This document shows, in pieces, positions 1-64,000 of a stretch of 64,000 nt of DNA. Position 1 is the first letter of the stretch. Each line of letters starts with the position of its first letter. The position numbers were made by a program, and so were the translations under genes. Origin of the DNA: Caldilineaceae bacterium (GTDB lineage Bacteria; Chloroflexota; Anaerolineae; Caldilineales; Caldilineaceae); NCBI GenBank assembly GCA_958295845.1, contig OY282376.1, positions 3,113,022 to 3,177,021 on the forward strand, written 5' to 3'. Under the pieces are notes generated by a model. It saw nothing but the letters and a program-made list of their open reading frames with translations. It was not told the origin of the DNA and did not search any database.

Positions 1-64
1 CCACCTCTATGCTTGTCAGGACATCCTGGACCGTTGGCGGAGGCGAAGAACTGTCTTCTGTCAT
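1..64 (-). CDS. N-terminal fragment of an unknown protein (runs off the left edge)
   Basis: On the minus strand an ATG at 64-62 opens a frame that stays open to the window edge (21 codons, beginning MTEDSSSPPP). It lies 75 bases downstream of the UPF0182 gene in the same direction, so it may be the next gene of that unit. An AGG-containing stretch precedes the ATG by roughly ten bases, which is only a weak ribosome binding site. The fragment is too short to assign to a family. Confidence 0.45.
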   Translation of the reverse strand, partial: MTEDSSSPPPTVQDVLTSIEV

Positions 65-138
65 GCTCTGATTACCTGCTTATGAGTGACTGTGGTTGGC
101 GAGTTGTCAAAGGCTTGGACCTTCACTGCAGGTAGGCT

Positions 139-3108
139 TTAGCCTGAACTGTCCTCTGCAGCAGGCGCCGGTGTGGGCGAGGGTAGCGGCTCGGGCGTAG
201 GTTCAGGGGCCATTCCACCCACCTCCATCATGCGATCCAGGACGTCCTCCAGCGCCTGCAGTTCGGCTCCGTAGGTTGCCCAATCTCCCGAGAGCAGAGC
301 ATCCTGGGCCCGGCTGTAGCGACTGCTCGCTTCCACGATTAGCTCCTGCAGAGTTGATGCGGCCAAGTCGACGTTGACAGCCGCTTGTTCTGCGGCTGGC
401 ATTGCGGCCGGCGATTCACCCCTTCCAGACGTCGCCAGTTCCGCAAGTTTTGTGTCCGTAAGAATGTCTGGGCCAAACAGTTCTGCCAGAGCCAGGCCAA
501 GATTCTCAGCCATGATGACACGATCGGAGGTGGCGAGTATAACTCGCTTCAGCTCCGGGATCTTGCCGGTGGCCGCCTGCAGATACAGGGGTTCGACATA
601 GAGCAGGCTCTCACCGATCGGGATCACCAACAGATTGCCGCGAATGACCTGGCTACCCTGCTGATTCCACAGGCTGAGGAGCGAACTGATCGTTGGGTCC
701 TGGTCGATGCGCGCCTCTATCTGTTTAGGTCCGAATACGAGTGAGTCTTTACCGAAGCGGTAAACGAGCATCTCGCCATATTTCTCTGGGTCATTCTGTG
801 CGGCCAGCCAAGAGATCATATTCTCGCGGTTGGCGGGCGTAAAGGGAAGGATCTGGATAAAGTCGAGGTCGTCGCTGTTCGGGAGTTGCATCAACACATA
901 ATAGGGCTCCATCGGCCGCGACTGATTGTCGAAGATCTCTTCCGGCCACGCCCAGACGTCCTCTCTATTGTAGAAATCGGTCGGTTCTGTCATCTGGTAG
1001 GTGCGGAAGACACTGGCCTGGATGCTGAAAAGGTCGTTAGGATAGCGGATGTGGTTGTTGAGGTCCTCTGGCATCTCTTCGAAAGGCGTGAAGAGATCAG
1101 GAAATATGCGGGCATAGGCGGCGGCGATGGGTTCATCAGGCTCTACCAGATAGAAGTCCATCTTGCCTGTATAGGCGTCTATGATGATTTTCACCGGATT
1201 GCGTATGTAGTTGAATCCGGGCGGAACGGTCCTGGTCCCGAACTGGCTCGGTTCGCTGTAGGGAAATCGCCCGCTAACGGTATAGGCGTCGAGGAACCAG
1301 TAGAGGTTGCCATCACCGCCAATAACGATATACGGGTCCGAGTCGAAACGCAGGAAGGGAGCCACTTCCAGCGTGCGCTGCAGGATATTGCGCCTCCAAA
1401 GTAGCTGGCTCTCTGAGTTCAATTCCTGGCTGATAAACAGGTTTACGTCAGCAAACTGAACTGCAAATGCGAGCCGAGGAAGGATTCCGCCGATCCTGAT
1501 GCCGGTGTCGCCCTCAAAGGTCGTGAAGACGTTGCCGCCTTCACCACGCGGGTAGTCGAACTCTTCGGTTTCCGTCTTGACAATCACGTATTCGTTAGTG
1601 CGTTCGCCAAAGTAGATCTGCGGGCGAGTGACTTCGAGAATGCCTTGGACGGGGAGGTCCTGCAACACAAACGTTGGCAGCCCGTCCGGCGTGATCTCGG
1701 CCACCGGCGAAGCGGCTACGCCGTAGCCGTGTGTATAGACAAGCTTGCGGTTGACCCAGGTCTGAGCAGGCTGTTCCAACTGCTCGGGAATCAGTTCCCG
1801 CGCCGATAGCATGAGCTGGCGGCGTTCTCCTCCCACATCGTAGCGATCGATATCTATGTCGGTGAACTGGTACTGTTGCCGCAGTGCCTGCACCTGGTTG
1901 TAGGTCTGTAATAGGGGTCGGTAGTCCCACAGGCGGATATTCCGGATCGTATCGGGTTGGTCGAGCAGTTCAACAGCGGTCAACTCGGTTTCGGCTTCGA
2001 AGTTTTCATCGACGATTCTGTCGAGACCGTAGGCGACCCGAGTAAAGTCAATGTTATGTGCTATGTATTCCCGCTCACGCGTGAACTCGTTGGGGTTGAC
2101 TTGAAAGCGCTGAACCAGGTTGGGATAGATGTTGCCTGCAAGGGCGGAAATCGCAATCCAGCCCACCAAGACGACGACGATGGCGCGCCATGCCTGCTGT
2201 AGGAAAACGTTCACGAGCAACAGTACCGCGGCGATAATGGTGACAAAAACGAGTATTGTAAAGGCGGGAAGCTGGGCGTTGACGTCGGTGTAGCCTGCTC
2301 CGAAGACTGCGCCGCGTGTGCTGTAGACGAGTTCCAACGCGTCCAACCTGTATTGCCAGGCGATCAGAAGCAGGATCAGAGCGCCCAGAACGCTGAGGTG
2401 GGCGCGTACTGAGGCTGGCGCGCCCCAGCCCCGCCATCCTATGCCGCTGGCAAGGCCGGTTGCGATCAGCGTGATGACAAGCGTTGTCATCAGCCAACCG
2501 CGCAGAAACTGCCAAATCGGCAGGGTGAAGAGAAAGAAACTTACATCTCGTTCAAAGATGGGGTCGATCAGACCGAACGGCTGTTGATTAAAGTAGAGTA
2601 GGAGTTCCTCCCACGCTGAGGAGGCCCCGGTGCCCATGAAGAACGCGAAAAATGCGCCAACCAATAGGACAACTGGGGTAAGACGGACGCCGATTGCTTG
2701 AATCGCTTCAATCACCGGCGTATCGGCCAACCCCTGTGGGTTTAAGCGCCGGACCAGCAGTACATTGAAGACGAAGACGAGCCAGAAGGCGAGAGCGCCC
2801 CCGACAAATAGGCCGAGCGAGGCGCCGATGCGGGTGAAAAACACCGAAGTCAGTTTGAGGCTGTCATACCACAACCAGTCCGTGTAGAATCCCAGGACGG
2901 TATTAAACAGGATGAGGGCCACGAAAGGGATCAGCATCCACCACAATAGCCGACCGCCACCTCCTTGTCCGCCATTGCCTCCGCCCGGCCGGGGTGTGCC
3001 CGGACTTGCTGGACCGTTGTCATCATGGAGCAGTTCTTCTTCTATCTGCTCCCAGTCGTCTTCATCCAGGTTTTCCAAGAGTTCATGAAACGGGTTGCGT
3101 TCAGCCAT
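139..3108 (-). CDS. UPF0182 family large integral membrane protein
   Basis: A 989-residue membrane protein of the UPF0182 (COG1615) family, whose biochemical role is not established. The start at 3108 (MAERNPFHE) is preferred over a frame extension to 3198 because AAGGA lies about five bases upstream. An acidic head (about residues 1-40) and a glycine-rich linker precede roughly seven hydrophobic segments in the first ~330 residues. A long, mostly soluble, presumably extracytoplasmic region follows. It contains blocks typical of the family: the EREYIAHNIDFTR segment, the YTHGYG segment, and the FNYIRNPVKIIIDAYTG segment. The C-terminus is a Pro/Glu/Thr/Ser/Ala-rich low-complexity tail. Length is normal for the family. 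The family call is confident; function is unknown. Confidence 0.93.
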   Translation of the reverse strand: MAERNPFHELLENLDEDDWEQIEEELLHDDNGPASPGTPRPGGGNGGQGGGGRLLWWMLIPFVALILFNTVLGFYTDWLWYDSLKLTSVFFTRIGASLGLFVGGALAFWLVFVFNVLLVRRLNPQGLADTPVIEAIQAIGVRLTPVVLLVGAFFAFFMGTGASSAWEELLLYFNQQPFGLIDPIFERDVSFFLFTLPIWQFLRGWLMTTLVITLIATGLASGIGWRGWGAPASVRAHLSVLGALILLLIAWQYRLDALELVYSTRGAVFGAGYTDVNAQLPAFTILVFVTIIAAVLLLVNVFLQQAWRAIVVVLVGWIAISALAGNIYPNLVQRFQVNPNEFTREREYIAHNIDFTRVAYGLDRIVDENFEAETELTAVELLDQPDTIRNIRLWDYRPLLQTYNQVQALRQQYQFTDIDIDRYDVGGERRQLMLSARELIPEQLEQPAQTWVNRKLVYTHGYGVAASPVAEITPDGLPTFVLQDLPVQGILEVTRPQIYFGERTNEYVIVKTETEEFDYPRGEGGNVFTTFEGDTGIRIGGILPRLAFAVQFADVNLFISQELNSESQLLWRRNILQRTLEVAPFLRFDSDPYIVIGGDGNLYWFLDAYTVSGRFPYSEPSQFGTRTVPPGFNYIRNPVKIIIDAYTGKMDFYLVEPDEPIAAAYARIFPDLFTPFEEMPEDLNNHIRYPNDLFSIQASVFRTYQMTEPTDFYNREDVWAWPEEIFDNQSRPMEPYYVLMQLPNSDDLDFIQILPFTPANRENMISWLAAQNDPEKYGEMLVYRFGKDSLVFGPKQIEARIDQDPTISSLLSLWNQQGSQVIRGNLLVIPIGESLLYVEPLYLQAATGKIPELKRVILATSDRVIMAENLGLALAELFGPDILTDTKLAELATSGRGESPAAMPAAEQAAVNVDLAASTLQELIVEASSRYSRAQDALLSGDWATYGAELQALEDVLDRMMEVGGMAPEPTPEPLPSPTPAPAAEDSSG

Positions 3109-3418
3109 TGGTGTTCCTTGTCGATTAGGAGGCGTCGCAGGCGGGGTGTCTGCTGCTTGTGGCAACTGGAACGGGATTAGACTGGTAAGCCGCACCATTC
3201 AAAGCCCCTGCGCCTATTCTGGCAATTATAACAGAACTCCCGCTAATCGACGCGCCTTACTCGCGTTCGGAGTGAAACATACTATCTCCCGTCACCCTCC
3301 AGGTCTGACTGACAAATACTGGGCTTGAAGCCGACTGAAGTACACGAGACGTTCGGAATCAGATTCAGTGCCATGCTATACTTTAGACTCCCTTAATCTG
3401 AGAATTGCTCCTGTCCCA

Positions 3419-4381
3419 ATGTCTATGGAATTTGAATTCTATCCCTTAACTGAACTACCCAGCCATCGTGCGTTTCTACAAGCACTGGTGCCGGGCCTGG
3501 CTTCTTTGGAGCAGGTCAGCGGTGTTTGGCTGACCGGCTCCCTGGCGCGTGGCGATGCCGATCGATGGAGCAGCCTTGACCTGCTTCTCTTTTGGGATCA
3601 GATCGAGCGCAAAGAAAGGGCCCCGGTAGACACTTCGCGTGAGATTCTGAATTCAGTTAGGGAGACTCTGGGGGAGGAGAAGGTTTTCGTCGGGCAGGAT
3701 GGCGAATCGGACAGAGGAGGCTTTCTTCGAGGCATAGCTAATGCTGGGCAATCAGAAGTCGATGTACCAGGCGACTCGGGACCTGCCGCCGTTATCTTTG
3801 AACTCTCCTGGGCGCTTTCAAGCAGTGGCGGGGGAATCGAGAACCACAAAGGCGCCATACGTCCGCTGTATATAGCAGAGCACGTTGACGGCGCCTCAAA
3901 TTGGGCCTTGGCCGGCCACCAGGAGGTGTTCGGGCCTCCTGACGCCGGAATAGTTGAATCGCAACTTGGCCGTTTCTGGTTGCTTATGGCACGGCTCCCC
4001 GCGGCAATCACGCGTGAAGAACAGCTGGCTGCCCATATGTTGTTGACTGAGTTGCACGCTCTACTCATCGACCTGGTCGTATCCTTGAACGGAGGCAGTC
4101 TTCCCCAAGCGAGGTCGCGTATTAATCAATACCTCGGACCCGCCCAGCTGGATGCATTTGAGAGAAGCCTGGGGTTACGCCAGTCGGGCCAGCGGAGGTG
4201 GGCAGACGGAGGGGCCAGGTGGATTGGGCAGGCGGTAGCCCTTGTGGTCCTGTATCGCTGGTATGCGCCCCAGCTCGCGGAACAATACTCGCTGCTCTAT
4301 CCACAGATGGCCGAAGATACTGTACTTGCCCTGTTGAGCGCTGAATTGGAAAACTGGCCGGACCGCATTTCAACTGGCTGA
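3419..4381 (+). CDS. Nucleotidyltransferase-fold protein with a degenerate active site
   Basis: A 320-residue protein with a recognisable N-terminal polymerase-beta-like nucleotidyltransferase signature: G40-S41 followed by a glycine/acidic loop and S51-S52-L53-D54. In active members this second part reads S-D-x-D, so the first metal-binding aspartate is replaced by Ser52 while Asp54 is kept. The rest is helical with no motif I recognise, resembling the long C-terminal part of aminoglycoside-adenylyltransferase-like proteins. The ATG at 3419 is used because the region upstream (GTG at 3368) has no family-like sequence. A related gene with an intact D-x-D lies at 42616. The gene stands alone and converges on the PHP gene. 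It may be a pseudo-enzyme or bind its substrate differently; the substrate is unknown. Confidence 0.7.
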   Translation: MSMEFEFYPLTELPSHRAFLQALVPGLASLEQVSGVWLTGSLARGDADRWSSLDLLLFWDQIERKERAPVDTSREILNSVRETLGEEKVFVGQDGESDRGGFLRGIANAGQSEVDVPGDSGPAAVIFELSWALSSSGGGIENHKGAIRPLYIAEHVDGASNWALAGHQEVFGPPDAGIVESQLGRFWLLMARLPAAITREEQLAAHMLLTELHALLIDLVVSLNGGSLPQARSRINQYLGPAQLDAFERSLGLRQSGQRRWADGGARWIGQAVALVVLYRWYAPQLAEQYSLLYPQMAEDTVLALLSAELENWPDRISTG

Positions 4382-4461
4382 CTGCCGTAATTTGGTGCCG
4401 AAAAGAATGCTATCGTCGGGGGAGGTACAGGCTAACCACAGTATAGGCGCCGAGCACTCAA

Positions 4462-5652
4462 TCAGTTGGCGCCGGTCAGGCCTCTGTTGACGTAGATTGG
4501 ATTGCTGAAAATCCATCCTCGCGGTTTGCCCCAACGTTGCTTCCATACCTCAACTCTGTAGACCCCTTCATCGCGTACCTGATATGCAATGGTTTTGGCG
4601 TGTCCCTGCGTGATAACCCGCCCGTTGCGAAGAATGCGAATATCAGCGACTTCAGGGCTCTGCACACGCAAGTTCAATGTGCTCCCCTCTGCAAGGTTGA
4701 TCGAGTCGCCCATGACGGCAGTTCCTCCTGTACCATCTGCTGAAGGCGCCCCTGGGGAATCGTCGACCTGTCCACTACCATTTCCTTCGTATTCCGCCCA
4801 GAACCGAAACCGCTGCGTAGATCCAACAAGGTCGTAGCCCAGCCAGCAGTGTCCTCTGCGCAGGGCATCCAGGACAATGTCTCGGTCGCGGCGCGTGTTT
4901 GGATCGCGATAGTCGTGCGTTCCATTCTCCGGTGCGCCGAGCAGGGGCGTGTTGGTCAAGACGTGGGTATTCAGCGCCTTTGCGCTATCTTCGTAGGTCA
5001 GAAAGCGACGGCTTATCGGCCCAAGGCTGTACTTGATGGCATGGACATCGGTCCCGCCGATTGCCACAACCGGTCTATTCTGTGTCAGTTCGTCCCACTT
5101 TGCCAGCATTGCCGGCAGCGGTCCGACTGGGAAGAAACGCGGGAAGAAGCCAACCAGCGCTGCCTTCAGGTAGCTGGTCGTGAATCCGCGGAACCCGGAG
5201 AGGTAGTTCCAGAGTTCCACACCGTGGTAGTCGCTAACCTCCCAACTCTGCCATGGATAACACGTGGAGAAGAGCTCTGTCGTCTCTTCGATTGGATGGG
5301 CGAGAAAGGTCAGCCCATTCTGTTGATTGACGGCCGCGATGAGTTGCTGCGGATCCGAGGCGTGGCTGCTGACGTCGGACTCCACACCAAGGCAGAGCAG
5401 ATGGTTTCCTGACGGCTCCCGCTGCGTGTCGTGCACCTCCTGACCGACAAGGGTCAGGACGCCGTTTCGGTAGCCTTCCTCCTGCTCACGAACCAGGACG
5501 TTGTGGTCGGTGACATAGACAAAGTCCAGCCCGCCCTTTGCGGCGCCGTCGACGAGGTCCTCGAAGTCGCCGAATCCATCGCTATGGGTCGTGTGCATAT
5601 GTATGTTGCCGAAGTACTCATAGTAATCCGGCGGGGGACTTGCTTGTTCCAT
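4462..5652 (-). CDS. PHP-domain metal-dependent phosphoesterase
   Basis: A 396-residue protein (from the ATG at 5652; a TTG at 5667 would add five residues) with the PHP fold. The hallmark H-x-H-T-x-H-S-D-G is near the N-terminus, followed by V-T-D-H-N about 30 residues later, a histidine in FLAHPIEE, and a late GGTDVHA block. Together these supply the multi-metal site. After about residue 290 a predicted beta-sandwich-like C-terminal region follows (ILRNGRVI..., then a block ending in IFSNPIYV). This architecture is common in stand-alone PHP proteins that hydrolyse phosphoesters or phosphorylated nucleotides or sugars. No signal peptide is evident. It lies about 100 bases downstream of trmI in the same direction, so co-transcription is possible. 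The exact substrate cannot be told. Confidence 0.85.
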   Translation of the reverse strand: MEQASPPPDYYEYFGNIHMHTTHSDGFGDFEDLVDGAAKGGLDFVYVTDHNVLVREQEEGYRNGVLTLVGQEVHDTQREPSGNHLLCLGVESDVSSHASDPQQLIAAVNQQNGLTFLAHPIEETTELFSTCYPWQSWEVSDYHGVELWNYLSGFRGFTTSYLKAALVGFFPRFFPVGPLPAMLAKWDELTQNRPVVAIGGTDVHAIKYSLGPISRRFLTYEDSAKALNTHVLTNTPLLGAPENGTHDYRDPNTRRDRDIVLDALRRGHCWLGYDLVGSTQRFRFWAEYEGNGSGQVDDSPGAPSADGTGGTAVMGDSINLAEGSTLNLRVQSPEVADIRILRNGRVITQGHAKTIAYQVRDEGVYRVEVWKQRWGKPRGWIFSNPIYVNRGLTGAN

Positions 5653-5752
5653 TGCGAAGTTTTCCAATTGCTTTAGGCTGGAGCGGCGTCGGATTCAGTA
5701 CGACATCGGATGTAGCCTGGGACGCCCTGGGTGTCAAAGTCGGTAATGTTTT

Positions 5753-6784
5753 TCAAGGCAGTTTTGGACGAGGATTGTGCGTCCCCGAAGACTGCGAAGC
5801 CCGATTTTTTGCCTCTTCTTCTATCCGCTCTTCCAGGATTTTGCGTGCTTGGTAACGTTTGCGCTCTTCCGAAAGCCAACGGCCAGGATCTTCCGGGTCA
5901 ATAATGGGGCGCGCAGAGGTCAGAAACACCGTGTGGCCAACCATCGAGTCGTCGGGTCGCAGGCGATCGGGAACCGGTTTGTAGGCGCGAACCAGGACCT
6001 CTTCAACAGTGATGTCGGCGAATCCTGACCCTTCCAGCGCGTGCAGAAGTTCGCTGACCTGATTTGTCGTGGGAACCAACGCGACAAAAAAGCCTCCAGG
6101 ACGGAGAGCCGCGCGGACCTGGTCCAAGAAGACCCAGGGCGTACGCAAATCCAGAACCAGGGCGTCTACGTCAGTCTGGTTGAATCCTTCGAGGATCGAG
6201 GCTGCGCGCAACTCCACATGCTGAAGGAGTCCCATCTTCTCCAAGTTGCTCCGCGCTACCTGAAGGTTGTCTTCCCTCACTTCATAGGAGTAGACTCGTC
6301 CGCCCGGCGCGACAGTCCAAGCCAAAGCAATGGTGAGAGCGCCGCTGCCGGCGCCTGCTTCGATCACGCGGCTGCCGGCGCGCAAGTTCAGTCGGCGCAG
6401 GATCATGGCTGCATCTTTGGGAAAGATGATCTGCGTATTCCTCTTGATCCGAGTCATGCGGTCGTCCAGTGACGGTTCCAGCAACAGCATGGCGTGGCCC
6501 AAGTGACTGTACACTGTTGTACCGTACGGAAGGTCGATCAAATCGTCATGCTGAATCTTCCCCAGGTTTGAGTGGAACAGTCGACCAGGTTGAAGGCGCA
6601 GCAGGTGGCGTTTCCCACCTCCGGTCAGGAGAAGCACAAGGTCATCGGCCGTTGACAGCGAGGGAGCGGATCGTGCTGGTTCTGAAGACGCGGCCTGAAG
6701 GTAGTCCTGCCGGCGGGCCACGCCCGACTCTGCATGCTCATTAGTGGCCAGTCTGGAAACTGTCACATCCCTATCTTCTAACAT
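5753..6784 (-). CDS. trmI: tRNA (adenine-N1-)-methyltransferase, TrmI type (m1A58)
   Basis: A 343-residue SAM-dependent methyltransferase of the TrmI family, which makes 1-methyladenosine at position 58 of the tRNA T-loop. Visible features are the family-specific block with I-I-F-P-K-D before the Rossmann fold, motif I V-I-E-A-G-A-G-S-G (about residues 140-148), an acidic residue after Y-S-Y-E, and the motif IV region VLDLRTPW (usually L-D-L-P-x-P-W). The small N-terminal domain with G-K-R-H-L-L-R-L is also present. About 45 residues precede it that I do not recognise. GAGG six bases before the ATG at 6784 supports the long start. Upstream lies a 600-base region transcribed the other way. The family is normally a tetramer. 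Confidence 0.93.
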   Translation of the reverse strand: MLEDRDVTVSRLATNEHAESGVARRQDYLQAASSEPARSAPSLSTADDLVLLLTGGGKRHLLRLQPGRLFHSNLGKIQHDDLIDLPYGTTVYSHLGHAMLLLEPSLDDRMTRIKRNTQIIFPKDAAMILRRLNLRAGSRVIEAGAGSGALTIALAWTVAPGGRVYSYEVREDNLQVARSNLEKMGLLQHVELRAASILEGFNQTDVDALVLDLRTPWVFLDQVRAALRPGGFFVALVPTTNQVSELLHALEGSGFADITVEEVLVRAYKPVPDRLRPDDSMVGHTVFLTSARPIIDPEDPGRWLSEERKRYQARKILEERIEEEAKNRASQSSGTHNPRPKLP

Positions 6785-7087
6785 TCGGGCCTCATGACGG
6801 GGCTGATCTGCAACGAGCGAATTGTGGATCTGGCGCGTTGTGGGAAAGGCCCCCGGAAAAGGTATTCCGGCGTCCTCGCAAGCTGATTATAGTCACTGAT
6901 GGGTAAGATCGACAAGGGCTGGGGGACCAAGAGTCGCTTCGACAGAAACTCAGAATTCTTTCCAAGGACGTAAGGCAGAGTAACGCGGCTTCAGTACGTT
7001 CGATGTTGAGGATGGGTAGCATATGAGTCGTTATCAATTCGGAGTTCATTCGGAAGCATTTCGAGGGAGGGCCCTCTCAAAATGAAA
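6785..7087. other. Intergenic region between divergent trmI and the lipoprotein gene
   Basis: About 300 bases with no credible gene. The short open frames here have no recognisable protein, no good ribosome binding site and no family-like sequence. It must hold the trmI promoter on the minus strand, but I see no well-spaced consensus for it. Confidence 0.4.
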
Positions 7088-7116
7088 TTGACACGCACTT
7101 TAATGGGATGTAGAAT
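7088..7116 (+). promoter_or_regulatory. Strong sigma-70-type promoter
   Basis: TTGACA at 7088-7093, a 17-base spacer and TAGAAT at 7111-7116: a perfect -35 and a 5/6 -10 at ideal spacing. Transcription would start near 7123, about 275 bases before the lipoprotein ATG at 7398, giving an unusually long leader. Confidence 0.7.
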
Positions 7117-7122
7117 ACACAA

Positions 7123-7397
7123 CGGTCAAACGGTTCGCTGTTTGGGACCTGTTCGGGCGCGGTCGGAGAATTTTGGCCGGTAGCCTCGCACGGATTTCTC
7201 AGTCCGGCCAGAGGCCACAGAGCCTGAGCTTCTCGTACCTGGACATTCTTTTAATGGTTTAAAGGGCTCAGGCTGGGAAGCAGGTAGCTCTTAAGGGGTT
7301 GACATAACTGAGCCTGACCTATGACGGCGAAGAGAAGTACACCTTATTATCGGATTCTCTATTGTCGAGATCTACTCTAATTTTCAGGAGGCCTCGA
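7123..7397 (+). ncRNA. Long structured 5' leader or small RNA with alternative pairings
   Basis: The transcript from the 7088 promoter would begin with about 275 untranslated bases. AGCCTGAGC at 7221-7229 is perfectly complementary to GCTCAGGCT at 7266-7274 (9-bp stem, 36-base loop). The same central strand (GGCTCAG, 7265-7271) can instead pair with CTGAGCC at 7308-7314, so the two helices exclude each other. A second TTGACA lies at 7299-7304 without a good -10. I recognise no known riboswitch class. It could be a regulatory leader of the lipoprotein gene or an independent small RNA; the call is inference from the inverted repeats. Confidence 0.35.
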
Positions 7398-8456
7398 ATG
7401 CAGAAACGCGTCACTTTTTGGGCTGTGCTCTCGCTAGTCGTCGCGTTCGTTTTTTCAGGATGCACGGCCAGAATCGACGCCGGTTCGATGGTCGAGAAAG
7501 GGCCGGATGAATTCTACATCGACCTGCCGCCAGTCGTAATTGATTACTCCTCAGACGGCACTGCCTCCATTGGCGAGTTGTCACACATGGTCGTGGGCAA
7601 TGTAGAGCAGCCTCCTGGAATGATTTACGTGCCTGAGCCGGGAGTAAGGCTGGGGCTTGCAACGATGCTCTACGGGTTGTCGTTGCCTCCGATTTGGGTA
7701 CAGCATTTCACCGCCTCCAACCTCCAGCATTTGCGCGTAGCAAACGGGGACGAAGGAATCCTGCTCTTTGCCAACGGGCAGCGAATTCCCTCACTGGTAT
7801 GGGAAGAAGAGTCGCTGGCCGCAACGGGGGAGGCCGTGTCGGCGTTGGGCCTGGGCGTCCCGGCACTCAATAGGGTGCTGCCGCTGGTTCGGAACTTCAA
7901 CCTAGGCGTCGTGCTCAGATTCCCTGTACAGGAGGGGGCTGAGCTGATTCCGCTTAGCGGAGCCGGGGAGAGTGAAGAAGTCACCATGGCGCGCATGCTG
8001 CAGCAGCAGGTGCTGGAGACATTTGGTGGATCCCTGCCGACAATCGACATTCCCATCCTCTATCACGCCGATGGCAGTTGGACCCTGGGGGAGCTGTCCG
8101 ATGTGGATTGGACGGTACTGACGAGTACGCCATTCTACGCGCTGCGCCTGCCGCCTGACTTGATCAGCGGACTGACCAATTCGGGTATTTATACCGTGAC
8201 ATTAACTACTGACCCGGACGGCATTCACATCGCGCTGAATGGCATTGGTCTCCCGTACCTTTCCTGGGGGAGCGGCGAAGTGCAGAATGTGCTTGCCCTT
8301 TCCAAGCAGTTGGGCGTCTTCGACAGTGTATCAATGCTGGTTCCTGGCGCGGACATGGACTCGGTACTGTCGCTCGTGGAGAACCTGCTTCCGATAATCC
8401 AGGCGACGAACGCCAACATCACGATTTATTTGCCGGGCTCTGAGATGGGCAACTGA
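7398..8456 (+). CDS. Secreted lipoprotein of unknown function
   Basis: A 352-residue protein beginning with a short basic head, a hydrophobic segment (about residues 6-20) and a lipobox ending at Cys22 (V-F-S-G-C). It should be exported, lipidated and anchored to the outer face of the membrane. AGGAGG six bases before the ATG fixes the start. The mature part is rich in hydrophobic beta-like stretches and contains two similar halves: an LxxLPP/LRLPPD motif occurs in both, and both end in a segment where a loop of small residues precedes an L-P-Y-L-S-W or P-S-L-V-W-E type block. This suggests an internal duplication. I do not recognise the family. It stands alone between a strong promoter with a long leader and a hairpin terminator. 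Confidence 0.75.
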   Translation: MQKRVTFWAVLSLVVAFVFSGCTARIDAGSMVEKGPDEFYIDLPPVVIDYSSDGTASIGELSHMVVGNVEQPPGMIYVPEPGVRLGLATMLYGLSLPPIWVQHFTASNLQHLRVANGDEGILLFANGQRIPSLVWEEESLAATGEAVSALGLGVPALNRVLPLVRNFNLGVVLRFPVQEGAELIPLSGAGESEEVTMARMLQQQVLETFGGSLPTIDIPILYHADGSWTLGELSDVDWTVLTSTPFYALRLPPDLISGLTNSGIYTVTLTTDPDGIHIALNGIGLPYLSWGSGEVQNVLALSKQLGVFDSVSMLVPGADMDSVLSLVENLLPIIQATNANITIYLPGSEMGN

Positions 8457-8521
8457 GTCTGGTCAAAGGTCGACACGTAGTTGGGCAGGTGAGAAAAATT
8501 ATAGCGGCCCGAAGTCCCGTA

Positions 8522-8560
8522 GAGCAGGTGTAGCGTTCCTACACCTGCTCTATTCCTATT
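8522..8560. terminator. Perfect 12-bp hairpin, probable bidirectional terminator
   Basis: GAGCAGGTGTAG (8522-8533), five-base loop, then CTACACCTGCTC (8539-8550), followed by a T-rich stretch (TATTCCTATTCC). It sits between two convergent genes (ends at 8456 and 8640), where a terminator is expected. The T tract is interrupted, so efficiency is uncertain. Confidence 0.65.
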
Positions 8561-8639
8561 CCAGGTAAAGGTGAGGGCTACTCTCGAGGTGGGAGCGACT
8601 ATTTTGCCTAATCGCTACCCAAAGCGGGCTGACCAGGCG

Positions 8640-9686
8640 TTACATTGTTTCAGTGACCTTCTGAAGACCTCTGGGCCGGTCCGGGTCGAAGTCTCTGGCG
8701 GCTGCCAGGTAGAGGGCAAACAGCTGACCTGGAACAATCGCAAAAAGAGGCGACAGCCACTCGGGGACGGAAGGAAATGGAAACTGGGTACGTCCCAGAT
8801 CCAGAATGGAACGGTCGTTGCTCACACAGAGAAGTTCGGCATCCATTTGGCGTAGCTGCTGAACAAAGGGTTGCAGCTCCGGCAAGAGGACGCCTGAAGG
8901 GGCCACCACAATGACCGGAAAAGCCGGTTCGATCAGGCTGACTGGGCCGTGCAGAAAGTCAGCGCTGCTGTAGGGTTCGGCAAGCGTATAGGTGAGTTCC
9001 TTTAACTTCAGCGCAATTTCAAACGCCGTGGAATAGTTGAAACCCCGGCCTACAACAACGCAGTTGCGAACGTAGCGGTATCGTTCGGCCAGTCTTTCTA
9101 CTTCGCTGTTCATAGAAAGCGTCTGCCTCATCAGGTCAGGCGCCGTCTCCAGTATGGCGATTCCATCAGAGTCGTCAGCCAGGTGGGCCGAAAGAAGCCC
9201 GACCGCATAGAGCTGGGCGGTGTATGTCTTGGTGGCGGCAATGGAGCGTTCTTCGCCTGCTCTCAGTCCGACTACATGGTCGGCCTGTTCCGCTAATGGG
9301 GATTGAACAGAATTAGTGATCGCGGCGGTAATGCAGTTCTGCCGCTTGGCCTCAGCGAGAACACTGACGATGTCCGGGCTTTGTCCGCTCTGGCTGATCC
9401 CCAGTACCAGGGTGTCCGGGGCGAAGAGCGGGGGCTTTTGATAGAGAGAGAAGAGGCTTGGTGTGGTCAGGCTCACGGGGAGCCGGTTGTTGGCGCCAAG
9501 CAGATACTGCGCGTAGCGAGCGGCATTGTCGCTCGTGCCCCTGGCTGCGACGACGACCTGCCGAATGCCGGCGTCGCGCATGCGGTGGGCGAGCTTCTTC
9601 ACGGGGTCCTGCTCCATCTGAGCAAACCGTTCGATAACGTCCGGCTGCTGGTTGATCTCCCGGTATAGAATGGTATCTGACCCCAT
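8640..9686 (-). CDS. SIS-domain sugar-phosphate isomerase/deaminase (NagB-II / GlmS C-domain type)
   Basis: A 348-residue protein made of two SIS domains with no N-terminal glutaminase domain. It therefore cannot use glutamine as GlmS does. Landmarks are [11 protein letters not shown] in the first domain, [10 protein letters not shown] (phosphosugar-binding serines), [23 protein letters not shown], and the terminal [16 protein letters not shown], which matches the D-P-D-x-P-R-G-L-x-K-V-T-x-T ending of glucosamine-6-phosphate deaminase type II and GlmS-like proteins. The likely reaction is interconversion of glucosamine-6-phosphate and fructose-6-phosphate, or deglycation of a related amino sugar. 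AAAGGA about six bases before the ATG at 9686 fixes the start and excludes a longer frame to 9860. It is divergent from the acyl-CoA dehydrogenase. Confidence 0.88.
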
Positions 9687-9726
9687 TGTTTGTCCTTTCG
9701 CGCGTTGTTTTGTGCGAGTCCGTAAG

Positions 9727-9732
9727 AGTATA
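9727..9732 (-). promoter_or_regulatory. Possible -10 element of the SIS-domain gene
   Basis: On the minus strand TATACT (5/6 match) lies 40 bases before the ATG at 9686. The corresponding -35 region (TGTGAT-like) is poor, so this is a weak prediction. Confidence 0.3.
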
Positions 9733-9789
9733 ACATTTGCGCCGAAAATCACACTGTCGGCGATCTGAGTAAGATGAGGATCTATTTCA

Positions 9790-10929
9790 ATGTATGAACT
9801 TCCTGAAGACGTCAAGATGTTGCAGGAACTGGCGATGGACTTCACGCGCAGAGAGATCATACCGCGTGCCGAGTATTACGATCAGAATGATGAATGGCCG
9901 TGGGAGGTCTTTCAGAAAGCGCGCGAGGTCGGGCTCGTCAATCTCAATATTCCTGAGGAATACGGGGGCATGGGCGCGACCGCGATTGAAGAGTGCGTGA
10001 TAGCCGAGTCGATGGCTTACGGCTGCTCCGGCATCCAAACGGCCCTGATGTTGAATCAACTGGCTACTTTGCCGTTGCTGATCGCAGGGTCTGACGAGCA
10101 GAAGGGGCGCTATCTTCCCTGGATAGTGGATGATGGCAAGGTTGCCGCGTACTGCGTGACGGAGCCAGATGCAGGATCGGACGTCGCCGGCATCAAATCC
10201 ACTGCACTGCGGCGCAACGATTCCTATGTCCTGAATGGTTCCAAGACCTGGATCACTGATGGTCCGGTCGCCAGCTTCTTCGCGGTGTTTGCGAAGACGG
10301 ACCCGGATGCAGGTCACAACGGCATCAGCTGCTTCCTGGTCGAAAGAGACTGGCCCGGCGTAAGCACGAGCAAACCGCTTGCGAAGATGGGCCAGCACGC
10401 TGCCCAGGCCTGCCAGGTGTTTTTCGAAAATGTTGAAGTTCCGACCTGTAACAGGTTGGGAGACGAGGGAGAAGGATTCCGCATCGCGATGAAGGTGTTC
10501 GACAAGAGCAGGCCAGGTGTGGCAACCGCTGCGATTGGCGTTGCGCGGCGGGCGTTGGACGAAGCAGTTGCCTATGCTGGTGAGCGCACGGCGTTTGGTA
10601 AGCCCATCTCCCACTTCCAGGGCGTAGGCTTTATGCTTGCGGATATGGCAATCAGGGTGGAGGCGGGGCGGCATCTGGCCTATAAGGCGGCCTGGGACGT
10701 GGACAGCGGAAATCGCAATACGATGTCAGCTGCCATGGCGAAGGCGTATTGCGCAGAGGCTGCCATGAAGAACGCGACAGACGCAGTCCAGGTGTTCGGC
10801 GGAAATGGTTACAGTAAAGAGTTCCCAGTTGAAAAGCTGATGCGTGACGCCAAGATCTACCAGATCTACGAGGGAACGACACAGATCCAACAGATGATCA
10901 TAATGCGTGAACTGTACCGCGAGGGCTGA
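9790..10929 (+). CDS. Acyl-CoA dehydrogenase
   Basis: A 379-residue flavoprotein of the acyl-CoA dehydrogenase family (alpha-beta substrate oxidation passing electrons to ETF). The three family parts are in order: an N-terminal helical domain, a middle beta domain with [10 protein letters not shown] and [10 protein letters not shown], and a C-terminal helical domain with [10 protein letters not shown] and the QVFGGNGY block. The catalytic base is Glu361 in I-Y-E-G-T-T-Q-I-Q, the position used by short/medium-chain and butyryl-CoA-type enzymes. Length is typical. GAGG nine bases before the ATG supports the start. No ETF or thiolase genes lie nearby, so the chain-length range cannot be read from context. 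Confidence 0.95.
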
Positions 10930-11071
10930 ACAGGCGTTTTCGATGGCAACGCCCCTCAAGCGTTTGATCGTTGCCGCATTGCTTGGCAGCAGGTCACCGG
11001 TAGCCAAGTTGACTCCAGGAAACGTCAATACTTTTGTTGGACTGTCAACTGCCATTCGCCAACCAATTTCA
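10930..11071. other. Intergenic stretch with one inverted repeat
   Basis: GGCAACG (10945-10951) and CGTTGCC (10969-10975) form a perfect 7-bp inverted repeat with a 17-base loop, 15 bases after the acyl-CoA dehydrogenase stop. It has no T-tract, so it is at most a weak terminator. Nothing else is apparent before the promoter at 11072. Confidence 0.35.
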
Positions 11072-11100
11072 TTGACATTTTGCGGGAAAAACGATAAAAT
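11072..11100 (+). promoter_or_regulatory. Near-consensus sigma-70-type promoter of the EF-G-like gene
   Basis: TTGACA at 11072-11077, 17-base spacer, TAAAAT at 11095-11100 (6/6 and 5/6 matches). The start of transcription would fall near 11107, leaving a leader of about 140 bases before the ATG at 11249. Confidence 0.75.
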
Positions 11101-11248
11101 GCGCTCCTGCTGCTTGGCAGCATCTATTGCACAAAAGATAATCGGCGGCGGGTCCAGGTCTTTCGGCTACGACCGCCATATTTTCAGTTACCCTAGACAA
11201 ATCCAAAGTCTCGTTTGGAGTCTTAGCAGATAGGTGTGAGGAGGATTC

Positions 11249-13312
11249 ATGGCCGAGTTTTCGACTGACAAGATTCGCAATATCACTATTCTTGGACACG
11301 GCAGTTCGGGGAAAACTTCCCTCGTAGAAGCGCTGCTTTTCAACGGGGGCGGGTCGAGCCGTGTGGGACGTGTCGAGGACGGGTCCACCGTTTCAGACTG
11401 GGACGATGAAGAACAGCGGCGGGGCATTTCCATCAACCTTTCCGTGGTACCCGTGGAATTCCAGGATCTCAAGCTCAACCTTGTGGATACGCCCGGTTAC
11501 CTGGATTTCGTCGGCGAAGTGATCAGCGGGCTATCCGTATCGGAGGCCGGCCTGGTGCTTCTCGATTCGGTGGCGGGCGTTGAGGTGGGGACTGAACTGT
11601 CCTGGGAACAGTTGGAAGCGGTCGAGAAGCCCCGTCTGATATTCGTCAACAAGATGGACAGGGAGAACGCGAATTTCGAGAACGCGCTGGCGAGCGCAAC
11701 GGAGGCATTCTCCGGCACGATTCTGCCTTTCCAACTGCCAATCGGTTCAGGTGAAAGTTTCGAAGGCATTGTCAACCTGGTTGATATGAAGGCATATCTG
11801 GGCTCCGACGCGACCGTCGCAGATATACCCGCCGATATGGAGGACGCGGTGGCGGATGCCCGGCAGAATCTTGTCGACGCGGCGGCCGAGACGGACGACG
11901 AATTGATTATGAAGTATCTCGAAGGCGAAGAGCTGACCGAAGACGAGGTAAGACAGGGTCTGAGAAATGGCGTGCAGGATGGCCAGATTGTGCCGGTTTT
12001 TTGCGGGAGCGCCATTCAGAATATAGGCCTTTTCAGCCTGGCGCGGGCGCTGACGAGCTACGTGCCTTCGCCGGCAACCGTGGTCAGTTCGGTTCCCAAC
12101 GGAGACGACGATCTGCAAGAGCTTCCGGGCGATGCTGACGGGCCTCTGGTCGCCTATATTTTCAAGACAATTGTTGATCGATATGTGGGGCGCATGAGCT
12201 ATGTTCGCGTCCTATCGGGTACGCTCTCGGTCGACAAAGGTGCGACAATTCAGCGCTCGAGGGATACGGTCAGACTGCAGAATCTGTTTTACGTCAGCGG
12301 AAAGGAGCTGGAGGCTGCAACTGGGGTCACCGCCGGCGACATAGGCGTTTTGACAAAGATGGACGGGCTAAAGACTTCAGATTCGCTCAGTGAGCAGGAG
12401 CTTGTCGTGCCTCCGCCCGAATATCCCAGGCCGCTCTATTCGGTTGCGGTGATGCCGGCGACAAAGGCCGACAGCGCCAAGATGGGGCAGGGTTTGCAGG
12501 CACTGGCGGAGGAGAATCCGACTCTTCAAATCGAGTATGTACAGGCGACAAAGCAGAACATACTGCAGGGCATGGGCGACACGCATGTCGATGTCGCAAT
12601 CAGAAGCCTGGACAGCAAGTTCGGCGTTAAGGTCGAAACGGCGATGCCCAGGGTTCCTTACCAGGAGACGGTGACGCGCAGCGCCAGCGCGCATTACCGC
12701 CATAAGAAACAGACTGGCGGCGCGGGCCAGTTTGCCGACGTCGAGTTGCGTGTAGAGCCGCAGGACCGGGGCGACGGATTCGCCTACGATAGCGAGGTCT
12801 TCGGCGGCTCCATCCCAAGCGTATTCATTCCTTCAATCGAAAAAGGGATCCGGCAGATTCTTGATCAGGGCGTGATCGCCGGCTTTCCCATTGTCGATGT
12901 CAAGGCCATCGTCTTTGACGGAAAGCACCACCCGGTCGACTCGAAAGATATTGCATTCCAGACCGCTGGCCGCGAGGTATTCAAGATCGCCATGCAGGAG
13001 GCGCGTCCGGTCTTGTTGGAGCCTATCTATACGATGCGCGTGACGGTGCCTGACGAATTCATGGGCGATGTCATGGGTGATCTGAACAACAGGCGCGGCC
13101 GCGTGTTGGGGATGGAGAACCGTAACAACCGCGCCATCATCAACGCTGAGATCCCGCTTGCAGAAATCCTGCGCTATGGTACGGACCTGCGTTCCATGAC
13201 ACAGGGGCGCGGCATCTACACAATTGAGTTTGGGCGTTACGAACCTGTTCCCAGTCACTTGGCTGACCAGGTCATTACGCAGAGTAGGGAAGAGGAGGCT
13301 GAGCAGGAGTAG
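11249..13312 (+). CDS. Elongation factor G-like GTPase (EF-G-2 type paralogue)
   Basis: A 687-residue five-domain translation-factor GTPase. G1 is GHGSSGKT (about residues 16-23), G4 is N134-K-M-D137, and G5 reads C-G-S-A. The EF-G-like C-terminal part is complete, including the domain IV block before GQFADVELRV and the terminal PVPSHLADQV. Two switch residues differ from housekeeping EF-G: the switch I threonine of R-G-I-T-I is Ser61 (R-G-I-S-I), and the catalytic histidine of D-T-P-G-H is Tyr84 (D-T-P-G-Y). These changes mark the EF-G-like subfamily; a mycobacterial member is reported to bind GTP with little GTPase activity. GAGGAGG before the ATG is an excellent binding site, and a strong promoter and terminator frame the gene as a single-gene unit. 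Its role in translation or stress is unresolved. Confidence 0.9.
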   Translation: MAEFSTDKIRNITILGHGSSGKTSLVEALLFNGGGSSRVGRVEDGSTVSDWDDEEQRRGISINLSVVPVEFQDLKLNLVDTPGYLDFVGEVISGLSVSEAGLVLLDSVAGVEVGTELSWEQLEAVEKPRLIFVNKMDRENANFENALASATEAFSGTILPFQLPIGSGESFEGIVNLVDMKAYLGSDATVADIPADMEDAVADARQNLVDAAAETDDELIMKYLEGEELTEDEVRQGLRNGVQDGQIVPVFCGSAIQNIGLFSLARALTSYVPSPATVVSSVPNGDDDLQELPGDADGPLVAYIFKTIVDRYVGRMSYVRVLSGTLSVDKGATIQRSRDTVRLQNLFYVSGKELEAATGVTAGDIGVLTKMDGLKTSDSLSEQELVVPPPEYPRPLYSVAVMPATKADSAKMGQGLQALAEENPTLQIEYVQATKQNILQGMGDTHVDVAIRSLDSKFGVKVETAMPRVPYQETVTRSASAHYRHKKQTGGAGQFADVELRVEPQDRGDGFAYDSEVFGGSIPSVFIPSIEKGIRQILDQGVIAGFPIVDVKAIVFDGKHHPVDSKDIAFQTAGREVFKIAMQEARPVLLEPIYTMRVTVPDEFMGDVMGDLNNRRGRVLGMENRNNRAIINAEIPLAEILRYGTDLRSMTQGRGIYTIEFGRYEPVPSHLADQVITQSREEEAEQE

Positions 13313-13371
13313 GTGTTTGGTGCTTAGGCGAATACTGAGCTAAGGCGTTGAATTTCGCCTTACGCGTGAGC

Positions 13372-13411
13372 GGCGCGAGGTCTATTTGGATATTAGTCCT
13401 CGCGCCTTTTT
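13372..13411 (+). terminator. Intrinsic terminator after the EF-G-like gene
   Basis: GGCGCGAGG (13372-13380), 17-base loop, CCTCGCGCC (13398-13406), then five T residues. A 9-bp GC-rich stem followed directly by a T-run, 60 bases after the stop codon. Confidence 0.85.
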
Positions 13412-13829
13412 ATGCCTTGAGCGAAAACAGCTTGCTTAAGCACTTTAAGTAAGTCTTATGACTGCATTTCTCGGGCGAAGTGCTCCAAGGCATCAGAGGC
13501 AGTTCTATTACGACTTGGGCTGACTGCTAGAATGCCAATTTCTGGGACTTTGTTGCCGAATTCAGTCTTGAAATGACATTAGCTTATTCAACTTCGATCT
13601 ATAATTTTTATCTCAATCCTCAATCTGAACTATACTTTGAATTGACGATGAGGCCGGCGGTGATCGTCGGCGTTTTTTGTAGAGTCTCGGAGTCAGATCA
13701 GGTCGATGCTGGCACAGGGTATAGAATGCTGCCAACCCGAGACCATGCAACGAGGATTCCAGGAGAGGCAGGCTGAAGGCACATGGATACCTTTTCGGAT
13801 ATCAGGCACGTCCCATCGGAGCGACTGAA
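13412..13829 (+). other. Leader region of the GT2 gene with a -10 box and attenuator-like hairpin
   Basis: A perfect TATAAT lies at 13600-13605, but no good -35 is seen 16-18 bases upstream. About 50 bases downstream GCCGGCG (13653-13659) pairs with CGTCGGC (13665-13671) over a five-base loop and is followed by G and six T residues (to 13678). This is an intrinsic-terminator shape inside the putative leader, 150 bases before the TTG start at 13830. It may be an attenuator or a second stop for EF-G-like transcripts. No gene is apparent here. Confidence 0.4.
13653..13678 (+). terminator. Terminator-like hairpin with T6 tract in the GT2 leader
   Basis: A seven-pair stem including one G-T wobble, a five-base loop, and six T residues. 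It lies downstream of TATAAT at 13600 and upstream of the glycosyltransferase, so it could act as an attenuator. Confidence 0.5.
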
Positions 13830-15380
13830 TTGCTGAATGCACTGTTCCTGGCGACCCTGCAGACTCTGTATGCCGTCGGGGCAACAGGTCTTGCCATATA
13901 CGGCCTGCAAGCGCTGATTCTTACCTGGCTGAAACTTCGCCAGGAAAGACTGCTGCGAAAAGGGATTTCAGACGCACGCGGGACTCCGATGCCCGGCGAG
14001 ACACTCGGCAGTATCGTTTGGCCTGCGGTGACGGTGCAACTCCCTGTCTACAATGAAGTTCACGTCGTCAGTCGACTCATCGACGCCTGCGCCAAGCTGG
14101 ATTATCCCTCAGCACAGTTGCAGGTCCAGGTGCTCGACGATTCTACAGACGGAACTACGGCCATCGCTGAAAGGCGCGCAGAATACTGGCGCCGGCAGGG
14201 CGCCAACGTCCACGTGCTGCACCGCAACGACCGGCGGGGCTACAAGGCTGGGGCACTGAAGGAGGGACTGACGCAGGCAACCGGGGAATATGTCGCTGTT
14301 TTTGACGCAGATTTTGTACCCCTTCCCGATTTTCTCAAGCGAACCATACCCACTTTTCTCGACAAGCCCGGGCAGAATGTCGGATTCGTCCAGACACGCT
14401 GGACCCATCTGAATGCAAAGTACTCGAAGCTGACAAAGGCGCAAGCCCTGGCGCTTGACGGTCATTTTGTCGTTGAGCAGGCTGCCCGCTATTCGGTTGG
14501 ATTGCCATTTGGATTCAATGGGTCCGCGGGCGTGTGGAGGCGGGCTTGTATTGAAGACCAGGCCGTCGGCGGCTGGCAAGACGACACGCTCTGCGAGGAC
14601 CTGGACCTGAGCTACCGGGCCCAGCTGGCGGGCTGGCGCGGCGTCTATCTGGACGACGTAGAAGCGCCCGCAGAGCTGCCTCCCCAGCTTCTGGCATTCA
14701 AGAGGCAGCAGTTCCGCTGGGCGAAGGGCAGTGTGGCTACGCTGCGAAAGCTGGCCACAAGGGTCTGGAAAGGTGGCTGGCCGGCTGTGATGAGGACCGC
14801 CGCTTACGTCCACTTGGGCGGGTACCTGATTCACCCCCTCCTCCTCCTCCTGCTCCTGGTCTCCCCTCTTCTCATGCTGTTTGGCAGCCAGCCTCTTTGG
14901 CCACTCGCGTACCTGAGCCCGGTATCGGTTGGCCCTCCCGCGCTGTATGCGCTGGCGCAGCGCCGTCTCCACCGGCAGGACTGGCTGCGGCGTTGGGCTC
15001 ATTTGCCACTGCTTATGCTGCTGGGGATGGGGCTTTCGCTCAGCAATTCGGTCGCCGCGTGGCAGGCTTTCTTCGGTAAGGGCGGGGCTTTCCTGCGGAC
15101 CCCGAAGTTCAGCGTCGAGAGCAGTTCCGATGCCTGGCACCGAAGTGGATATGCCCTCGATTTGGAACCGCTTGTCGCTGCCGAGATATTTCTTGCAGTC
15201 TATGCCGGGATTGGCTGCTACGTTGCCGCCATTCACGGCCAGTGGTGGAATCTGCCCTTTCTTGCCTTTTACGCTTGCGGATACGCGCTTGTCGCGGCAG
15301 TCGGGCTATACGAGTCATGGAAGGCGCGCGCGGCGCGTATGCGGCTGGGAAGCCGCACGGCCAGGCCATTTCCACCGTAG
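13830..15380 (+). CDS. Processive family 2 glycosyltransferase (cellulose/glucomannan synthase-like)
   Basis: A 516-residue membrane glycosyltransferase. An N-terminal hydrophobic segment (about 5-33) precedes a cytoplasmic GT2 domain with all four processive-enzyme motifs: D103/D104 in LDDSTDGT, D159-A-D161, E256-D257 in T-L-C-E-D-L-D-L-S, and Q293-x-x-R296-W297. Several more membrane segments follow (about 320-360, 380-395, 450-500). The motifs point to synthesis and export of a beta-linked polysaccharide from a nucleotide sugar. The layout resembles glucomannan/mannan-synthase and CsgT-like proteins rather than BcsA, because no PilZ domain is visible. The start is a TTG at 13830, with GGAG eight bases before it and no alternative in-frame start upstream. 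No partner genes lie adjacent, so the product is unknown. Confidence 0.88.
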   Translation: MLNALFLATLQTLYAVGATGLAIYGLQALILTWLKLRQERLLRKGISDARGTPMPGETLGSIVWPAVTVQLPVYNEVHVVSRLIDACAKLDYPSAQLQVQVLDDSTDGTTAIAERRAEYWRRQGANVHVLHRNDRRGYKAGALKEGLTQATGEYVAVFDADFVPLPDFLKRTIPTFLDKPGQNVGFVQTRWTHLNAKYSKLTKAQALALDGHFVVEQAARYSVGLPFGFNGSAGVWRRACIEDQAVGGWQDDTLCEDLDLSYRAQLAGWRGVYLDDVEAPAELPPQLLAFKRQQFRWAKGSVATLRKLATRVWKGGWPAVMRTAAYVHLGGYLIHPLLLLLLLVSPLLMLFGSQPLWPLAYLSPVSVGPPALYALAQRRLHRQDWLRRWAHLPLLMLLGMGLSLSNSVAAWQAFFGKGGAFLRTPKFSVESSSDAWHRSGYALDLEPLVAAEIFLAVYAGIGCYVAAIHGQWWNLPFLAFYACGYALVAAVGLYESWKARAARMRLGSRTARPFPP

Positions 15381-15384
15381 ATCC

Positions 15385-15413
15385 TTGTCAAATATGGATG
15401 GGGCCTGTACAAT
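15385..15413 (+). promoter_or_regulatory. Sigma-70-type promoter for the small protein - polA unit
   Basis: TTGTCA at 15385-15390, a 17-base spacer and TACAAT at 15408-15413 (5/6 and 5/6). It starts just after the glycosyltransferase stop and drives rightward transcription, with a leader of about 107 bases before the GTG at 15527. Confidence 0.65.
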
Positions 15414-15526
15414 TGTTGTAAGCTAAATAACCAAATTCGGTGTCCTAGAAAACGCAACTTCTGGCCCGTGTCGGCAGCCAAATCGGCCTGCCGGCACCGG
15501 CGTATCACGGACAAAGGAAGGTTGCC

Positions 15527-15745
15527 GTGTCAAAACGCAGCTATGATGACATTACCTGGCTGGAGGATCCGAAGGACGTGATCGTCCTTGCCAACCCAAG
15601 CGAAAGAAACTATATTCTGGAACTTCCTACCGGCCAATATCGTCTAGATTCTGGCCGCAGAATGCGTACTCTGCGTTCAATTCTGGACATCGGTCAGATT
15701 AGTGAACTGGTGTCCAGAGGGCAGTTGGTCGTCGAGGACAAGTAG
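15527..15745 (+). CDS. Small conserved-looking protein of unknown function
   Basis: A 72-residue protein, mixed charge, no membrane segment or signal peptide. The GTG start is supported by AAGGAAGG five bases upstream. The pattern NYILELPTGQYRLD followed by an R-rich stretch and an ILDIGQISELVSRGQL helix suggests a small folded beta/alpha protein. I do not recognise the family. It lies about 105 bases upstream of polA and directly behind the promoter at 15385, so it is probably co-transcribed with polA. Confidence 0.65.
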   Translation: MSKRSYDDITWLEDPKDVIVLANPSERNYILELPTGQYRLDSGRRMRTLRSILDIGQISELVSRGQLVVEDK

Positions 15746-15852
15746 AACTGACTTCCCTGGTTTAGCAAAGCTTTGCGGCGTATCTTCCTGGGCCTTCGTA
15801 TCCGGCAATCAGACGACGGTACGACGTTGAAATCCACTGGTGGTGAACGAAC

Positions 15853-18723
15853 GTGTCTACCTACCTCCTGATTGACGGTCATTCCCAAGCCTTCCGAGCC
15901 TTCTTCGGTGTACGGACACCTTTGGTTACCTCGCGGGGGGAGTCAACCACGGCCGTGTTTGGCTTCTTTCGAAAACTGTTCAGCGTTCTGAGGGAGTTCC
16001 AGCCAGACGGTGTAGCTGTCGCATTTGACAAAGGCGCTACCTGGCGCCACGAAGAGTTTGGGGAATACAAGGCGACTCGAGACGCCATGCCGGATGAGAT
16101 GCGTCCCCAGATGGATCGCATCGAACAGGTCCTGGAGGCCCTGAAGATCCCGACGTTGACACTCGAGAATTTCGAGGCTGACGACATTCTGGGCGGTCTT
16201 GCTCGTCAGGCTGCAGATGAAGGCCATGACGTCCTCATCCTTTCCGGGGACCGGGACATGTTTCAGCTCGTCTCGGATCGCGTCAAAGTCCTCTATACGT
16301 CAGGCGGTCCGTCGCCGACCACGTTAGCCTATGGTGTCCCGGAAGTTGCCGAACGTTACGGCGGCCTGGACCCCGAACAGTTTCTTGAGATGAAGGCGCT
16401 TGTTGGCGACAACTCCGACAACATTCCCGGCGTGCAGGGCGTTGGCGAAAAGACCGCCATGCGTTTCCTAAAGGAGTACGGTTCTCTCGAAGGGCTTTAC
16501 TCTCACATCGACGAAATCAGGGGCCCGAAGACGCAGCAGAACCTGCGGGATGCAGAGGAGAACGTCCAACGTAACAAGAGGCTTATGACCATCGTCTGCG
16601 ACGTAGACGTCACGTTCGATGCCGACGGTTTTCTTTTGCAGGAGTATGACGGCGGCGCGGTACGCCGTATTTTCGAAGAGCTCGATTTTCGCGGTCTTCA
16701 ACGTGAATTGGACCAGCTGGGCGAAGCTGGTCTCAACGGCTACGGGCAAGGCCAGCCGGTTCAACCGGGCACCGAGCATTCGCAGTCAACACTCTTCTCT
16801 GATTCAGAGTCCGATTCAGATATATCAGGCTGGCGACCGACGGAGAATGCCACCGAGGATCACCCTTACCAATGCATTAAGAGCCATGCGGACCTGAACA
16901 GCCTGTGCGTAGCGCTTGAACAGGCGCAGATCCTTTCCTTTGACGTTGAAACCACCGGGCGGGATCCGATGAGCGCAGACCTGGTTGGGTTGGGTATCGC
17001 CTGGGCCAAGGGTAAAGGCTGTTATATTCCGGTCGGGCACAGCAATGGAGAGCAATTGCCCTGGGAGGACGTTCGCAATGCGGTGCAGCCCTTTTTTGCG
17101 GACAAGAAACTGCCGAAAGTGGCGCACAATGCCAAATACGATCTGGTAGTTTGCCGCCGGCACAGACTTGAGGTAGAAGGTCCAATTCACGACACGATGA
17201 CTTTGGCCTGGTTGCTGGATCCAGCCAGCCGAGCGATCGGACTCAAGAGCCAGGCTGAGACCGAACTCGGCTGGATGATGACAGAGATTTCTGAGCTCAT
17301 CGGGTCGGGCCGCAAACAGATCTCAATCGCAGAGGTGGAGATTGACCGGGTTACCAGCTATTGCGGAGCAGACGTGGACGCCACGATTCACTTGTGGGAT
17401 GTCCTCGCGCCGAAACTGAAAGAGACAAGCGAGCGAGTTTGGAAGCTCTACGAGGAGATTGAGCTGCCGGTCCTGACGGTTCTTGCTGATATGGAGATGG
17501 CCGGCATCCGCCTGAATACTGAATTTCTTTCAGAACTTTCCGAGAGGTTGGCATCGCGCCTACAGGAGATCAATACGCTGTTGAAGGGAATCGTTGGCCA
17601 CGAATTCAACCTTCGCAGTACGCAGCAGCTCAGTACTGTAATGTTCAATGAACTGGCATTTCCGGCCAAAGGGCTAAAGAAGACGAAGTCCGGCTTTGTC
17701 AGCACAGCAGCCGGCGAGTTGGATAAGCTAAAGGCATCGACGACCGAGTTGTCTTCCGAACAGAACCAGTTTCTCGACCTATTGTTTGAACAGCGCCAGC
17801 TCGAAAAACTGCGGGGGACTTATGTCGATACATTGGGCGGTCTTGTCAATGAGAGCACTGGCCGCGTTCATACAAGTTACAGCCAGGCAGGCTCCTCAAC
17901 GGGGCGGCTGAGCAGCAGCGGCCCAAATCTCCAGAATATTCCCATTCGCACGGAGCAGGGACGGGAAATCCGGAAGGCATTTGAAGCGGAAGAAGGCTGC
18001 GTACTGCTGGCGGCAGACTACAGCCAGGTTGAGCTGAGAATCCTGGCTCACATTGCTGAGGAAGAAATTCTCTTGGAGGCTTTTCGCCAGGATCAGGACA
18101 TTCATGCCGTAACCGCATCGCGGCTGTTTGACATTCCCCTTGACCAGGTCTCGTACGAGGAACGTGGGCTGGGTAAGACAATCAACTTCGCGACGATCTA
18201 CGGTGTCAGCGCCTTCGGACTCAGCAGCCGAACTGACATGGACCCCACCGAAGCCCAGCAGTTTCTGGACCAGTATTTCGCGACCTATCCCAATGTACGC
18301 AACTACATTGACGAGACCATTCGAACCGCCAACGAAGCAGGTTTTGTCGAGACGCTGTTGGGTCGCAGGCGCATTTTCACTGAGCTTCAAGGCAGTCTGG
18401 CCTTCAATCAGAGGCAGGCACTTGAACGGCAGGCGATCAACGCGCCGATTCAAGGGACTGCCGCTGACATCACAAAGCTGGCCATGCGAAATCTCCACAA
18501 GCGGATCCAGGCAGAGAGTCTTAAGGCGAAAATGCTGTTGCAGGTTCACGATGAATTGGTTCTGGAAGTACCTCATGCAGAATTGGATGTGGTTGCACCA
18601 CTCGTACGTCAAGAAATGGAATCGGCCTTCACGTTGAATGTACTTTTGAGGGTTGACATTGAGGCCGGACCGAACTGGTATGACATGGAGACACTGCCCC
18701 TTCCGCTAGCTCAGGCGCACTGA
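15853..18723 (+). CDS. polA: DNA polymerase I with active proofreading domain
   Basis: A 956-residue family A DNA polymerase used in Okazaki-fragment maturation and repair. Domains: 5'-3' exonuclease/flap nuclease (about 1-290, with SGDRDMFQL and GDNSDNIPGVQGVGEKTA), 3'-5' exonuclease (about 350-535) and polymerase (about 560-950). The proofreading site is complete: D364 and E366 in D-V-E-T, D430 in N-A-K-Y-D, and Y503/D507 in Y-C-G-A-D. Many thermophilic Pol I enzymes have lost it. Polymerase motifs A (D722 in DYSQVELR), B (R-G-L-G-K-T-I-N-F, with Phe at the ddNTP-discriminating position) and C (H899-D900-E901) are intact. A variable linker near residues 300-345 is serine- and acid-rich. The GTG at 15853 gives the family-typical MSTYLLIDGH start. 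Confidence 0.98.
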   Translation: MSTYLLIDGHSQAFRAFFGVRTPLVTSRGESTTAVFGFFRKLFSVLREFQPDGVAVAFDKGATWRHEEFGEYKATRDAMPDEMRPQMDRIEQVLEALKIPTLTLENFEADDILGGLARQAADEGHDVLILSGDRDMFQLVSDRVKVLYTSGGPSPTTLAYGVPEVAERYGGLDPEQFLEMKALVGDNSDNIPGVQGVGEKTAMRFLKEYGSLEGLYSHIDEIRGPKTQQNLRDAEENVQRNKRLMTIVCDVDVTFDADGFLLQEYDGGAVRRIFEELDFRGLQRELDQLGEAGLNGYGQGQPVQPGTEHSQSTLFSDSESDSDISGWRPTENATEDHPYQCIKSHADLNSLCVALEQAQILSFDVETTGRDPMSADLVGLGIAWAKGKGCYIPVGHSNGEQLPWEDVRNAVQPFFADKKLPKVAHNAKYDLVVCRRHRLEVEGPIHDTMTLAWLLDPASRAIGLKSQAETELGWMMTEISELIGSGRKQISIAEVEIDRVTSYCGADVDATIHLWDVLAPKLKETSERVWKLYEEIELPVLTVLADMEMAGIRLNTEFLSELSERLASRLQEINTLLKGIVGHEFNLRSTQQLSTVMFNELAFPAKGLKKTKSGFVSTAAGELDKLKASTTELSSEQNQFLDLLFEQRQLEKLRGTYVDTLGGLVNESTGRVHTSYSQAGSSTGRLSSSGPNLQNIPIRTEQGREIRKAFEAEEGCVLLAADYSQVELRILAHIAEEEILLEAFRQDQDIHAVTASRLFDIPLDQVSYEERGLGKTINFATIYGVSAFGLSSRTDMDPTEAQQFLDQYFATYPNVRNYIDETIRTANEAGFVETLLGRRRIFTELQGSLAFNQRQALERQAINAPIQGTAADITKLAMRNLHKRIQAESLKAKMLLQVHDELVLEVPHAELDVVAPLVRQEMESAFTLNVLLRVDIEAGPNWYDMETLPLPLAQAH

Positions 18724-18804
18724 GCCGGGGCCGCGTTCAGCGGAGCCGAACAGAGGTATTGCGGAACGCGCCTTACTCGATGCCGGCCAACCGGAAAGTA
18801 GAAC

Positions 18805-20532
18805 ATGATACGAGACCAGATTCGGCAAATTGTCACAGATGCAACTGCCAACGCACAGTCGGCCGGCCATTTGCCCTCGATTAAGTTTCCTCCAATAGAG
18901 ATTCAACGCCCCAACCAACCTGAGCACGGCGACTATAGCTCCAACGTCGCCCTCCTCGCGTCTTCGGCTATACGGAAGTCCTCCGGCCAAAAGGCGAACC
19001 CGCGCCAGATCGCGCAGTCAATTGTCGATCATATAGAAACCGGCGAACTCGTCGGCGGCGTCGAGCTGGCAGGTCCAGGCTTCATCAATTTCCGCCTTCA
19101 CGAGAGCTGGCTGCAGAAAAACTTGCTGTCAGTCATCGAGCAAGGTGCAGATTTTGGCGCCATCGACCGGGGCAATGGGCAGCGCTGGCAGGTGGAATAT
19201 GTGAGCGCCAACCCCACTGGTCCGCTCCACTACGGGGGCGGCCGCAACGCCGTGTTGGGTGATACGCTGGCGAACGTATTGGAAGCGGCAGGTTACGAAG
19301 TGCAACGGGAGTTCTATGTAAATGACGGCGGGTCGCAGATTCAGCTCTTCATCGAGAGCCTCTACGTCTGCTACCTTCAGTTGTGTGAGGAAATGGGTGG
19401 CGCGCCGAAGCGGGATGTGGAAAGGCCAGAAGGCGCCTACCAGGGCGCTTATATGCAGGACTACGCCAGGGTTGTAAGAGAGCGGGTAGGTGACCGCCTC
19501 GCCCACCTGGAGCCTGCCGAGGCAAAGGAAGGCCTGCGCGAAATTGGGCGCGAAATCGTCGTGACGGACATCAAGGATGAGCTCGCGACCGTGGGTGTCA
19601 CGTTTGACCGCTGGTTCAGTGAGAAGAGCCTGTACGACGAGGGTCTGGTGGACAGGCTGCTCAACGATCTGTCGGATAGAGGTGAAGTGATTAAGAGGGA
19701 CGGGGCGCTCTGGTTTCTGGCCAGCAAATACCCGGGCAACGAAAAGGACGAAGTGGTCGTGCGGTCCAACGGTGCGCCGACTTACTTCGCCAGCGACATT
19801 GCTTACCACTACGACAAGTTCTTTCGCCGCAAGTTTGACCAAGTGATCAACGTCTGGGCGGTGGACCACCAAGGGCACATTCCTCGTATGGGCGCGGTCA
19901 TGCGTGCCCTGGATCTGGATCCGGAACGTTTGAGAATTCTACTGTACAATCTGGTCAAGCTGATCCGCGACGGTCAGGAAGTGAAAATGAGCAAGCGCTC
20001 AGGGGACTTCCTGACAGTGCGCGAAGTGGTCGAAGAGGTGGGGCCGGACGCCGTGCGATTCATGCTGCTTACGACCAGTCCGGAGAGTAGCATCGAGTTC
20101 GATATGAGCCTGGCTGTCCAAAGCAAGAACGAGAACCGGGTCTTCTACGTGCAGTACGGGCACGCCCGCATCTGTTCTCTGTTACAGAGGGCGGCGCAGA
20201 ACGGTCACAAGAATCCAGAGGCAGTTCCTGAAGACGCTGCCGAGATTGTGAAACTTCTGACCGACCCGGCTGAGATGACTCTCATTCGACGCATGTTGGA
20301 AATGGAAGAGCAGATCGAGCTGGCGGTCGAACGGCTGTCGCCGCACAATCTTACCTACTATGCCGAAGACCTGACAAAGACGTTCAGTGTTTTCTATGAA
20401 AACTGTCAAGTACTGCATACTGACGTTCCCCCGCAACTGGCGCGAGCAAGGCTTTTGCTCGTTCTGGCCGCAAGGACGGCCCTCTCAAGAGTATTGAACC
20501 TTATGGGTATGAGCGCACCGGAGGCGATGTGA
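18805..20532 (+). CDS. argS: Arginyl-tRNA synthetase with an altered HIGH motif
   Basis: A 575-residue class I synthetase that charges tRNA-Arg. The N-terminal Add-1 domain (about 1-95) precedes the catalytic core; the C-terminal DALR-type anticodon-binding domain (about 450-575) ends in the usual LNLMGM-like segment. The ATP site shows K394-M-S-K397 in full. The HIGH motif in S-A-N-P-T-G-P-L-H reads H142-Y-G-G145, so the second histidine is glycine. The rest of the protein is intact and it is the only argS in view, so it should be functional. It lies 81 bases after polA in the same direction. No recognisable attenuator is present upstream. Confidence 0.96.
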   Translation: MIRDQIRQIVTDATANAQSAGHLPSIKFPPIEIQRPNQPEHGDYSSNVALLASSAIRKSSGQKANPRQIAQSIVDHIETGELVGGVELAGPGFINFRLHESWLQKNLLSVIEQGADFGAIDRGNGQRWQVEYVSANPTGPLHYGGGRNAVLGDTLANVLEAAGYEVQREFYVNDGGSQIQLFIESLYVCYLQLCEEMGGAPKRDVERPEGAYQGAYMQDYARVVRERVGDRLAHLEPAEAKEGLREIGREIVVTDIKDELATVGVTFDRWFSEKSLYDEGLVDRLLNDLSDRGEVIKRDGALWFLASKYPGNEKDEVVVRSNGAPTYFASDIAYHYDKFFRRKFDQVINVWAVDHQGHIPRMGAVMRALDLDPERLRILLYNLVKLIRDGQEVKMSKRSGDFLTVREVVEEVGPDAVRFMLLTTSPESSIEFDMSLAVQSKNENRVFYVQYGHARICSLLQRAAQNGHKNPEAVPEDAAEIVKLLTDPAEMTLIRRMLEMEEQIELAVERLSPHNLTYYAEDLTKTFSVFYENCQVLHTDVPPQLARARLLLVLAARTALSRVLNLMGMSAPEAM

Positions 20533-20665
20533 GCCTCTCGTTCCGTGAAAGGCGACTGCCCTACCGGTCGGCGGCGACGGCCTTACAGTGGGTGAGATGT
20601 GATGTTCTCCTCTCAGACTGATGTCCACTGACGAGCGCCTCCCGACTGGCACAGAGAAATTCGCA

Positions 20666-22267
20666 ATGTCCAAGAGTCTCAAAGTATTGGTGAGCGACAA
20701 GCTCTCAAACAGGGGTTTACAGCCCCTCTTAGACGCCGATAATGTTTTGGTTGACATATGCACAGATCTTTCGCCACAGGAGCTGGCCTGTCGGATTCCC
20801 GAATACCATGCGCTCCTTGTTCGCAGCAGCACGCAGGTCACGGCCGAACTCATAGGAGCTGGAAAGCAGCTGCAAGCGATCGGGCGGGCCGGCACCGGCG
20901 TGGACAACATCGATGTAGAGACCGCGACCCGGGCCGGCGTGACTGTCGTTAACACGCCAACCGGCAATACAGTCGCCGCGGCTGAGCATACGATCGCCAT
21001 GTTGATGGCCCTGGCCCGCAATATACCTCAAGCCGACCGAAACGTGCGCGCCAAGCTGTGGGACCGGAACGAATTCGTCGGTACGGAGGTTAGGGGCAAA
21101 GCACTCGGTATCGTTGGACTGGGCCGTATTGCCCAGGAGGTGGTCCAATTCGCTCTTTCGCTGGGAATGAAGGTATTCGCCTACGACCCCTTTGTCAGCC
21201 AGGAGTACGCCTCGCAGCGCCAAGTAACGCTGGTTTCTCTCGACGAGATGCTGCCGCTGGTGGACTTTCTCAGTGTGCATGTGCCCCTTACGGAAGCTAC
21301 CCGCAACATCATTGACGCGAACAGGCTGAAGCAGATGAAAGAGGGCGCTCGCGTTCTGAACGTCGCTCGCGGCGGCGTCATCGACGAAGAGGCGCTGGCT
21401 GAAGCGGTCGCGTGCGGTCACCTGGGAGGCGCTGCGCTGGACGTCTATGAGACTGAGCCTTTGCCAGAGGACAGTCCTCTGAGAAACAACGAAAGGATCA
21501 TTCTCACGCCCCATCTGGGGGCAAGTACGGTCGAAGCAATGGATAGAGTTGCGGAGGAAGTCGCGGTTCAGGTGTTGGACATTTTGCAAGGGAGACCAGC
21601 CCTGCACGCTGTAAACGCGCCCATCCTTCCCCCCACTGCGTTGAACACGATCATCCCCTACATAGATCTTGCGGAACGAATGGGTCGGTTTTTGCGCCAG
21701 ATAGACGAAGAGGGTATCAAGAGGCTGGAGATAACAGGCCACGGCCCTGTGACAGCCTTTGACATGGCTTATATTGTGGCATCCGCCATTCGCGGGGTTT
21801 TGTCGGGAATCGTAGAAGAGCGCGTTAACCTGATTAACGCTGAACTGATGGCCCGCAGTCGTGGCATCGAGATCGTTCAACGCAAGATGCCTAAACACGA
21901 ACGCTATGAGAGTATGATTGCGCTGCGACTTACAAGTGCCAGCGGAACGAACTCCGTGCTGGGAACAGTGTTGTTGGATGAACTGAAGATTGTAGCCGTT
22001 AACGATCTTTGGGTGGAGTTTCCAGCCGCGGGGAATCTTCTGCTGGCATCGCATACGGATCGACCCGGAATGATCGGTAGAGTCGGTACACTTCTGGGCC
22101 TTTCCGACGTGAATATCAGCTTTATGCACGTCGGGCGTCGAGCACCGCGTGGAGAGTCAATCATGGTGTTGGGCACCGACGAGCAGACGCCGACCAAGGT
22201 TCTGAAGAAGCTGGCCAACATTCAGGACATTCGCTGGCTGAAAGCTGTCGAGTTACGCGAATCGTAA
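20666..22267 (+). CDS. serA: D-3-phosphoglycerate dehydrogenase (long form with ACT domain)
   Basis: A 533-residue enzyme that starts serine biosynthesis by oxidising 3-phosphoglycerate with NAD. The catalytic and NAD-binding halves (about 1-310) contain GRAGTGVDNID, the Rossmann stretch LGIVGLGRIAQEV, the catalytic arginine in N-V-A-R-G-G, and the histidine in T-P-H-L-G-A-S-T. An intervening ASB domain (about 315-445) and a C-terminal ACT domain (about 455-533, starting near NLLLASHTDRPGMIG) mark the type sensitive to serine feedback. The ATG at 20666 is preferred because MSKSLKVLVSD begins the family-typical N-terminus; an ATG at 20621 would add 15 residues. The stop overlaps the next start as T-A-A-T-G, implying translational coupling. 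Confidence 0.96.
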   Translation: MSKSLKVLVSDKLSNRGLQPLLDADNVLVDICTDLSPQELACRIPEYHALLVRSSTQVTAELIGAGKQLQAIGRAGTGVDNIDVETATRAGVTVVNTPTGNTVAAAEHTIAMLMALARNIPQADRNVRAKLWDRNEFVGTEVRGKALGIVGLGRIAQEVVQFALSLGMKVFAYDPFVSQEYASQRQVTLVSLDEMLPLVDFLSVHVPLTEATRNIIDANRLKQMKEGARVLNVARGGVIDEEALAEAVACGHLGGAALDVYETEPLPEDSPLRNNERIILTPHLGASTVEAMDRVAEEVAVQVLDILQGRPALHAVNAPILPPTALNTIIPYIDLAERMGRFLRQIDEEGIKRLEITGHGPVTAFDMAYIVASAIRGVLSGIVEERVNLINAELMARSRGIEIVQRKMPKHERYESMIALRLTSASGTNSVLGTVLLDELKIVAVNDLWVEFPAAGNLLLASHTDRPGMIGRVGTLLGLSDVNISFMHVGRRAPRGESIMVLGTDEQTPTKVLKKLANIQDIRWLKAVELRES

Positions 22268-23181
22268 TGAGCAAAGACTCAAACTCGGAGAGTCGTTTCG
22301 GAATTCAGACAGGGCACCACTGCAAAGAGCGGAGCATCAGATCCTCCGGTCGCTGCCCTAGGGCGATTTCCTACAATGTAGTTCGGAACGTTCCTGTTGC
22401 TGCCGCGGCGTCGGCGGCAGGCAAGTCCCAGCGTGCAAGGCCCGCGCGAGGCCTCTCCATAGGGCTCCTGGCAATGGCACTCCTCTGGGTGGGCCCTATC
22501 CTCGCATGCGGCAGTTTTCAACCGCGACCAACACCAACAAGGGAGGCGCCGGTCGCAGAGCCTGCCGTCGAGACGCCTGTACCAGACCAACCTGCCCCGA
22601 CAGCTCCGCCCACGACAACGCCCAGCCCGACTGAGACGGCAGTACCAGCGCCTACCCCTACGGTTTTCGTTAGGAATCCACTTCCTATCGGCGAAGCGGC
22701 GCGGATCACCATTTTGGGCGGTCTCAATGTCAGGGAGCAACCCACCGTGAGGTCACCCGCGTTAACACTATTGGCCCAAGGGAAACGAATAATCGTTCTG
22801 GAAGGCCCGGTTAGTTCAGATGGATACATCTGGTGGAAGGTCGATGATAATCAGGGCACAGTTGGATGGGTAGCCGGGGGTCAGGGGCAGGAGGACTGGA
22901 TTTCTGCTCAGGTAGGTGACGCTCGCCCAGTTAACCGCTCCCCAGTCATCGGCGACCGGGTTATCGTCACGCTAAATGGTGAGCTGACAGTGCGCGCCTT
23001 CCCTGGTGTGGGGTCGACTATCGTGGCCCGGGCCGTGACCAACTCCGCGTTTACAGTCGTGGCAGGTCCTCAGGCCGCGGACGGATACTTCTGGTACCAG
23101 ATTCGTTCAGACGATGGTCAGGTGGAAGGCTGGGCGGCCGATGGCCGTGAGGACGAGCGCTGGCTTAGTCCGTTGGAGTAG
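22267..23181 (+). CDS. SH3b-repeat lipoprotein
   Basis: A 304-residue protein with two bacterial SH3-like domains (about 135-215 and 225-300), each with a G-x-L-x-V-R motif (GGLNVREQP; GELTVRAFP) and the W-V-A-G/G-W-A-A-D ending typical of SH3b folds. Before them are a hydrophobic stretch ending in the lipobox-like W-V-G-P-I-L-A-C (Cys81) and a long Pro/Thr/Glu linker. An exported lipoprotein that binds cell-wall or surface polymers is likely. The ATG at 22267 overlaps the serA stop, but a 60-residue basic head before the signal segment is unusual. An internal ATG at 22474, just before the lipobox, is an alternative start. It is the last gene of the polA-argS-serA unit. Confidence 0.8.
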   Translation: MSKDSNSESRFGIQTGHHCKERSIRSSGRCPRAISYNVVRNVPVAAAASAAGKSQRARPARGLSIGLLAMALLWVGPILACGSFQPRPTPTREAPVAEPAVETPVPDQPAPTAPPTTTPSPTETAVPAPTPTVFVRNPLPIGEAARITILGGLNVREQPTVRSPALTLLAQGKRIIVLEGPVSSDGYIWWKVDDNQGTVGWVAGGQGQEDWISAQVGDARPVNRSPVIGDRVIVTLNGELTVRAFPGVGSTIVARAVTNSAFTVVAGPQAADGYFWYQIRSDDGQVEGWAADGREDERWLSPLE

Positions 23182-23305
23182 ACTGACTTCGGCTTCCGCC
23201 CAACGCTTAAAACCAAACCGTTTACCGCAATTAAGGAACCGTATCTGTACTCTTCTCGAACGTAGAAGGGTAGCGAACCCGTCTGGACGGGACCAGAAAC
23301 GGTTT

Positions 23306-24514
23306 CTATGCCAGTCTCTTTAACGCGGACTCCAGGATCAACACGGCCCGCCAGTAATCGTCCAGGCTGACGTGCTCGTTGGGCGTATGGTCCAAGTTGC
23401 TGTCGCCCGGGCCATAGGCCACAATCGGACACCGCCAGGCTGGCGCTACGACATTCATATCGCTGGTCCCACTCTTGCTCACAAAGCGGGGACGTTCGGA
23501 CGTCTGTTCGCGTATGGCAGCCAGAAAACTGCGTACCAGCGGACTGTTGCGGCTGCTTCGCCACGCAGGTTCGTACCCGTGGAAGCAGAATTCCATGCGG
23601 AGCTCTTCGTCGCCAAAGTGAAGTTTCTGACGGGCGGCGTCAGCGCTTCTAACAGATGGCCTATCTGATGGCGCGTCGTTTTCTTGTACGCGCTCGCCGG
23701 CCCACCGCCACATTTCATTCAGGAACGCGTCAGCGTCAAACTCAAGCGGCAGGCGGATGCCGATTTTGGTCCACACAAGGTCCCGCATCGATTCGTCGGT
23801 CCAGGTGCGCAGTTCACGAAGGCTCGGCCGAAGCTGGTCAAAGTTCTTGGACCTGTCGCGGTTGAAGCCATCCACATACTCACCAATCCAGTTCCACAAG
23901 TCGACCGCTGTGGTAGCAACACCAGGATTGGGACCGGCCGAGTGCATCATGGGCTGGTCGGCTTTCATCTCCAACAGAAGGCGCCCCATATATGAGAGTG
24001 TGATGCGGGTGGTGCCGCTTGGCTCGCCGATGATACAGAAGTCGGGCGCTGGTTGCTGGCAGCCGTCGAAGCGGTCGCGGATAAAGCGGGCGCCCTTGCT
24101 GGTTGCCGCCTCCTCCTCAACCGCGCCGACAACGACCAGGCGGACGTCGTTTCTGTGAGCCCAATCAGAACCCAGTCGTGCTGCGGCAGCCGTAAATGTC
24201 GCCAAGGGCCCCTTGGCGTCGACGGAGCCGCGTCCATAGAGGACCGGTCCGTCTTTTCTCTGTTCGACGCGCACCGGTATGTCTCCGAAAACGGTGTCGA
24301 TGTGCCCAAGCAGAATTATAGTCTGCCCGGCGTCGACTGCACCGATTTCACCGACCGCGTTTCCCACGGCGTCGACCTGGCACCTGTCAAAACCAAGAGT
24401 GCCCATCGCGCCGGCCAGGTAGGTGCTGGCATTCAGTTCGTCGCCACTAAAGGAGGGGATCTTAACTAAGCGGGTCAGCAGATCTTCGGCTTCAATTCGG
24501 GAGATTTCAGACAT
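23306..24514 (-). CDS. M20 family metallopeptidase, LysK-like ([LysW]-lysine/ornithine hydrolase type)
   Basis: A 402-residue zinc amidohydrolase. Metal-site blocks are H71-x-D73 in G-H-I-D-T, D99 in [10 protein letters not shown]133/E134 in [15 protein letters not shown], and the late [12 protein letters not shown]. The last two match LysK/ArgE-type enzymes of the LysW carrier-protein pathway, which release lysine or ornithine from a carrier or N-acyl group. It is about 40 residues longer than usual LysK, through an insertion near residues 215-290. No lysW, lysX, lysZ or lysY gene lies in view, so the pathway link is by family only. An ATG at 24514 is chosen over GTG at 24523. It converges on the SH3b lipoprotein gene. 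Confidence 0.85.
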
Positions 24515-24550
24515 GTCCACCACAGTATCAGATCGGATATTCCGACAGCA

Positions 24551-25471
24551 TTAATTTTCCAGATCGTCCAACAGGTCACCCAGCTCCCTCTCCCAAACAT
24601 CGTCCAGCGGCATAAAGGGATTCTCAGTGAATTCTTCTTCCAGCTTCTGCATGTAGGCATTTACATCGAGCTGGGGGGCCTGCTGGGAGAGCTCTTCCAT
24701 CTGTTCTTCCATCGAGGAGATCAGTTCGTCGCTCTGGATCCGCAACTCCGACAGGTCCATTCCCAGGTGAAACATGAAATCGGCCCTGCGCATTATGTCG
24801 TACCAGGCCTTGACATCGTCTTCGATGCGGACACTCTGCGCCGGGAGCATCACCTGGCCAAAGTCGTAGGCAGGGACAAATCCGTGGAAGCAGATGTATT
24901 CCATGTTACGCTGTCCAGCATGGTAGGCGAGATAGGAGCCGATGGTCGTGCCGCCTTCATAGTTGGAGAAGCGGACGGCATATTCTTCCATCTCTTTACG
25001 CATTGCTTCCAGACTGAAAACGCAGGAGATATCTCGGTCCTTGTTGTAGGGCATGGCGCCGTAAACGCCGCCTACGGCCACAACTCGTTTGACCCCCAGT
25101 TTCTCGACGATATCAAAGAAGGCTTCGGCATACTCTTCTTCGTTGACGTGCGGTTCCTCACCAAGAAAGATGAAAATGCCCTTGTCGCCGAGCTCGGCGT
25201 AATAGATCTCCGTCTTGATGACACGCATCTCCTGAACTACGCCTTCTTTGGTGTGGACTTCAGGTCTCAAGAGGTGATGAGCGCCGGGCATTTGAAACAT
25301 GAAGAACCTGTCCCGGCTTATTTCGCCGATCTTGCGCGTATCCAGCTTCTCGATCAGATAGGCGGGAAGGCCGGACGAGATCGAGCCGGCGTCTGCCCAC
25401 TGGTGCCAACCGGCTATCATGACCATCTCACTGGCGGTCGGGATCTCCCACAAATGTACTCGCTCGTCCAT
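24551..25471 (-). CDS. PAC2 family protein (COG2047-like)
   Basis: A 306-residue cytoplasmic protein of the PAC2 (proteasome assembly chaperone 2-like) family. Typical blocks are the N-terminal MVMIAGWHQWADAG, the central IFIFLGEEPH followed by VVAVGGVYGAMPYNKDR, and YEGGTTIGSYLAYHAGQR. The C-terminal 60 residues are helical and acidic and probably form a coiled coil. Members occur in archaea, actinobacteria and Chloroflexota, and their molecular role in bacteria is not settled. It sits between a methyltransferase (45 bases upstream) and the LysK-like peptidase (36 bases downstream), all on the minus strand, so the three may share a transcript. Confidence 0.88.
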   Translation of the reverse strand: MDERVHLWEIPTASEMVMIAGWHQWADAGSISSGLPAYLIEKLDTRKIGEISRDRFFMFQMPGAHHLLRPEVHTKEGVVQEMRVIKTEIYYAELGDKGIFIFLGEEPHVNEEEYAEAFFDIVEKLGVKRVVAVGGVYGAMPYNKDRDISCVFSLEAMRKEMEEYAVRFSNYEGGTTIGSYLAYHAGQRNMEYICFHGFVPAYDFGQVMLPAQSVRIEDDVKAWYDIMRRADFMFHLGMDLSELRIQSDELISSMEEQMEELSQQAPQLDVNAYMQKLEEEFTENPFMPLDDVWERELGDLLDDLEN

Positions 25472-25516
25472 GTCTATACCTCGATTTCGCTAGATTCGAA
25501 CTGCGGCGGCGGCGGG

Positions 25517-26401
25517 TCAAGGACGCTGCATACGAAAGATTATCACGGGTGGGATCTCACTGAAATTCGGCCCCCAACTTACATCCCGCCTTCCTGGTGG
25601 GTGCGTGGCAGGGAATGCCCTTTCTTCAATGCCGGTCAAGACAAAACCTGCACTCAATCCGATGCTCAACAAAGAGTGAAGAGGCCTGTGAAAGTACGGC
25701 TGTGGCACAGGCTGACCGAACAGAGCGCGACCTTTGTGCATGGTTGGCGTCATATAGCCGCTTACGCGCACGCCGTAGGTATTGACCTCTTCTCCGTCGA
25801 CTTCTGCCCTTTCGCAGTAGAGAGCAGAGTGGGCCTGATTGAAGCAGGGATGCATCATTGAGAATACGAAGAATCCTCCGGGCTTCAGCAATCTGTACAA
25901 GGACCGAAACAGTGGCTCGATTTCGGCCATGTCAAACAGGGCCATATTTGACAGCGCGGCATCGAGCTTTTCTTCACAGATATTCGCAATCCCCTCTTCG
26001 TCGCCCGCGTCGAGAACGAAGTATCGGATGTCACCGTCGTCGGCGGAACTGCGCTCCCTGGCAAAACGAATCATCTCCTCAGCAACGTCGAACGCGACAA
26101 CGCGAGCCCCCAGGCGGCCCAGCCTTCTACTGGTCAGACCGTTGCCGCAGGCAATATCCAGTACCAATTGACCAGGCTGAACCGAAAGCAACTCTTCGAT
26201 GACGGGCCAACAAAGGACATTGACGAAGTCGTTGCCTTCACCCATGTGACTGTCCCAGTATGCAGAGTTGTGGTTCCAGACCTGTTTCACCTCTTGTCTG
26301 TATTCTGGGAAGGATGTGTCGGGATATGTAGGATGCTCGGCGTTATTCTGACCCTCGACTGATGGTGTGTATTCTTCGGTCTCCCCCTTCAATCCGGCCA
26401 T
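25517..26401 (-). CDS. Class I SAM-dependent methyltransferase
   Basis: A 294-residue methyltransferase with motif I V-L-D-I-A-C-G-N-G (about residues 80-88), the acidic residue of V-V-A-F-D-V-A after strand 2, a D-A-G-D-E block, and motif post-I/IV A-L-S-N-M-A-L-F-D-M. This is the UbiE/Methyltransf_11 pattern seen in small-molecule methyltransferases. An N-terminal 40-residue acidic tail and a C-terminal lid (about 210-280) are present. The substrate is unknown. The region just upstream carries three 12-bp tandem repeats and a TACAAT -10 box. Confidence 0.85.
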   Translation of the reverse strand: MAGLKGETEEYTPSVEGQNNAEHPTYPDTSFPEYRQEVKQVWNHNSAYWDSHMGEGNDFVNVLCWPVIEELLSVQPGQLVLDIACGNGLTSRRLGRLGARVVAFDVAEEMIRFARERSSADDGDIRYFVLDAGDEEGIANICEEKLDAALSNMALFDMAEIEPLFRSLYRLLKPGGFFVFSMMHPCFNQAHSALYCERAEVDGEEVNTYGVRVSGYMTPTMHKGRALFGQPVPQPYFHRPLHSLLSIGLSAGFVLTGIEERAFPATHPPGRRDVSWGPNFSEIPPVIIFRMQRP

Positions 26402-26803
26402 TGTAACGCTCCTGTTCAGACACGGTGGGAACGCCCTGACGCATAGTCCGACTCATAGTTCGACGCATAGTCCAGACCCTACGGAACAGGGCACGACTCG
26501 GCATATTGTACCACAAAGGTGTAGGGGCAGGACATAGCATAGCAATAGGGACGAGGCCAATGTAACCGGTGTGGGCGTCGATGGCAGGCACAATTTCCGG
26601 GCCGGTCTGGGTCGAATTTCCCTCCCACTCGGCGTCGAGGGGAGGCAATTCCAGCCGAAATCTGAATTCGAGCCGGGGGCAGTTGGCAAGCAGCAGTCAG
26701 ACTAAAGGTGGGAGAACTGGGAAGGCTTTGGGCAGGGCAATGAAACGGCTTCCTGAACACCGGTGAACGAAGTAACAGGAATGTGCCGGCAAGAATGGTC
26801 TCG
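26402..26803. other. Intergenic region with -10 box, tandem repeats and REP-like sequence
   Basis: No gene is visible in these 400 bases. It holds the three 12-bp tandem repeats at 26438-26473 and, on the minus strand, TACAAT at 26510-26505 that could be the -10 of the methyltransferase gene. GTAGGGGCAGG near 26521-26531 is also found in the palindromic element at 36242-36266. The stretch around 26560-26690 reads as GC-rich non-coding sequence. Confidence 0.45.
26438..26473 (-). repeat. Three tandem 12-bp direct repeats upstream of the methyltransferase gene
   Basis: GACGCATAGTCC, GACTCATAGTTC, GACGCATAGTCC lie head to tail; units 1 and 3 are identical and unit 2 differs at two bases. They lie 37-72 bases upstream of the ATG at 26401, between the putative -10 (TACAAT, minus strand) and the start codon, so they would be in the 5' leader. 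They could be operator sites or an RNA element. Confidence 0.7.
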
Positions 26804-27685
26804 TTATTCTGCCAGCTCCATCAGATCAAAGACGGGGCCGTGCACACAGGCGCGAGTCAGGCCGCCGCGTGCCGTGGGAACAGCGCATACCAGACAGGCG
26901 CCAACGCCGCACAGCAGATCTGTGTTTACCAGAACCTGGGCGAAATTCCTGTCCGTCCTGAAGCGGGCCTTTCTGATAATAGCAAGGAGTTCTCCATACG
27001 TCTCGAAAGGTACACCTGCGCAGACCTGGTCGGCCCACGCCATTGTGTTGCTTACTTGCTCTAGCCACTGGCTTGTGGTCAAGGATGCTCTCACCTCGAC
27101 TTGAACCGGCAAAAAAGGTACCAGGTTCGCAACCGATTCTTCGCTGCTTGCCTTGATGAGGATGGTCACCTTTCCGCCTCCGTCCAATGCCTGCTCGCAC
27201 AGTGGCAGCAACTTCCAAAACCAGGCCGAGTCATCCCCAACGTCAACCAGGATGAGCAGGTTCTGCATCTCAGGCAACAGCGAAAAACCGTTGCCAAACG
27301 GCCCGAGCAGGTTGAGAGGGTCGCCGAAGGCCCGCTTGGCCAACCATGTAAATCCCGCATCGGACGCGTACTGACTTTTCGCAGCGTTTGATTCGGCAAA
27401 TCGGCCACGGTCATTTCTGTCTAGCGGGAGACAGAACAGCCAGCGCTCTTCCCTGTCGACGGCCTGGCGCCCACAAACGAAGATCGGTCGGCGAAGAAGG
27501 ACCGACCAGTCGGACCCTCTGTCAATATCAAATGGACTGATGCATCGCAGAAGGAAGTAGCGGCCGCTCAGGGTGTCAATCTGAGGGATCAGGCTGGTGG
27601 GAAGGCGAACAGCGAAAGTCTGACCTGGCAGGACTTTACTATCCAGCTGACCAGCAATTGGGGGAGGCGGCTCCCAGATGGCCAT
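26804..27685 (-). CDS. PyrK-like ferredoxin-NAD reductase family protein (2Fe-2S)
   Basis: A 293-residue protein with the layout of dihydroorotate dehydrogenase electron-transfer subunits. An N-terminal flavin-binding beta barrel has L-L-R-R-P-I-F (the FAD-binding R-x-P-x-S region). The C-terminal cysteine cluster is C259-x4-C264-x2-C267-x12-C280 followed by H-G-P-V-F, as in PyrK. The NAD-binding glycine loop, normally G-G-G-I-G-x-A-P, is replaced by V-D-V-G-D-D-S-A-W, so NAD binding is doubtful. No pyrD is adjacent, so a role as a PyrK proper is uncertain; it may be an electron carrier for another oxidoreductase. A small membrane protein lies 46 bases upstream in the same direction. Confidence 0.78.
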   Translation of the reverse strand: MAIWEPPPPIAGQLDSKVLPGQTFAVRLPTSLIPQIDTLSGRYFLLRCISPFDIDRGSDWSVLLRRPIFVCGRQAVDREERWLFCLPLDRNDRGRFAESNAAKSQYASDAGFTWLAKRAFGDPLNLLGPFGNGFSLLPEMQNLLILVDVGDDSAWFWKLLPLCEQALDGGGKVTILIKASSEESVANLVPFLPVQVEVRASLTTSQWLEQVSNTMAWADQVCAGVPFETYGELLAIIRKARFRTDRNFAQVLVNTDLLCGVGACLVCAVPTARGGLTRACVHGPVFDLMELAE

Positions 27686-27731
27686 GGTTACAGCGGACCG
27701 TTAGTCGTCGGACTGGTCTCGGGCATGTCTG

Positions 27732-28022
27732 TTAGGGGCCTTTTTTCTGATCCTGATTCCCGTCGACACCAGCCGGCATCGAGTGAGGATCCAACGAGTT
27801 CCGGAGGGCGCCATCCGAATCCGACCGGCGAGATCGTTTTTCACGGGGAAAAGGGCGCTTTTTCACCAGAGGCCCTGGCTCAATGATCGCCAGAAGTAAG
27901 ACAAGTACGATTCCCGCTACTGCCAGAACTGCCAGAATCTGCCAAATCGACCAAAGAGGTCCTCTGGCAGTCAAGTCACCATGAGAAATAATCTGGGCTA
28001 AGATACCAAGTGTATCAGGCAT
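27732..28022 (-). CDS. Small single-pass membrane protein of unknown function
   Basis: A 96-residue protein with one clear hydrophobic segment (about residues 26-48: W-Q-I-L-A-V-L-A-V-A-G then V-L-V-L-L-L-A-I-I) followed by a strongly basic stretch K-K-R-P-F-P-R-E-K-R-S-R-R. This suggests an N-out, C-in topology. The tail is polar. It lies 46 bases upstream of the PyrK-like gene and probably shares its transcript. No family is recognised, and the binding site before the ATG is weak. Confidence 0.55.
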   Translation of the reverse strand: MPDTLGILAQIISHGDLTARGPLWSIWQILAVLAVAGIVLVLLLAIIEPGPLVKKRPFPREKRSRRSDSDGALRNSLDPHSMPAGVDGNQDQKKGP

Positions 28023-28304
28023 GAGTCCAACCGACTGTTTGCTTCGCGGCCCGCACCTCTAGTAAACAGGTTGCATCCCTGTTCCTGGATGAAGGTCAAC
28101 TATGTGGTACAATCTGTTCAATCTCGCCCGGGAGGAAGCAGAACAGAAAAAAGACTCAGGTGCCACGTACTCTGCAAGACGCCATTTTGGGGCTGTTCAG
28201 CACGACTCCAAATGGACCTGACCGACCGTCGCCGCCCGCGCCAATTCTCACATAGCTTCAGAGATAAGCCAACCTTTGACGTTGCAATTGAGACAAGCTG
28301 AAAC

Positions 28305-29921
28305 ATGAGCCGTTCCTCAGTGCTTTCACGCCGCCTAAATCCTCGAGTGGCGCTCGACAGGCTACTGAACCGCCAAGTGCCCGCGGGATGGCGCATTGAG
28401 TTGCGCAGCGGCTGGCCCCTTTTCTTCATTCCACTTCTCATCTTTATGCAGCTTTTAGGACCGAGCCCGATTTGGGTTGCGCTTCTGATCTGCTTGATCG
28501 GCCTTTATGCGGTCGGCTATGCTTGGGTCCGTAACCAGGTGCAGCAGATTCACTTTGAGCGGCGGCGCGAAGGGGCGATGCTGGTCGTAGGTGACGCAAT
28601 GCAGGAGCGGTTTACAGTTCGTAACCAGAGCTCACTGCCGCTGCACTGGCTCGAGTTTGCCGACAGTTCGCGACTGCCCGGTTACAATCCAAGACAGGTG
28701 GTCAGCTGCGGAAGCGGCAGCAGCTACCAGTGGAGGGCGGAGGCACAATGTACACAACGCGGCGTTTTCCGGCTGGGACCGCACGTACTTCGGACCGGCG
28801 ATCCGTTCGCGTTATTCGGCATGGAAATCGTGGAGACCAGGTCGGAATCGCTTCTCGTGTACCCCAGGGTGGCGCACATTCCAGAGTTGGAACTGCCCAG
28901 GGGGAGCTCTTCCGGCCAGGACCGCAGACGTCGAGCCTACAGCGGCTCGGAGCGAGCGCAAGTCGTGAGGGCCTATCAGGCGGGAGACAGTCTGCGACAC
29001 GTGCACTGGCCAATCAGTGCCAAGAAGGGTGAACTGATAGTTACAGACGTCGAAACGGAACCCAGCGGGGACCTGTGGATAGTACTTGATGTCAATCGCC
29101 TGGTACAGTCCGGCAAGGCTGAAGAGAGTACGCTTGAGACGAGTATCGTTCTTGCGGCCAGCGTTGCGGCCGAATTTCTGGGCGGGGGCGAAAGAAGATC
29201 GGTTGGTCTATTGGCGGCGCCGGCTGCCGAGATGTCATCCCAGGAGCTTGCGTGGCAGGACTCCGCAGGCGAGCTCTGGGACCTGGGAAATCGGTCATTT
29301 GGAAACAGTGGCGGAACCTGGACAGGAAACGGAGAAGTTGGCCAGCGGAGCAATACCCCACTGCTGGTCGATGTCCCGCCACAGCCGGGCAAGGGCCAGG
29401 TCTGGCAGATTCTGGCTGCGCTGGCCCCTGTTCAAGAAGGAGATCTGTCTCTTGCCGAGCTTCTGCGGCGCAGCAGGGGAACTTTCAGCGCCGGCCAGAC
29501 TGTCCTGGCAATCACATCGGACATTGGTGAGGGCGTGCGGGACTGGACCGGGGAGTTACTGCATTTGCGTCAAGGGGGCGTGCCTGCCAGTGTACTTGCA
29601 GTGGCGCCCTCACCCATACTTACTGACGACATGCCTGAAGACGCGGCTACGAACGTCGAGTCGCAGCCTCTATCCTCCCTTGAGAACGCTGATCCTCAGG
29701 ACATTCTGAAGGAGGCGTCGGAATCTGTTCCGAAAGGCATTACCCCGGAGGCCCAAGCAAACCTGGCCGATATACTGGCAAGATATGAGATTCCGCTTCG
29801 GTTTATGCATGCTGGCGCCCCTCTGCCCCCCGCGTTGACGTACCGCCGCACGCGAACAGTTCTGCGTACCACACCAAGCGGCGGTGTCGTTGCACATCAA
29901 GTTGAGGAAGAGGTAGGGTGA
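28305..29921 (+). CDS. DUF58 domain membrane protein
   Basis: A 538-residue protein. A basic N-terminus and two membrane segments (about 32-50 and 52-70) precede a soluble region. The DUF58 signature is present as R-x-Y-Q-A-G-D-S-L-R-H-V-H-W-P-I-S-A-K-K-G (about residues 224-244), followed by a von Willebrand A-like region (LWIVLDVNR). The C-terminal 130 residues are less conserved. DUF58 proteins usually pair with MoxR AAA ATPases and transglutaminase-like membrane proteins. Here the transglutaminase gene overlaps by four bases, but no MoxR gene is next to it. The ATG at 28305 follows an A-rich region. Role in envelope assembly is inference. Confidence 0.9.
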   Translation: MSRSSVLSRRLNPRVALDRLLNRQVPAGWRIELRSGWPLFFIPLLIFMQLLGPSPIWVALLICLIGLYAVGYAWVRNQVQQIHFERRREGAMLVVGDAMQERFTVRNQSSLPLHWLEFADSSRLPGYNPRQVVSCGSGSSYQWRAEAQCTQRGVFRLGPHVLRTGDPFALFGMEIVETRSESLLVYPRVAHIPELELPRGSSSGQDRRRRAYSGSERAQVVRAYQAGDSLRHVHWPISAKKGELIVTDVETEPSGDLWIVLDVNRLVQSGKAEESTLETSIVLAASVAAEFLGGGERRSVGLLAAPAAEMSSQELAWQDSAGELWDLGNRSFGNSGGTWTGNGEVGQRSNTPLLVDVPPQPGKGQVWQILAALAPVQEGDLSLAELLRRSRGTFSAGQTVLAITSDIGEGVRDWTGELLHLRQGGVPASVLAVAPSPILTDDMPEDAATNVESQPLSSLENADPQDILKEASESVPKGITPEAQANLADILARYEIPLRFMHAGAPLPPALTYRRTRTVLRTTPSGGVVAHQVEEEVG

Positions 29922-32320
29922 CTATCGTTCCCAGTCTTGACGAAAGGCACGCGGTTGTCCGGCTACTCCTTCTGGTGGCCGACCGGTTCCGCCCTTCCCT
30001 GGGTTGGATGGTTTGGGGAATCGGGCTGATGATAGCCCTCCTGCCTGCCCTTGCGATCCGGGAAGCCGAATGGATCGACCTGCGCCGCGTGCGCGTCAAT
30101 CTCGAATGGGTATGCATATTTAGTCTGTGGAGCGCGTGGTGGCTGGTGGCCCGTCTGCGCGGCTGGGCGGTACGCATTTTTCCTCGCAGCGACCGGCCCC
30201 GTACTGAAGAAGATGGTGGATCAGTTTCACCCATACGCCGCCGACTGCGCATGCTCGCCGTCTACATAACCTATGGCCTGAGCTTCATACTGTGGACTTG
30301 CCTGGGGATACTGATCCTTTCGCAGGTTCTCGTACACTGGATTCCCGGCCCGATCGATTTGTGGCGCGCGGCAAACGCCAATGACCTGCTCTCGCTGGTC
30401 GAAGGGGTGGCGGTTGAACTGGACGGCCTGGTCCTGCGCTATCTGGACTGGGCCAGAGGCGTTCAGGCCGGCGGCGCTTACCAGGACGACTTCGTTTTTC
30501 TCACGCTTTTTGGGGCCATATTCTGGGTGCTCGGGGGCGTCACGGCGCTGCTCTCACTCGTGACGCGCAACGGGCTTGTTGTAGGTACTCCTGCACTGTG
30601 GGTACTGGCAACGTTTCTCTTCTATGGCCGGCAGGGCCGCCTTCTCATTCTGATCGGGTTTGCAGCAGCGATTCTGCTACACGTGTTGCTTGATCAGCAA
30701 AGCATGGAAAAACGTTGGGCCAGGCACCGAGCGGATTTCAGCCCCATGTTGCTGACTGACCGGATGTTATCGGTCGGTGCCGCCGCGGTGCTCATTGGAC
30801 TAACGGCAGCCTTCATGCCGAATGTCGTAATTCGTCCACTGGCCTATAAGGTATATCAGACGATGACTCCGGTTTATGACTCGGTAGACGACGTCACCGA
30901 GCGCATGTTTCCGGACCTGAAGGGAGGGCGGAGAGGTCTGGGCCGTCTTGGAACTGGCCTGCCCAACCGTTTCCTGCTGGAGGGGGGCGTTGAACTGGGT
31001 CGTTACGAAGTCATGCGGGTCTCAACGAACTACCCCTTTGGTGCAGTGACGGAAATTGGGGTCATGCCGCCGCGCCTCTACATGCGGCGGGGGACGTTTG
31101 TCAATTACGACGGGCGGGGTTGGAACAATAGCGGCCAGCAGCGGGACGCGGCATTTGATGCGAATCGAGACTGGCGGGGCGAAGACGACTGGCCGGGACG
31201 CGTCGCGCTGACCCAGCGCGTGCGGTTGACATCGCCAACAGCCGTGTTACCGGCTGCAGGAGAGCCCGCTATGTTCCGGACTGAATACGAACTGGAAAGG
31301 CGGGGCGGCGACGACCTGGTTTCGGTCTGGTCTGGAACCGGTCCGATTGATCGCTATGAAGTGGTATCCTTTGTGCCCGCCATGTCTGTCGAGAGTTTGC
31401 GTGCCCTACCTGCATGGGGCCAGGAAGACGCTGAATTGCCGCCGGAAATGGTGGCCCACCTGAGGATACCGGAAACTATCACACCGCGTACGCGCGAGTT
31501 GGCCGATCGGCTCGCGGTGGGCCACTCTGATCCATTCTCCATCGCTGAATCAATAGAGTCTCACCTGCGCGGCATCGAGTACAATCTCGAAGTGCCTGGC
31601 CCGCCCCCAGGGGCGGATGTGGCCGACTTCTTCCTTTTTGACTTGCGGGAAGGGTATTGCGACTACTATACCACCGCTTTCGCCGTCCTGGCCCGTTTGA
31701 ACGGATTGCCCACTCGATTTGCCACCGGCCACATTGGCGGTTACTGGGACCTGGAATCGGGCGAATGGACGATTACCGAAGCAGAGGCACACTCCTGGCC
31801 GGAGGTCTACTTCCCGGAGATTGGTTGGGTTCCATTCGAACCGACAGCTGGAAGGCCCACGCTGCAACGGCAGGCGTCGTTGCGGGCAATTCCAGACAGC
31901 TTCACGAGACAGCCAGCGGGTGATGCCGCTCAAGAATCGAGCGCGGAGGAACTGTCCTGGAACTGGCAGACCCTGTTCTGGCTGCTGCCCCTGGCAGGCC
32001 TGCTTTATCTGGCGGCAAGGTGGTTCGAGCTTAGACCTCAAGACCCCTGGCTTGGTTTGCTGGCGTGGGGTCGGCGCATTGGATGGCCTCACGAGCCCAA
32101 TCAGACCGAATTGGAGTACGGCCGGGGACTCTCCGCCCACCTTGCCGACCATGAAACTGAACCGGAGCGGCGACGCAGGTTGACCCGAAATGTAATTGGT
32201 CTGACCGCGGCAGTCAGCCAGGAGCGCTACGGTACTGAGACCATTCGCCCGGTTGCGCTGGCGCGTGCCGTTGAACTATGGCGGGCGATGCGCAGAGACA
32301 TTCGCCGCCTTCCCTGGTAA
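29918..32320 (+). CDS. Transglutaminase-like membrane protein (TgpA/DUF3488-type)
   Basis: An 800-residue protein with N-terminal membrane segments (roughly 30-48, 62-80, 112-135, 185-205, 220-250, 285-305), a large extracytoplasmic part holding the transglutaminase core, and a final membrane segment near 685-705 before a cytoplasmic tail. The catalytic cysteine is C581 in G-Y-C-D-Y-Y and the histidine is H625 in E-A-H-S-W-P-E-V-Y. The acidic residue of the triad is the Glu of V-P-F-E-P-T, a common replacement for Asp in this branch. The GTG start overlaps the DUF58 stop as G-T-G-A, indicating translational coupling. Peptide-crosslinking or protease activity at the envelope is expected; the substrate is unknown. 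Confidence 0.92.
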   Translation: MTIVPSLDERHAVVRLLLLVADRFRPSLGWMVWGIGLMIALLPALAIREAEWIDLRRVRVNLEWVCIFSLWSAWWLVARLRGWAVRIFPRSDRPRTEEDGGSVSPIRRRLRMLAVYITYGLSFILWTCLGILILSQVLVHWIPGPIDLWRAANANDLLSLVEGVAVELDGLVLRYLDWARGVQAGGAYQDDFVFLTLFGAIFWVLGGVTALLSLVTRNGLVVGTPALWVLATFLFYGRQGRLLILIGFAAAILLHVLLDQQSMEKRWARHRADFSPMLLTDRMLSVGAAAVLIGLTAAFMPNVVIRPLAYKVYQTMTPVYDSVDDVTERMFPDLKGGRRGLGRLGTGLPNRFLLEGGVELGRYEVMRVSTNYPFGAVTEIGVMPPRLYMRRGTFVNYDGRGWNNSGQQRDAAFDANRDWRGEDDWPGRVALTQRVRLTSPTAVLPAAGEPAMFRTEYELERRGGDDLVSVWSGTGPIDRYEVVSFVPAMSVESLRALPAWGQEDAELPPEMVAHLRIPETITPRTRELADRLAVGHSDPFSIAESIESHLRGIEYNLEVPGPPPGADVADFFLFDLREGYCDYYTTAFAVLARLNGLPTRFATGHIGGYWDLESGEWTITEAEAHSWPEVYFPEIGWVPFEPTAGRPTLQRQASLRAIPDSFTRQPAGDAAQESSAEELSWNWQTLFWLLPLAGLLYLAARWFELRPQDPWLGLLAWGRRIGWPHEPNQTELEYGRGLSAHLADHETEPERRRRLTRNVIGLTAAVSQERYGTETIRPVALARAVELWRAMRRDIRRLPW

Positions 32321-32356
32321 GCGCAGGGCCTTGTGTTGAGCTGCCTCTTGTAGGGC

Positions 32357-33454
32357 CTACTCTTCCTCCTCTTCGAAATCTTCCTCGAATTCGTCGATCA
32401 TGATACTCGACAGGTCTGCGGCAAGATCGTCGGGGTCTGGCGCAGCGTAATCTGACCATAGCTCATCCGCCAACCGGTTGGGGTCTTCCCGGATTCCGTA
32501 GCGGCGGAAGTACTGGCAAACCCGTTCCACGTCCCTGATGAGGACGGCCTGCGCACTGCGATTGGCATGGATGTCGATCACTTGAGGAAAGTCGATCAGC
32601 TTGATTTCGCCCTGCCAGTAGAGGATGTTGAAAGCGGACAGGTCCCCGTGTACGTAGCCCTTCTCCAGCATCACGGCTAAGCTCTTACACGTCAGGTCGA
32701 ACAACGGACCGGCTTCATCGTCCTCCAAACGCGTTTCATGAAGGGTCGGCGCAGCCATCTGTTCATCTCCGATATACGCCATCAGAATCGCATTCTCGCC
32801 CACTGCGTACGGTTTCGGGACGGGTACACCGGCCTCATACAGCGTCTGCAAGGCAGAAAACTCGTACATGAGCCAGGATGTATGGCGGACCTGTACACCG
32901 AAGGCCGATTTCTTGTTGACAGCTCTGGCAACGCGGCGATCACGGCGATTTATGGCCTGCGGCCGCCCGTCCTCCGCGGCCAAGAGATCCCGGCCCTCTC
33001 GGTAAAGGGAGTCGTTGCGCAGATTGCGAAACTGGCGAGGCCGGTAGACCTTGGCAGCGATCCATTGCAATTCCAAAGAAGGATGTGCTTTGCAACGGTA
33101 GACATTGGCCTCCTTTCCCCCTTTCACCTGTGCCATTACATCAACGATCTGGTCCTCCTGATAGAATGGCCTCAAGGATGTTCTGAGGAACACTCCCTCG
33201 AAACGCGCCGGCGTGTAGGTAATTTCCCAGACGCTTTCCAGGTCCGCGACTTCGGCCACCTGTTGAACCTCGGCGCGGTGCATCTCGAATCTTTCTTGTT
33301 CGTTCTTTGGTGGTCGTTTGACGCGAAAGGTAGGTTCGGCCAGCCCAAACCTCCTCTGGTAATACTCCAAATCCGCCATTTCCTCTTCCCACTCGCTGTC
33401 TGGATCTTGCGAGGCCGAATCATCCTCTTGTTGAACCTGGTCCCTGCTGTCCAT
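32357..33454 (-). CDS. RIO1-like serine protein kinase
   Basis: A 365-residue atypical kinase. The ATP loop is K111-G-G-K-E-A-N-V-Y119, the ATP-anchoring lysine is K135 in A-A-K-V-Y, the catalytic loop is Y-V-H269-G-D271-L-S-A-F-N276, and the metal-binding aspartate is D288 in L-I-D-F-P-Q. The Y-R-E-G-R-D and hydrophobic I-L-M-A-Y-I-G-D blocks also match RIO1. Acidic tails lie at both ends, the C-terminal one almost pure Glu/Asp. RIO1 kinases work in small-subunit ribosome maturation in archaea and eukaryotes; bacterial members are less studied. GAAGGA six bases before the ATG at 33454 fixes the start; in-frame TTG (33478) and ATG (33460) are alternatives. A structured RNA with a terminator lies 230 bases upstream on the same strand. 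Confidence 0.92.
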   Translation of the reverse strand: MDSRDQVQQEDDSASQDPDSEWEEEMADLEYYQRRFGLAEPTFRVKRPPKNEQERFEMHRAEVQQVAEVADLESVWEITYTPARFEGVFLRTSLRPFYQEDQIVDVMAQVKGGKEANVYRCKAHPSLELQWIAAKVYRPRQFRNLRNDSLYREGRDLLAAEDGRPQAINRRDRRVARAVNKKSAFGVQVRHTSWLMYEFSALQTLYEAGVPVPKPYAVGENAILMAYIGDEQMAAPTLHETRLEDDEAGPLFDLTCKSLAVMLEKGYVHGDLSAFNILYWQGEIKLIDFPQVIDIHANRSAQAVLIRDVERVCQYFRRYGIREDPNRLADELWSDYAAPDPDDLAADLSSIMIDEFEEDFEEEEE

Positions 33455-33679
33455 TTCCATTCCTTCTTGCTCTTTCAATTAGGTTCCTAGTCCTGATCTT
33501 AGGCGCGAATCTTTTTATCGATGACTTGAACTGCGCTTGACCTTCGGCCAGCCACTTGAGGCGAATGCACAATCAAGTGCGCATTGTACTGTTCACACGC
33601 ACGGCCCGTGTTCCCTCTGCGCCACTGTTCGCCGGAGCGGTCCGCTGGATGTCGCAATGAAGTGTGCTGATAAGGGATC

Positions 33680-33713
33680 AAAAAAGGCCGCGGGCGGGGT
33701 AGCGCCGGCAGCC
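33680..33713 (-). terminator. Intrinsic terminator downstream of the sORF
   Basis: On the minus strand GGCTGCCGG... pairs with ...CCCGCGGCC (one G-T pair and one mismatch) and is followed by six T residues (A-run 33680-33685 on the plus strand). It lies about 100 bases after the sORF stop and 225 bases before the RIO kinase start. Confidence 0.7.
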
Positions 33714-33811
33714 TCGAAGTCGAGGGGCAGAATATATAGCGGCTAGGCAGACTTCGATTCTTTTCTCTCGCACGGGAGGGGCATCCTCCACGTGCGTTTC
33801 AAGAGAATCAG

Positions 33812-33874
33812 CTAGCTGCGCTCCATATGCAGGCAGTTACCCGTAACACTCTTTTTCTTGTTCACCATTCTCAT
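33812..33874 (-). CDS. 20-residue small ORF with ideal Shine-Dalgarno
   Basis: ATG at 33874-33872, stop TAG at 33814-33812, encoding MRMVNKKKSVTGNCLHMERS. AAAGGAGG ends exactly six bases before the ATG, the best ribosome binding site I see in the window. The product is basic (K-K-K), without membrane character, and carries one cysteine. The start codon lies within a perfect 10-bp inverted repeat whose other arm overlaps the sORF codons for H-M-E. Translation initiation could therefore be sensed or controlled by folding. It may be a leader peptide or a real small protein; no homologue is known to me. Confidence 0.55.
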   Translation of the reverse strand: MRMVNKKKSVTGNCLHMERS

Positions 33875-33952
33875 ATGGAGCCTCCTTTCGCTGACTGGTT
33901 TTTGAAGATTTCTCGCCGGAAAGGGCAAGTAGAGTAGCCTACTTTCGGGTGA

Positions 33953-33980
33953 AATCTAACACAGATGTTGTTGTATGCAA
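33953..33980 (-). promoter_or_regulatory. Possible promoter of the sORF transcript
   Basis: On the minus strand TTGCAT (33980-33975), a 16-base spacer and TAGATT (33958-33953): 4/6 and 4/6 matches. It would start transcription near 33946, about 70 bases before the sORF. Moderate match only. Confidence 0.35.
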
Positions 33981-34193
33981 AAACTGCTGTTATGGCAAGG
34001 AAGGCTGACGGAATTGGAGCAGGCTCTCGCGTCCCCTGTCAGGGTTGAGAACGCCAGGCGAGACCTGGGCTTTTCAGGTTGGGTGGAGCAGTAGTGTCAC
34101 CGAAATGATACTGCATCAGGATGGGCGATCCATGAAGTATGTCTGTGCGCTGTAGACAATGGGAAAGGGACAATTCTTGTGTCAGATTCGCGA
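33981..34193. other. Short intergenic region upstream of the sORF transcript
   Basis: Between the VOC gene stop (34194) and the putative sORF promoter I see no gene, clear terminator or repeat. Confidence 0.35.
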
Positions 34194-34556
34194 TCAAGTC
34201 TCCTGCATTTCGACCAGGCGACCGTCCGGGTCGTGCGTGTAAGCTGACCTGCCCCATGGGTACGTCGCGGGCGGGATTGAACCAGGGGCGTTGTCGAACG
34301 TGGTATCGGCCCACTCCTTATCCAGAGATTTCACGGCGATAGCGAAGTGATCCTCGTTGGGGGGGCCGTCCGGTTCGGCTTCGTATCCTGCCTCCGGCGG
34401 CTCTTGATGATGTATCAAAATGTGCACGCCGTCCAACTGGAAAAGAGCCATGCCCTCGGACTGGAAGGCAGGGGGCCCGCCAAGGAGATTCTCATAAAAC
34501 GCGACAAGTACGGGCACGTTCTGCGTGAAAAGCGCAAGTTCAACAAGCTGGCGCAT
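34194..34556 (-). CDS. VOC (glyoxalase/bleomycin-resistance) superfamily protein
   Basis: A 120-residue one-unit VOC protein made of two beta-alpha-beta-beta-beta modules. Recognisable parts are the N-terminal LALFTQNVPVLVAFYENLLG, the middle H-F-A-I-A-V (first metal-ligand histidine region), and the terminal T-H-D-P-D-G-R-L-V-E-M-Q with the usual metal-binding Glu. The expected H or E in the first strand is not clear (VELALFT). Members act as dioxygenases, lyases, or antibiotic-binding proteins, and the activity here is not predictable. AGGAG nine bases before the ATG supports the start. It lies 44 bases downstream of the cupin gene on the same strand. Confidence 0.82.
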   Translation of the reverse strand: MRQLVELALFTQNVPVLVAFYENLLGGPPAFQSEGMALFQLDGVHILIHHQEPPEAGYEAEPDGPPNEDHFAIAVKSLDKEWADTTFDNAPGSIPPATYPWGRSAYTHDPDGRLVEMQET

Positions 34557-34600
34557 GGCGAGAAACTCCTATGTGTTGTCGTGGTGTGGAAGGCGCCGGT

Positions 34601-35122
34601 TCAGCGCAGTTGGTGGAGTATGTTCTGCTGGGCGGGAAAGCGGGCCAACAGCGAGGAGAATTCGGCATCGTCGGGAAGAGAAAAGTCCTCCTCGCTGTAT
34701 GCCGGAGCAAGGGTACAGGCCATCAGCGCCCAGCTTCCGCCGTTCTGTAGACGTGCACCGAACCAACTTTGGGCGGGGACGACTGCCTGAACCGTCTGCC
34801 CGATCAGAAGGTCATGCCCTAGCTCAAACTTCGTGTAGTCATTCTCAGTCCCAAACACAAACAGATTAACACTATCACCCACATAAAAATGCCACATCTC
34901 ATCAATCTCCAAACGATGCAGACGTGACATGGTGTCAGCAGTCAGAAGATAGTAGATCACAGACTTGGCGGGCCGGTCCGACCTGATGGAGGGAGGCAGG
35001 ACACTGGCGGGTAGCCGCAGATTGCCTGTATAGGTTACGCGATAGTAGCCGCCCTCAACCGGCAACGGTTTCAGGTCGAAGCGGCGGATGATGTCAGCCG
35101 CCGAGAGGTTATTCATTCGCAT
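34601..35122 (-). CDS. Cupin family protein (DUF985)
   Basis: A 173-residue single-domain cupin. The family pattern is clear: P-V-E-G-G-Y-Y-R near the N-terminus, A-K-S-V-I-Y-Y-L-L-T, H-R-L-E-I-D-E-M-W-H-F-Y (metal-ligand-type histidines and glutamate), then PAQSWFGARL and A-L-M-A-C-T-L-A-P-A-Y. DUF985 proteins are small sugar- or metabolite-binding cupins of uncertain function. The start lies six bases after the SDR gene stop in the same direction, so the two are likely co-transcribed. Confidence 0.88.
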   Translation of the reverse strand: MRMNNLSAADIIRRFDLKPLPVEGGYYRVTYTGNLRLPASVLPPSIRSDRPAKSVIYYLLTADTMSRLHRLEIDEMWHFYVGDSVNLFVFGTENDYTKFELGHDLLIGQTVQAVVPAQSWFGARLQNGGSWALMACTLAPAYSEEDFSLPDDAEFSSLLARFPAQQNILHQLR

Positions 35123-35128
35123 AGTCTT

Positions 35129-35953
35129 CTAGAAAGCAGGCGCCACGAGGACGCCGCCATCGACGGCAAGCGTGACGCCGGTAATCCAGCGGGCCAGGGG
35201 GGAGGCCAGAAACAGGCAGGCGTCGGCGATGTCTTCCGGTGTCCCGAGCCGCGCCAGGGGAACGCGATTTTGCCAACGCTGCACCCCGTCTGGCCAAGCC
35301 TGTGCCAAGCCAGGGCGATCGATAAGCCCCGGCGCAACCGCATTGACTCTGATTCCCTCTCCCCCCAGCTCCAGGGCTGCGTTTCTCGTGTACTGCTCTA
35401 CCCCCGCCTTGGCAGCAGTGTAGTGACTGTGCGCGAAGGCAGTCGAGGCGGCTTCTATTGAAGAAATGTTTATGATCGAGCAACTGCTCTCGCTATTCTC
35501 TCGCTGCGCCGACAATTCGATCATCGCGCGTGCTGCCCGCTGCGTACAGTTGTGAGTCCCGGTCAGGTTGGCCGCCAACACCTGTTCCCATTCGTCATCG
35601 GGCAACTCCAGGAGCGGCGAAAGAGGATAGATGCCGGCGTTGTTGACCAGCACATCCAGCCTTCCACACCGTTCTACCGTCTGCGAAATCAGCCTTTCCA
35701 CGTCATCCGCCAAGGAAACGTCAGCCTGAATTGCAATCGCTTGCCCGCCAAGCTTCCGAATCTGGTCGACGACCTCTTGGGCTGCCTCTCCAGCCTGAAC
35801 GTAGCTAACGACCACCGAAGCACCTGCCTCGGCAAAACGCTTCGAAATCCCCGCGCCAATGCCCCGGCCGCCGCCGCTGATTAGGGCAACTTTGCCCGCA
35901 AAACTTAGGGCGCTCTCAAGGTCCGGGGCTCGTCCCTGCACTGCAGATCCCAT
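35129..35953 (-). CDS. Short-chain dehydrogenase/reductase
   Basis: A 274-residue SDR of the classical type. The cofactor loop is S-G-G-G-R-G-I-G (first Thr of the usual T-G-x-x-x-G-x-G replaced), then N-N-A-G, the catalytic serine in N-I-S-S-I, and Y-T-A-A-K. The end, PLARWITGVTLAVDGG, is typical. An arginine after the glycine loop favours NADP. The start at ATG 35953 is preferred over TTG 35989 because a promoter (TATTAT at 35992-35997) would place the transcription start at about 35985, leaving the TTG outside the message. First gene of an SDR - cupin - VOC group. The substrate is unknown. Confidence 0.92.
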   Translation of the reverse strand: MGSAVQGRAPDLESALSFAGKVALISGGGRGIGAGISKRFAEAGASVVVSYVQAGEAAQEVVDQIRKLGGQAIAIQADVSLADDVERLISQTVERCGRLDVLVNNAGIYPLSPLLELPDDEWEQVLAANLTGTHNCTQRAARAMIELSAQRENSESSCSIINISSIEAASTAFAHSHYTAAKAGVEQYTRNAALELGGEGIRVNAVAPGLIDRPGLAQAWPDGVQRWQNRVPLARLGTPEDIADACLFLASPLARWITGVTLAVDGGVLVAPAF

Positions 35954-35991
35954 AGTCACAATACTTTCAGTTGATGTCGGACTCTTCAAGC

Positions 35992-36020
35992 ATAATATTA
36001 CAGCAGCTCGGCGCTTCCAA
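35992..36020 (-). promoter_or_regulatory. Promoter of the SDR - cupin - VOC group
   Basis: On the minus strand TTGGAA (36020-36015), a 17-base spacer, TATTAT (35997-35992): 4/6 and 5/6. Transcription would start near 35985, about 30 bases before the SDR ATG. Confidence 0.55.
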
Positions 36021-36589
36021 TTCCGGGTCTCCAGTGAACCTTATGAAAGCGATTAGGCTCCGAAGACACTTCCTTAGTGGGAAGGGGGTACAACCCGGAA
36101 TTAGGAACAGACTGGCGGGAAAACGCGCCGGCGGCGGCTGGAAATCATTACGGCGGGGCTAGGGTGGGCGCAGGGCAGGCGCATGGCCTGGCCTTACTGG
36201 GCCTCTGGAGGGACGGCGACGACGATGGGTGTGGCGCACGAGGGCAGGCACAGAGCCTGCCCCTACCGGACCTTCAAAGGGAAGGAAGGTTTGGGCGCTG
36301 GGCGGGGCACGAGACCGGATGTGATGGGATAGACACTGCTGGCTAGACACTGTGCCGGGAAAGAATACACAAGGTGGCTAGACAGGTCGGGGCGTTGCGG
36401 GGGGCGCAGCCCCTGCACAAGGGAGGGCCGAAGGCCCGAACGCCCAAAGGCAAAGAGAGAGTGAAGAGGAGTGAGGAGTGAGAGAAACCGAATGATCTGC
36501 AGGAGGTTGGATCTGACCATGGCTTGGATGCAACAAGAGGCAAGGGAGAAGTCACCCCAATTTGGGATTCACCAAGGTAGGAGGCGCGG
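36021..36589. other. GC-rich intergenic region with palindromic elements
   Basis: About 570 bases without a gene. It contains several small inverted repeats: GGGCAGGC/GCCTGCCC (36242-36262), AGGGCAGGCGCATGGCCTGG near 36170, GGGCC-GAA-GGCCC near 36425, and GGGGCGCAGCCCC near 36404. G-G-C-T-A-G-A-C-A occurs twice, about 35 bases apart (near 36342 and 36377). This looks like accumulated REP-type or decayed mobile sequence. Confidence 0.5.
36242..36266. repeat. REP-like palindrome
   Basis: GGGCAGGC (36242-36249), five-base loop, GCCTGCCC (36255-36262), then CTAC. The 11-mer CCTGCCCCTAC at 36256-36266 recurs in inverse orientation near 26521-26531. Similar GGGCAGGC palindromes are widespread in some Chloroflexota and other large genomes. 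Confidence 0.55.
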
Positions 36590-36618
36590 TTGACCTACGT
36601 CCTCAATTTGTGTACGAT
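36590..36618 (+). promoter_or_regulatory. Promoter of the first PhyH gene
   Basis: TTGACC at 36590-36595, 17-base spacer, TACGAT at 36613-36618 (5/6 and 4/6). About 42 bases before the ATG at 36661. Confidence 0.55.
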
Positions 36619-36660
36619 TTCCCAGACTCCCGTTCATCCTATTCAAATCAGGAGACACGC

Positions 36661-37446
36661 ATGATCACCCTTGCTCAGAAGCGCCATTTCTATGAAGAGG
36701 GCTACGTGAAAATTCCCGGCGTCGTGCCCAAAGTGCTGATCAATGAAGCGCTGCGCGCCGTTAACCACTCCATCGGCGAGGTCGGACTCGGCGGTGAAGA
36801 CATGGAGAACAATCGCTCCGCCTTCCACTGTGCTGAGCTACTGCGGGCGCCGGTCATATTGGATCTGTTCAGCAAGTCACCCGTAATTGAAATCGCCGAG
36901 GAGCTGATGGGCGAAGGCAACGTCTTACCCGTCGTCCAGGCCAAACCCTATCCCCGTTTTCCGCTTCCGCTGGGTGAAGACGCACCTGAGCCGCGCGGCC
37001 ATATCGACGGCATCGGCAGCGGCACGAACGGCATGCCCAAGGGGTACTACAATCGCGGCTTTACGGCCTTTGCGGTTGTGTATTTGGACGACCTGCTCGA
37101 GGCGAACGCCGGCAACTTCACGGTCTGGCCCAAATCCCACCGTGCTTTCGAGGCCTATTTCAAGGAGAACGGGCATGAGGTTCTGGCAAACGGCAGGCCA
37201 GATATTACGCTGCCTGAGGGGCCGGTCATGGTCACTGCAGAGGCCGGCGACCTGATTCTTGCCCACTACCTGATGTTTCACACCGGAGGACCCAACTCGT
37301 CGCCCAACGTACGCCAGGCGGTCATCTGCCGGCTTCGACACAAAGAGGTGGAGGGCAACGAAAAGGCTGGCTACACCGACATTTGGCGCGAATGGCCCGG
37401 CATCAGAGAGGCCGTGGAATGTCAGTCGGAAGCAGCGCTGGCGTAG
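36661..37446 (+). CDS. Phytanoyl-CoA dioxygenase (PhyH) family protein 1
   Basis: A 261-residue Fe(II)/2-oxoglutarate-dependent oxygenase-fold protein. The iron facial triad is visible as H114-x-D116 (in R-G-H-I-D-G-I-G) and H207 (in F-H-T-G-G), with R218 (in N-V-R-Q-A) as the likely 2-oxoglutarate anchor. The rest matches PhyH-type hydroxylases, which act on a wide range of small molecules, not only phytanoyl-CoA. CAGGAGA before the ATG and the promoter at 36590 support this start rather than an upstream extension to 36562. The gene stands alone, convergent with the broken solute-binding protein gene. The substrate is unknown. Confidence 0.9.
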   Translation: MITLAQKRHFYEEGYVKIPGVVPKVLINEALRAVNHSIGEVGLGGEDMENNRSAFHCAELLRAPVILDLFSKSPVIEIAEELMGEGNVLPVVQAKPYPRFPLPLGEDAPEPRGHIDGIGSGTNGMPKGYYNRGFTAFAVVYLDDLLEANAGNFTVWPKSHRAFEAYFKENGHEVLANGRPDITLPEGPVMVTAEAGDLILAHYLMFHTGGPNSSPNVRQAVICRLRHKEVEGNEKAGYTDIWREWPGIREAVECQSEAALA

Positions 37447-37507
37447 CGCTCTCAGGAGAAGGCGTCGGCATACATTTGGCATCTCCTGTGCCTAACAGCC
37501 GTTGACG

Positions 37508-38876
37508 TTATTGAGAAAGCTCTCCGTTTTGGATCGCTCTCTGGCGACCCTCTTCGAGGAGAATCTGAATTTCAACCACGTCCAGCGGATCGCTCGTTAC
37601 CAGGAAGAGTCTTCTCAGGACCTGGTTGAAACTCGCCCGCATGCTATCGGGCAAAAAGAAATACATTGGCGGGCCGACTTCGTCTGCTTCAGTAACGATC
37701 TGATCGCCCTTGTAGGCTGCGGCTGAAAGAAGCTCGCGGTCTATATCGCGATGAACAGGAACGTAGCCAATATTGCTCTCGTCGTTTCCTATCTGTTTGA
37801 GCTGCAACTCCTGCGCTTCAACGGAACCCATATAGCCGACAAAGGCATTGGCTTCAATCCGGTTCAACGCGTCGGCTGGAACAACGTACCCGAACACGAT
37901 CGAGACCTCGCCCGATGGCTGGGTGTCGTCAATCTTGGGGAACTGAAAAAAGTCGAGTTCATTCGCGAATATCGGCGGCAGATCTGCTAGGCTGTAGTGG
38001 GGCGCCAGCGCCATTACGGCCTTCTCCCAGGTCAACGGACTATCGCCTATCGCCGTCCCCTCGGATCAATGCCGTCATGCTATTCATCTCAGAGGTGCTT
38101 CCCGGTCTCTCGACGAAATAGCCGCGGTCAAGGAGCGACTTCCACAGCTCCCACACCTCCGCCACCCTCTGGTCAAGGAAGTCGACTCGCCCTTCAATCA
38201 GATCCCGATGAAATTCCGGGCCGTTCAGGCGCATATTCAGGTATTCGAACCAGTAAATGCTGATAAAGGAATTCTGACCCGCCAGCGACATCGGGGTGAT
38301 CCCGTTGGCAAGCAACGTGTCACAGATTCCAATGAACTCCTCCCATGTGTCGGGAGGCTCCAGCCCAAACTGATCGAAAACTTCCTTGTTGTAATAGATA
38401 CCAGACCAGCTGAAGCCCGCAGGCACAAAACGCAGAGTGCCTTCGAAACGACTGATATCCCGGAAACGTCTCCCATAGGCCTCGGTAAAGTTGCCCTGGG
38501 TCCAAACTTCTGAGACATCGGCCAAAAGCCCCTGGTAAGCCGCGCTGCTCAGTTGACCTCCGTTCCACATCAGCAGTACATCAGGGGGCTGCTCGTCCAT
38601 CAGGTAGTCGCCTACATTGAAGCGGTAGGACTGGCGGTCGACCTGGATGCTCGGCGCCAGTTCCTGAAAGCGTTCGATCGCTATCTGTTCAGGGGAGCTG
38701 AAAAGGGAATTGTTGGGGGCAACATAGGTCAAGGTCACCGGAGGGCTGTCCGGCGCAAACAGGAATTCATCCTCAGGTTCGCGGCCGCAAGCGGCCAACG
38801 TTCCGATGAGGGCGACTAGAGTCAATACAATAGCGACCCGTCCGGCTATCGGTAGGATGATCTTGGAATGAATCAT
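37508..38876 (-). pseudogene. ABC-type solute-binding lipoprotein gene broken by a 7-bp tandem duplication
   Basis: Two adjacent minus-strand frames together encode one family 1 extracellular solute-binding protein. The first (38876-38040) has a signal segment with lipobox L-A-A-C (Cys30) and the sugar-binding N-lobe (GIYYNKEVFDQFGL, PPDTWEEF, NSFISIYWF). It ends after ...RGDGDRR. The second (to 37508) supplies the C-lobe (PLTWEKAVMALAPHY). At the junction GGCGATA is repeated exactly twice (TATCGCC twice on the plus strand, 38041-38054). Deleting one copy restores a single 453-residue frame reading ...R-G-D-G-D-S-P-L-T-W-E-K. The duplication therefore explains the frameshift. No permease genes lie beside it. 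It could be a recent mutation, a phase-variable site, or a sequencing/assembly error. Confidence 0.88.
38041..38054. repeat. 7-bp perfect tandem duplication causing the frameshift
   Basis: TATCGCC-TATCGCC at 38041-38054. Seven is not a multiple of three, so it shifts the solute-binding protein frame; removing one unit restores the reading frame exactly. Confidence 0.95.
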
Positions 38877-38972
38877 ACTCTTACTCCCCGCAAAAGAGGC
38901 CCTCCTGCAAAAGAGAGTCGAGGCACTGGGTCCGGCCTACCAGTGGCGTGACTGCAGCGAACCGACTACTTG

Positions 38973-39929
38973 TCAGGCGACGGTAAGGGATAGCCGGTCG
39001 GAGAGGGCGCGAATATGGGCTGTGCCAATACCACAACAACCCCCAACCACACATGCTCCCATCTCGACCCAGGCCTGGGCCCGATCAGTGAAGTCGTTGG
39101 GTGGAATGATGTCAACGAACTGCCAATTCGGCTTCTTGAAGTACCCGCTCTCCGGGTAAACGCCAGTCGGCCCATCCCACACGGACTGGACGGACTCCAG
39201 AGCCGGGCCGGTAATGTCCACGTGGCTGTGCATCACGGCCGCCAGCGAACCGCCTTCGGCCATCACGGCGGCCACGCCCTTGGCGAAGGGAATCTCCTCG
39301 TGGATTGAAGGCGCCATTTTTATGCCGCCATCCTCTGCTCTGTCGCAGCTGAACCCCACCCACACCGGCAGTCCTGTGGCCAAAGCCGCTTCGAGGGCAG
39401 TGCAGGCGTAGTCGATGTCCCGAATCATTTCCAGAATCAGGAAGTCGACGCCCGACTCTGCCAGCAGCCCCGCCTGCTCTTCAAAATCAGACCGCATTTG
39501 CTCCAGTGACGACTGGGTCGCGTCGCCAAGACCCCCCGACATCGGGGAAATCGAACCCGCGACCCAGACAATGTCGGGTGCGGCCTGCCAAGACCCGTCT
39601 CTGTCGTCGCTCTTGGCGGCCATGGCATCCTCCCTGGCCTGCAGAGCGAGGCGAGCAGCCTGCCGATTCAGGTCAGCTGTTCGGTTCTCTTCATCTGCGA
39701 GTCGCAACATGTTTCTGCCAGTAGCGAAGGTGTTTGTGATAATAATTTCGGCGCCGGCGCGAATGTAATCGAGATGAACTCGGCGAACGACGTCGGGATC
39801 GGTTGCTACGGCGAGGCCGCTCCAGGCGATACTGTTCATTGGAACGCCATGGCGTTCCAACTCAGTACCAGTTGCGCCATCCATCACAACTGTCGTGCCC
39901 TCTTTGAGTCTCTGGCTGATTGTGGTCAT
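38973..39929 (-). CDS. Homocysteine S-methyltransferase family protein
   Basis: A 318-residue TIM-barrel protein of the family that moves a methyl group to homocysteine (or another thiol/selenol). The start region D-G-A-T-G-T-E-L-E-R-H-G is diagnostic, and the zinc pair of the C-terminal G-G-C298-C299-G motif is present. The first zinc cysteine, normally in a G-x-N-C motif after strand 6, is replaced: the sequence is A-V-M-H-S-H-V-D, leaving two histidines but no Cys. A zinc site with a His ligand, or altered chemistry, is possible. GGAGG ten bases before the ATG at 39929 supports the start. It is divergent from the M20 peptidase at 40414. Confidence 0.88.
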   Translation of the reverse strand: MTTISQRLKEGTTVVMDGATGTELERHGVPMNSIAWSGLAVATDPDVVRRVHLDYIRAGAEIIITNTFATGRNMLRLADEENRTADLNRQAARLALQAREDAMAAKSDDRDGSWQAAPDIVWVAGSISPMSGGLGDATQSSLEQMRSDFEEQAGLLAESGVDFLILEMIRDIDYACTALEAALATGLPVWVGFSCDRAEDGGIKMAPSIHEEIPFAKGVAAVMAEGGSLAAVMHSHVDITGPALESVQSVWDGPTGVYPESGYFKKPNWQFVDIIPPNDFTDRAQAWVEMGACVVGGCCGIGTAHIRALSDRLSLTVA

Positions 39930-40413
39930 AGTGAATTGACCTCCGTGGAAAAAGTAGAGGCAGAGAGTAACGGTTTTCGTCTCCAATCCAATGCCGCACA
40001 ATTGCAGCAGCGCGCAACCAGCAAATAAGGCTGGCGTCGGGGCTATTGTAACAGGCGAGAATGAATTGGAGAACTGGCACCGGGGGCGGAATACTTTCAG
40101 AGACGCTGACGCGTGCTTTCGGCATCACGGCGCAGAGGTAGGCCGCGCGTTTCTCAGCCTTCACAACGGGTTAGGAACCAGCGGCGAGAGGCCTGGGTGA
40201 CGGCGGAGCCCATGCATGATTTCCGGACACGACCACGCTTGCTGTTACCGCCTGGATAGGATAGGCTTGCGGTCAAAGTTATGTGTTTGCATTGAGAGAA
40301 CCGCGTCGAAATTGGTAAGTTCTCCCGAGGGCCAGTGGCAGTCAGGGGGCTCGGCATGACCGGGCCGCCGGTTCGTTCTTTCGACAGATTCAATACAGGA
40401 ACGGTAGGCCAAG
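39930..40413. other. Intergenic region between divergent genes
   Basis: About 480 bases, no convincing gene. On the minus strand a TACAAT box lies near 40047-40052 and might serve the homocysteine methyltransferase gene, but its -35 is poor. I see no clear promoter for the M20 gene and no strong repeat. Confidence 0.35.
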
Positions 40414-41754
40414 ATGACCACACCGATATACGAGAGACCGACGGACCTCCTGCGCACGCTGGTCCGGTTCGACACGACCAATCCGCCCGGAAGCGAGGCA
40501 GAGTGCATCGGCTATCTTGATAGGCTGTTGCAGGATGCGGGTTTGGCGACGACTGTCCTGGCGAAAGATCCAAACAGACCTAACCTGGTGGCGCGCCTGC
40601 CTGGAAGGGGAGAGGCTCCGGGACTGGTACTTCAGGGCCACGTCGATGTTGTAACGACAGCCAACCAGGACTGGCAACACGACCCTTTCGGCGCCGAGCT
40701 GATCGACGGCACGGTCTGGGGTCGCGGCAGCCTGGACATGAAGAGCGGTGTCACGATGATGACGTGCGCGGTGTTGCGCGCCGTTGCCGAGGGACATACG
40801 CCCGCCGGCGACATTATTCTGACAATTATGAGTGATGAAGAGGCCGGCAGCGACTTCGGCGCTCGCTTTCTGACCGAGAATCACCCCGAGCAGTTTGAGG
40901 GCGCGAAGTTCGCCATCGGCGAAGGCGGGGGAAGCGCTCAATATCTGGGCGACCAGCGCTACTATCCGCTGATGGTTGCGGAAAAGCAGGTCTGCTGGCT
41001 GCAAACGCGCATCACCGGTGCGGGAGGACACGGATCGATGCCCTTTCGCGACGGCGCCATGGCGCGACTGGGCAAGATTCTGACGACCTTGAACAGCAAC
41101 AGGCTGCCGGTTCATATCACGCCGGTCATGGAGCAAATGTTGCCTGCACTGGCCGAACACGCCCCTGAGCACCTGGCCGAGGCTGCCTTGTCGCTGCTGG
41201 ATCCTGCCCGCACAGACGCAACACTGGACCAGATGGCTTCTGAAGGCCAGCCCCAGGCCCGCTCCTTTGACTCCCTGCTTCACAACACAGTCAATGCAAC
41301 CGTCGTAGGCGGCGGTATCAAGACTAACGTAATCCCCAGCGAGATTCTGCTGGAGTTAGATGGCCGTGTCCTGCCAGGCTTCACCGCAGATGACTTGAAA
41401 TCCGAACTACATGAGCTGCTGGGAGAGGATCTTCAGTTTGAAATTATACGCCACGACCCTGGCCAGACTGATGTGAACATGGGGCTGTTCCCATTGCTGA
41501 AGGAAACTGTAGAGGAGCTTGACCCGGAAGGCGTTGTCATTCCTTCGATGGTGGGCGGTTTTACGGATGGGCGAATGTTTTCGCGGTTGGGAATCCAGAA
41601 CTACGGCTTTCTGCCCATGAAACTGCCGCCAGGCACCAACTTCGGCGCAACCGTCCATGCGGCTGACGAGCGCGTGCCCGTGGAAGCGCTGGCGTTTGGG
41701 TTGCAAGCGATGTCTACGATCTTGGAGCGGTACGGGAAAGACGGTGCTTCCTGA
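40414..41754 (+). CDS. M20 family metallopeptidase (ArgE/DapE/ACY1 type)
   Basis: A 446-residue zinc peptidase/deacylase. Metal ligands are H76 in Q-G-H-V-D-V-V, D108 in G-R-G-S-L-D-M-K-S-G, the catalytic base and ligand pair E142/E143 (M-S-D-E-E-A-G-S), and a late histidine in the V-H-A-A-D-E-R-V-P region. A dimerisation lid (about 190-310) separates the halves. The M-K-S-G and P-F-G block (W-x-H-D-P-F-G) fit the ACY1/PM20 branch more than ArgE. The likely role is hydrolysis of N-acyl amino acids or dipeptides. It begins a same-strand series with a methyltransferase (37 bases on), a nucleotidyltransferase (50 bases) and an Asp-box protein. Confidence 0.92.
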   Translation: MTTPIYERPTDLLRTLVRFDTTNPPGSEAECIGYLDRLLQDAGLATTVLAKDPNRPNLVARLPGRGEAPGLVLQGHVDVVTTANQDWQHDPFGAELIDGTVWGRGSLDMKSGVTMMTCAVLRAVAEGHTPAGDIILTIMSDEEAGSDFGARFLTENHPEQFEGAKFAIGEGGGSAQYLGDQRYYPLMVAEKQVCWLQTRITGAGGHGSMPFRDGAMARLGKILTTLNSNRLPVHITPVMEQMLPALAEHAPEHLAEAALSLLDPARTDATLDQMASEGQPQARSFDSLLHNTVNATVVGGGIKTNVIPSEILLELDGRVLPGFTADDLKSELHELLGEDLQFEIIRHDPGQTDVNMGLFPLLKETVEELDPEGVVIPSMVGGFTDGRMFSRLGIQNYGFLPMKLPPGTNFGATVHAADERVPVEALAFGLQAMSTILERYGKDGAS

Positions 41755-41791
41755 CACAGTCCAAACGCATCCATAAGTCTAACGCAACTAT

Positions 41792-42565
41792 ATGTCTAGA
41801 GAGAGCGATCTGAAGGGCGCCGTACAGGAGCAGTTCGGTCGTGTGGCGGCGAAATATCTCACGAGCGCGGTGCATGCACAGGGCGAAGATCTGCCTGTGA
41901 TGGTGGACTGCGCCAACTTGCGGGGTGATGAACGCGTATTGGACGCAGGCTGTGGAGCCGGGCATACTGCGGCCAGCTTTGCTCCTTACGCTGCCGAAGT
42001 CGTGGCCCTTGATTTCACCGCCTCGATGCTTCGTCAGGTGGAGGTTCTGGCCGATGACCGGGGCCTTACAAACATCACCACTCGCCTGGGAGACGTGGAA
42101 AACCTGCCTTTTCCCAATTCAGCTTTCGACCTCGTTGTATCCCGTTACAGCGCGCATCACTGGGCCAGGCCGGGCAAGGCACTAAGCGAATTTCGCCGCG
42201 TTCTGAAGGAAGGCGGTCGGTTCATCCTCAGTGATGTGCTCGGATTCGGTGATCCGGTGTGCGATACCTATCTGAACGCCATCGAGGTGCTGCGGGACCC
42301 CTCTCACGTACGGGATTACACGCTTGAAGAGTGGAGCAACCGTTTTGCCGGGGCCGGTTTCAACCTTGAGGTCGTATTTCCTTATCGTATATTCCTCCAT
42401 TTCGATGAGTGGACCGAACGCATGGAAACGCCGGCGGTCAATCGCGCTGCCATTCGCGCGCTCTACAACGCTTCGCCGGAAGAGGTGAGAGAGGCCTTGC
42501 AAATCGACGATGAGGGCCACTCCTTCCAATGCGCGGTCTTGCGGGGAACATCCTCGCCGCGTTGA
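41792..42565 (+). CDS. Class I SAM-dependent methyltransferase (UbiE/Methyltransf_11 type)
   Basis: A 257-residue enzyme with motif I V-L-D-A-G-C-G-A-G (about residues 49-57), V-V-A-L-D-F-T after strand 2, the motif II/III D-V-E-N-L-P-F-P-N-S-A-F-D and the post-region V-S-R-Y-S-A-H-H-W. The sequence fits small-molecule methyltransferases acting on quinones, lipids or natural products. It lies 37 bases downstream of the M20 gene, probably in one operon. The partner substrate is unknown. Confidence 0.9.
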   Translation: MSRESDLKGAVQEQFGRVAAKYLTSAVHAQGEDLPVMVDCANLRGDERVLDAGCGAGHTAASFAPYAAEVVALDFTASMLRQVEVLADDRGLTNITTRLGDVENLPFPNSAFDLVVSRYSAHHWARPGKALSEFRRVLKEGGRFILSDVLGFGDPVCDTYLNAIEVLRDPSHVRDYTLEEWSNRFAGAGFNLEVVFPYRIFLHFDEWTERMETPAVNRAAIRALYNASPEEVREALQIDDEGHSFQCAVLRGTSSPR

Positions 42566-42615
42566 CTTTTAGAGCCCAGACAATAAACATCAAAGGTTAA
42601 CTAACAGGGGCGAGA

Positions 42616-43545
42616 ATGCCTGAAACAGAAGCAACTGTTCGCCAGTGGACTCTGATCCGCCGCTGGCTGACAGACCTGAAGAAGATACCCGCGCTTGATC
42701 TCGTCTGGCTGGAAGGCAGCCTGGCCGACGGGCGAGGCAGTCCCTATTCGGATATAGATATACGATTTGCTATCGCCGATGAAGAGTTCGAACTGCATTG
42801 GCAAAGGCCGATGCAGGAAGCGAATGCTGCATCAGACCCTTTGCGTGCAAAGGGACCAACGGCGCTGCTTGCGGGTCTAGGGGACTACCTGTTGTTGGAG
42901 ACCACTTTCGTCAGGGCGTTAACGTCGGATGGCCTCCTGGTGGAGGCGGGGGCGGTTCCGACAAGCCAGGTGGACGGGAAGGCCCTGTTTGAATGGGAAA
43001 TCCTCTTCTCGCGTCTGTCAGACGGGGCACCGGCCTTTCGCAAATCCCCCATTCTGCCGGCGCACGAGGTCTGGCCCGAAAGGGAACCGCTGACACCGGC
43101 TTCTGTCTGGCAGCGGTCCAAATTCCTCCTGCTGATGATGCTGCACACACCGGCCGTTTTTCACAACAAAGAGCACCAGTCCGTGCTGCTATCGCTCGAC
43201 CTCGCCCGAAATGATCTGCTGAAACTGATGTGGCGACGGGCGGGTCTGTCTTTCGGCAAACGGGCGAAACATATGTCGGAGATCTTCCCTGCGAACTGGC
43301 TCACCGCGCTGAGCCACACTTACCCGACAGACCCAACGGTTCTGCCGACTCTGGCCGCTCCTCTGCTTCGCATCTACGAATTACAAGCGGAACACTTGCG
43401 CGAACTGTCGGCAGCCGCGGGCGGCGGTTTCCCGGCCAATTGGTTCGAGCGACAATTCGCCTGGCTAACGCGCGAGCTTAACAGCATTCTCGGTGATTCC
43501 GGCGAAGATTTCCAACAGTGGCGGGTTGAAATGCCGGTAGGGTAG
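42616..43545 (+). CDS. Nucleotidyltransferase-fold protein (aminoglycoside adenylyltransferase-like)
   Basis: A 309-residue protein with an intact catalytic signature: G34-S35, a glycine-rich loop, and S45-D46-I-D48, the two metal-binding aspartates. The C-terminal part is helical (K-x-L-x-L-M-M-L around residue 175-185, R-N-D-L-L-K-L-M-W) as in aminoglycoside 6-adenylyltransferase-like and DUF4037-type proteins. It could nucleotidylate a small molecule or a protein; no claim of resistance can be made. The start ATG follows GGGGCGAGA. Compare the gene at 3419, where one of these aspartates is missing. Confidence 0.82.
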   Translation: MPETEATVRQWTLIRRWLTDLKKIPALDLVWLEGSLADGRGSPYSDIDIRFAIADEEFELHWQRPMQEANAASDPLRAKGPTALLAGLGDYLLLETTFVRALTSDGLLVEAGAVPTSQVDGKALFEWEILFSRLSDGAPAFRKSPILPAHEVWPEREPLTPASVWQRSKFLLLMMLHTPAVFHNKEHQSVLLSLDLARNDLLKLMWRRAGLSFGKRAKHMSEIFPANWLTALSHTYPTDPTVLPTLAAPLLRIYELQAEHLRELSAAAGGGFPANWFERQFAWLTRELNSILGDSGEDFQQWRVEMPVG

Positions 43546-43701
43546 AATAGGGCGCGTTGACAGCAACGGTTCGGTACGCGCAGGCCGTTACTCTTTGAAC
43601 GCTCGAAAATGAAGTTCCGCTTGAAGACAGGAATCGCGAGTCTTACTGCGGCATAGCACAGTGAGAATTCAGAACAATAACGACAATGGGGAGGTACGGA
43701 A

Positions 43702-44670
43702 GTGACAGCAAATCCCACCATATTCGCAGGCACTATCGGACAAAGTGTATGGCGCAGCCACGACGGCGGCGACTCCTGGGAGCGGGCCTCAAAGGGCTTG
43801 TTCATGGAGTCTGATATTCGCGCCATCGCTATCGATCCCGGCGATTCAGCCGTTCTTTACGCGGGAACGGAAGCCGGTGTTTACCGTACGCGTGATGGCG
43901 GCGACTCCTGGGCGCTGATCGATTCGCCGATGAATGATCTCGAGATCTGGGCGCTCGCCATCGATCCCTCAGACCCGGATACCATCTTTGCCGGTACCTG
44001 CCCTTCAGCCTTGTTCCGGTCAAAAGACGGTGGCAGTTCGTGGCAGCAGCTGGACGTTGAGCTTGCTGAAGAGTGCGAAGGCATTCCGATTACGCCTCGC
44101 GTGACCACCATTCTCTTCGACCCGGAGGATTCACAGACAGTCTACGCCGGCATTGAAATCGACGGCATGCGCATCAGCCGAGACTGCGGGGATACCTGGG
44201 AAGAAGGCAGTGAAGGTCTGTCCAGCCTCGATATTCACGGCCTTGCCGTCGTACCAGGCTCACCTAAGACACTGGTCGCGGCCACAAACAACGACGTCTG
44301 CGTGACCACCGACATGCAGAATTGGACGCCACTCGAGGTCAGGAATCACTATCCCTGGCCCTACTGCCGGGGCGTCATTCACCTTTCAAACGGAGACAGC
44401 CGCATCTGGGTTGGAGCCGGCAACGGACCCCCAGGGGACGAAGGCGGACTCTTCCATAGCGGCGACCTGGGCAAGACGTGGGAGAGGGCGGACCTGGGCG
44501 GCGTGGCTAATAGCACAATCTGGGCGGTTACCCACAATCCGGCGCTACCCGACTGGATCGTTGCCTATAGTGTAGCCGGACAGCTCTATCGCAGCACCGA
44601 TGGCGGGCACGCTTGGACGAAGCTGGAGCGGGAATTCGGCGAGGTTCGAGCAGTGGCGCTTGCAGTATAG
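43702..44670 (+). CDS. Asp-box (BNR) beta-propeller repeat protein
   Basis: A 322-residue protein built almost wholly from repeats of the sialidase Asp-box, S-x-D-x-G-x-(S/T)-W. Six are visible: S-H-D-G-G-D-S-W, T-R-D-G-G-D-S-W, S-K-D-G-G-S-S-W, S-R-D-C-G-D-T-W, S-G-D-L-G-K-T-W and S-T-D-G-G-H-A-W. This predicts a beta propeller of the exo-sialidase or sortilin/YCF48-like class. No signal peptide is evident from the GTG start at 43702 (GGGGAGG seven bases upstream). It is probably a cytoplasmic protein; no catalytic Tyr/Glu/Arg triad of sialidases can be assigned. Role unknown. Confidence 0.85.
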   Translation: MTANPTIFAGTIGQSVWRSHDGGDSWERASKGLFMESDIRAIAIDPGDSAVLYAGTEAGVYRTRDGGDSWALIDSPMNDLEIWALAIDPSDPDTIFAGTCPSALFRSKDGGSSWQQLDVELAEECEGIPITPRVTTILFDPEDSQTVYAGIEIDGMRISRDCGDTWEEGSEGLSSLDIHGLAVVPGSPKTLVAATNNDVCVTTDMQNWTPLEVRNHYPWPYCRGVIHLSNGDSRIWVGAGNGPPGDEGGLFHSGDLGKTWERADLGGVANSTIWAVTHNPALPDWIVAYSVAGQLYRSTDGGHAWTKLEREFGEVRAVALAV

Positions 44671-44695
44671 ACTGCTCCAATTGTGAAATATCAAG

Positions 44696-44727
44696 CCCTG
44701 CCGGACCGACGTGTGGTCCCGGCAGGG
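44696..44727. terminator. Probable bidirectional terminator hairpin
   Basis: CCCTGCCGG (44696-44704) pairs with CCGGCAGGG (44719-44727), with three more pairs inside past a single bulge; followed on the plus strand by T-rich TTCGTTCTTCT. It lies between convergent genes (stops at 44670 and 44748). Confidence 0.7.
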
Positions 44728-44747
44728 TTCGTTCTTCTGCTTCACAG

Positions 44748-45521
44748 TCAGGCGTTTTCCAGATTCCTGAAGGTCTCCACGCCCGGTTGTATAGACTTGG
44801 CCAAGAGCTGATAGTCTGGCCCATAGCTTAGGAAAGTAAAGCCCCTCGCAGCGAGGGCCTTCAACTCCTCGGGGCTGCCAGCCCCTGCCCCAACCGCCAC
44901 ACCACTAGAACGGCCCACCTCCAAAGCGCGATCCATCACTGCTTCGATTTCGGGCAAAGGCATGTCGAAGGGGTTCAACCCCAGCGAGAGACAGAGATCA
45001 AACGCGCCGATAAACAACACGTCGATACCAGGCACGCTGGCGATCTCTTCCAGGTTCTCGACCGCCTCAGTGGTCTCAATGATCAGCATGATCAATACAT
45101 TCTCGTTGGCCCGCTCGAAGTATTCCTCGTATTCGATTGTATACCGAGATGCCCGCAGCGGCCCGAAACTGCGCTTCCCATGAGGAGGATAGCGGGAGGC
45201 ACTCACGATGGCCTCGGCCTCGGCCACGGTCCTGACCATAGGCACGGCAATCCCCATCCCGCCGATGTCCAAGGACCTCTGAATAAAGACCGGGTCGGCT
45301 GACGGAATGCGCACCAGCGGAACCGCATCTGTCCCGCCTATGGCCATGAGGATGTGTTCCACTTCGGCCATGTCGAGGCCGTTATGCTCCATTTCGATCA
45401 ACAGCCATTCACATCCGGCGTGGCCAAGCAGTTCAGCGACCGTCGCGCTTCCCATACCCAGGAAACTGCCAAACGTCTTTTCCCCGCTGCGTACTTTGTC
45501 CAGCACGAAATTTGATCGCAT
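44748..45521 (-). CDS. HpcH/HpaI family aldolase
   Basis: A 257-residue class II (metal-dependent) pyruvate aldolase of the HpcH/HpaI/citrate-lyase family. Visible active-site parts: E45-H46 in I-E-M-E-H-N-G-L-D, R71 in V-R-I-P-S, the G-K-R-S-F-G-P loop, and the metal ligands E149 in I-I-E-T and D175 in F-I-G-A-F-D-L. In family members this site cleaves 2-keto-3-deoxy-sugar acids such as 2-keto-3-deoxy-L-rhamnonate or 4-hydroxy-2-oxo-heptanedioate to pyruvate and an aldehyde. A role in deoxy-sugar-acid breakdown fits the L-rhamnose mutarotase (49240) and UxaA-type dehydratase (56982-58516) in the same region, but they are separated by other genes. GAGGAG before the ATG supports the start. Confidence 0.92.
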   Translation of the reverse strand: MRSNFVLDKVRSGEKTFGSFLGMGSATVAELLGHAGCEWLLIEMEHNGLDMAEVEHILMAIGGTDAVPLVRIPSADPVFIQRSLDIGGMGIAVPMVRTVAEAEAIVSASRYPPHGKRSFGPLRASRYTIEYEEYFERANENVLIMLIIETTEAVENLEEIASVPGIDVLFIGAFDLCLSLGLNPFDMPLPEIEAVMDRALEVGRSSGVAVGAGAGSPEELKALAARGFTFLSYGPDYQLLAKSIQPGVETFRNLENA

Positions 45522-45850
45522 CCTGATCGCTCCTCGATTGATGGTCGTGATGCTGATGATTTAGGGGAGGCTTAACTTCCTATTGTTATGGGGCAAGAAA
45601 AACTCATTGAAAAAAGGCCCCGGGTGCCTTCCCCACGATAGGCACAACAGAACTGTCCTGGTGCGAATTCTATTTCAGATGGATTGCTCGACTATCCGTT
45701 GGGAAGGTTGACGCACTGCATGATTGTGAATAGAAGGAATGGCGGTCCTTACAAATCAAGTTGCTTTCGCCCACTGCCAACTGCGTCATCGCGTGGTCAA
45801 ACCCAGGCGGTCCTGTCTTTTGCTCGGGCGCTATTCCCGTTGAAAATCCA
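45522..45850. other. Intergenic region between aldolase and ferritin-like genes
   Basis: About 330 bases, no credible gene. It contains the terminator-like hairpin at 45610-45630; otherwise featureless. Confidence 0.4.
45610..45630 (-). terminator. Intrinsic terminator for the ferritin-like gene
   Basis: On the minus strand AAGGC (45630-45626), a seven-base loop and GCCTT (45618-45614), followed by a T-run on the same strand (A-run at 45610-45615 on the plus strand). Stem is short, so moderate confidence. Confidence 0.5.
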
Positions 45851-47113
45851 TCACTCACCAGGCAAGTCAGGCATGGGGGAAGGAGGATGGAGCTGCCGCG
45901 TGCGCGCCCGAAACTGCATACCCTTTTCAGCCAGCGCGGCCAGTTCTTCGCTGTCTCCCGGAAACCACTCTTTCAACTGCCGGCGGGCAATCTGTACGTG
46001 CTCGACCTCGTCGGCCCAGTCGAAGTCCTGAAGGGTTGTCATCAGGGGATGGCGCGCCGTGTCGCGGCAGAATTCATACTCAGCGCGTTTTCCTGGTGGA
46101 TACTTCATCAGGGCAGCCTCGACGCCGATCCCCAACATGGCGTAGAGCTCCAACGGCGTCATTGCGAAGAGGTATTCAATCTCGAAATCCCGCAATGGCA
46201 GGGCGGAACGGTCGCCGTATACATGCTCGGCCGCGGCCTCTCCGAACAGCGAATGGCGCATTTCATCCCACATGTGGCGGGAAATGGCGACGTAGAAGGA
46301 CCAGGGCTGACCCTTCACCTCCAGCAAGACAATGGCCAGCGCTTCGGCAATGGTGATTTCGCCCAAACGTGTGGCGATCATCTGCGCGAGGCGCTCTGGC
46401 ACGCGGTCCTCGTCTACGTGGATAACGTCCCACACACTTGAGAACGAACTGTCACGTTCAGGTCTTCTCGCAACTTTAAAGGCAGCCCCACTGCGGGAAG
46501 GACGTACGACTTCTTCCCCCGTCTCACCGTCGCCGGCGATGCCACCGGCGGCATTCAACATCGCCTCCATTGTGGCGGACCAGCTACCTGCCAGTTCCTC
46601 ATCCTCTGGCGTATTCACCACATCTTCATAGGCGGCTTCCAGCAGGCCAAGCGTCTCCTCTTCCTCAGCGATGATTTGGCGCATCAGACGCACCGATTCA
46701 TAGTCGGCCAGGCCGTTAGTCTGACGAACATAGTTCCGGTAGGCCTCCAGCAGCGCCGGCTTAAACACTTTGACCAGGGCGGCCAGCAGCTCGACGGTCC
46801 CCCGTGAATACATCGCTTCATCAAAGACTATCTTCAGACTGTCATTCGGAACGCTATTGCTCTTGGCCTTGGATAGGCGTAATTCAGTCAGCCGGTTTTT
46901 CAGCAGGTCGGCGTGAAGGCCATCCTCGTATTGGAGACGCGACAGCAGCCCTTTCAGGTCCCGCTGCGGAGTCGTGACGATGTGCGCGGCCTGCAGGAAC
47001 ATCAACCGCTCTTCGACGTAGGACAGCCTGTGAATCCGGCGAGCGCACTCCTCCACGCTGAGACCGGGCTCTTTCGCCCTCTGCAGGCCGGCGAACTGGT
47101 AGCTGGCGTTCAT
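45851..47113 (-). CDS. Two-domain ferritin-like (di-iron) protein
   Basis: A 420-residue alpha-helical protein that seems to contain two ferritin-like bundles. Di-iron-type motifs: E-x-x-x-H in Q-Y-E-D-G-L-H-A-D (first domain, about residue 80), an E-E-E-E-T-L stretch (about 170), D-E-M-R-H-S-L-F-G-E (second domain, about 290) and D-E-V-E-H-V-Q-I-A (about 375). A loop rich in Gly/Ser/Arg (about 195-230) separates the two. The second domain resembles the DUF455/ferritin-like group. Such proteins may be oxygenases, hydroxylases or iron-binding proteins; the partner substrate is unknown. AAAGG before the ATG supports the start. Confidence 0.75.
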   Translation of the reverse strand: MNASYQFAGLQRAKEPGLSVEECARRIHRLSYVEERLMFLQAAHIVTTPQRDLKGLLSRLQYEDGLHADLLKNRLTELRLSKAKSNSVPNDSLKIVFDEAMYSRGTVELLAALVKVFKPALLEAYRNYVRQTNGLADYESVRLMRQIIAEEEETLGLLEAAYEDVVNTPEDEELAGSWSATMEAMLNAAGGIAGDGETGEEVVRPSRSGAAFKVARRPERDSSFSSVWDVIHVDEDRVPERLAQMIATRLGEITIAEALAIVLLEVKGQPWSFYVAISRHMWDEMRHSLFGEAAAEHVYGDRSALPLRDFEIEYLFAMTPLELYAMLGIGVEAALMKYPPGKRAEYEFCRDTARHPLMTTLQDFDWADEVEHVQIARRQLKEWFPGDSEELAALAEKGMQFRARTRQLHPPSPMPDLPGE

Positions 47114-47368
47114 CAGTTAGCCTTTCGAAGACTGGTTGGAATCTGAAGAGAAGAAAGAAGGTGGGCGACTTGCACGACCAAATGATTGAGAATCAGTATA
47201 GGAGATAGTCGACGAATCATCAACGCCGTCCGATCCGCCGAACCCCGTTGAAAAGATTGCGCAAAGATGTTAGAGTCCGGGAAACCCCTCTCCGTTCTGC
47301 AGACACACTTGGAGAAGTATTCCATTTCAAGCTGTAGTACTTGACGACAGCTGACACGGGGGTTGGCT

Positions 47369-48280
47369 ATGCCCGATATAGCGGTGATCGGCAGCTATGT
47401 GGTGAGCTTGACCGTGCGCGTCCCGCGACAGCCGGTTATGGGCGAGGCGCTGATCGGCGACCTGTTTGATATGGGGCCGGGCGGAAAGGGGACCAACCAG
47501 GCCATCGCTGCGGCGCGGTTGGGGGCACAAGTGGAGCTCCTTGCCTGCCTCGGCGATGATCCATTTGCCGATTCAGCCGAGTCTCTCTATGAAAGCGAAG
47601 GCGTTGCAACGCAACACATTCATCGAATTCAGGACACGAATACCGGGGTCGGTATGGTCACGCTCCTGCCTTCAGGTGATAACTGGATCGTCGGACACCT
47701 GGGGGCCAACCTTCTGATGCAGCCCTGGCACGTGGAAGCATTCGAGCCCGCCATCGCCCGCAGCGACATCCTGATGGCCCAGCTCGAAGTGCCGCTGGAA
47801 AATGTTGCCCTGGCGATGGAGCTTGGACGGAAACATCAGGTCACAACCGTCCTCAATCCGGCTCCCGGTCAGCCACTGGAACCGGATGTACTTGCCAATG
47901 TGGACGTTTTGACCCCCAACGAGAGCGAGGCCCGTATTCTGCTTGGACTTCCGCCCGATGATCCCACGCCTACGCCTGACCTGGCCAGCCGGCTGCTCGA
48001 CCTGGGTGTTGAAAGCATTATTGTGACTCGGGGAGAGGAAGGTGCTCTTATCGTAACGGGTCAGGGCACGGAAGCTGTGCCGACGATCCCTGTGCAGGCG
48101 CTGGACGTTACCGGCGCCGGCGACAGTTTCAACGCCGCGCTGGCGGTGGGTATCGGTGAGGGCATGGAATTGAAGTCTGCCGTAGCGCAGGCCACTCGCG
48201 CCGGGGCCTACACGACCACACATTTGGGCGTGATCGACGGTCTGCCGACAAGGGCGGAATTGGAGGCATTTCCAGGTTGA
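47369..48280 (+). CDS. PfkB/ribokinase family carbohydrate kinase
   Basis: A 303-residue sugar or nucleoside kinase of the ribokinase family. Substrate-binding G-P-G-G-K-G-T-N-Q-A is near the N-terminus; the catalytic base is D252 in D-V-T-G-A-G-D-S-F-N-A-A. Both are the ribokinase-type variants, so a sugar such as ribose or a 2-keto-3-deoxy acid is the likely phosphate acceptor. The ATG at 47369 is preferred over TTG 47363 and is preceded by a G-rich stretch. It lies 87 bases upstream of a PhyH gene on the same strand. Confidence 0.92.
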   Translation: MPDIAVIGSYVVSLTVRVPRQPVMGEALIGDLFDMGPGGKGTNQAIAAARLGAQVELLACLGDDPFADSAESLYESEGVATQHIHRIQDTNTGVGMVTLLPSGDNWIVGHLGANLLMQPWHVEAFEPAIARSDILMAQLEVPLENVALAMELGRKHQVTTVLNPAPGQPLEPDVLANVDVLTPNESEARILLGLPPDDPTPTPDLASRLLDLGVESIIVTRGEEGALIVTGQGTEAVPTIPVQALDVTGAGDSFNAALAVGIGEGMELKSAVAQATRAGAYTTTHLGVIDGLPTRAELEAFPG

Positions 48281-48367
48281 ACGACCTGAGGCTTGCTCGA
48301 GACTGTCGGGGCGTGTTCTTGCTGAAACTGTGCAGACCACAATGTGTATGCTGCGGAGGAGGACAAA

Positions 48368-49120
48368 ATGACGGCAATACAAATTCAGGACTGCATCGAC
48401 CAGATATTGAAGACTGGTTACTGTGTACTACGCGGCCACTTTCCCGTCGACGCGGTCGAGGCCTGTCGCCAGGCCTTCATTCCCATCGCCGATGCCTACC
48501 TGACCGAGCACGCCGACAATCCGAATCGAGGGCCTAACCGTCACTACATACCCCTACCGTTTCACCCTCCTCTCTATAATTCTGCCTTTTTCAATGACGA
48601 CACAGTTCTCGCCATCGCTTCCGGAATCCTGGGGGAAGACCTGGTTTTAAGCCAGTTTGCCTCCGACACGCCACTCATAGGCTCCGTCCATCAGGATATC
48701 CATTCAGACCTTCCGTTCTTGTACCAGGAACAGCCCGACCTCATCCTGCCGCCCCATTTTCTGGCAGTGAACTGGCCATTCGTTGATGTCACGCCAGACC
48801 GGGGCCCATTTCAGATTGCAGAGGGGACGCACCTGCTGCCGAAAGCCGATGCGCTGGCCCGCGCTGAAGCCGGGGATTTGCCTCTGAAATCGCTTCTAAT
48901 GGATGTGGGAGACGTGATGATCCGCGATCCAAGGTGCCTGCACCGCGGTTCGCCTAACCTTACAAGCACCCCGCGCGTCCTGGCAGTGTTCGGCCTTGCG
49001 CGTTCCTGGTTTTACCGTCACCATCCGGACAGACACCCGATTGCCCGCTCCTTCTGGGAGACGCTCTCCGAACGCGAGCAGCACCTATTGCAAAGACTCA
49101 CCATAGACGAAGGGCACTAG
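48368..49120 (+). CDS. Phytanoyl-CoA dioxygenase (PhyH) family protein 2
   Basis: A 250-residue Fe(II)/2-oxoglutarate oxygenase-type protein. Iron ligands H108-x-D110 (in S-V-H-Q-D-I-H) and H192 (in C-L-H-R-G-S), with R203 as the likely 2-oxoglutarate anchor. GGAGGAGGA before the ATG at 48368 is a strong binding site and excludes a longer frame. Because it follows a sugar kinase by 87 bases, it may belong to that unit. Substrate unknown. Confidence 0.9.
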   Translation: MTAIQIQDCIDQILKTGYCVLRGHFPVDAVEACRQAFIPIADAYLTEHADNPNRGPNRHYIPLPFHPPLYNSAFFNDDTVLAIASGILGEDLVLSQFASDTPLIGSVHQDIHSDLPFLYQEQPDLILPPHFLAVNWPFVDVTPDRGPFQIAEGTHLLPKADALARAEAGDLPLKSLLMDVGDVMIRDPRCLHRGSPNLTSTPRVLAVFGLARSWFYRHHPDRHPIARSFWETLSEREQHLLQRLTIDEGH

Positions 49121-49239
49121 AGCATTCCGTCCGCCGTTCAGCGTTGAGGAGGATATCCGCCAGGCAACTGGTCATCGACAGGGAGCTGGCAAGAGGGCAA
49201 GGCTTGGAGGTGGGAGAATTGGCCGGCATGCTGAACCGC

Positions 49240-49554
49240 TCAGTCGATGTGAAAGACCTCTCTTAAGTCCGTTGAAACGGGGCTGCTGTCGGGATTGGAG
49301 GGCATGATATCACCCATGTATTGCCACCATTTCTGACAAATCTCTTCATTCGCGATACTGGCCCATTTCTCCTCGCTCTCGATTTCAGCGTACGCGAACA
49401 GCTGGTTGGTTTCGGCGTGCAGGAAGATAGAGTAGTTGCTGACGCCGTGAGCTTTGAGAACCGCTTCCAGTTCGGGCCAAATGGGCGTATGGCGATCCTC
49501 GTACTCTTTGTGCTGGTCGGGATTGACTGACATCACGAAACCTTTTCGAATCAT
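49240..49554 (-). CDS. rhaM: L-rhamnose mutarotase
   Basis: A 104-residue protein, exactly the length of Escherichia coli RhaM, and similar along its whole length. It has the start M-I-R-K-x-F-V-M, the segment R-H-x-P-I-W-P-E-L-E, W-W-x-Y-M, and the ending N-P-D-x-S-P-V-S. Tyr18 and His22, the active-site residues in that family, and the Trp76-Trp77 pair are present. It interconverts the alpha and beta anomers of L-rhamnose. No rhamnose isomerase or kinase is next to it. An imperfect dyad, CAAAGG-TAATG-CCTTTG, lies at 49612-49628, about 58 bases upstream of the start, and could be an operator. Confidence 0.95.
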
Positions 49555-50077
49555 TTTGCCTCGCCTTTATTGGTGAATCGTGGGACATCGCTACTAACTG
49601 AAGGGGAACTTCAAAGGTAATGCCTTTGACTTACTCTTGCCGAACTGGTCAGGCCAATATACGGACTACTCAGAATCGTTCCTGCAACGGCAGCCTTTTG
49701 TGCTACGGGGGTAATCTCTTCACACCGACACTTTCGGGTCATAAGCTTGTCACAGTTAAGTGATTCGGCCAAGTTGCTGCTGAGGTTATCCCCCCAACTT
49801 CTAGAAAATCAAGCCCCGGGAAAGACATGGTAGTGAAAGGCTTCCATGAGCACTATACAAGTCTGGCCTAAGTCAGCATCGGTCAATTTCAACACTTCAT
49901 TTAAAGGGGCAGGTTACTTTGCAATCTGCTTCGAATCCAAGGGTGCCTGCTCTCTGAAGTCGTTTCGTCGAGACATTGTGATATAGTGGAGGAATGGGCA
50001 ATGAAGCCTCTCATATGTTTATTCCCTTCACTTTCTGCCCAATGCCCCATCAGTTCTGACCCAAGGAGAAAGAGATA
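49555..50077. other. Intergenic region between divergent rhaM and deacetylase genes
   Basis: About 520 bases, no convincing gene. Contains the CAAAGG/CCTTTG dyad at 49612-49628 and a TATAGT at 49982-49987, 90 bases before the deacetylase ATG, with a poor -35. The deacetylase has GGAGAAAGAGATA before its ATG. Confidence 0.4.
49612..49628. promoter_or_regulatory. Dyad-symmetric site upstream of rhaM
   Basis: CAAAGG (49612-49617) and CCTTTG (49623-49628) around a five-base centre: a 17-bp palindrome, size and position suited to a dimeric repressor. Purely inferred. Confidence 0.3.
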
Positions 50078-51697
50078 ATGCGTTTTACCTCCGCTGCGCT
50101 TACATTTGGCGTACTGATTTCTCTGTTGGGGTTGGCAGGCTGCCAACCAATTCAGCCGTTGTCCGGTGGAGGTGAAGGTCCGGCCGCCGCATCGACTCCT
50201 ATCCATACGGAGACGTTTGACGCGTCGAAGTATGAGAATGTCTGGGTCCTGGCGATTGAAGAGATTGACAATGAAGAACGTTCGCTGCTCAGAGTTTCAT
50301 ATCCCGTTACTGAACAGGATGCGATAAACGCCCGCATGGAAGCGGTAACGCAGGAATTCATCGACGAATACCGGTCAATCGCAGCCGAGACCGAGGCGGC
50401 TTATCAGGAATACAAGAAGGAAACAGGAAAGGAGGCAGCCACTTTTGTTACCCACTACCGGCAACACTTCGACGTATCGATCGCCAATGAAAACCTGATA
50501 TTCTTCGATCTAGTGCGATCCATTTATACAGGTGGTACAGGCAACATATACGTCGTCGGATACATATTTGATCGGGGTACCGGCGCTGAATTGACCATAC
50601 CTGATCTCTTTGTCGATGACAGCTACCTGAATCGCCTTTCGGATTTGACCAGGGAGGCACTGGCAGAGCGCATTACCAAGGAGGAGCTGGCGAGCGACTT
50701 GCAATGGGTCGAGGACGGTACGGCTCCAACAGCCGAGAACTTCGATAACATCTTCATCAGAGGAAATGGGACAGTCTTGGTCATGTTTGACAAGTATCAG
50801 GTTGCCGCAGGGGTAGAAGGCGTTGTTGAAGTTGAACTGCCTCTGGCTGCGATGGCTGATCTGCTCAAACCGGAAATTCGCGATCTATTGGGCATAGAAG
50901 CAGACTCTACGTCACAGAGATCCAGGATTGATGCTACAGCAGGACTTTCAGCTGCATCGGCCCATTCGCCGGCAGTGCCATTGGCTTTTTCCAAGACGAC
51001 TGTATTCCGTGATTTCCCTGAACTCACCCTTTTGAATTTCACATTTTCAGCACAGCCAAAGTCTTTGGCCCAGGATGAGATCAACTGCCTGGAAGTCGCG
51101 TGTGTAGCGCTCACTTTCGATGACGGCCCCTCCTTCTACACGGAAGGCCTATTGGATACACTCGATGAGCACGGCGTTAAGGCTACATTTTTTGTCCTGG
51201 GGACCCAGGTCCGCATCCAATCTGAAACCATACTTCGCATATTTCAGGCAGGCCACCAGATCGGGAACCATACCTGGGATCATCCAAATCTGACGCAGAT
51301 GGGCGACGATCAGATCAGGGAACAGCTGAAATTGACCGACGACCTTATCACCCAAATCATCGGTGTACCGACACCGTTTCTGCGGCCTCCCTATGGCGCA
51401 TACAATGACCGCGTATTGGCGGCCTCAGCCTTGCCCATCATATTTTGGAGCGTAGATCCGCTGGACTGGAAGGATCGAGACGCTGAAGTCGTGGCCTCCC
51501 GAATAATCGATGCGCCCATTGGCGCGATAATTCTGGCCCATGACATTCACAAGTCTACTGTTGCCGCAGTGCCGGCGATAATCGCGGCGCTAAAGGCAAG
51601 GGGGATTCACTTCGTGACCGTTTCGGAGTTGTATGCGCCAAGGACTCTGCTCCCAGAAAATGTCTACAAGAGTCAGTCCGATGCACCGTCACAATGA
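50078..51697 (+). CDS. Secreted polysaccharide deacetylase (CE4) with a DUF3298-type domain
   Basis: A 539-residue lipoprotein: signal segment with lipobox L-A-G-C (Cys22), an N-terminal mixed alpha/beta region (about 50-270) with the DUF3298-type layout seen in PdaC-like proteins, and a NodB domain (about 340-520). The NodB site is complete: D348-D349 in T-F-D-D-G-P-S, H398-x3-H402 in G-N-H-T-W-D-H, R-P-P-Y-G-A-Y, L-D-W-K-D-R-D, and I-L-A-H-D-I-H. It should remove N-acetyl groups from peptidoglycan or another exopolysaccharide outside the cell. The linker before the NodB domain is Ser/Ala-rich. It is divergent from rhaM. Confidence 0.93.
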   Translation: MRFTSAALTFGVLISLLGLAGCQPIQPLSGGGEGPAAASTPIHTETFDASKYENVWVLAIEEIDNEERSLLRVSYPVTEQDAINARMEAVTQEFIDEYRSIAAETEAAYQEYKKETGKEAATFVTHYRQHFDVSIANENLIFFDLVRSIYTGGTGNIYVVGYIFDRGTGAELTIPDLFVDDSYLNRLSDLTREALAERITKEELASDLQWVEDGTAPTAENFDNIFIRGNGTVLVMFDKYQVAAGVEGVVEVELPLAAMADLLKPEIRDLLGIEADSTSQRSRIDATAGLSAASAHSPAVPLAFSKTTVFRDFPELTLLNFTFSAQPKSLAQDEINCLEVACVALTFDDGPSFYTEGLLDTLDEHGVKATFFVLGTQVRIQSETILRIFQAGHQIGNHTWDHPNLTQMGDDQIREQLKLTDDLITQIIGVPTPFLRPPYGAYNDRVLAASALPIIFWSVDPLDWKDRDAEVVASRIIDAPIGAIILAHDIHKSTVAAVPAIIAALKARGIHFVTVSELYAPRTLLPENVYKSQSDAPSQ

Positions 51698-51906
51698 CAC
51701 GCCTGTAGAACTATCTGCGACAGTTCGGCTAGGCCGAGTCACTGCGAGGGTGACGCGGCGGCATTCGGTAAGAACACATAGGGCCGAGGCCCACGCCCAA
51801 CCTGGGCCATGCTACAAGCTGCCGAGTTTTCACTCCCTTCTTGGGAACAGAGCAAATCGCAAGTAATCGGACGATCATACGCCAGAAATTCGGATGGAAA
51901 TGTGAC

Positions 51907-53286
51907 ATGGACAAGAAACCCAATGTAATCGTCTGCATCTGTGACCAACTGCGTGCATTTGAAGTGGGCTGCTATGGCAATCAGGTGATCCGTAGTCCCA
52001 ACATTGATAAATTGGCTGCTGAGGGAGTGCGATTTCAGCACGCCGTGTCGACGAACCCGGTATGCATGCCGGCGCGGTCCTCGCTAATCTCCGGCCAGTA
52101 CTCTCGCACATGCATGGGCTCGCTGGGAAACGCCTCAGTGCCCGACGAACAAGGCAGGCCCATCGTCGCCTCGTGGCCGCTTCAGGAGCGAGTACACCTG
52201 CCTGACCCAACGGTGGCAGAGCAGTTCAAGGGCGCTGGTTACGATACAGCGCTAATCGGCAAGTGGCACATTCACACCGCTCCCGAACTGGTTGGTTTCG
52301 ACTACACGCTGCATCCGAGAGTTAATCACCGGCACACGGGGCAGGATTTCGTTGAGAACGGCGGAGCCCCCTCGGTTGTTGACGGTTTCAGCGTGGAGTA
52401 CGAACTCGAAAACGTACTCTCCTATCTGTCAGCAGACCGCGACGACTCCTTCTTTCTCTACTACAGTATCTCCCCACCCCACATGCCGCTGGCAGACGCG
52501 CCGGACGAATACCTGACCATGTACGATCCGGATGAAGTGCCGCTCAGGCCCAACGTGTTCCAGGATGGCGAGATGGCGTATGACGAGCACTGGTTCAAAG
52601 TCTACCTGTGGGACTTCCTCTTCTATTCGCTGAAACTACCCCATACGCTGGAACTCACAGAAGGGTTCGACCTGCGGACGATGACCGCGCTGTACTATGG
52701 GCTTACGACCTGGGTCGACGACATGGTTGGGCGCATGATGGAGGGGCTGCGTGAGAACGGCCTGCTTGACAACACGATTGTCGTCTTTACGTCGGATCAC
52801 GGCGACAACCTGGGCAGCCATCATCGATTCAACAAGGGCCTGCTTATCGAGGAGTCGATTCGCGTTCCCATGATCTTCCACGCACCCTGGCTGTGGCAGG
52901 CGGGTGTCAACAGTTTGCAGGTGGCACAGCTCATTGACATCATGCCAACTGTGCTGGAAGCCAGTGGATGCGAAGTACCTTACCCAGTTCAGGGAAGAGA
53001 CCTTACACCGATTCTGACAGGGGAGCGTCAACATTTGGAAGAGAACTGGGGCTTCATCGAGACCAGTGGAGGGGAGATAGGAATCAGAACGCCCACCCAC
53101 CTCTTTGGGCGCCGAACTCCCGGTAGTGACGGACGTTCAGAACAGGAGTCTACTTCCTTTTTCGACTTGCGAAACGACCCCTATGAGTTGAACAACCTCG
53201 CCGGGAGTGGCCAGCAGGCGAATACTTCCGCCGAGCTCGACGGCCTACTCACCGAGTGGGATAGGAATACCGTATGGATGAAATAA
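51907..53286 (+). CDS. Sulfatase (type I, formylglycine-dependent)
   Basis: A 459-residue alkaline-phosphatase-fold sulfatase. Cys53 in P-V-C-M-P-A-R-S-S-L is the residue converted to formylglycine (C-x-P-x-R). The metal site includes D13 in C-D-Q-L-R and the later F-T-S-D-H-G-D-N-L-G-S-H-H. The start at ATG 51907 (M-D-K-K-P-N) is preferred over 51841, because the region before it has no sulfatase-like sequence; there is no signal peptide, so the enzyme is probably cytoplasmic. No formylglycine-generating enzyme is in view. The substrate is likely a sulfated sugar or small ester, consistent with the surrounding sugar genes. Confidence 0.92.
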   Translation: MDKKPNVIVCICDQLRAFEVGCYGNQVIRSPNIDKLAAEGVRFQHAVSTNPVCMPARSSLISGQYSRTCMGSLGNASVPDEQGRPIVASWPLQERVHLPDPTVAEQFKGAGYDTALIGKWHIHTAPELVGFDYTLHPRVNHRHTGQDFVENGGAPSVVDGFSVEYELENVLSYLSADRDDSFFLYYSISPPHMPLADAPDEYLTMYDPDEVPLRPNVFQDGEMAYDEHWFKVYLWDFLFYSLKLPHTLELTEGFDLRTMTALYYGLTTWVDDMVGRMMEGLRENGLLDNTIVVFTSDHGDNLGSHHRFNKGLLIEESIRVPMIFHAPWLWQAGVNSLQVAQLIDIMPTVLEASGCEVPYPVQGRDLTPILTGERQHLEENWGFIETSGGEIGIRTPTHLFGRRTPGSDGRSEQESTSFFDLRNDPYELNNLAGSGQQANTSAELDGLLTEWDRNTVWMK

Positions 53287-53306
53287 GTCAGGAAACAGGG
53301 CGTATC

Positions 53307-54092
53307 CTATGCCGTGCGAATCACCTGATTCTGTGTGTCAAAGCGAACGAACTTGGAATAATGATATACCTCAATCCCTTCTCCTACCGGTGTCGGTGCG
53401 CGCACAATAAATTCCGCCCAATCGGGCGAATTTAGGGCAACGTAAGCCAGCTCGAACCCGGCGATCAGATCATCCGGTTCCCGGGAAAAATCGGGCATGA
53501 GGACGGGCCCCGTATCGGTCTGATATATAAAGTCCCGCTCACTTGCGTTCATTGTCTTGACCGGAAACTCCAGCACTGCCGTGTACCGACTCTCTTGGAT
53601 GACAGTTCTCCCAACCAGCGGGGGCCCGCTCGGGTCCAGGGTCGCCTCGACAATCTGCTCCGGCGTATCCAGAATCTCCCCTTCGACACGCCTTACATCC
53701 AATCGGATGTTTTCGTAGGCATCGGCTACGTATCCTGACTGTCGTTCCGGTTGCATGCCGCGTGAAGGAGGGTAGAAAGGTACGCCCATATTGGCGACTT
53801 CGTAGGTCTTGACGATCAGGTAGCGGTCCTTCGAAAGGATGGGAACAAAATCTGCATTGGGATGGATCCAGATGTCTCGCTCGACGCCGACCCGTTCGGT
53901 CTTGCAGCTTGCGCCCATGACGAAGGTTTGCGCCGCCCCCGTTTCGTTGTCGATGATCTCGCACACACATTCGAGAAGGATGCGCGCATTGTTCAGCGAG
54001 GAAGGTGGTTCGTGTGAGGCAGTTTCGGCCGGCCTTTTCTCGTAGTCAATTCGAAATGTGAGAGACGAACGCGCAAAGTCTACGGTTTGCAT
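53307..54092 (-). CDS. Conserved-looking protein of unknown function
   Basis: A 261-residue soluble protein. The start at ATG 54092 has GGAG seven bases before it and is preferred over a longer frame to 54185. Sequence is beta-rich with D/E patches: segments resembling R-D-I-W-I-H-P, Y-L-I-V-K-T-Y-E, R-Y-T-A-V-L-E-F and V-Y-H-Y-S-K-F-V-R. I recognise no family or motif. It lies 20 bases from the sulfatase stop, on the opposite strand (convergent), and is divergent from the Gfo/Idh/MocA gene. Confidence 0.65.
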   Translation of the reverse strand: MQTVDFARSSLTFRIDYEKRPAETASHEPPSSLNNARILLECVCEIIDNETGAAQTFVMGASCKTERVGVERDIWIHPNADFVPILSKDRYLIVKTYEVANMGVPFYPPSRGMQPERQSGYVADAYENIRLDVRRVEGEILDTPEQIVEATLDPSGPPLVGRTVIQESRYTAVLEFPVKTMNASERDFIYQTDTGPVLMPDFSREPDDLIAGFELAYVALNSPDWAEFIVRAPTPVGEGIEVYHYSKFVRFDTQNQVIRTA

Positions 54093-54213
54093 TGAGATCT
54101 CCGGCCATAAATCGGCGCGAGGCTTGGGTGGGAGTAACTGGCAAGGTTGAAGTTGTTTCGACAACGGACTATCTAGCACATTCAACTTGCGATGTCAACG
54201 AGTTTTTTCACTG

Positions 54214-54242
54214 TGTTCAACGGTCGGTGCCCGTGCTACAAT
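54214..54242 (+). promoter_or_regulatory. Possible promoter of the Gfo/Idh/MocA gene
   Basis: TACAAT at 54237-54242 (5/6) with TGTTCA at 54214-54219 (17-base spacer, 3/6 match to TTGACA). Leader of about 68 bases before the ATG at 54316. Confidence 0.4.
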
Positions 54243-54315
54243 GGCGCGAACGTTTGGGCGGTTATTATGGAAACGAGCCATCCACCCCACAGTTCCCTCG
54301 AAAGGAGTGCGTAAA

Positions 54316-55431
54316 ATGACATTGCGAGCCGGGATCGTCGGGTGCGGTGGAATCAGCCGTTCCCACGCCACTGCTTACGCCAACCTCGATGGCGTTACAC
54401 TTGCCGCGCTGTGCGACATCAACCCAGAGGCGCTCAACGCCCGTGCTGATGAGCATGGTGTTTCTGCGCGCTATTCTGACTTCGAGGAGATGTTCGAGAA
54501 GGAAGACCTTGACGTGGTCAGCGCCTGCACGCACGCTCCGCTGCACGGTCCGGTCGCCATCGCCGCTGCCAGGCATGGTGTCAATGTTCTGAGCGAGAAG
54601 CCGCTGTCTGTCGACCTGCAGACCGCAGACAAGATGCGTGCTGCATGCAGTGAAGCCGGTGTGCGACTCGCAGTCAGCCACCAATTCAGCTTCACACCGC
54701 CCTTCCAGGAGGCAAAGGCCTGGATCGACGCCGGACTCATCGGCGAGTTTCGCTCTGTCCGCGAAATCGGAAAAGGGCGCCCGGCCGGATTTGAACTGAT
54801 GGAAATGGGCGTCCATTATTTCGACGGAATGGACCTGTTCCTCGACGGCATCGAATGGATTCATGCCCAAGTAACATACGAAGGTCACGAGGTCGGCGTC
54901 GAGGACATTATGACGAGCAGTGAACTCTGCACGACCGACAAGAGAGACAACGGCATCGTCGCCGGCGATACCATGATGATCCACATAAAGGGCAAGAACG
55001 GCGCATCCGGAATCATGGAACTGTACCGCCGCCCGCAGGTACAAGGTTGGATGATGGGACCCCACATCCTAGGTTCCGAGGGCCAACTGATGATCAGACC
55101 CAATCCGGAAACCTTTGTCGACGAGCTGTGGCACTGTCCATTTGACGTCTCCTTCCCGAGCCATACCCCCGAGTGGCAGAAAGTGCCTATTGACCCAGAA
55201 CGCTTCAGAATCGGCGAGCAGCTCTGGCAACGGCGCCAATCGATCTGGAGCGTCCGCGACATGGTCGACTCCATTAGGGAAGGCCGCCAGCCGCGACTGG
55301 GCGGTGCAGCTGCACTTATATCGCTCGAGTGTGTCTTCGCGGTCTACGAGTCCCACTTTACCGGCGCCAGGGCGACTTTGCCTCTGAAAGAACGTCGCCA
55401 CCCGCTCGTCAGCCGGCTCCAGACAGTTTAA
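54316..55431 (+). CDS. Gfo/Idh/MocA family oxidoreductase
   Basis: A 371-residue NAD(P)-dependent dehydrogenase with the N-terminal Rossmann motif G-I-V-G-C-G-G-I-S and the catalytic lysine region S-E-K-P-L-S (about residue 95), then a C-terminal alpha/beta substrate domain. The family oxidises sugars, inositols or sugar acids, or makes deoxy/keto sugars. AAAGGAG before the ATG at 54316 fixes the start. It lies 63 bases upstream of an MFS transporter, suggesting uptake plus oxidation of one substrate. Confidence 0.92.
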   Translation: MTLRAGIVGCGGISRSHATAYANLDGVTLAALCDINPEALNARADEHGVSARYSDFEEMFEKEDLDVVSACTHAPLHGPVAIAAARHGVNVLSEKPLSVDLQTADKMRAACSEAGVRLAVSHQFSFTPPFQEAKAWIDAGLIGEFRSVREIGKGRPAGFELMEMGVHYFDGMDLFLDGIEWIHAQVTYEGHEVGVEDIMTSSELCTTDKRDNGIVAGDTMMIHIKGKNGASGIMELYRRPQVQGWMMGPHILGSEGQLMIRPNPETFVDELWHCPFDVSFPSHTPEWQKVPIDPERFRIGEQLWQRRQSIWSVRDMVDSIREGRQPRLGGAAALISLECVFAVYESHFTGARATLPLKERRHPLVSRLQTV

Positions 55432-55494
55432 GGAAACGGTAAGTAGTGGCCTACGTATCCTCTCAGAAATCTTCGCTCCAGACCGGATAATCAG

Positions 55495-56748
55495 TTGATT
55501 CCGCGTTTCTTCTATGGCTGGTGGATCGTCGCGGCGGCAGTCCTCCTGCAGTTCGTTTTTCTCGGTGTAAGCCAGTCCACTGTAAGCGTTTTTCTGCGTC
55601 CGGTCGTTGAGGAAATGGGCTGGCAGGTATGGCAGTTCACACTGGGGTCGTCGCTGTCCGTGCTGGCCGGCGCCCTCTCCGGCGTTGTTGTCGGCCGCAT
55701 CGTAGACCAGCGCGGCCCGCGCTTTCCTGTGCTCGCCGGCGCCCTTGTTGCCGCCGCTTGTCTTTGGAGTCTAGGCAGACAGTCCAACCTGTGGCTTTTC
55801 TGGGCCCTGCACCTCTTTGCCGGCTTCATCGGCTGGACGCTGTTTGGGCCGCTTGTCGTCAATACCACCATCAACAAGTGGTTCATCCGCCGCAGGGGCT
55901 GGGCGCTCGCCATCGGCTCCAGCGGCATCTCTTTCGGCGGACTGATTGCCCCGGTTTCGATGACGCTTGTCGTCGACTCGCTGGGCTGGCGCAATGGCTA
56001 CTTTGTCCAGGCTCTTTTCGTCCTGGCGGTCGTCGCACCGATTGCCTTGGTAATGCGGCGCACTCCGGAGGACGCCGGCCTCCAGCCTGACGGCGAGCCT
56101 TCCCCAAGCGAGATCGACGGCGCCTCTCCGCACGAAGCGGAGCCACGCTCCTACACCAGCCGCCAGGCCCTCCGTTCGCCTGGCTTCTGGCTGCTCCTCC
56201 TCGGCTACAGTATGAACCAGGCCGCGCTGGCATCAGTGCTGGCCCACGCGGTGCCCTTTGCCACCGACGCCTCTTTTTCCCGCCGGACGGCCGCCCTTGC
56301 CCTCGCCGTAAATGGGCTGGGAAATCTGCTGTCCAAGGCCGTGTGGGGCTACTGCCTTCAGCGTTATCCACCGCGGGCGCTTGCCGTGGCCGCTTTTTCG
56401 CTAGGAGGCACAGGCGTCGGCCTGATGCTGATTTCCGCCGCCACTGCAGAACCGGTCATTCTCTTTGCCGGTTTCTTTCTCTATGGTTTTGGATTTGGGG
56501 GCACGATTCCAATAAGTGAATCCCTTTGGGTGAGTTACTTTGGCCGCGCTCACATAGGTGCTGTCCGCGGCGTCGCCCAGCCCCTTACAGTAATCTGTCC
56601 CACGGTTGCACCGGTGCTTGTTGGCGTCGCTTATGATCTACAGGGAAGCTATCAGCTTGGTTTTCTCGGTATCATCGGCGTCTACCTGCTGGCGGGCCTG
56701 CTGGTGGCAGTCTCCCGCCCGCCTAAGGCCGAAACGACGCAAGTGTAA
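55495..56748 (+). CDS. MFS transporter
   Basis: A 417-residue major facilitator with about 12 membrane segments and the family landmark G-R-I-V-D-Q-R-G-P-R in the loop between helices 2 and 3. A soluble linker (about 195-220) separates the halves. The OFA/monocarboxylate-like branch is possible but not certain. It starts at a TTG (55495) without a strong binding site; no better start is nearby. The neighbouring oxidoreductase upstream and the UxaA-type dehydratase downstream suggest sugar-acid uptake. High GC at the third codon position in this gene is noticeable. Confidence 0.9.
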   Translation: MIPRFFYGWWIVAAAVLLQFVFLGVSQSTVSVFLRPVVEEMGWQVWQFTLGSSLSVLAGALSGVVVGRIVDQRGPRFPVLAGALVAAACLWSLGRQSNLWLFWALHLFAGFIGWTLFGPLVVNTTINKWFIRRRGWALAIGSSGISFGGLIAPVSMTLVVDSLGWRNGYFVQALFVLAVVAPIALVMRRTPEDAGLQPDGEPSPSEIDGASPHEAEPRSYTSRQALRSPGFWLLLLGYSMNQAALASVLAHAVPFATDASFSRRTAALALAVNGLGNLLSKAVWGYCLQRYPPRALAVAAFSLGGTGVGLMLISAATAEPVILFAGFFLYGFGFGGTIPISESLWVSYFGRAHIGAVRGVAQPLTVICPTVAPVLVGVAYDLQGSYQLGFLGIIGVYLLAGLLVAVSRPPKAETTQV

Positions 56749-56981
56749 GTCCAGGGCGGCGGACGCATGTTCGCGCCTGCACATTTAGCTTTCCCTATCT
56801 GTATCTTTGCTCGTTTTTGGGCTATGATAAGGCAAATTCAGAGGGCGTTCGCGTCGGGGAAAGTTCGTGCACTGTCTGGCAGCCTGGGAGGCTGCAACTG
56901 TAGATTGGGACGTCGAACGAACTCGGTCCTGGCCACTCTGGCAAGAACTCTGCGGGACTTTTCTCCGCAAAGATTGCGACT

Positions 56982-57287
56982 ATGCCTGACGATCAGAGCA
57001 GTCTGCTACTACGGATAGCAGATGAAGACAATGTTTACGTCCTGCTGCGCAACTTGAACGCGGGGACCCGTTTGAAGCTTGGAGAGCGGACAGTCGTTTG
57101 CGAGACCTTGCTTGAACTGGGACACAAAATAGCCGCGTGCAATATTACCGAAGGCGAAAAGATCGTCAAGTACGGCGCGCCGATTGGCTCAGCCACGCGC
57201 GACATTCGCGCAGGTGAGCATGTGCACCTGCACAATATCAAGAGCGACTACATTCCCACCTACACTTTGAATTCGGAGACCGACTGA
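56982..57287 (+). CDS. SAF domain, small subunit of UxaA-type (altronate/sulfolactate) dehydratase
   Basis: A 101-residue SAF domain. The UxaA N-terminal pattern is clear: D-N-V-Y-V-L-L-R, G-H-K-I-A-A, Y-G-A-P-I-G-S-A-T, and G-E-H-V-H-L-H-N. In altronate dehydratase and sulfolactate sulfo-lyase this domain is a separate small subunit or the N-terminal domain of one chain. Here it is a separate gene, 20 bases before the large-subunit gene. The split matches sulfolactate sulfo-lyase (SuyAB) or split UxaA types. Confidence 0.93.
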   Translation: MPDDQSSLLLRIADEDNVYVLLRNLNAGTRLKLGERTVVCETLLELGHKIAACNITEGEKIVKYGAPIGSATRDIRAGEHVHLHNIKSDYIPTYTLNSETD

Positions 57288-57307
57288 ACCGGTCGAGGAG
57301 CGATCCG

Positions 57308-58516
57308 ATGTCTGCGAAAACCGAGTTTCAAGGTTTCCTGCGGCAGGATGGACGCAAAGGCATCCGCAATACGATTCTGGTCGTCTATTTGGTCGAATGC
57401 GCCCACCACGTGGCCCGCGAGATCGTCTATCCCTACCGCAAACAGGGCGTTCATCTGATCGGTTTCAGCGGCTGTTACCCTAACCAGTATGCATTTGACA
57501 TGATGGCCCGGCTCTGCACCCATCCAAACACAGGCGGTGTCCTTCTCGTCTCGTTGGGCTGCGAGAGCTTTGATCGCCGCGGCCTGGCGCAACTCGTCGG
57601 AGAAAGCGGCCGCCCTGTCGAGACCCTGGTGATCCAGGAAAGAGGGGGCACGCTCATCACCATCGATGAAGGTCAGATCTGGTTGGAAAAGACCCTAGCT
57701 GAACTTGAAGAGACAACCACACGTGTGACGATGTCGGTGGACGAGCTGGTCGTGGGGGCAATCTGCGGCGGTTCCGACGCCACCAGCGGCATCACAGCCA
57801 ACCCGGCCATCGGTCGCTGTTTCGATCTACTGGTGGAGAACAACGCCAGCGCGATTTTCGAAGAGGGCGGCGAACTGATCGGCTGCGAGAAGATCATGGC
57901 CGACAGGGCGGTGACCACGGCACTGGGCGAAGAGATCCTCTCGACCATGGAGAAGACCGCCCACTACTACACGACCATGGGCCACGGTAGTTTTGCGGTC
58001 GGCAATGCCGACGGCGGGTTGACAACAGTCGAAGAGAAGTCGATGGGGGCTTACGCCAAGAGCGGCTCTTCACCGATCTCCGGTCTGATCAAACCTGGCG
58101 ACGTGCCACCGGCGGGTGGCCTTTACCTGCTCGATATCGTCCCCGACGGCGACGCCCGCTTCGGCTTCCCAAACATCAACGACACCGCAGAAATCGCCGA
58201 GCTGATCGCCTGCGGCGCGCATCTGACGCTCTTTTCGACCGGACGGGGCTCGGTGGTAGGATCGGCGATCTCGCCGGTGGTCAAAGTTTGCGCCAATCCT
58301 GAGACCTACCGTCGCATGTCTGGTGACATGGACGTGGACGCCGGTCGTATTCTTGAAGGGCAAGCGACGCTTAGCGAGGTGGGCCAGGAGATCTTCGCGC
58401 AGGTGCTGGACGTTGCCGGCGGCGCGCCGACCAAGTCGGAGAGCCTCGGCCACCAGGAGTTTGTTCTGACCTACAAAACCTTCGAACCAATCGGTCCCGC
58501 CTGCCTTCCGGTCTAG
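57308..58516 (+). CDS. UxaA-type dehydratase, large subunit (altronate or related sugar-acid dehydratase)
   Basis: A 402-residue protein with the C-terminal UxaA fold. Family blocks: G-Y-x-R-x-D-G-R-K-G-I-R-N near the start, H-P-N-x-G-G-V-L-L-V-S-L-G-C-E, the I-C-G-G-S-D-A-T-S-G-x-T-A-N-P motif, E-E-G-G-E-L-I-G-C-E, and G-x-G-S-x-x-G-S-A-I-S-P-V. The enzymes dehydrate altronate, galactarate, or eliminate sulfite from sulfolactate with iron. The substrate cannot be chosen from sequence alone; next-door sugar genes favour a sugar acid. Confidence 0.93.
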   Translation: MSAKTEFQGFLRQDGRKGIRNTILVVYLVECAHHVAREIVYPYRKQGVHLIGFSGCYPNQYAFDMMARLCTHPNTGGVLLVSLGCESFDRRGLAQLVGESGRPVETLVIQERGGTLITIDEGQIWLEKTLAELEETTTRVTMSVDELVVGAICGGSDATSGITANPAIGRCFDLLVENNASAIFEEGGELIGCEKIMADRAVTTALGEEILSTMEKTAHYYTTMGHGSFAVGNADGGLTTVEEKSMGAYAKSGSSPISGLIKPGDVPPAGGLYLLDIVPDGDARFGFPNINDTAEIAELIACGAHLTLFSTGRGSVVGSAISPVVKVCANPETYRRMSGDMDVDAGRILEGQATLSEVGQEIFAQVLDVAGGAPTKSESLGHQEFVLTYKTFEPIGPACLPV

Positions 58517-58710
58517 TTTCACTTGCACTCAAACACCCGCTACAGCCTGCTGATCGGTATCCCCAGCCTTGCCCAACCGGCAGGGCTTCCTGACGTAACC
58601 GGGAAGAACATGGCAGAACTGCCAGTTGGACCGATCGGCAGGCGAATCCCCAGAAGCGAGACACCCATTCCAATGTACGGCTCTGATGGAATCTGTTCCG
58701 AGGCCCTGCG

Positions 58711-59715
58711 ATGACTTCGGATTCCCAAACCACGTCGCAGCAGGGCTCTCCTGCTCACCACACTGATACGCAAGCCCCTGTCAATTTCGCACCAAACCGA
58801 ACCCTGAAACAGTACTTGGGTTTGACCGCGCGCGGCTTTGCCATGGGATGCGCCGATATCGTCCCGGGCGTATCCGGCGGAACCATGGCATTTATTCTCG
58901 GAATCTATGAAGAGCTCGTGATGAGCATTCGCGCGGGCGCGCGCCGGCCGTTCTGGCAGGCGCTCTTGCGACTCAACGTCCCCGCCGCGCTTGAGGCAGT
59001 AAACGCCCGCTTTCTGGTCGCCGTTCTGGCCGGCATCGCGATCGCCGTCCTGACACTTGCCTCCTGGTTGGAATGGGTCCTGGAGCACCAGCCCGTACTC
59101 ATCTGGAGCTTTTTCTTTGGCCTGGTGTTCGCCTCGATCGTCACAGTTCGCAAACGAGTCCATAACTGGAACCCCACCCTCTTCGTCGCGCTGGCAGTGG
59201 GCGCAGTGGGCGCCTATTTCGTGGTTGGGGCAGTCCCCGTACAGACGCCGGAGTCGGCCTGGTTTCTGTTCTTAAGCGGCATGTTGGCCATCTGTGCCAT
59301 GATCCTGCCCGGCATTTCCGGTTCGTTTATCCTCGTACTGCTGGGCAAATACCAGTTCGTGCTAGCCGCCGTGAACCAGAGGGATATCGTCAGTCTAGCC
59401 ATCGTCGGAGCCGGCGCGGTCGTCGGCATCGTTACCTTCGCACAGGTCCTGGCCTGGCTGTTCAAGCGCTACCATGACGCCACCATCGCGGTGCTAATCG
59501 GACTGATGGCCGGAAGCCTGCGCAAAATCTGGCCGTGGAAGGAAACGGTTGCCTCAATCATCGACCGCCACGGGGAGATCCTGCCGACGGTACAACGAAA
59601 CCAGCTGCCCTCCGCCTTGACGGCAGAGGTCTTTCTGGCGCTTGGCTTGGCTGTCGCTGGATTTGCCGTGGTGATCGTACTGGACCGACTCAGCCAGCCG
59701 AAGCCAGCCAGCTGA
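58711..59715 (+). CDS. DUF368 membrane protein, undecaprenyl-phosphate translocase (PopT-like)
   Basis: A 334-residue integral membrane protein of the DUF368 family. The diagnostic block G-C-A-D-I-V-P-G-V-S-G-G-T (about residues 46-58) lies in the first half, and a second P-G-I-S-G-S in the other half mirrors it, indicating an inverted repeat of two halves. Around eight to ten hydrophobic segments are present. DUF368 proteins are reported to flip undecaprenyl phosphate to the cytoplasmic face for re-use in envelope synthesis. A 30-residue polar N-terminus precedes the first segment. It is convergent with the MFS gene at 59749. Confidence 0.92.
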   Translation: MTSDSQTTSQQGSPAHHTDTQAPVNFAPNRTLKQYLGLTARGFAMGCADIVPGVSGGTMAFILGIYEELVMSIRAGARRPFWQALLRLNVPAALEAVNARFLVAVLAGIAIAVLTLASWLEWVLEHQPVLIWSFFFGLVFASIVTVRKRVHNWNPTLFVALAVGAVGAYFVVGAVPVQTPESAWFLFLSGMLAICAMILPGISGSFILVLLGKYQFVLAAVNQRDIVSLAIVGAGAVVGIVTFAQVLAWLFKRYHDATIAVLIGLMAGSLRKIWPWKETVASIIDRHGEILPTVQRNQLPSALTAEVFLALGLAVAGFAVVIVLDRLSQPKPAS

Positions 59716-59748
59716 ATCTTGTGAGGGCGTATGGGACAGAAACGACGT

Positions 59749-61092
59749 TCAAGTGGCAACCTCAGCAGGCTGCTCTTCTGCCAAGCGCTGTGGCGTCGTC
59801 CGTCGCGGCTCCCTGACCCAGAACAGCATCAGTAGAAGAGCCGCTGCCCCTACCGCCATCGCGGCTCTGAACAAGGCGGCGTAGCCAAACGCGCCTGCCA
59901 ACCAACCTCCCAGAATCGGCGCGCCAATCAGAATCGGCGCCAACACTGTGTTTGTCAGCCCGATATAAGTCGGCCGGTCCTCAGGTGCGCTGAACTCCAA
60001 GATGATTGGGAGTGATGAGGTGTGATCTGCTGCCAGGAAAGTACCGAGGAAAATGAAGGTGATTAGCAGACCGACCGGCACTGATCCCAGAACACCTGAC
60101 GAAGCGATTGCCCCTCCCTGATTCGCGGCCGCACCCATTCCGCCGATCACGAGCGCGCTCAGCGGCGCCAAGGCCACAAAGAAGGCCGCTGCGGCCAGAA
60201 CAGTCTTATGCCCGACCCGGTCGGCCAACAGCCCCAACAGCGGATTGAAAACTGCCTGCGTTCCAACCAGAACCGCCGTCAGCAGGCCGACGCCGCGGCC
60301 GTCAAGCGAATACATCTCCGTGCCGTAGACGGCAAAGAATCCTGTGCTCATCCCGCCCAGGTTGATCATGGACTTGCTGATCAGGTAGCGGCGATAGTTG
60401 ATATCCCGCTTCAACACCGTTGACACGCGTCCAAGGTAGCGGAACAGGGGTATCGTCTTCCTCGTCACCTCGCTTTCCGGCTCACGCGTGAGGGCAAGCC
60501 CCACCCAGGAAACAACCACAAAAACGAAGGCAATCGTGAAGAGGAGAGCGTAGTTGCCCGGGAACGCGCGACTGATCAGTATTCGCCCGACAAAGAAGGC
60601 GCCCACGACGCCCATGAGCTGGCCGAGACCATGGCCGAGACCGAGCCAGATGCCTCGACGCCGGACCGGAATGACTTTGGCGATCATGTCCAGCCAAGGG
60701 GGTGTCCCCAGGCCGGCGCCCGACGACGCCAACCCAATGCCCACGAGAACCGCAACAAGGGCGACTGTAGGTCTTTCGACGGCAAAGATGAGTACGACCA
60801 GACCGATCAGAAGGTACGGCAACCTCTCGAGGAAGAAGCCGATGACCATCACGAACGGCTTCTTATAGGGCATGCTTTCGGCCCAGTTAGCAGTCAGCAG
60901 TTGCGGGAGGTAGAGGCCGAGGGACCACATGGCCGGGACGAGACCGATTACCAGTTTGGAGTCGGTCAACTGGCTCACCAGCACGGGAACCACAGTTTCC
61001 CTGGAAATGAAACTGATGCCCAGCGTGATGAAGGTTATGTCCCACAGACTTACGGAGAAGTTCCAGCTTGTATTGTCGTTACCGCGCCCCAT
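59749..61092 (-). CDS. MFS transporter of the PhyH gene group
   Basis: A 447-residue major facilitator with about 12 membrane segments and no obvious substrate motif. The start region overlaps the end of the PhyH gene at 61079 by 14 bases, so translation is probably coupled. It is the last gene of a minus-strand group with three PhyH genes, and could import their substrate or export a product. It is convergent with the DUF368 gene. Confidence 0.9.
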   Translation of the reverse strand: MGRGNDNTSWNFSVSLWDITFITLGISFISRETVVPVLVSQLTDSKLVIGLVPAMWSLGLYLPQLLTANWAESMPYKKPFVMVIGFFLERLPYLLIGLVVLIFAVERPTVALVAVLVGIGLASSGAGLGTPPWLDMIAKVIPVRRRGIWLGLGHGLGQLMGVVGAFFVGRILISRAFPGNYALLFTIAFVFVVVSWVGLALTREPESEVTRKTIPLFRYLGRVSTVLKRDINYRRYLISKSMINLGGMSTGFFAVYGTEMYSLDGRGVGLLTAVLVGTQAVFNPLLGLLADRVGHKTVLAAAAFFVALAPLSALVIGGMGAAANQGGAIASSGVLGSVPVGLLITFIFLGTFLAADHTSSLPIILEFSAPEDRPTYIGLTNTVLAPILIGAPILGGWLAGAFGYAALFRAAMAVGAAALLLMLFWVREPRRTTPQRLAEEQPAEVAT

Positions 61093-62005
61093 CGCTACCG
61101 GCCCCGTCCGCTTCAGAGTAAGGCCTGAAACCCCGAACCATCAGTCCCTGAGGCTCGTCCTCGCGGCGGGCTTGTTGCGCCCGGCTCTCAGCTTCAGCGC
61201 GGTTGGACGTGGTCGTCGCCCTGATGATGGCGTAGTCGTCGGGACGCCGGTAGCGGTTGATAAAGACCGGGCGGGGTGTGTCCGAGTGGTTTTGCTTCGA
61301 GCCGTGAACGGTTCTGACGTGGAAAAAGATCGAGTCGCCTGCCTGTCCGGTGATCGGCAGCGAAGCTTCCCAGGGCCACTCGTCCTCATCCAGTCCCAAA
61401 TGGGAAAACGTATCGATATGCTGTAGCTGCCCCTGCTTATGCGTGCCGGGCACGACGTGCAGCGCGCCGTTCACCAGGTCCGTATCCACAACGTAAGTCA
61501 GTATCCCAACAGGACCTTCGAAACGGTGCTCAAAGTAGGCCGAATCCTGGTGCAGATGCTTGGGGTGGCCGCCCACCGGCTCCTTGACCAGAGACTGTCC
61601 CTGGCCGAACAGTTCGATATTGGGGCCCAAAATCGCCTCGAGAATATCAAGGGCGGTCGGGTCCATCGCTGCGCGCAGAAAAGCGGCGCTTGTCGTATAG
61701 CTGATGCCGACCGTCATGATCTGCTGATCCCTGCTGTACCCATCTGGCGCGGGGATGAACAGAGAGCCGTTAGGCGAAACCCAACCCTCCGGCCTTCGAT
61801 CCGCCCGGTCGAGCATCTCTATCGACTGGCGTACTGTGGCGTCAATATCGGCCGCCATCGCCTCGATGTATGGCTTCATCAGACCGCGCACAACCAGGCA
61901 ACCCTGTTCGCGGTAGACAGCCGCGGCCTTGGCAACGTCCAGGTCTTCGACAGACACCGAGATCTCGTCGGCACTGATTTGCGGCTGCTTTACCATCGAG
62001 GACAT
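61079..62005 (-). CDS. Phytanoyl-CoA dioxygenase (PhyH) family protein 3
   Basis: A 308-residue Fe(II)/2-oxoglutarate oxygenase-type protein with iron ligands H152-x-D154 (in H-L-H-Q-D-S) and H234 (in T-V-H-G-S), and R245 as the likely 2-oxoglutarate anchor. AAGGA before the ATG at 62005 supports the start. It lies 12 bases downstream of the PhyH-HEAT gene and overlaps the MFS gene by 14 bases. The tight packing argues for one operon acting on one substrate. Confidence 0.92.
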   Translation of the reverse strand: MSSMVKQPQISADEISVSVEDLDVAKAAAVYREQGCLVVRGLMKPYIEAMAADIDATVRQSIEMLDRADRRPEGWVSPNGSLFIPAPDGYSRDQQIMTVGISYTTSAAFLRAAMDPTALDILEAILGPNIELFGQGQSLVKEPVGGHPKHLHQDSAYFEHRFEGPVGILTYVVDTDLVNGALHVVPGTHKQGQLQHIDTFSHLGLDEDEWPWEASLPITGQAGDSIFFHVRTVHGSKQNHSDTPRPVFINRYRRPDDYAIIRATTTSNRAEAESRAQQARREDEPQGLMVRGFRPYSEADGAGSDGAR

Positions 62006-62017
62006 TAGCGTTTCCTT

Positions 62018-63439
62018 CTAAAACAGATTGTCAGGCGTCGTCGTCGGGCACCAGCGATGCGCGCTCAGATAGTCCAGTGCGATGTTGAGCGCCTCGTTCG
62101 TGCCGATCCGGCGAAGGGCATCTACGGCGCTGGCGCGAACATAGCGGTTCTCGTCTCGCAATGCCGCTTGTAAGGCCGGCAGGGCAGCGGCCGCCTCGGC
62201 GCCAAGGCGTTGCAGTGACAGCGCGGTTGTGAAACGCACCTGATCATCATCGTCCGTCAGACCTTGTTCCAAAGCCGGCAGTGTCAAATCAACAGGGTCT
62301 TTGATCTGTCCCAGCGCCTCGACCGCGCTGCGGCGTACCACAACCGACGTGTCCGAGACCGCCTTGGCCACTGCACTGGTACATTCGGCGTCCGCCTGCC
62401 CAAACTCACCAATGGCAAAGGCAGCGTGCATGCGCGCCTCTTCGCTCTCGTGCCCTAACGCGTCCAACAGGGCCTCCCGGGCTGCACCACCTACTGCGCT
62501 CATCCCGTAGCCTGCATTGCGGGATGCGGTCTTGTCGCCGCTGGTCAGCGCCCCCGCAAGCGATGGAATAGCATCTTCAGAAAAGGCGGCCAGGCGATAG
62601 GCGGCGTCGACGCCCTCAGGTTCATACTTTGAGGCGAGGCTGCCTGCCAGAACAGACAAGTCGTTTGACGCAGCATCGTACCCATTGGCCTGCATTTGCT
62701 CGCCAGCGGCTCCGTTACGCTGCGCTCCCAGCTCCCCGCGATGCCAGCGCCACTGGTGCGCCCACACTTCGTTGTGATCGACCGGAGCGTCCTCGACCGG
62801 CGTCCAACTGGCCTGCCTGTTGTTCCAAGCCGGTGCAGCGGGGGCATTCATGCGCACAAACTGAAACTTCATCATCGCCCGCGTCTTCTGCGAAAGGTTG
62901 GCGCCCCCCCTGTGCCACAGGTCGTAGTGTATCAGAGCGAATGTGCCTTCCGGCCCTTTGAGGTAGACCGGCGTTTCGGTATCGTCACCGGGACGTTTCG
63001 TGTAGTATTGGGACCCGGAAAGCAGGCCCGACGGCCCCATCTCTTCGTCCACCGCCTGCGGATAGTAGAAGATCATCGCCCACCAGTTGTGGTGGTTGCG
63101 TACCTTCTGATGGCCCCAGTAGCTGTCCTTATGCCATGTTTGCACTTTGCGCCCGGGATAGGTGAAGTGACAGTGGCGGTGTGGGTGAATCGTATAGTCA
63201 TGCCCGACTACACTTGTCAGCGCGCCGCGTACAACCGGATTCTGTACGATGTCGCCGACCTCGCTGAAACGCGGCAAAAGATTGTTGCCGGGATTGCCTT
63301 CCTTATCCATTACTTCCTTCAGCTTGGCGTTCAGTCTCTCATGAAACTCTTTCGGGAAGTCGGTCTGCAGGACCAAATAGCCGTGCGAGATGAACTGCCG
63401 CATCTGGTCGTCAGTCAGGAGATGGTTTGCTACACTCAT
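62018..63439 (-). CDS. PhyH domain fused to HEAT-like repeats
   Basis: A 473-residue protein. Residues 1-210 are a PhyH-type oxygenase with H103-x-D105 (in T-W-H-K-D-S), H176 (in D-L-W-H-R-G-G) and R187. Residues about 270-460 form five or more helical HEAT/PBS-lyase-like repeats (for example A-R-M-H-A-A-F-A-I-G-E-F-G, V-V-R-R-S-A-V-E-A-L-G-Q-I, Q-V-R-F-T-T-A-L-S-L-Q-R-L-G, Y-V-R-A-S-A-V-D-A-L-R-R-I-G). A linker near 215-260 separates them. The repeats could dock partner proteins, perhaps the neighbouring PhyH enzymes. The binding site A-A-G-G-G precedes the ATG at 63439. It is the second gene of the group. Confidence 0.9.
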   Translation of the reverse strand: MSVANHLLTDDQMRQFISHGYLVLQTDFPKEFHERLNAKLKEVMDKEGNPGNNLLPRFSEVGDIVQNPVVRGALTSVVGHDYTIHPHRHCHFTYPGRKVQTWHKDSYWGHQKVRNHHNWWAMIFYYPQAVDEEMGPSGLLSGSQYYTKRPGDDTETPVYLKGPEGTFALIHYDLWHRGGANLSQKTRAMMKFQFVRMNAPAAPAWNNRQASWTPVEDAPVDHNEVWAHQWRWHRGELGAQRNGAAGEQMQANGYDAASNDLSVLAGSLASKYEPEGVDAAYRLAAFSEDAIPSLAGALTSGDKTASRNAGYGMSAVGGAAREALLDALGHESEEARMHAAFAIGEFGQADAECTSAVAKAVSDTSVVVRRSAVEALGQIKDPVDLTLPALEQGLTDDDDQVRFTTALSLQRLGAEAAAALPALQAALRDENRYVRASAVDALRRIGTNEALNIALDYLSAHRWCPTTTPDNLF

Positions 63440-63541
63440 TTTGCTTCCCTTCCTAGTGGGCTACAGGAACGCCGGTACGTCTATGCTTGACGGTGAGGGA
63501 ATTGAGTTCGGCACTTCAACGCAGTAGTCGGACCTTCCCTG

Positions 63542-64000
63542 TTACATGGTTGGGCGGCAGAGTTGGCCGTCTCTCAAAACAGGTATGGCCTGTCCCCAGA
63601 GATCGGTACCCTCGCGATTCATGATGGGTTCGGCGGAATATTGAGCAAGGTAACAGCGCCGAACACCTGAAGTGGTATTCGGGCCGCTGCGGTGGAAAGT
63701 TCGGCTGCTGAACACCACGATACTGCCTGCGGGAACGAGCGCCGGGATCCCCGGGTGGTCGCCCTGGTATCCGATCTTGTCGTTGCTTCCGGCCTCGATT
63801 TCATGGTCGTACAGGTTGTCCGGTTTCATGCCGATCGCCGAATAGGGGAGCACGGATACAGTGCCGTTCTCAATAGACATATCGTCCAGAGCGCACCAAC
63901 AGGAAAGGTAGGGCCTGTGGTAGTGGCCGACGTAGCCGGAGTCCTGGTGCCACCCGAACTTCGTACCCACTTCTGCAAACTTGACGACGTATTGCTCGTG
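63542..64000 (-). CDS. PhyH family protein 5, C-terminal part (runs off the right edge)
   Basis: The minus-strand frame is open from the window edge at 64000 to its stop at 63542 (152 codons). It holds the iron ligands H-x-D in W-H-Q-D-S and a later H in T-F-H-R-S-G, with an R in S-G-V-R-R-C, as in PhyH proteins. The N-terminus is outside the window. It lies about 100 bases upstream of the PhyH-HEAT gene in the same direction and is probably the upstream member of this group. Confidence 0.88.
   Translation of the reverse strand, partial: HEQYVVKFAEVGTKFGWHQDSGYVGHYHRPYLSCWCALDDMSIENGTVSVLPYSAIGMKPDNLYDHEIEAGSNDKIGYQGDHPGIPALVPAGSIVVFSSRTFHRSGPNTTSGVRRCYLAQYSAEPIMNREGTDLWGQAIPVLRDGQLCRPTM

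Follow-up and report, generated by a model that had tools for sequence, protein, structure and literature searches.

The question raised by the locus described here is what role may be played by a small, structured element that lies on the minus strand ahead of a RIO kinase gene in the window, that is, in the whole stretch of 64,000 nucleotides analysed, taken from a 5.4 Mb Caldilineaceae genome whose near relatives are metagenome-assembled Caldilineaceae. The preliminary description of this DNA had proposed that the RIO kinase gene is controlled by translation-coupled attenuation, or else that the element is the self-regulated mRNA of a small protein. The comparisons presented below argue, with good confidence, for a ribosome-mediated transcription attenuator of the rli80-hflXr kind, situated in the RIO kinase mRNA leader.

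The element and its conservation within the genus

Inspection of the minus strand between 33893 and 33680 recovered all of the features of the preliminary description, that is, the Shine-Dalgarno sequence (SD), the 20-codon open reading frame (ORF), the perfect 10-bp inverted repeat that spans the start codon, the hairpins, and the terminator with its six T. The features of the locus, including those added here, are the following:

33981-33953, minus strand: promoter-like site, with a -35 element TTTGCA (33981-33976), a 17-nt spacer, and an extended -10 element TGTTAGATT (33961-33953)
33893-33890 and 33812-33809, minus strand: outer stem, CAGC with GCTG, which encloses the SD and the short ORF
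33888-33881, minus strand: SD AAAGGAGG, which together with the start region makes up segment A (the anti-antiterminator arm)
33881-33872, minus strand: arm GCTCCATATG of segment A, which includes the start codon and forms one half of the perfect 10-bp inverted repeat
33874-33812, minus strand: leader ORF of 20 codons, MRMVNKKKSVTGNCLHMERS*, as read from the sequence
33842-33832, minus strand: segment B GGGTAACTGCC, the proposed antiterminator strand within the ORF, with 33706-33696 as its partner
33829-33820, minus strand: arm CATATGGAGC at the end of the ORF, partner of 33881-33872
about 33800-33765, minus strand: hairpin between the ORF and the terminator
33713-33686, minus strand: G+C-rich C:D hairpin of the intrinsic terminator, followed by a run of six T (33685-33680)
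33706-33696, minus strand: C arm of the terminator, alternative partner of segment B
33460-32357, minus strand: RIO kinase gene, starting at the ATG at 33460 or 33454, the putative regulated gene

The antiterminator pairing, in which the 3' part of the ORF would bind the 5' terminator arm, is an addition of the present analysis. The sequence GGGTAACTGCC also bears a fleeting resemblance to a segment of the 16S rRNA.

The minus-strand RNA has a more stable fold than any of 200 dinucleotide shuffles (z -3.1), while the fold of the plus strand is nearly as good (z -3.1), and the strand was thus assigned by the SD, the ORF, and the T-run, together with the strand of the covariance-model match. The leader is probably transcribed. 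Of 52 leaders, 42 carry a TGnTAnnnT motif in the 170 nt that precede the SD, in comparison with 7 of 52 after shuffling, and a strict sigma-70 scan did not pick up the promoter-like site of the window. The product of the downstream gene matches the Pfam RIO1 domain (PF01163, E 2.5e-37), and also the PA4780-family RIO1-like model of NCBIfam, at an E of 4e-46 that falls under the cut-off of this family.

The preliminary description had suggested a search for the element in related genomes, a comparison of the regions upstream of RIO genes, and checks for covariation and for conserved codons in the short ORF. A DNA search of 61 genomes recovered clear homologues confined to the same genus, in which the element is kept in 15 of the 17 genomes (13 aligned and two divergent). 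It lies directly upstream of the RIO gene in all 13 genomes compared, as well as in the two divergent ones, and in the two genomes of the genus that lack the element (G003 and G008) the RIO gene was not seen either. In the alignment of the genus, once the strands had been corrected, there is hardly any variation in the SD (where there is none at all), the start codon, the start-codon helix, the ORF end, and the terminator. The variable regions are the central portion of the ORF and the hairpin that separates it from the terminator.

Of the helices originally claimed, the start-codon helix and the terminator hairpin are therefore conserved, whereas the 8-bp pairing TCGAAGTC/GACTTCGA and the 11-pair hairpin with its enclosing GATTCT/AGAATC stem are free to vary, and both were dropped for their lack of conservation in this alignment. 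The start-codon helix is paired in 99% of the cells, with one pair changed from AU to GC in G004, where the helix reads CCGUAUG/CAUACGG instead of CCAUAUG/CAUAUGG. The outer CAGC/GCUG stem is paired in 94% of the cells of 13 genomes, with a change from CG to UA on both sides in three of them. The pairing of B with 33706-33696 (B:C) involves 90% of the cells in this genus, as against 28-60% for slid versions of the same helix, and shows almost no covariation, with a mismatch at one pair in eight of the 13 members, so that the antiterminator of the genus rests partly on homology. In four of the 15 members (G009, G013, G011, and G012; loci L012, L011, L053, and L052), the terminator hairpin is followed by a degraded T-run or by none, and their leaders may act by another route.

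A leader type of the Anaerolineae and its regulon

The first covariance model was built from the alignment of the genus, and its weak matches in other genera fell exactly before RIO genes. Comparison of the upstream regions of these genes across the Caldilineaceae and other families of the Anaerolineae revealed the same leader plan, formed by GAAAGGAGGCGC-n-ATG with an SD that hardly varies across the class, an ORF 10-32 codons long, and one or sometimes two terminators. Two tandem terminators stand between the leader ORF and the gene at L079, L092, L093, L184, and L185. The RIO gene is often, though not always, preceded by such a leader in the class; for example, no leader of this type is visible before RIO in the Caldilineaceae genus g16 (G031, G036, G061, and G062; loci L088, L086, L089, and L087).

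Two regions are complementary to segment B (typically GCGCCUGC or GCGCCUCC), namely, the SD region (A) and the terminator's 5' arm (C, typically GCAGGCGC). Three mutually exclusive helices thus recur, A:B between the SD and the 3' end of the ORF, B:C between that same end and the terminator's 5' arm, and C:D, the terminator itself. The leaders were selected by their SD, ORF, and terminator, and not by complementarity, and seven were dropped by eye as wrong calls of the ORF or the terminator. In a swap test of 28 leaders, hand-picked at about one per genus, the leaders' own A:B and own B:C pairings were better than all permutations (0 of 20,000 as good), while 15,013 of 20,000 permutations were as good for the control pairing A:C. 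The test was repeated with 44 further, non-redundant leaders recovered by a second covariance model, R2, which excludes the genus of the window and encodes A:B and C:D, but no B:C. Here again, none of the 20,000 permutations was as good for either A:B or B:C, and the leaders of genes other than RIO, taken alone, gave 6 of 20,000 for B:C and 0 of 20,000 for A:B. Given that R2 contains A:B, the independent result of the repeat is that for B:C.

Pairs were counted in 24 leaders, selected in part for similar length and a clear B, after plain MAFFT alignment. In these leaders, C:D is paired in 95.8% of the cells and covaries, and B:C is paired in 89.6%, with six of its 11 pairs changed on both sides, while A:B, paired in 85.9%, is less strongly supported than the other two. 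Between genera, both A:B and B:C covary. When leaders were tested one by one against shuffles, no more than 60% (A:B) and 48% (B:C) of them had p < 0.05. The intrinsic terminator lies between the ORF and the gene, the antiterminator is exclusive with the terminator, and the anti-antiterminator overlaps the translated region, as is the case in attenuators. Among the R2 leaders, the frame opened by the ATG ends 45-105 nt further on in 96% of cases, in comparison with 11% and 50% for the other two frames, and the stop codon mostly lies 13-25 nt beyond the start of B. A translatable leader ORF of the kind expected in a ribosome-mediated attenuator, with its SD, start codon, and nearby stop, is present on this evidence.

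The sole R2 match in the window covers 33892-33679 of the minus strand (23.9 bits, E 0.0005), and this site is also the top match in the whole genome, though a weak one (E 0.042). A second match in the same genome (C1:12892) was rejected, as it consists of a hairpin and a T-run with neither SD nor ORF. In view of the scant covariation of B:C and the poor T-runs in its genus, the window element is a divergent member of the family, to which it is assigned by its place, its anatomy, its homology through G004, and its R2 match. At E <= 0.05, R2 has matches in 172 of 396 Anaerolineae genomes, often several per genome. Outside the class, three genomes were matched at E <= 0.001 in a sample of 301 from the phylum, which is near noise. 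These matches (G525:C29:200184-200335, G386:C198:26301-26481, and G403:C4:44517-44707; best E 5.8e-6) are possibly real outliers. A simpler search, by the pattern AAGGAGGCGN{40,70}GCGCCTN{25,55}RGGYG, was abandoned, given that its matches were mostly due to chance and that a reversed control also matched many genomes, although it nonetheless pointed to the leaders of RsgA and ABC genes.

The downstream DNA was examined for 60 R2 matches that had not previously been tied to RIO. These matches are followed by RIO (13), RsgA (12), ABC exporters or ATPases (15), GNAT acetyltransferases (9), a TetA(P)-like MFS pump (1), an Xaa-Pro aminopeptidase, PepP (1), or other genes (9), several of which are also GNAT. 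The MFS and ABC names denote resemblance, with scores under the NCBIfam cut-offs. Some of the leaders precede operons that combine RIO or RsgA with TetA(P)-like pumps (L204, L248, L184, L185, L220, and L231), RIO with ABC exporters (L230, L238, and L239), or RsgA with RIO (L223).

Other arrangements were also observed. The RIO operons with TetA(P)-like MFS pumps, ABC exporters, RsgA, or GNAT genes are those of L204, L248, L230, L238, L239, L223, and L228. In several Anaerolineae genomes, a single leader is followed by three tandem GNAT genes (L209, L213, L232, L241, L247, L254, and L262). A small RNHCP-domain protein follows RsgA at L216, L218, L225, and L258 (PF12647, shown for L216).

The proposed switch and its alternatives

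In the proposed mechanism, the region of the SD and start codon would pair with the 3' part of the ORF (A:B), and the same 3' part could pair instead with the 5' arm of the terminator (B:C). In a leader free of ribosomes, A:B would form, and the terminator would then form in turn. During normal translation, the ribosome would reach the stop codon, which usually lies 13-25 nt beyond the point where B begins, and would cover B, which would also allow the terminator to form. A ribosome stalled at the start codon or the early codons would, by contrast, cover A and leave B free to capture C before D has been made, and the formation of B:C would disarm the terminator, with transcription proceeding into the RIO gene.

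Any early stall would suffice for this switch, which leaves the peptide free to drift. Neither a shared arrest motif nor a run of control codons was found in the leader peptides compared, which fits a general sensor of stalling rather than the sensing of an amino acid, and the element is not filed as a member of the trp or erm types for this reason. Given that RsgA, exporters of the ABC and TetA(P)-like types, and GNAT genes are also preceded by this switch, the signal is likely to be the stalling of ribosomes by translation inhibitors or other translation stress. The switch most likely turns its genes on when ribosomes stall, and the presence of efflux pumps and RsgA in the regulon fits induction by drug-stalled ribosomes. 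The attenuation of RIO put forward in the preliminary description is thus supported by the position of the leader before RIO across genera, by its covarying, exclusive helices, and by its recurrence before other genes.

The same three-way switch may also be read in the opposite direction, as a sensor of ribosome supply, in which completed translation would melt A:B, the ribosome would leave, and B would capture C, so that RIO would be on when translation is good and off when ribosomes are lacking. The A:B helix does hide the SD or the start codon, a strong SD would respond to free ribosomes, and both RsgA and RIO are proteins of the ribosome-maturation type. Nevertheless, this reading is unlikely, given that a ribosome terminating 13-25 nt after the start of B, as in most leaders, would cover B, that the efflux pumps and acetyltransferases of the regulon suit stress better than growth, and that the known relatives work by stalling (PMC6310831, PMC12121999).

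Still less probable is a leader that binds a protein or ligand, through, for example, the autoregulation of RIO or RsgA by RNA binding, with the ORF being incidental. While parts of the sequence are conserved within the genus beyond the needs of pairing, the families compared were not seen to share any loop or binding motif apart from the SD, B, and the terminator; the targets are functionally mixed, and the frame of the ORF stays open to just past B in leaders of unrelated sequence.

The mRNA of a conserved small protein, regulating itself through the start-codon helix, was the other proposal of the preliminary description, and might seem favored by the ideal SD and by an ORF length of 20 codons in 11 of 13 genomes of the genus (21 and 25 codons in the other two). 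In G007, however, the ORF is frameshifted, yet still 21 codons long, and the pairwise comparison of codons within the genus revealed no visible coding constraint on the peptide. The differences in the loop codons amount to 280 nonsynonymous and 70 synonymous, and codon positions 1 and 2 differ more than position 3 in the paired 3' part of the ORF. In other families, the peptides are unrelated, and B is read in different frames, as Arg-Leu in some and Ala-Pro in others, which indicates that it is the RNA, and not the peptide, that is kept. The small-protein reading is thus largely refuted, and is highly improbable. A plain terminator with a chance ORF between two unrelated genes is scarcely credible, and is refuted by the swap tests and the pair counts, since, common as intrinsic terminators are and easily as short ORFs arise by chance, the helices covary, the leader persists in G009 and G013, in which no upstream VOC gene was seen, and it recurs before other genes.

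Relationship to known leaders and biological meaning

In attenuators of the trp type, the position of the ribosome sets the alternative helices 1:2, 2:3, and 3:4, a logic that is shared by the Anaerolineae leaders, which, in contrast, lack any series of codons for a single amino acid. In resistance leaders of the msrD/ermC type, stalling is peptide-specific. The similarity in this case is that the RNA is switched by a drug-stalled ribosome on the leader ORF, as in msrD (PMC10314930) and ermC (mentioned in PMC6310831), whereas the peptide of the Anaerolineae leaders is not conserved, and their targets include the RIO kinase and RsgA.

In the rli80-hflXr leader of Listeria, the terminator forms when there is no ribosome or the ribosome finishes, and the antiterminator forms when a ribosome is held on the first codons (PMC6310831). 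The Anaerolineae leaders share with it a leader ORF that overlaps the anti-antiterminator, an antiterminator, and an intrinsic terminator, as well as the control of a ribosome-associated factor, and rli80-hflXr is induced by drugs that target the ribosome (PMC6310831). The 14-codon ORF of rli80 carries an RLR arrest motif (PMC6310831), whereas the Anaerolineae leaders share no arrest motif, and their segment A is the SD/start region itself. Unlike rli80-hflXr, a single type of leader stands here before many unrelated genes across a bacterial class. The toiL ORF upstream of topAI-yjhQ in Escherichia coli is similarly a short ORF that senses several kinds of stalling, including that of tetracycline, which holds ribosomes on start codons and thereby induces topAI (PMC12121999). 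It acts on the ribosome-binding site of topAI and on Rho-dependent termination (PMC12121999), whereas the Anaerolineae leader would disarm an intrinsic terminator directly.

No Rfam family matches the window at the gathering score, and a search of nine other loci at E <= 0.5 recovered four sub-threshold matches, none of which falls at a recognised leader. The literature searched yielded no such leader family, no paper that combines RIO kinases with a leader peptide, or the Chloroflexi with RIO and attenuation, and no study of the regulation of bacterial RIO kinases. The kind of mechanism is already known, while the family, the use of the SD as an anti-antiterminator, and the regulon appear to be new.

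The original observation is confirmed as real, and as larger than described, in that an isolated, odd hairpin becomes a regulatory RNA family of the Anaerolineae, a group with few cultivated members. The balance is tipped slightly in favor of a broader view, in which the class would possess a regulon without a regulator protein, each gene carrying its own stall-sensing attenuator, with the SD as the anti-antiterminator and induction by any early stall, whichever drug causes it, and in which the bacterial RIO kinases would be factors of translation stress or antibiotic protection. The design of such a leader need not rely on a specific peptide, and the shared switch links the bacterial RIO kinases to RsgA and drug efflux, which provides them with a testable function, the response to stalled ribosomes.
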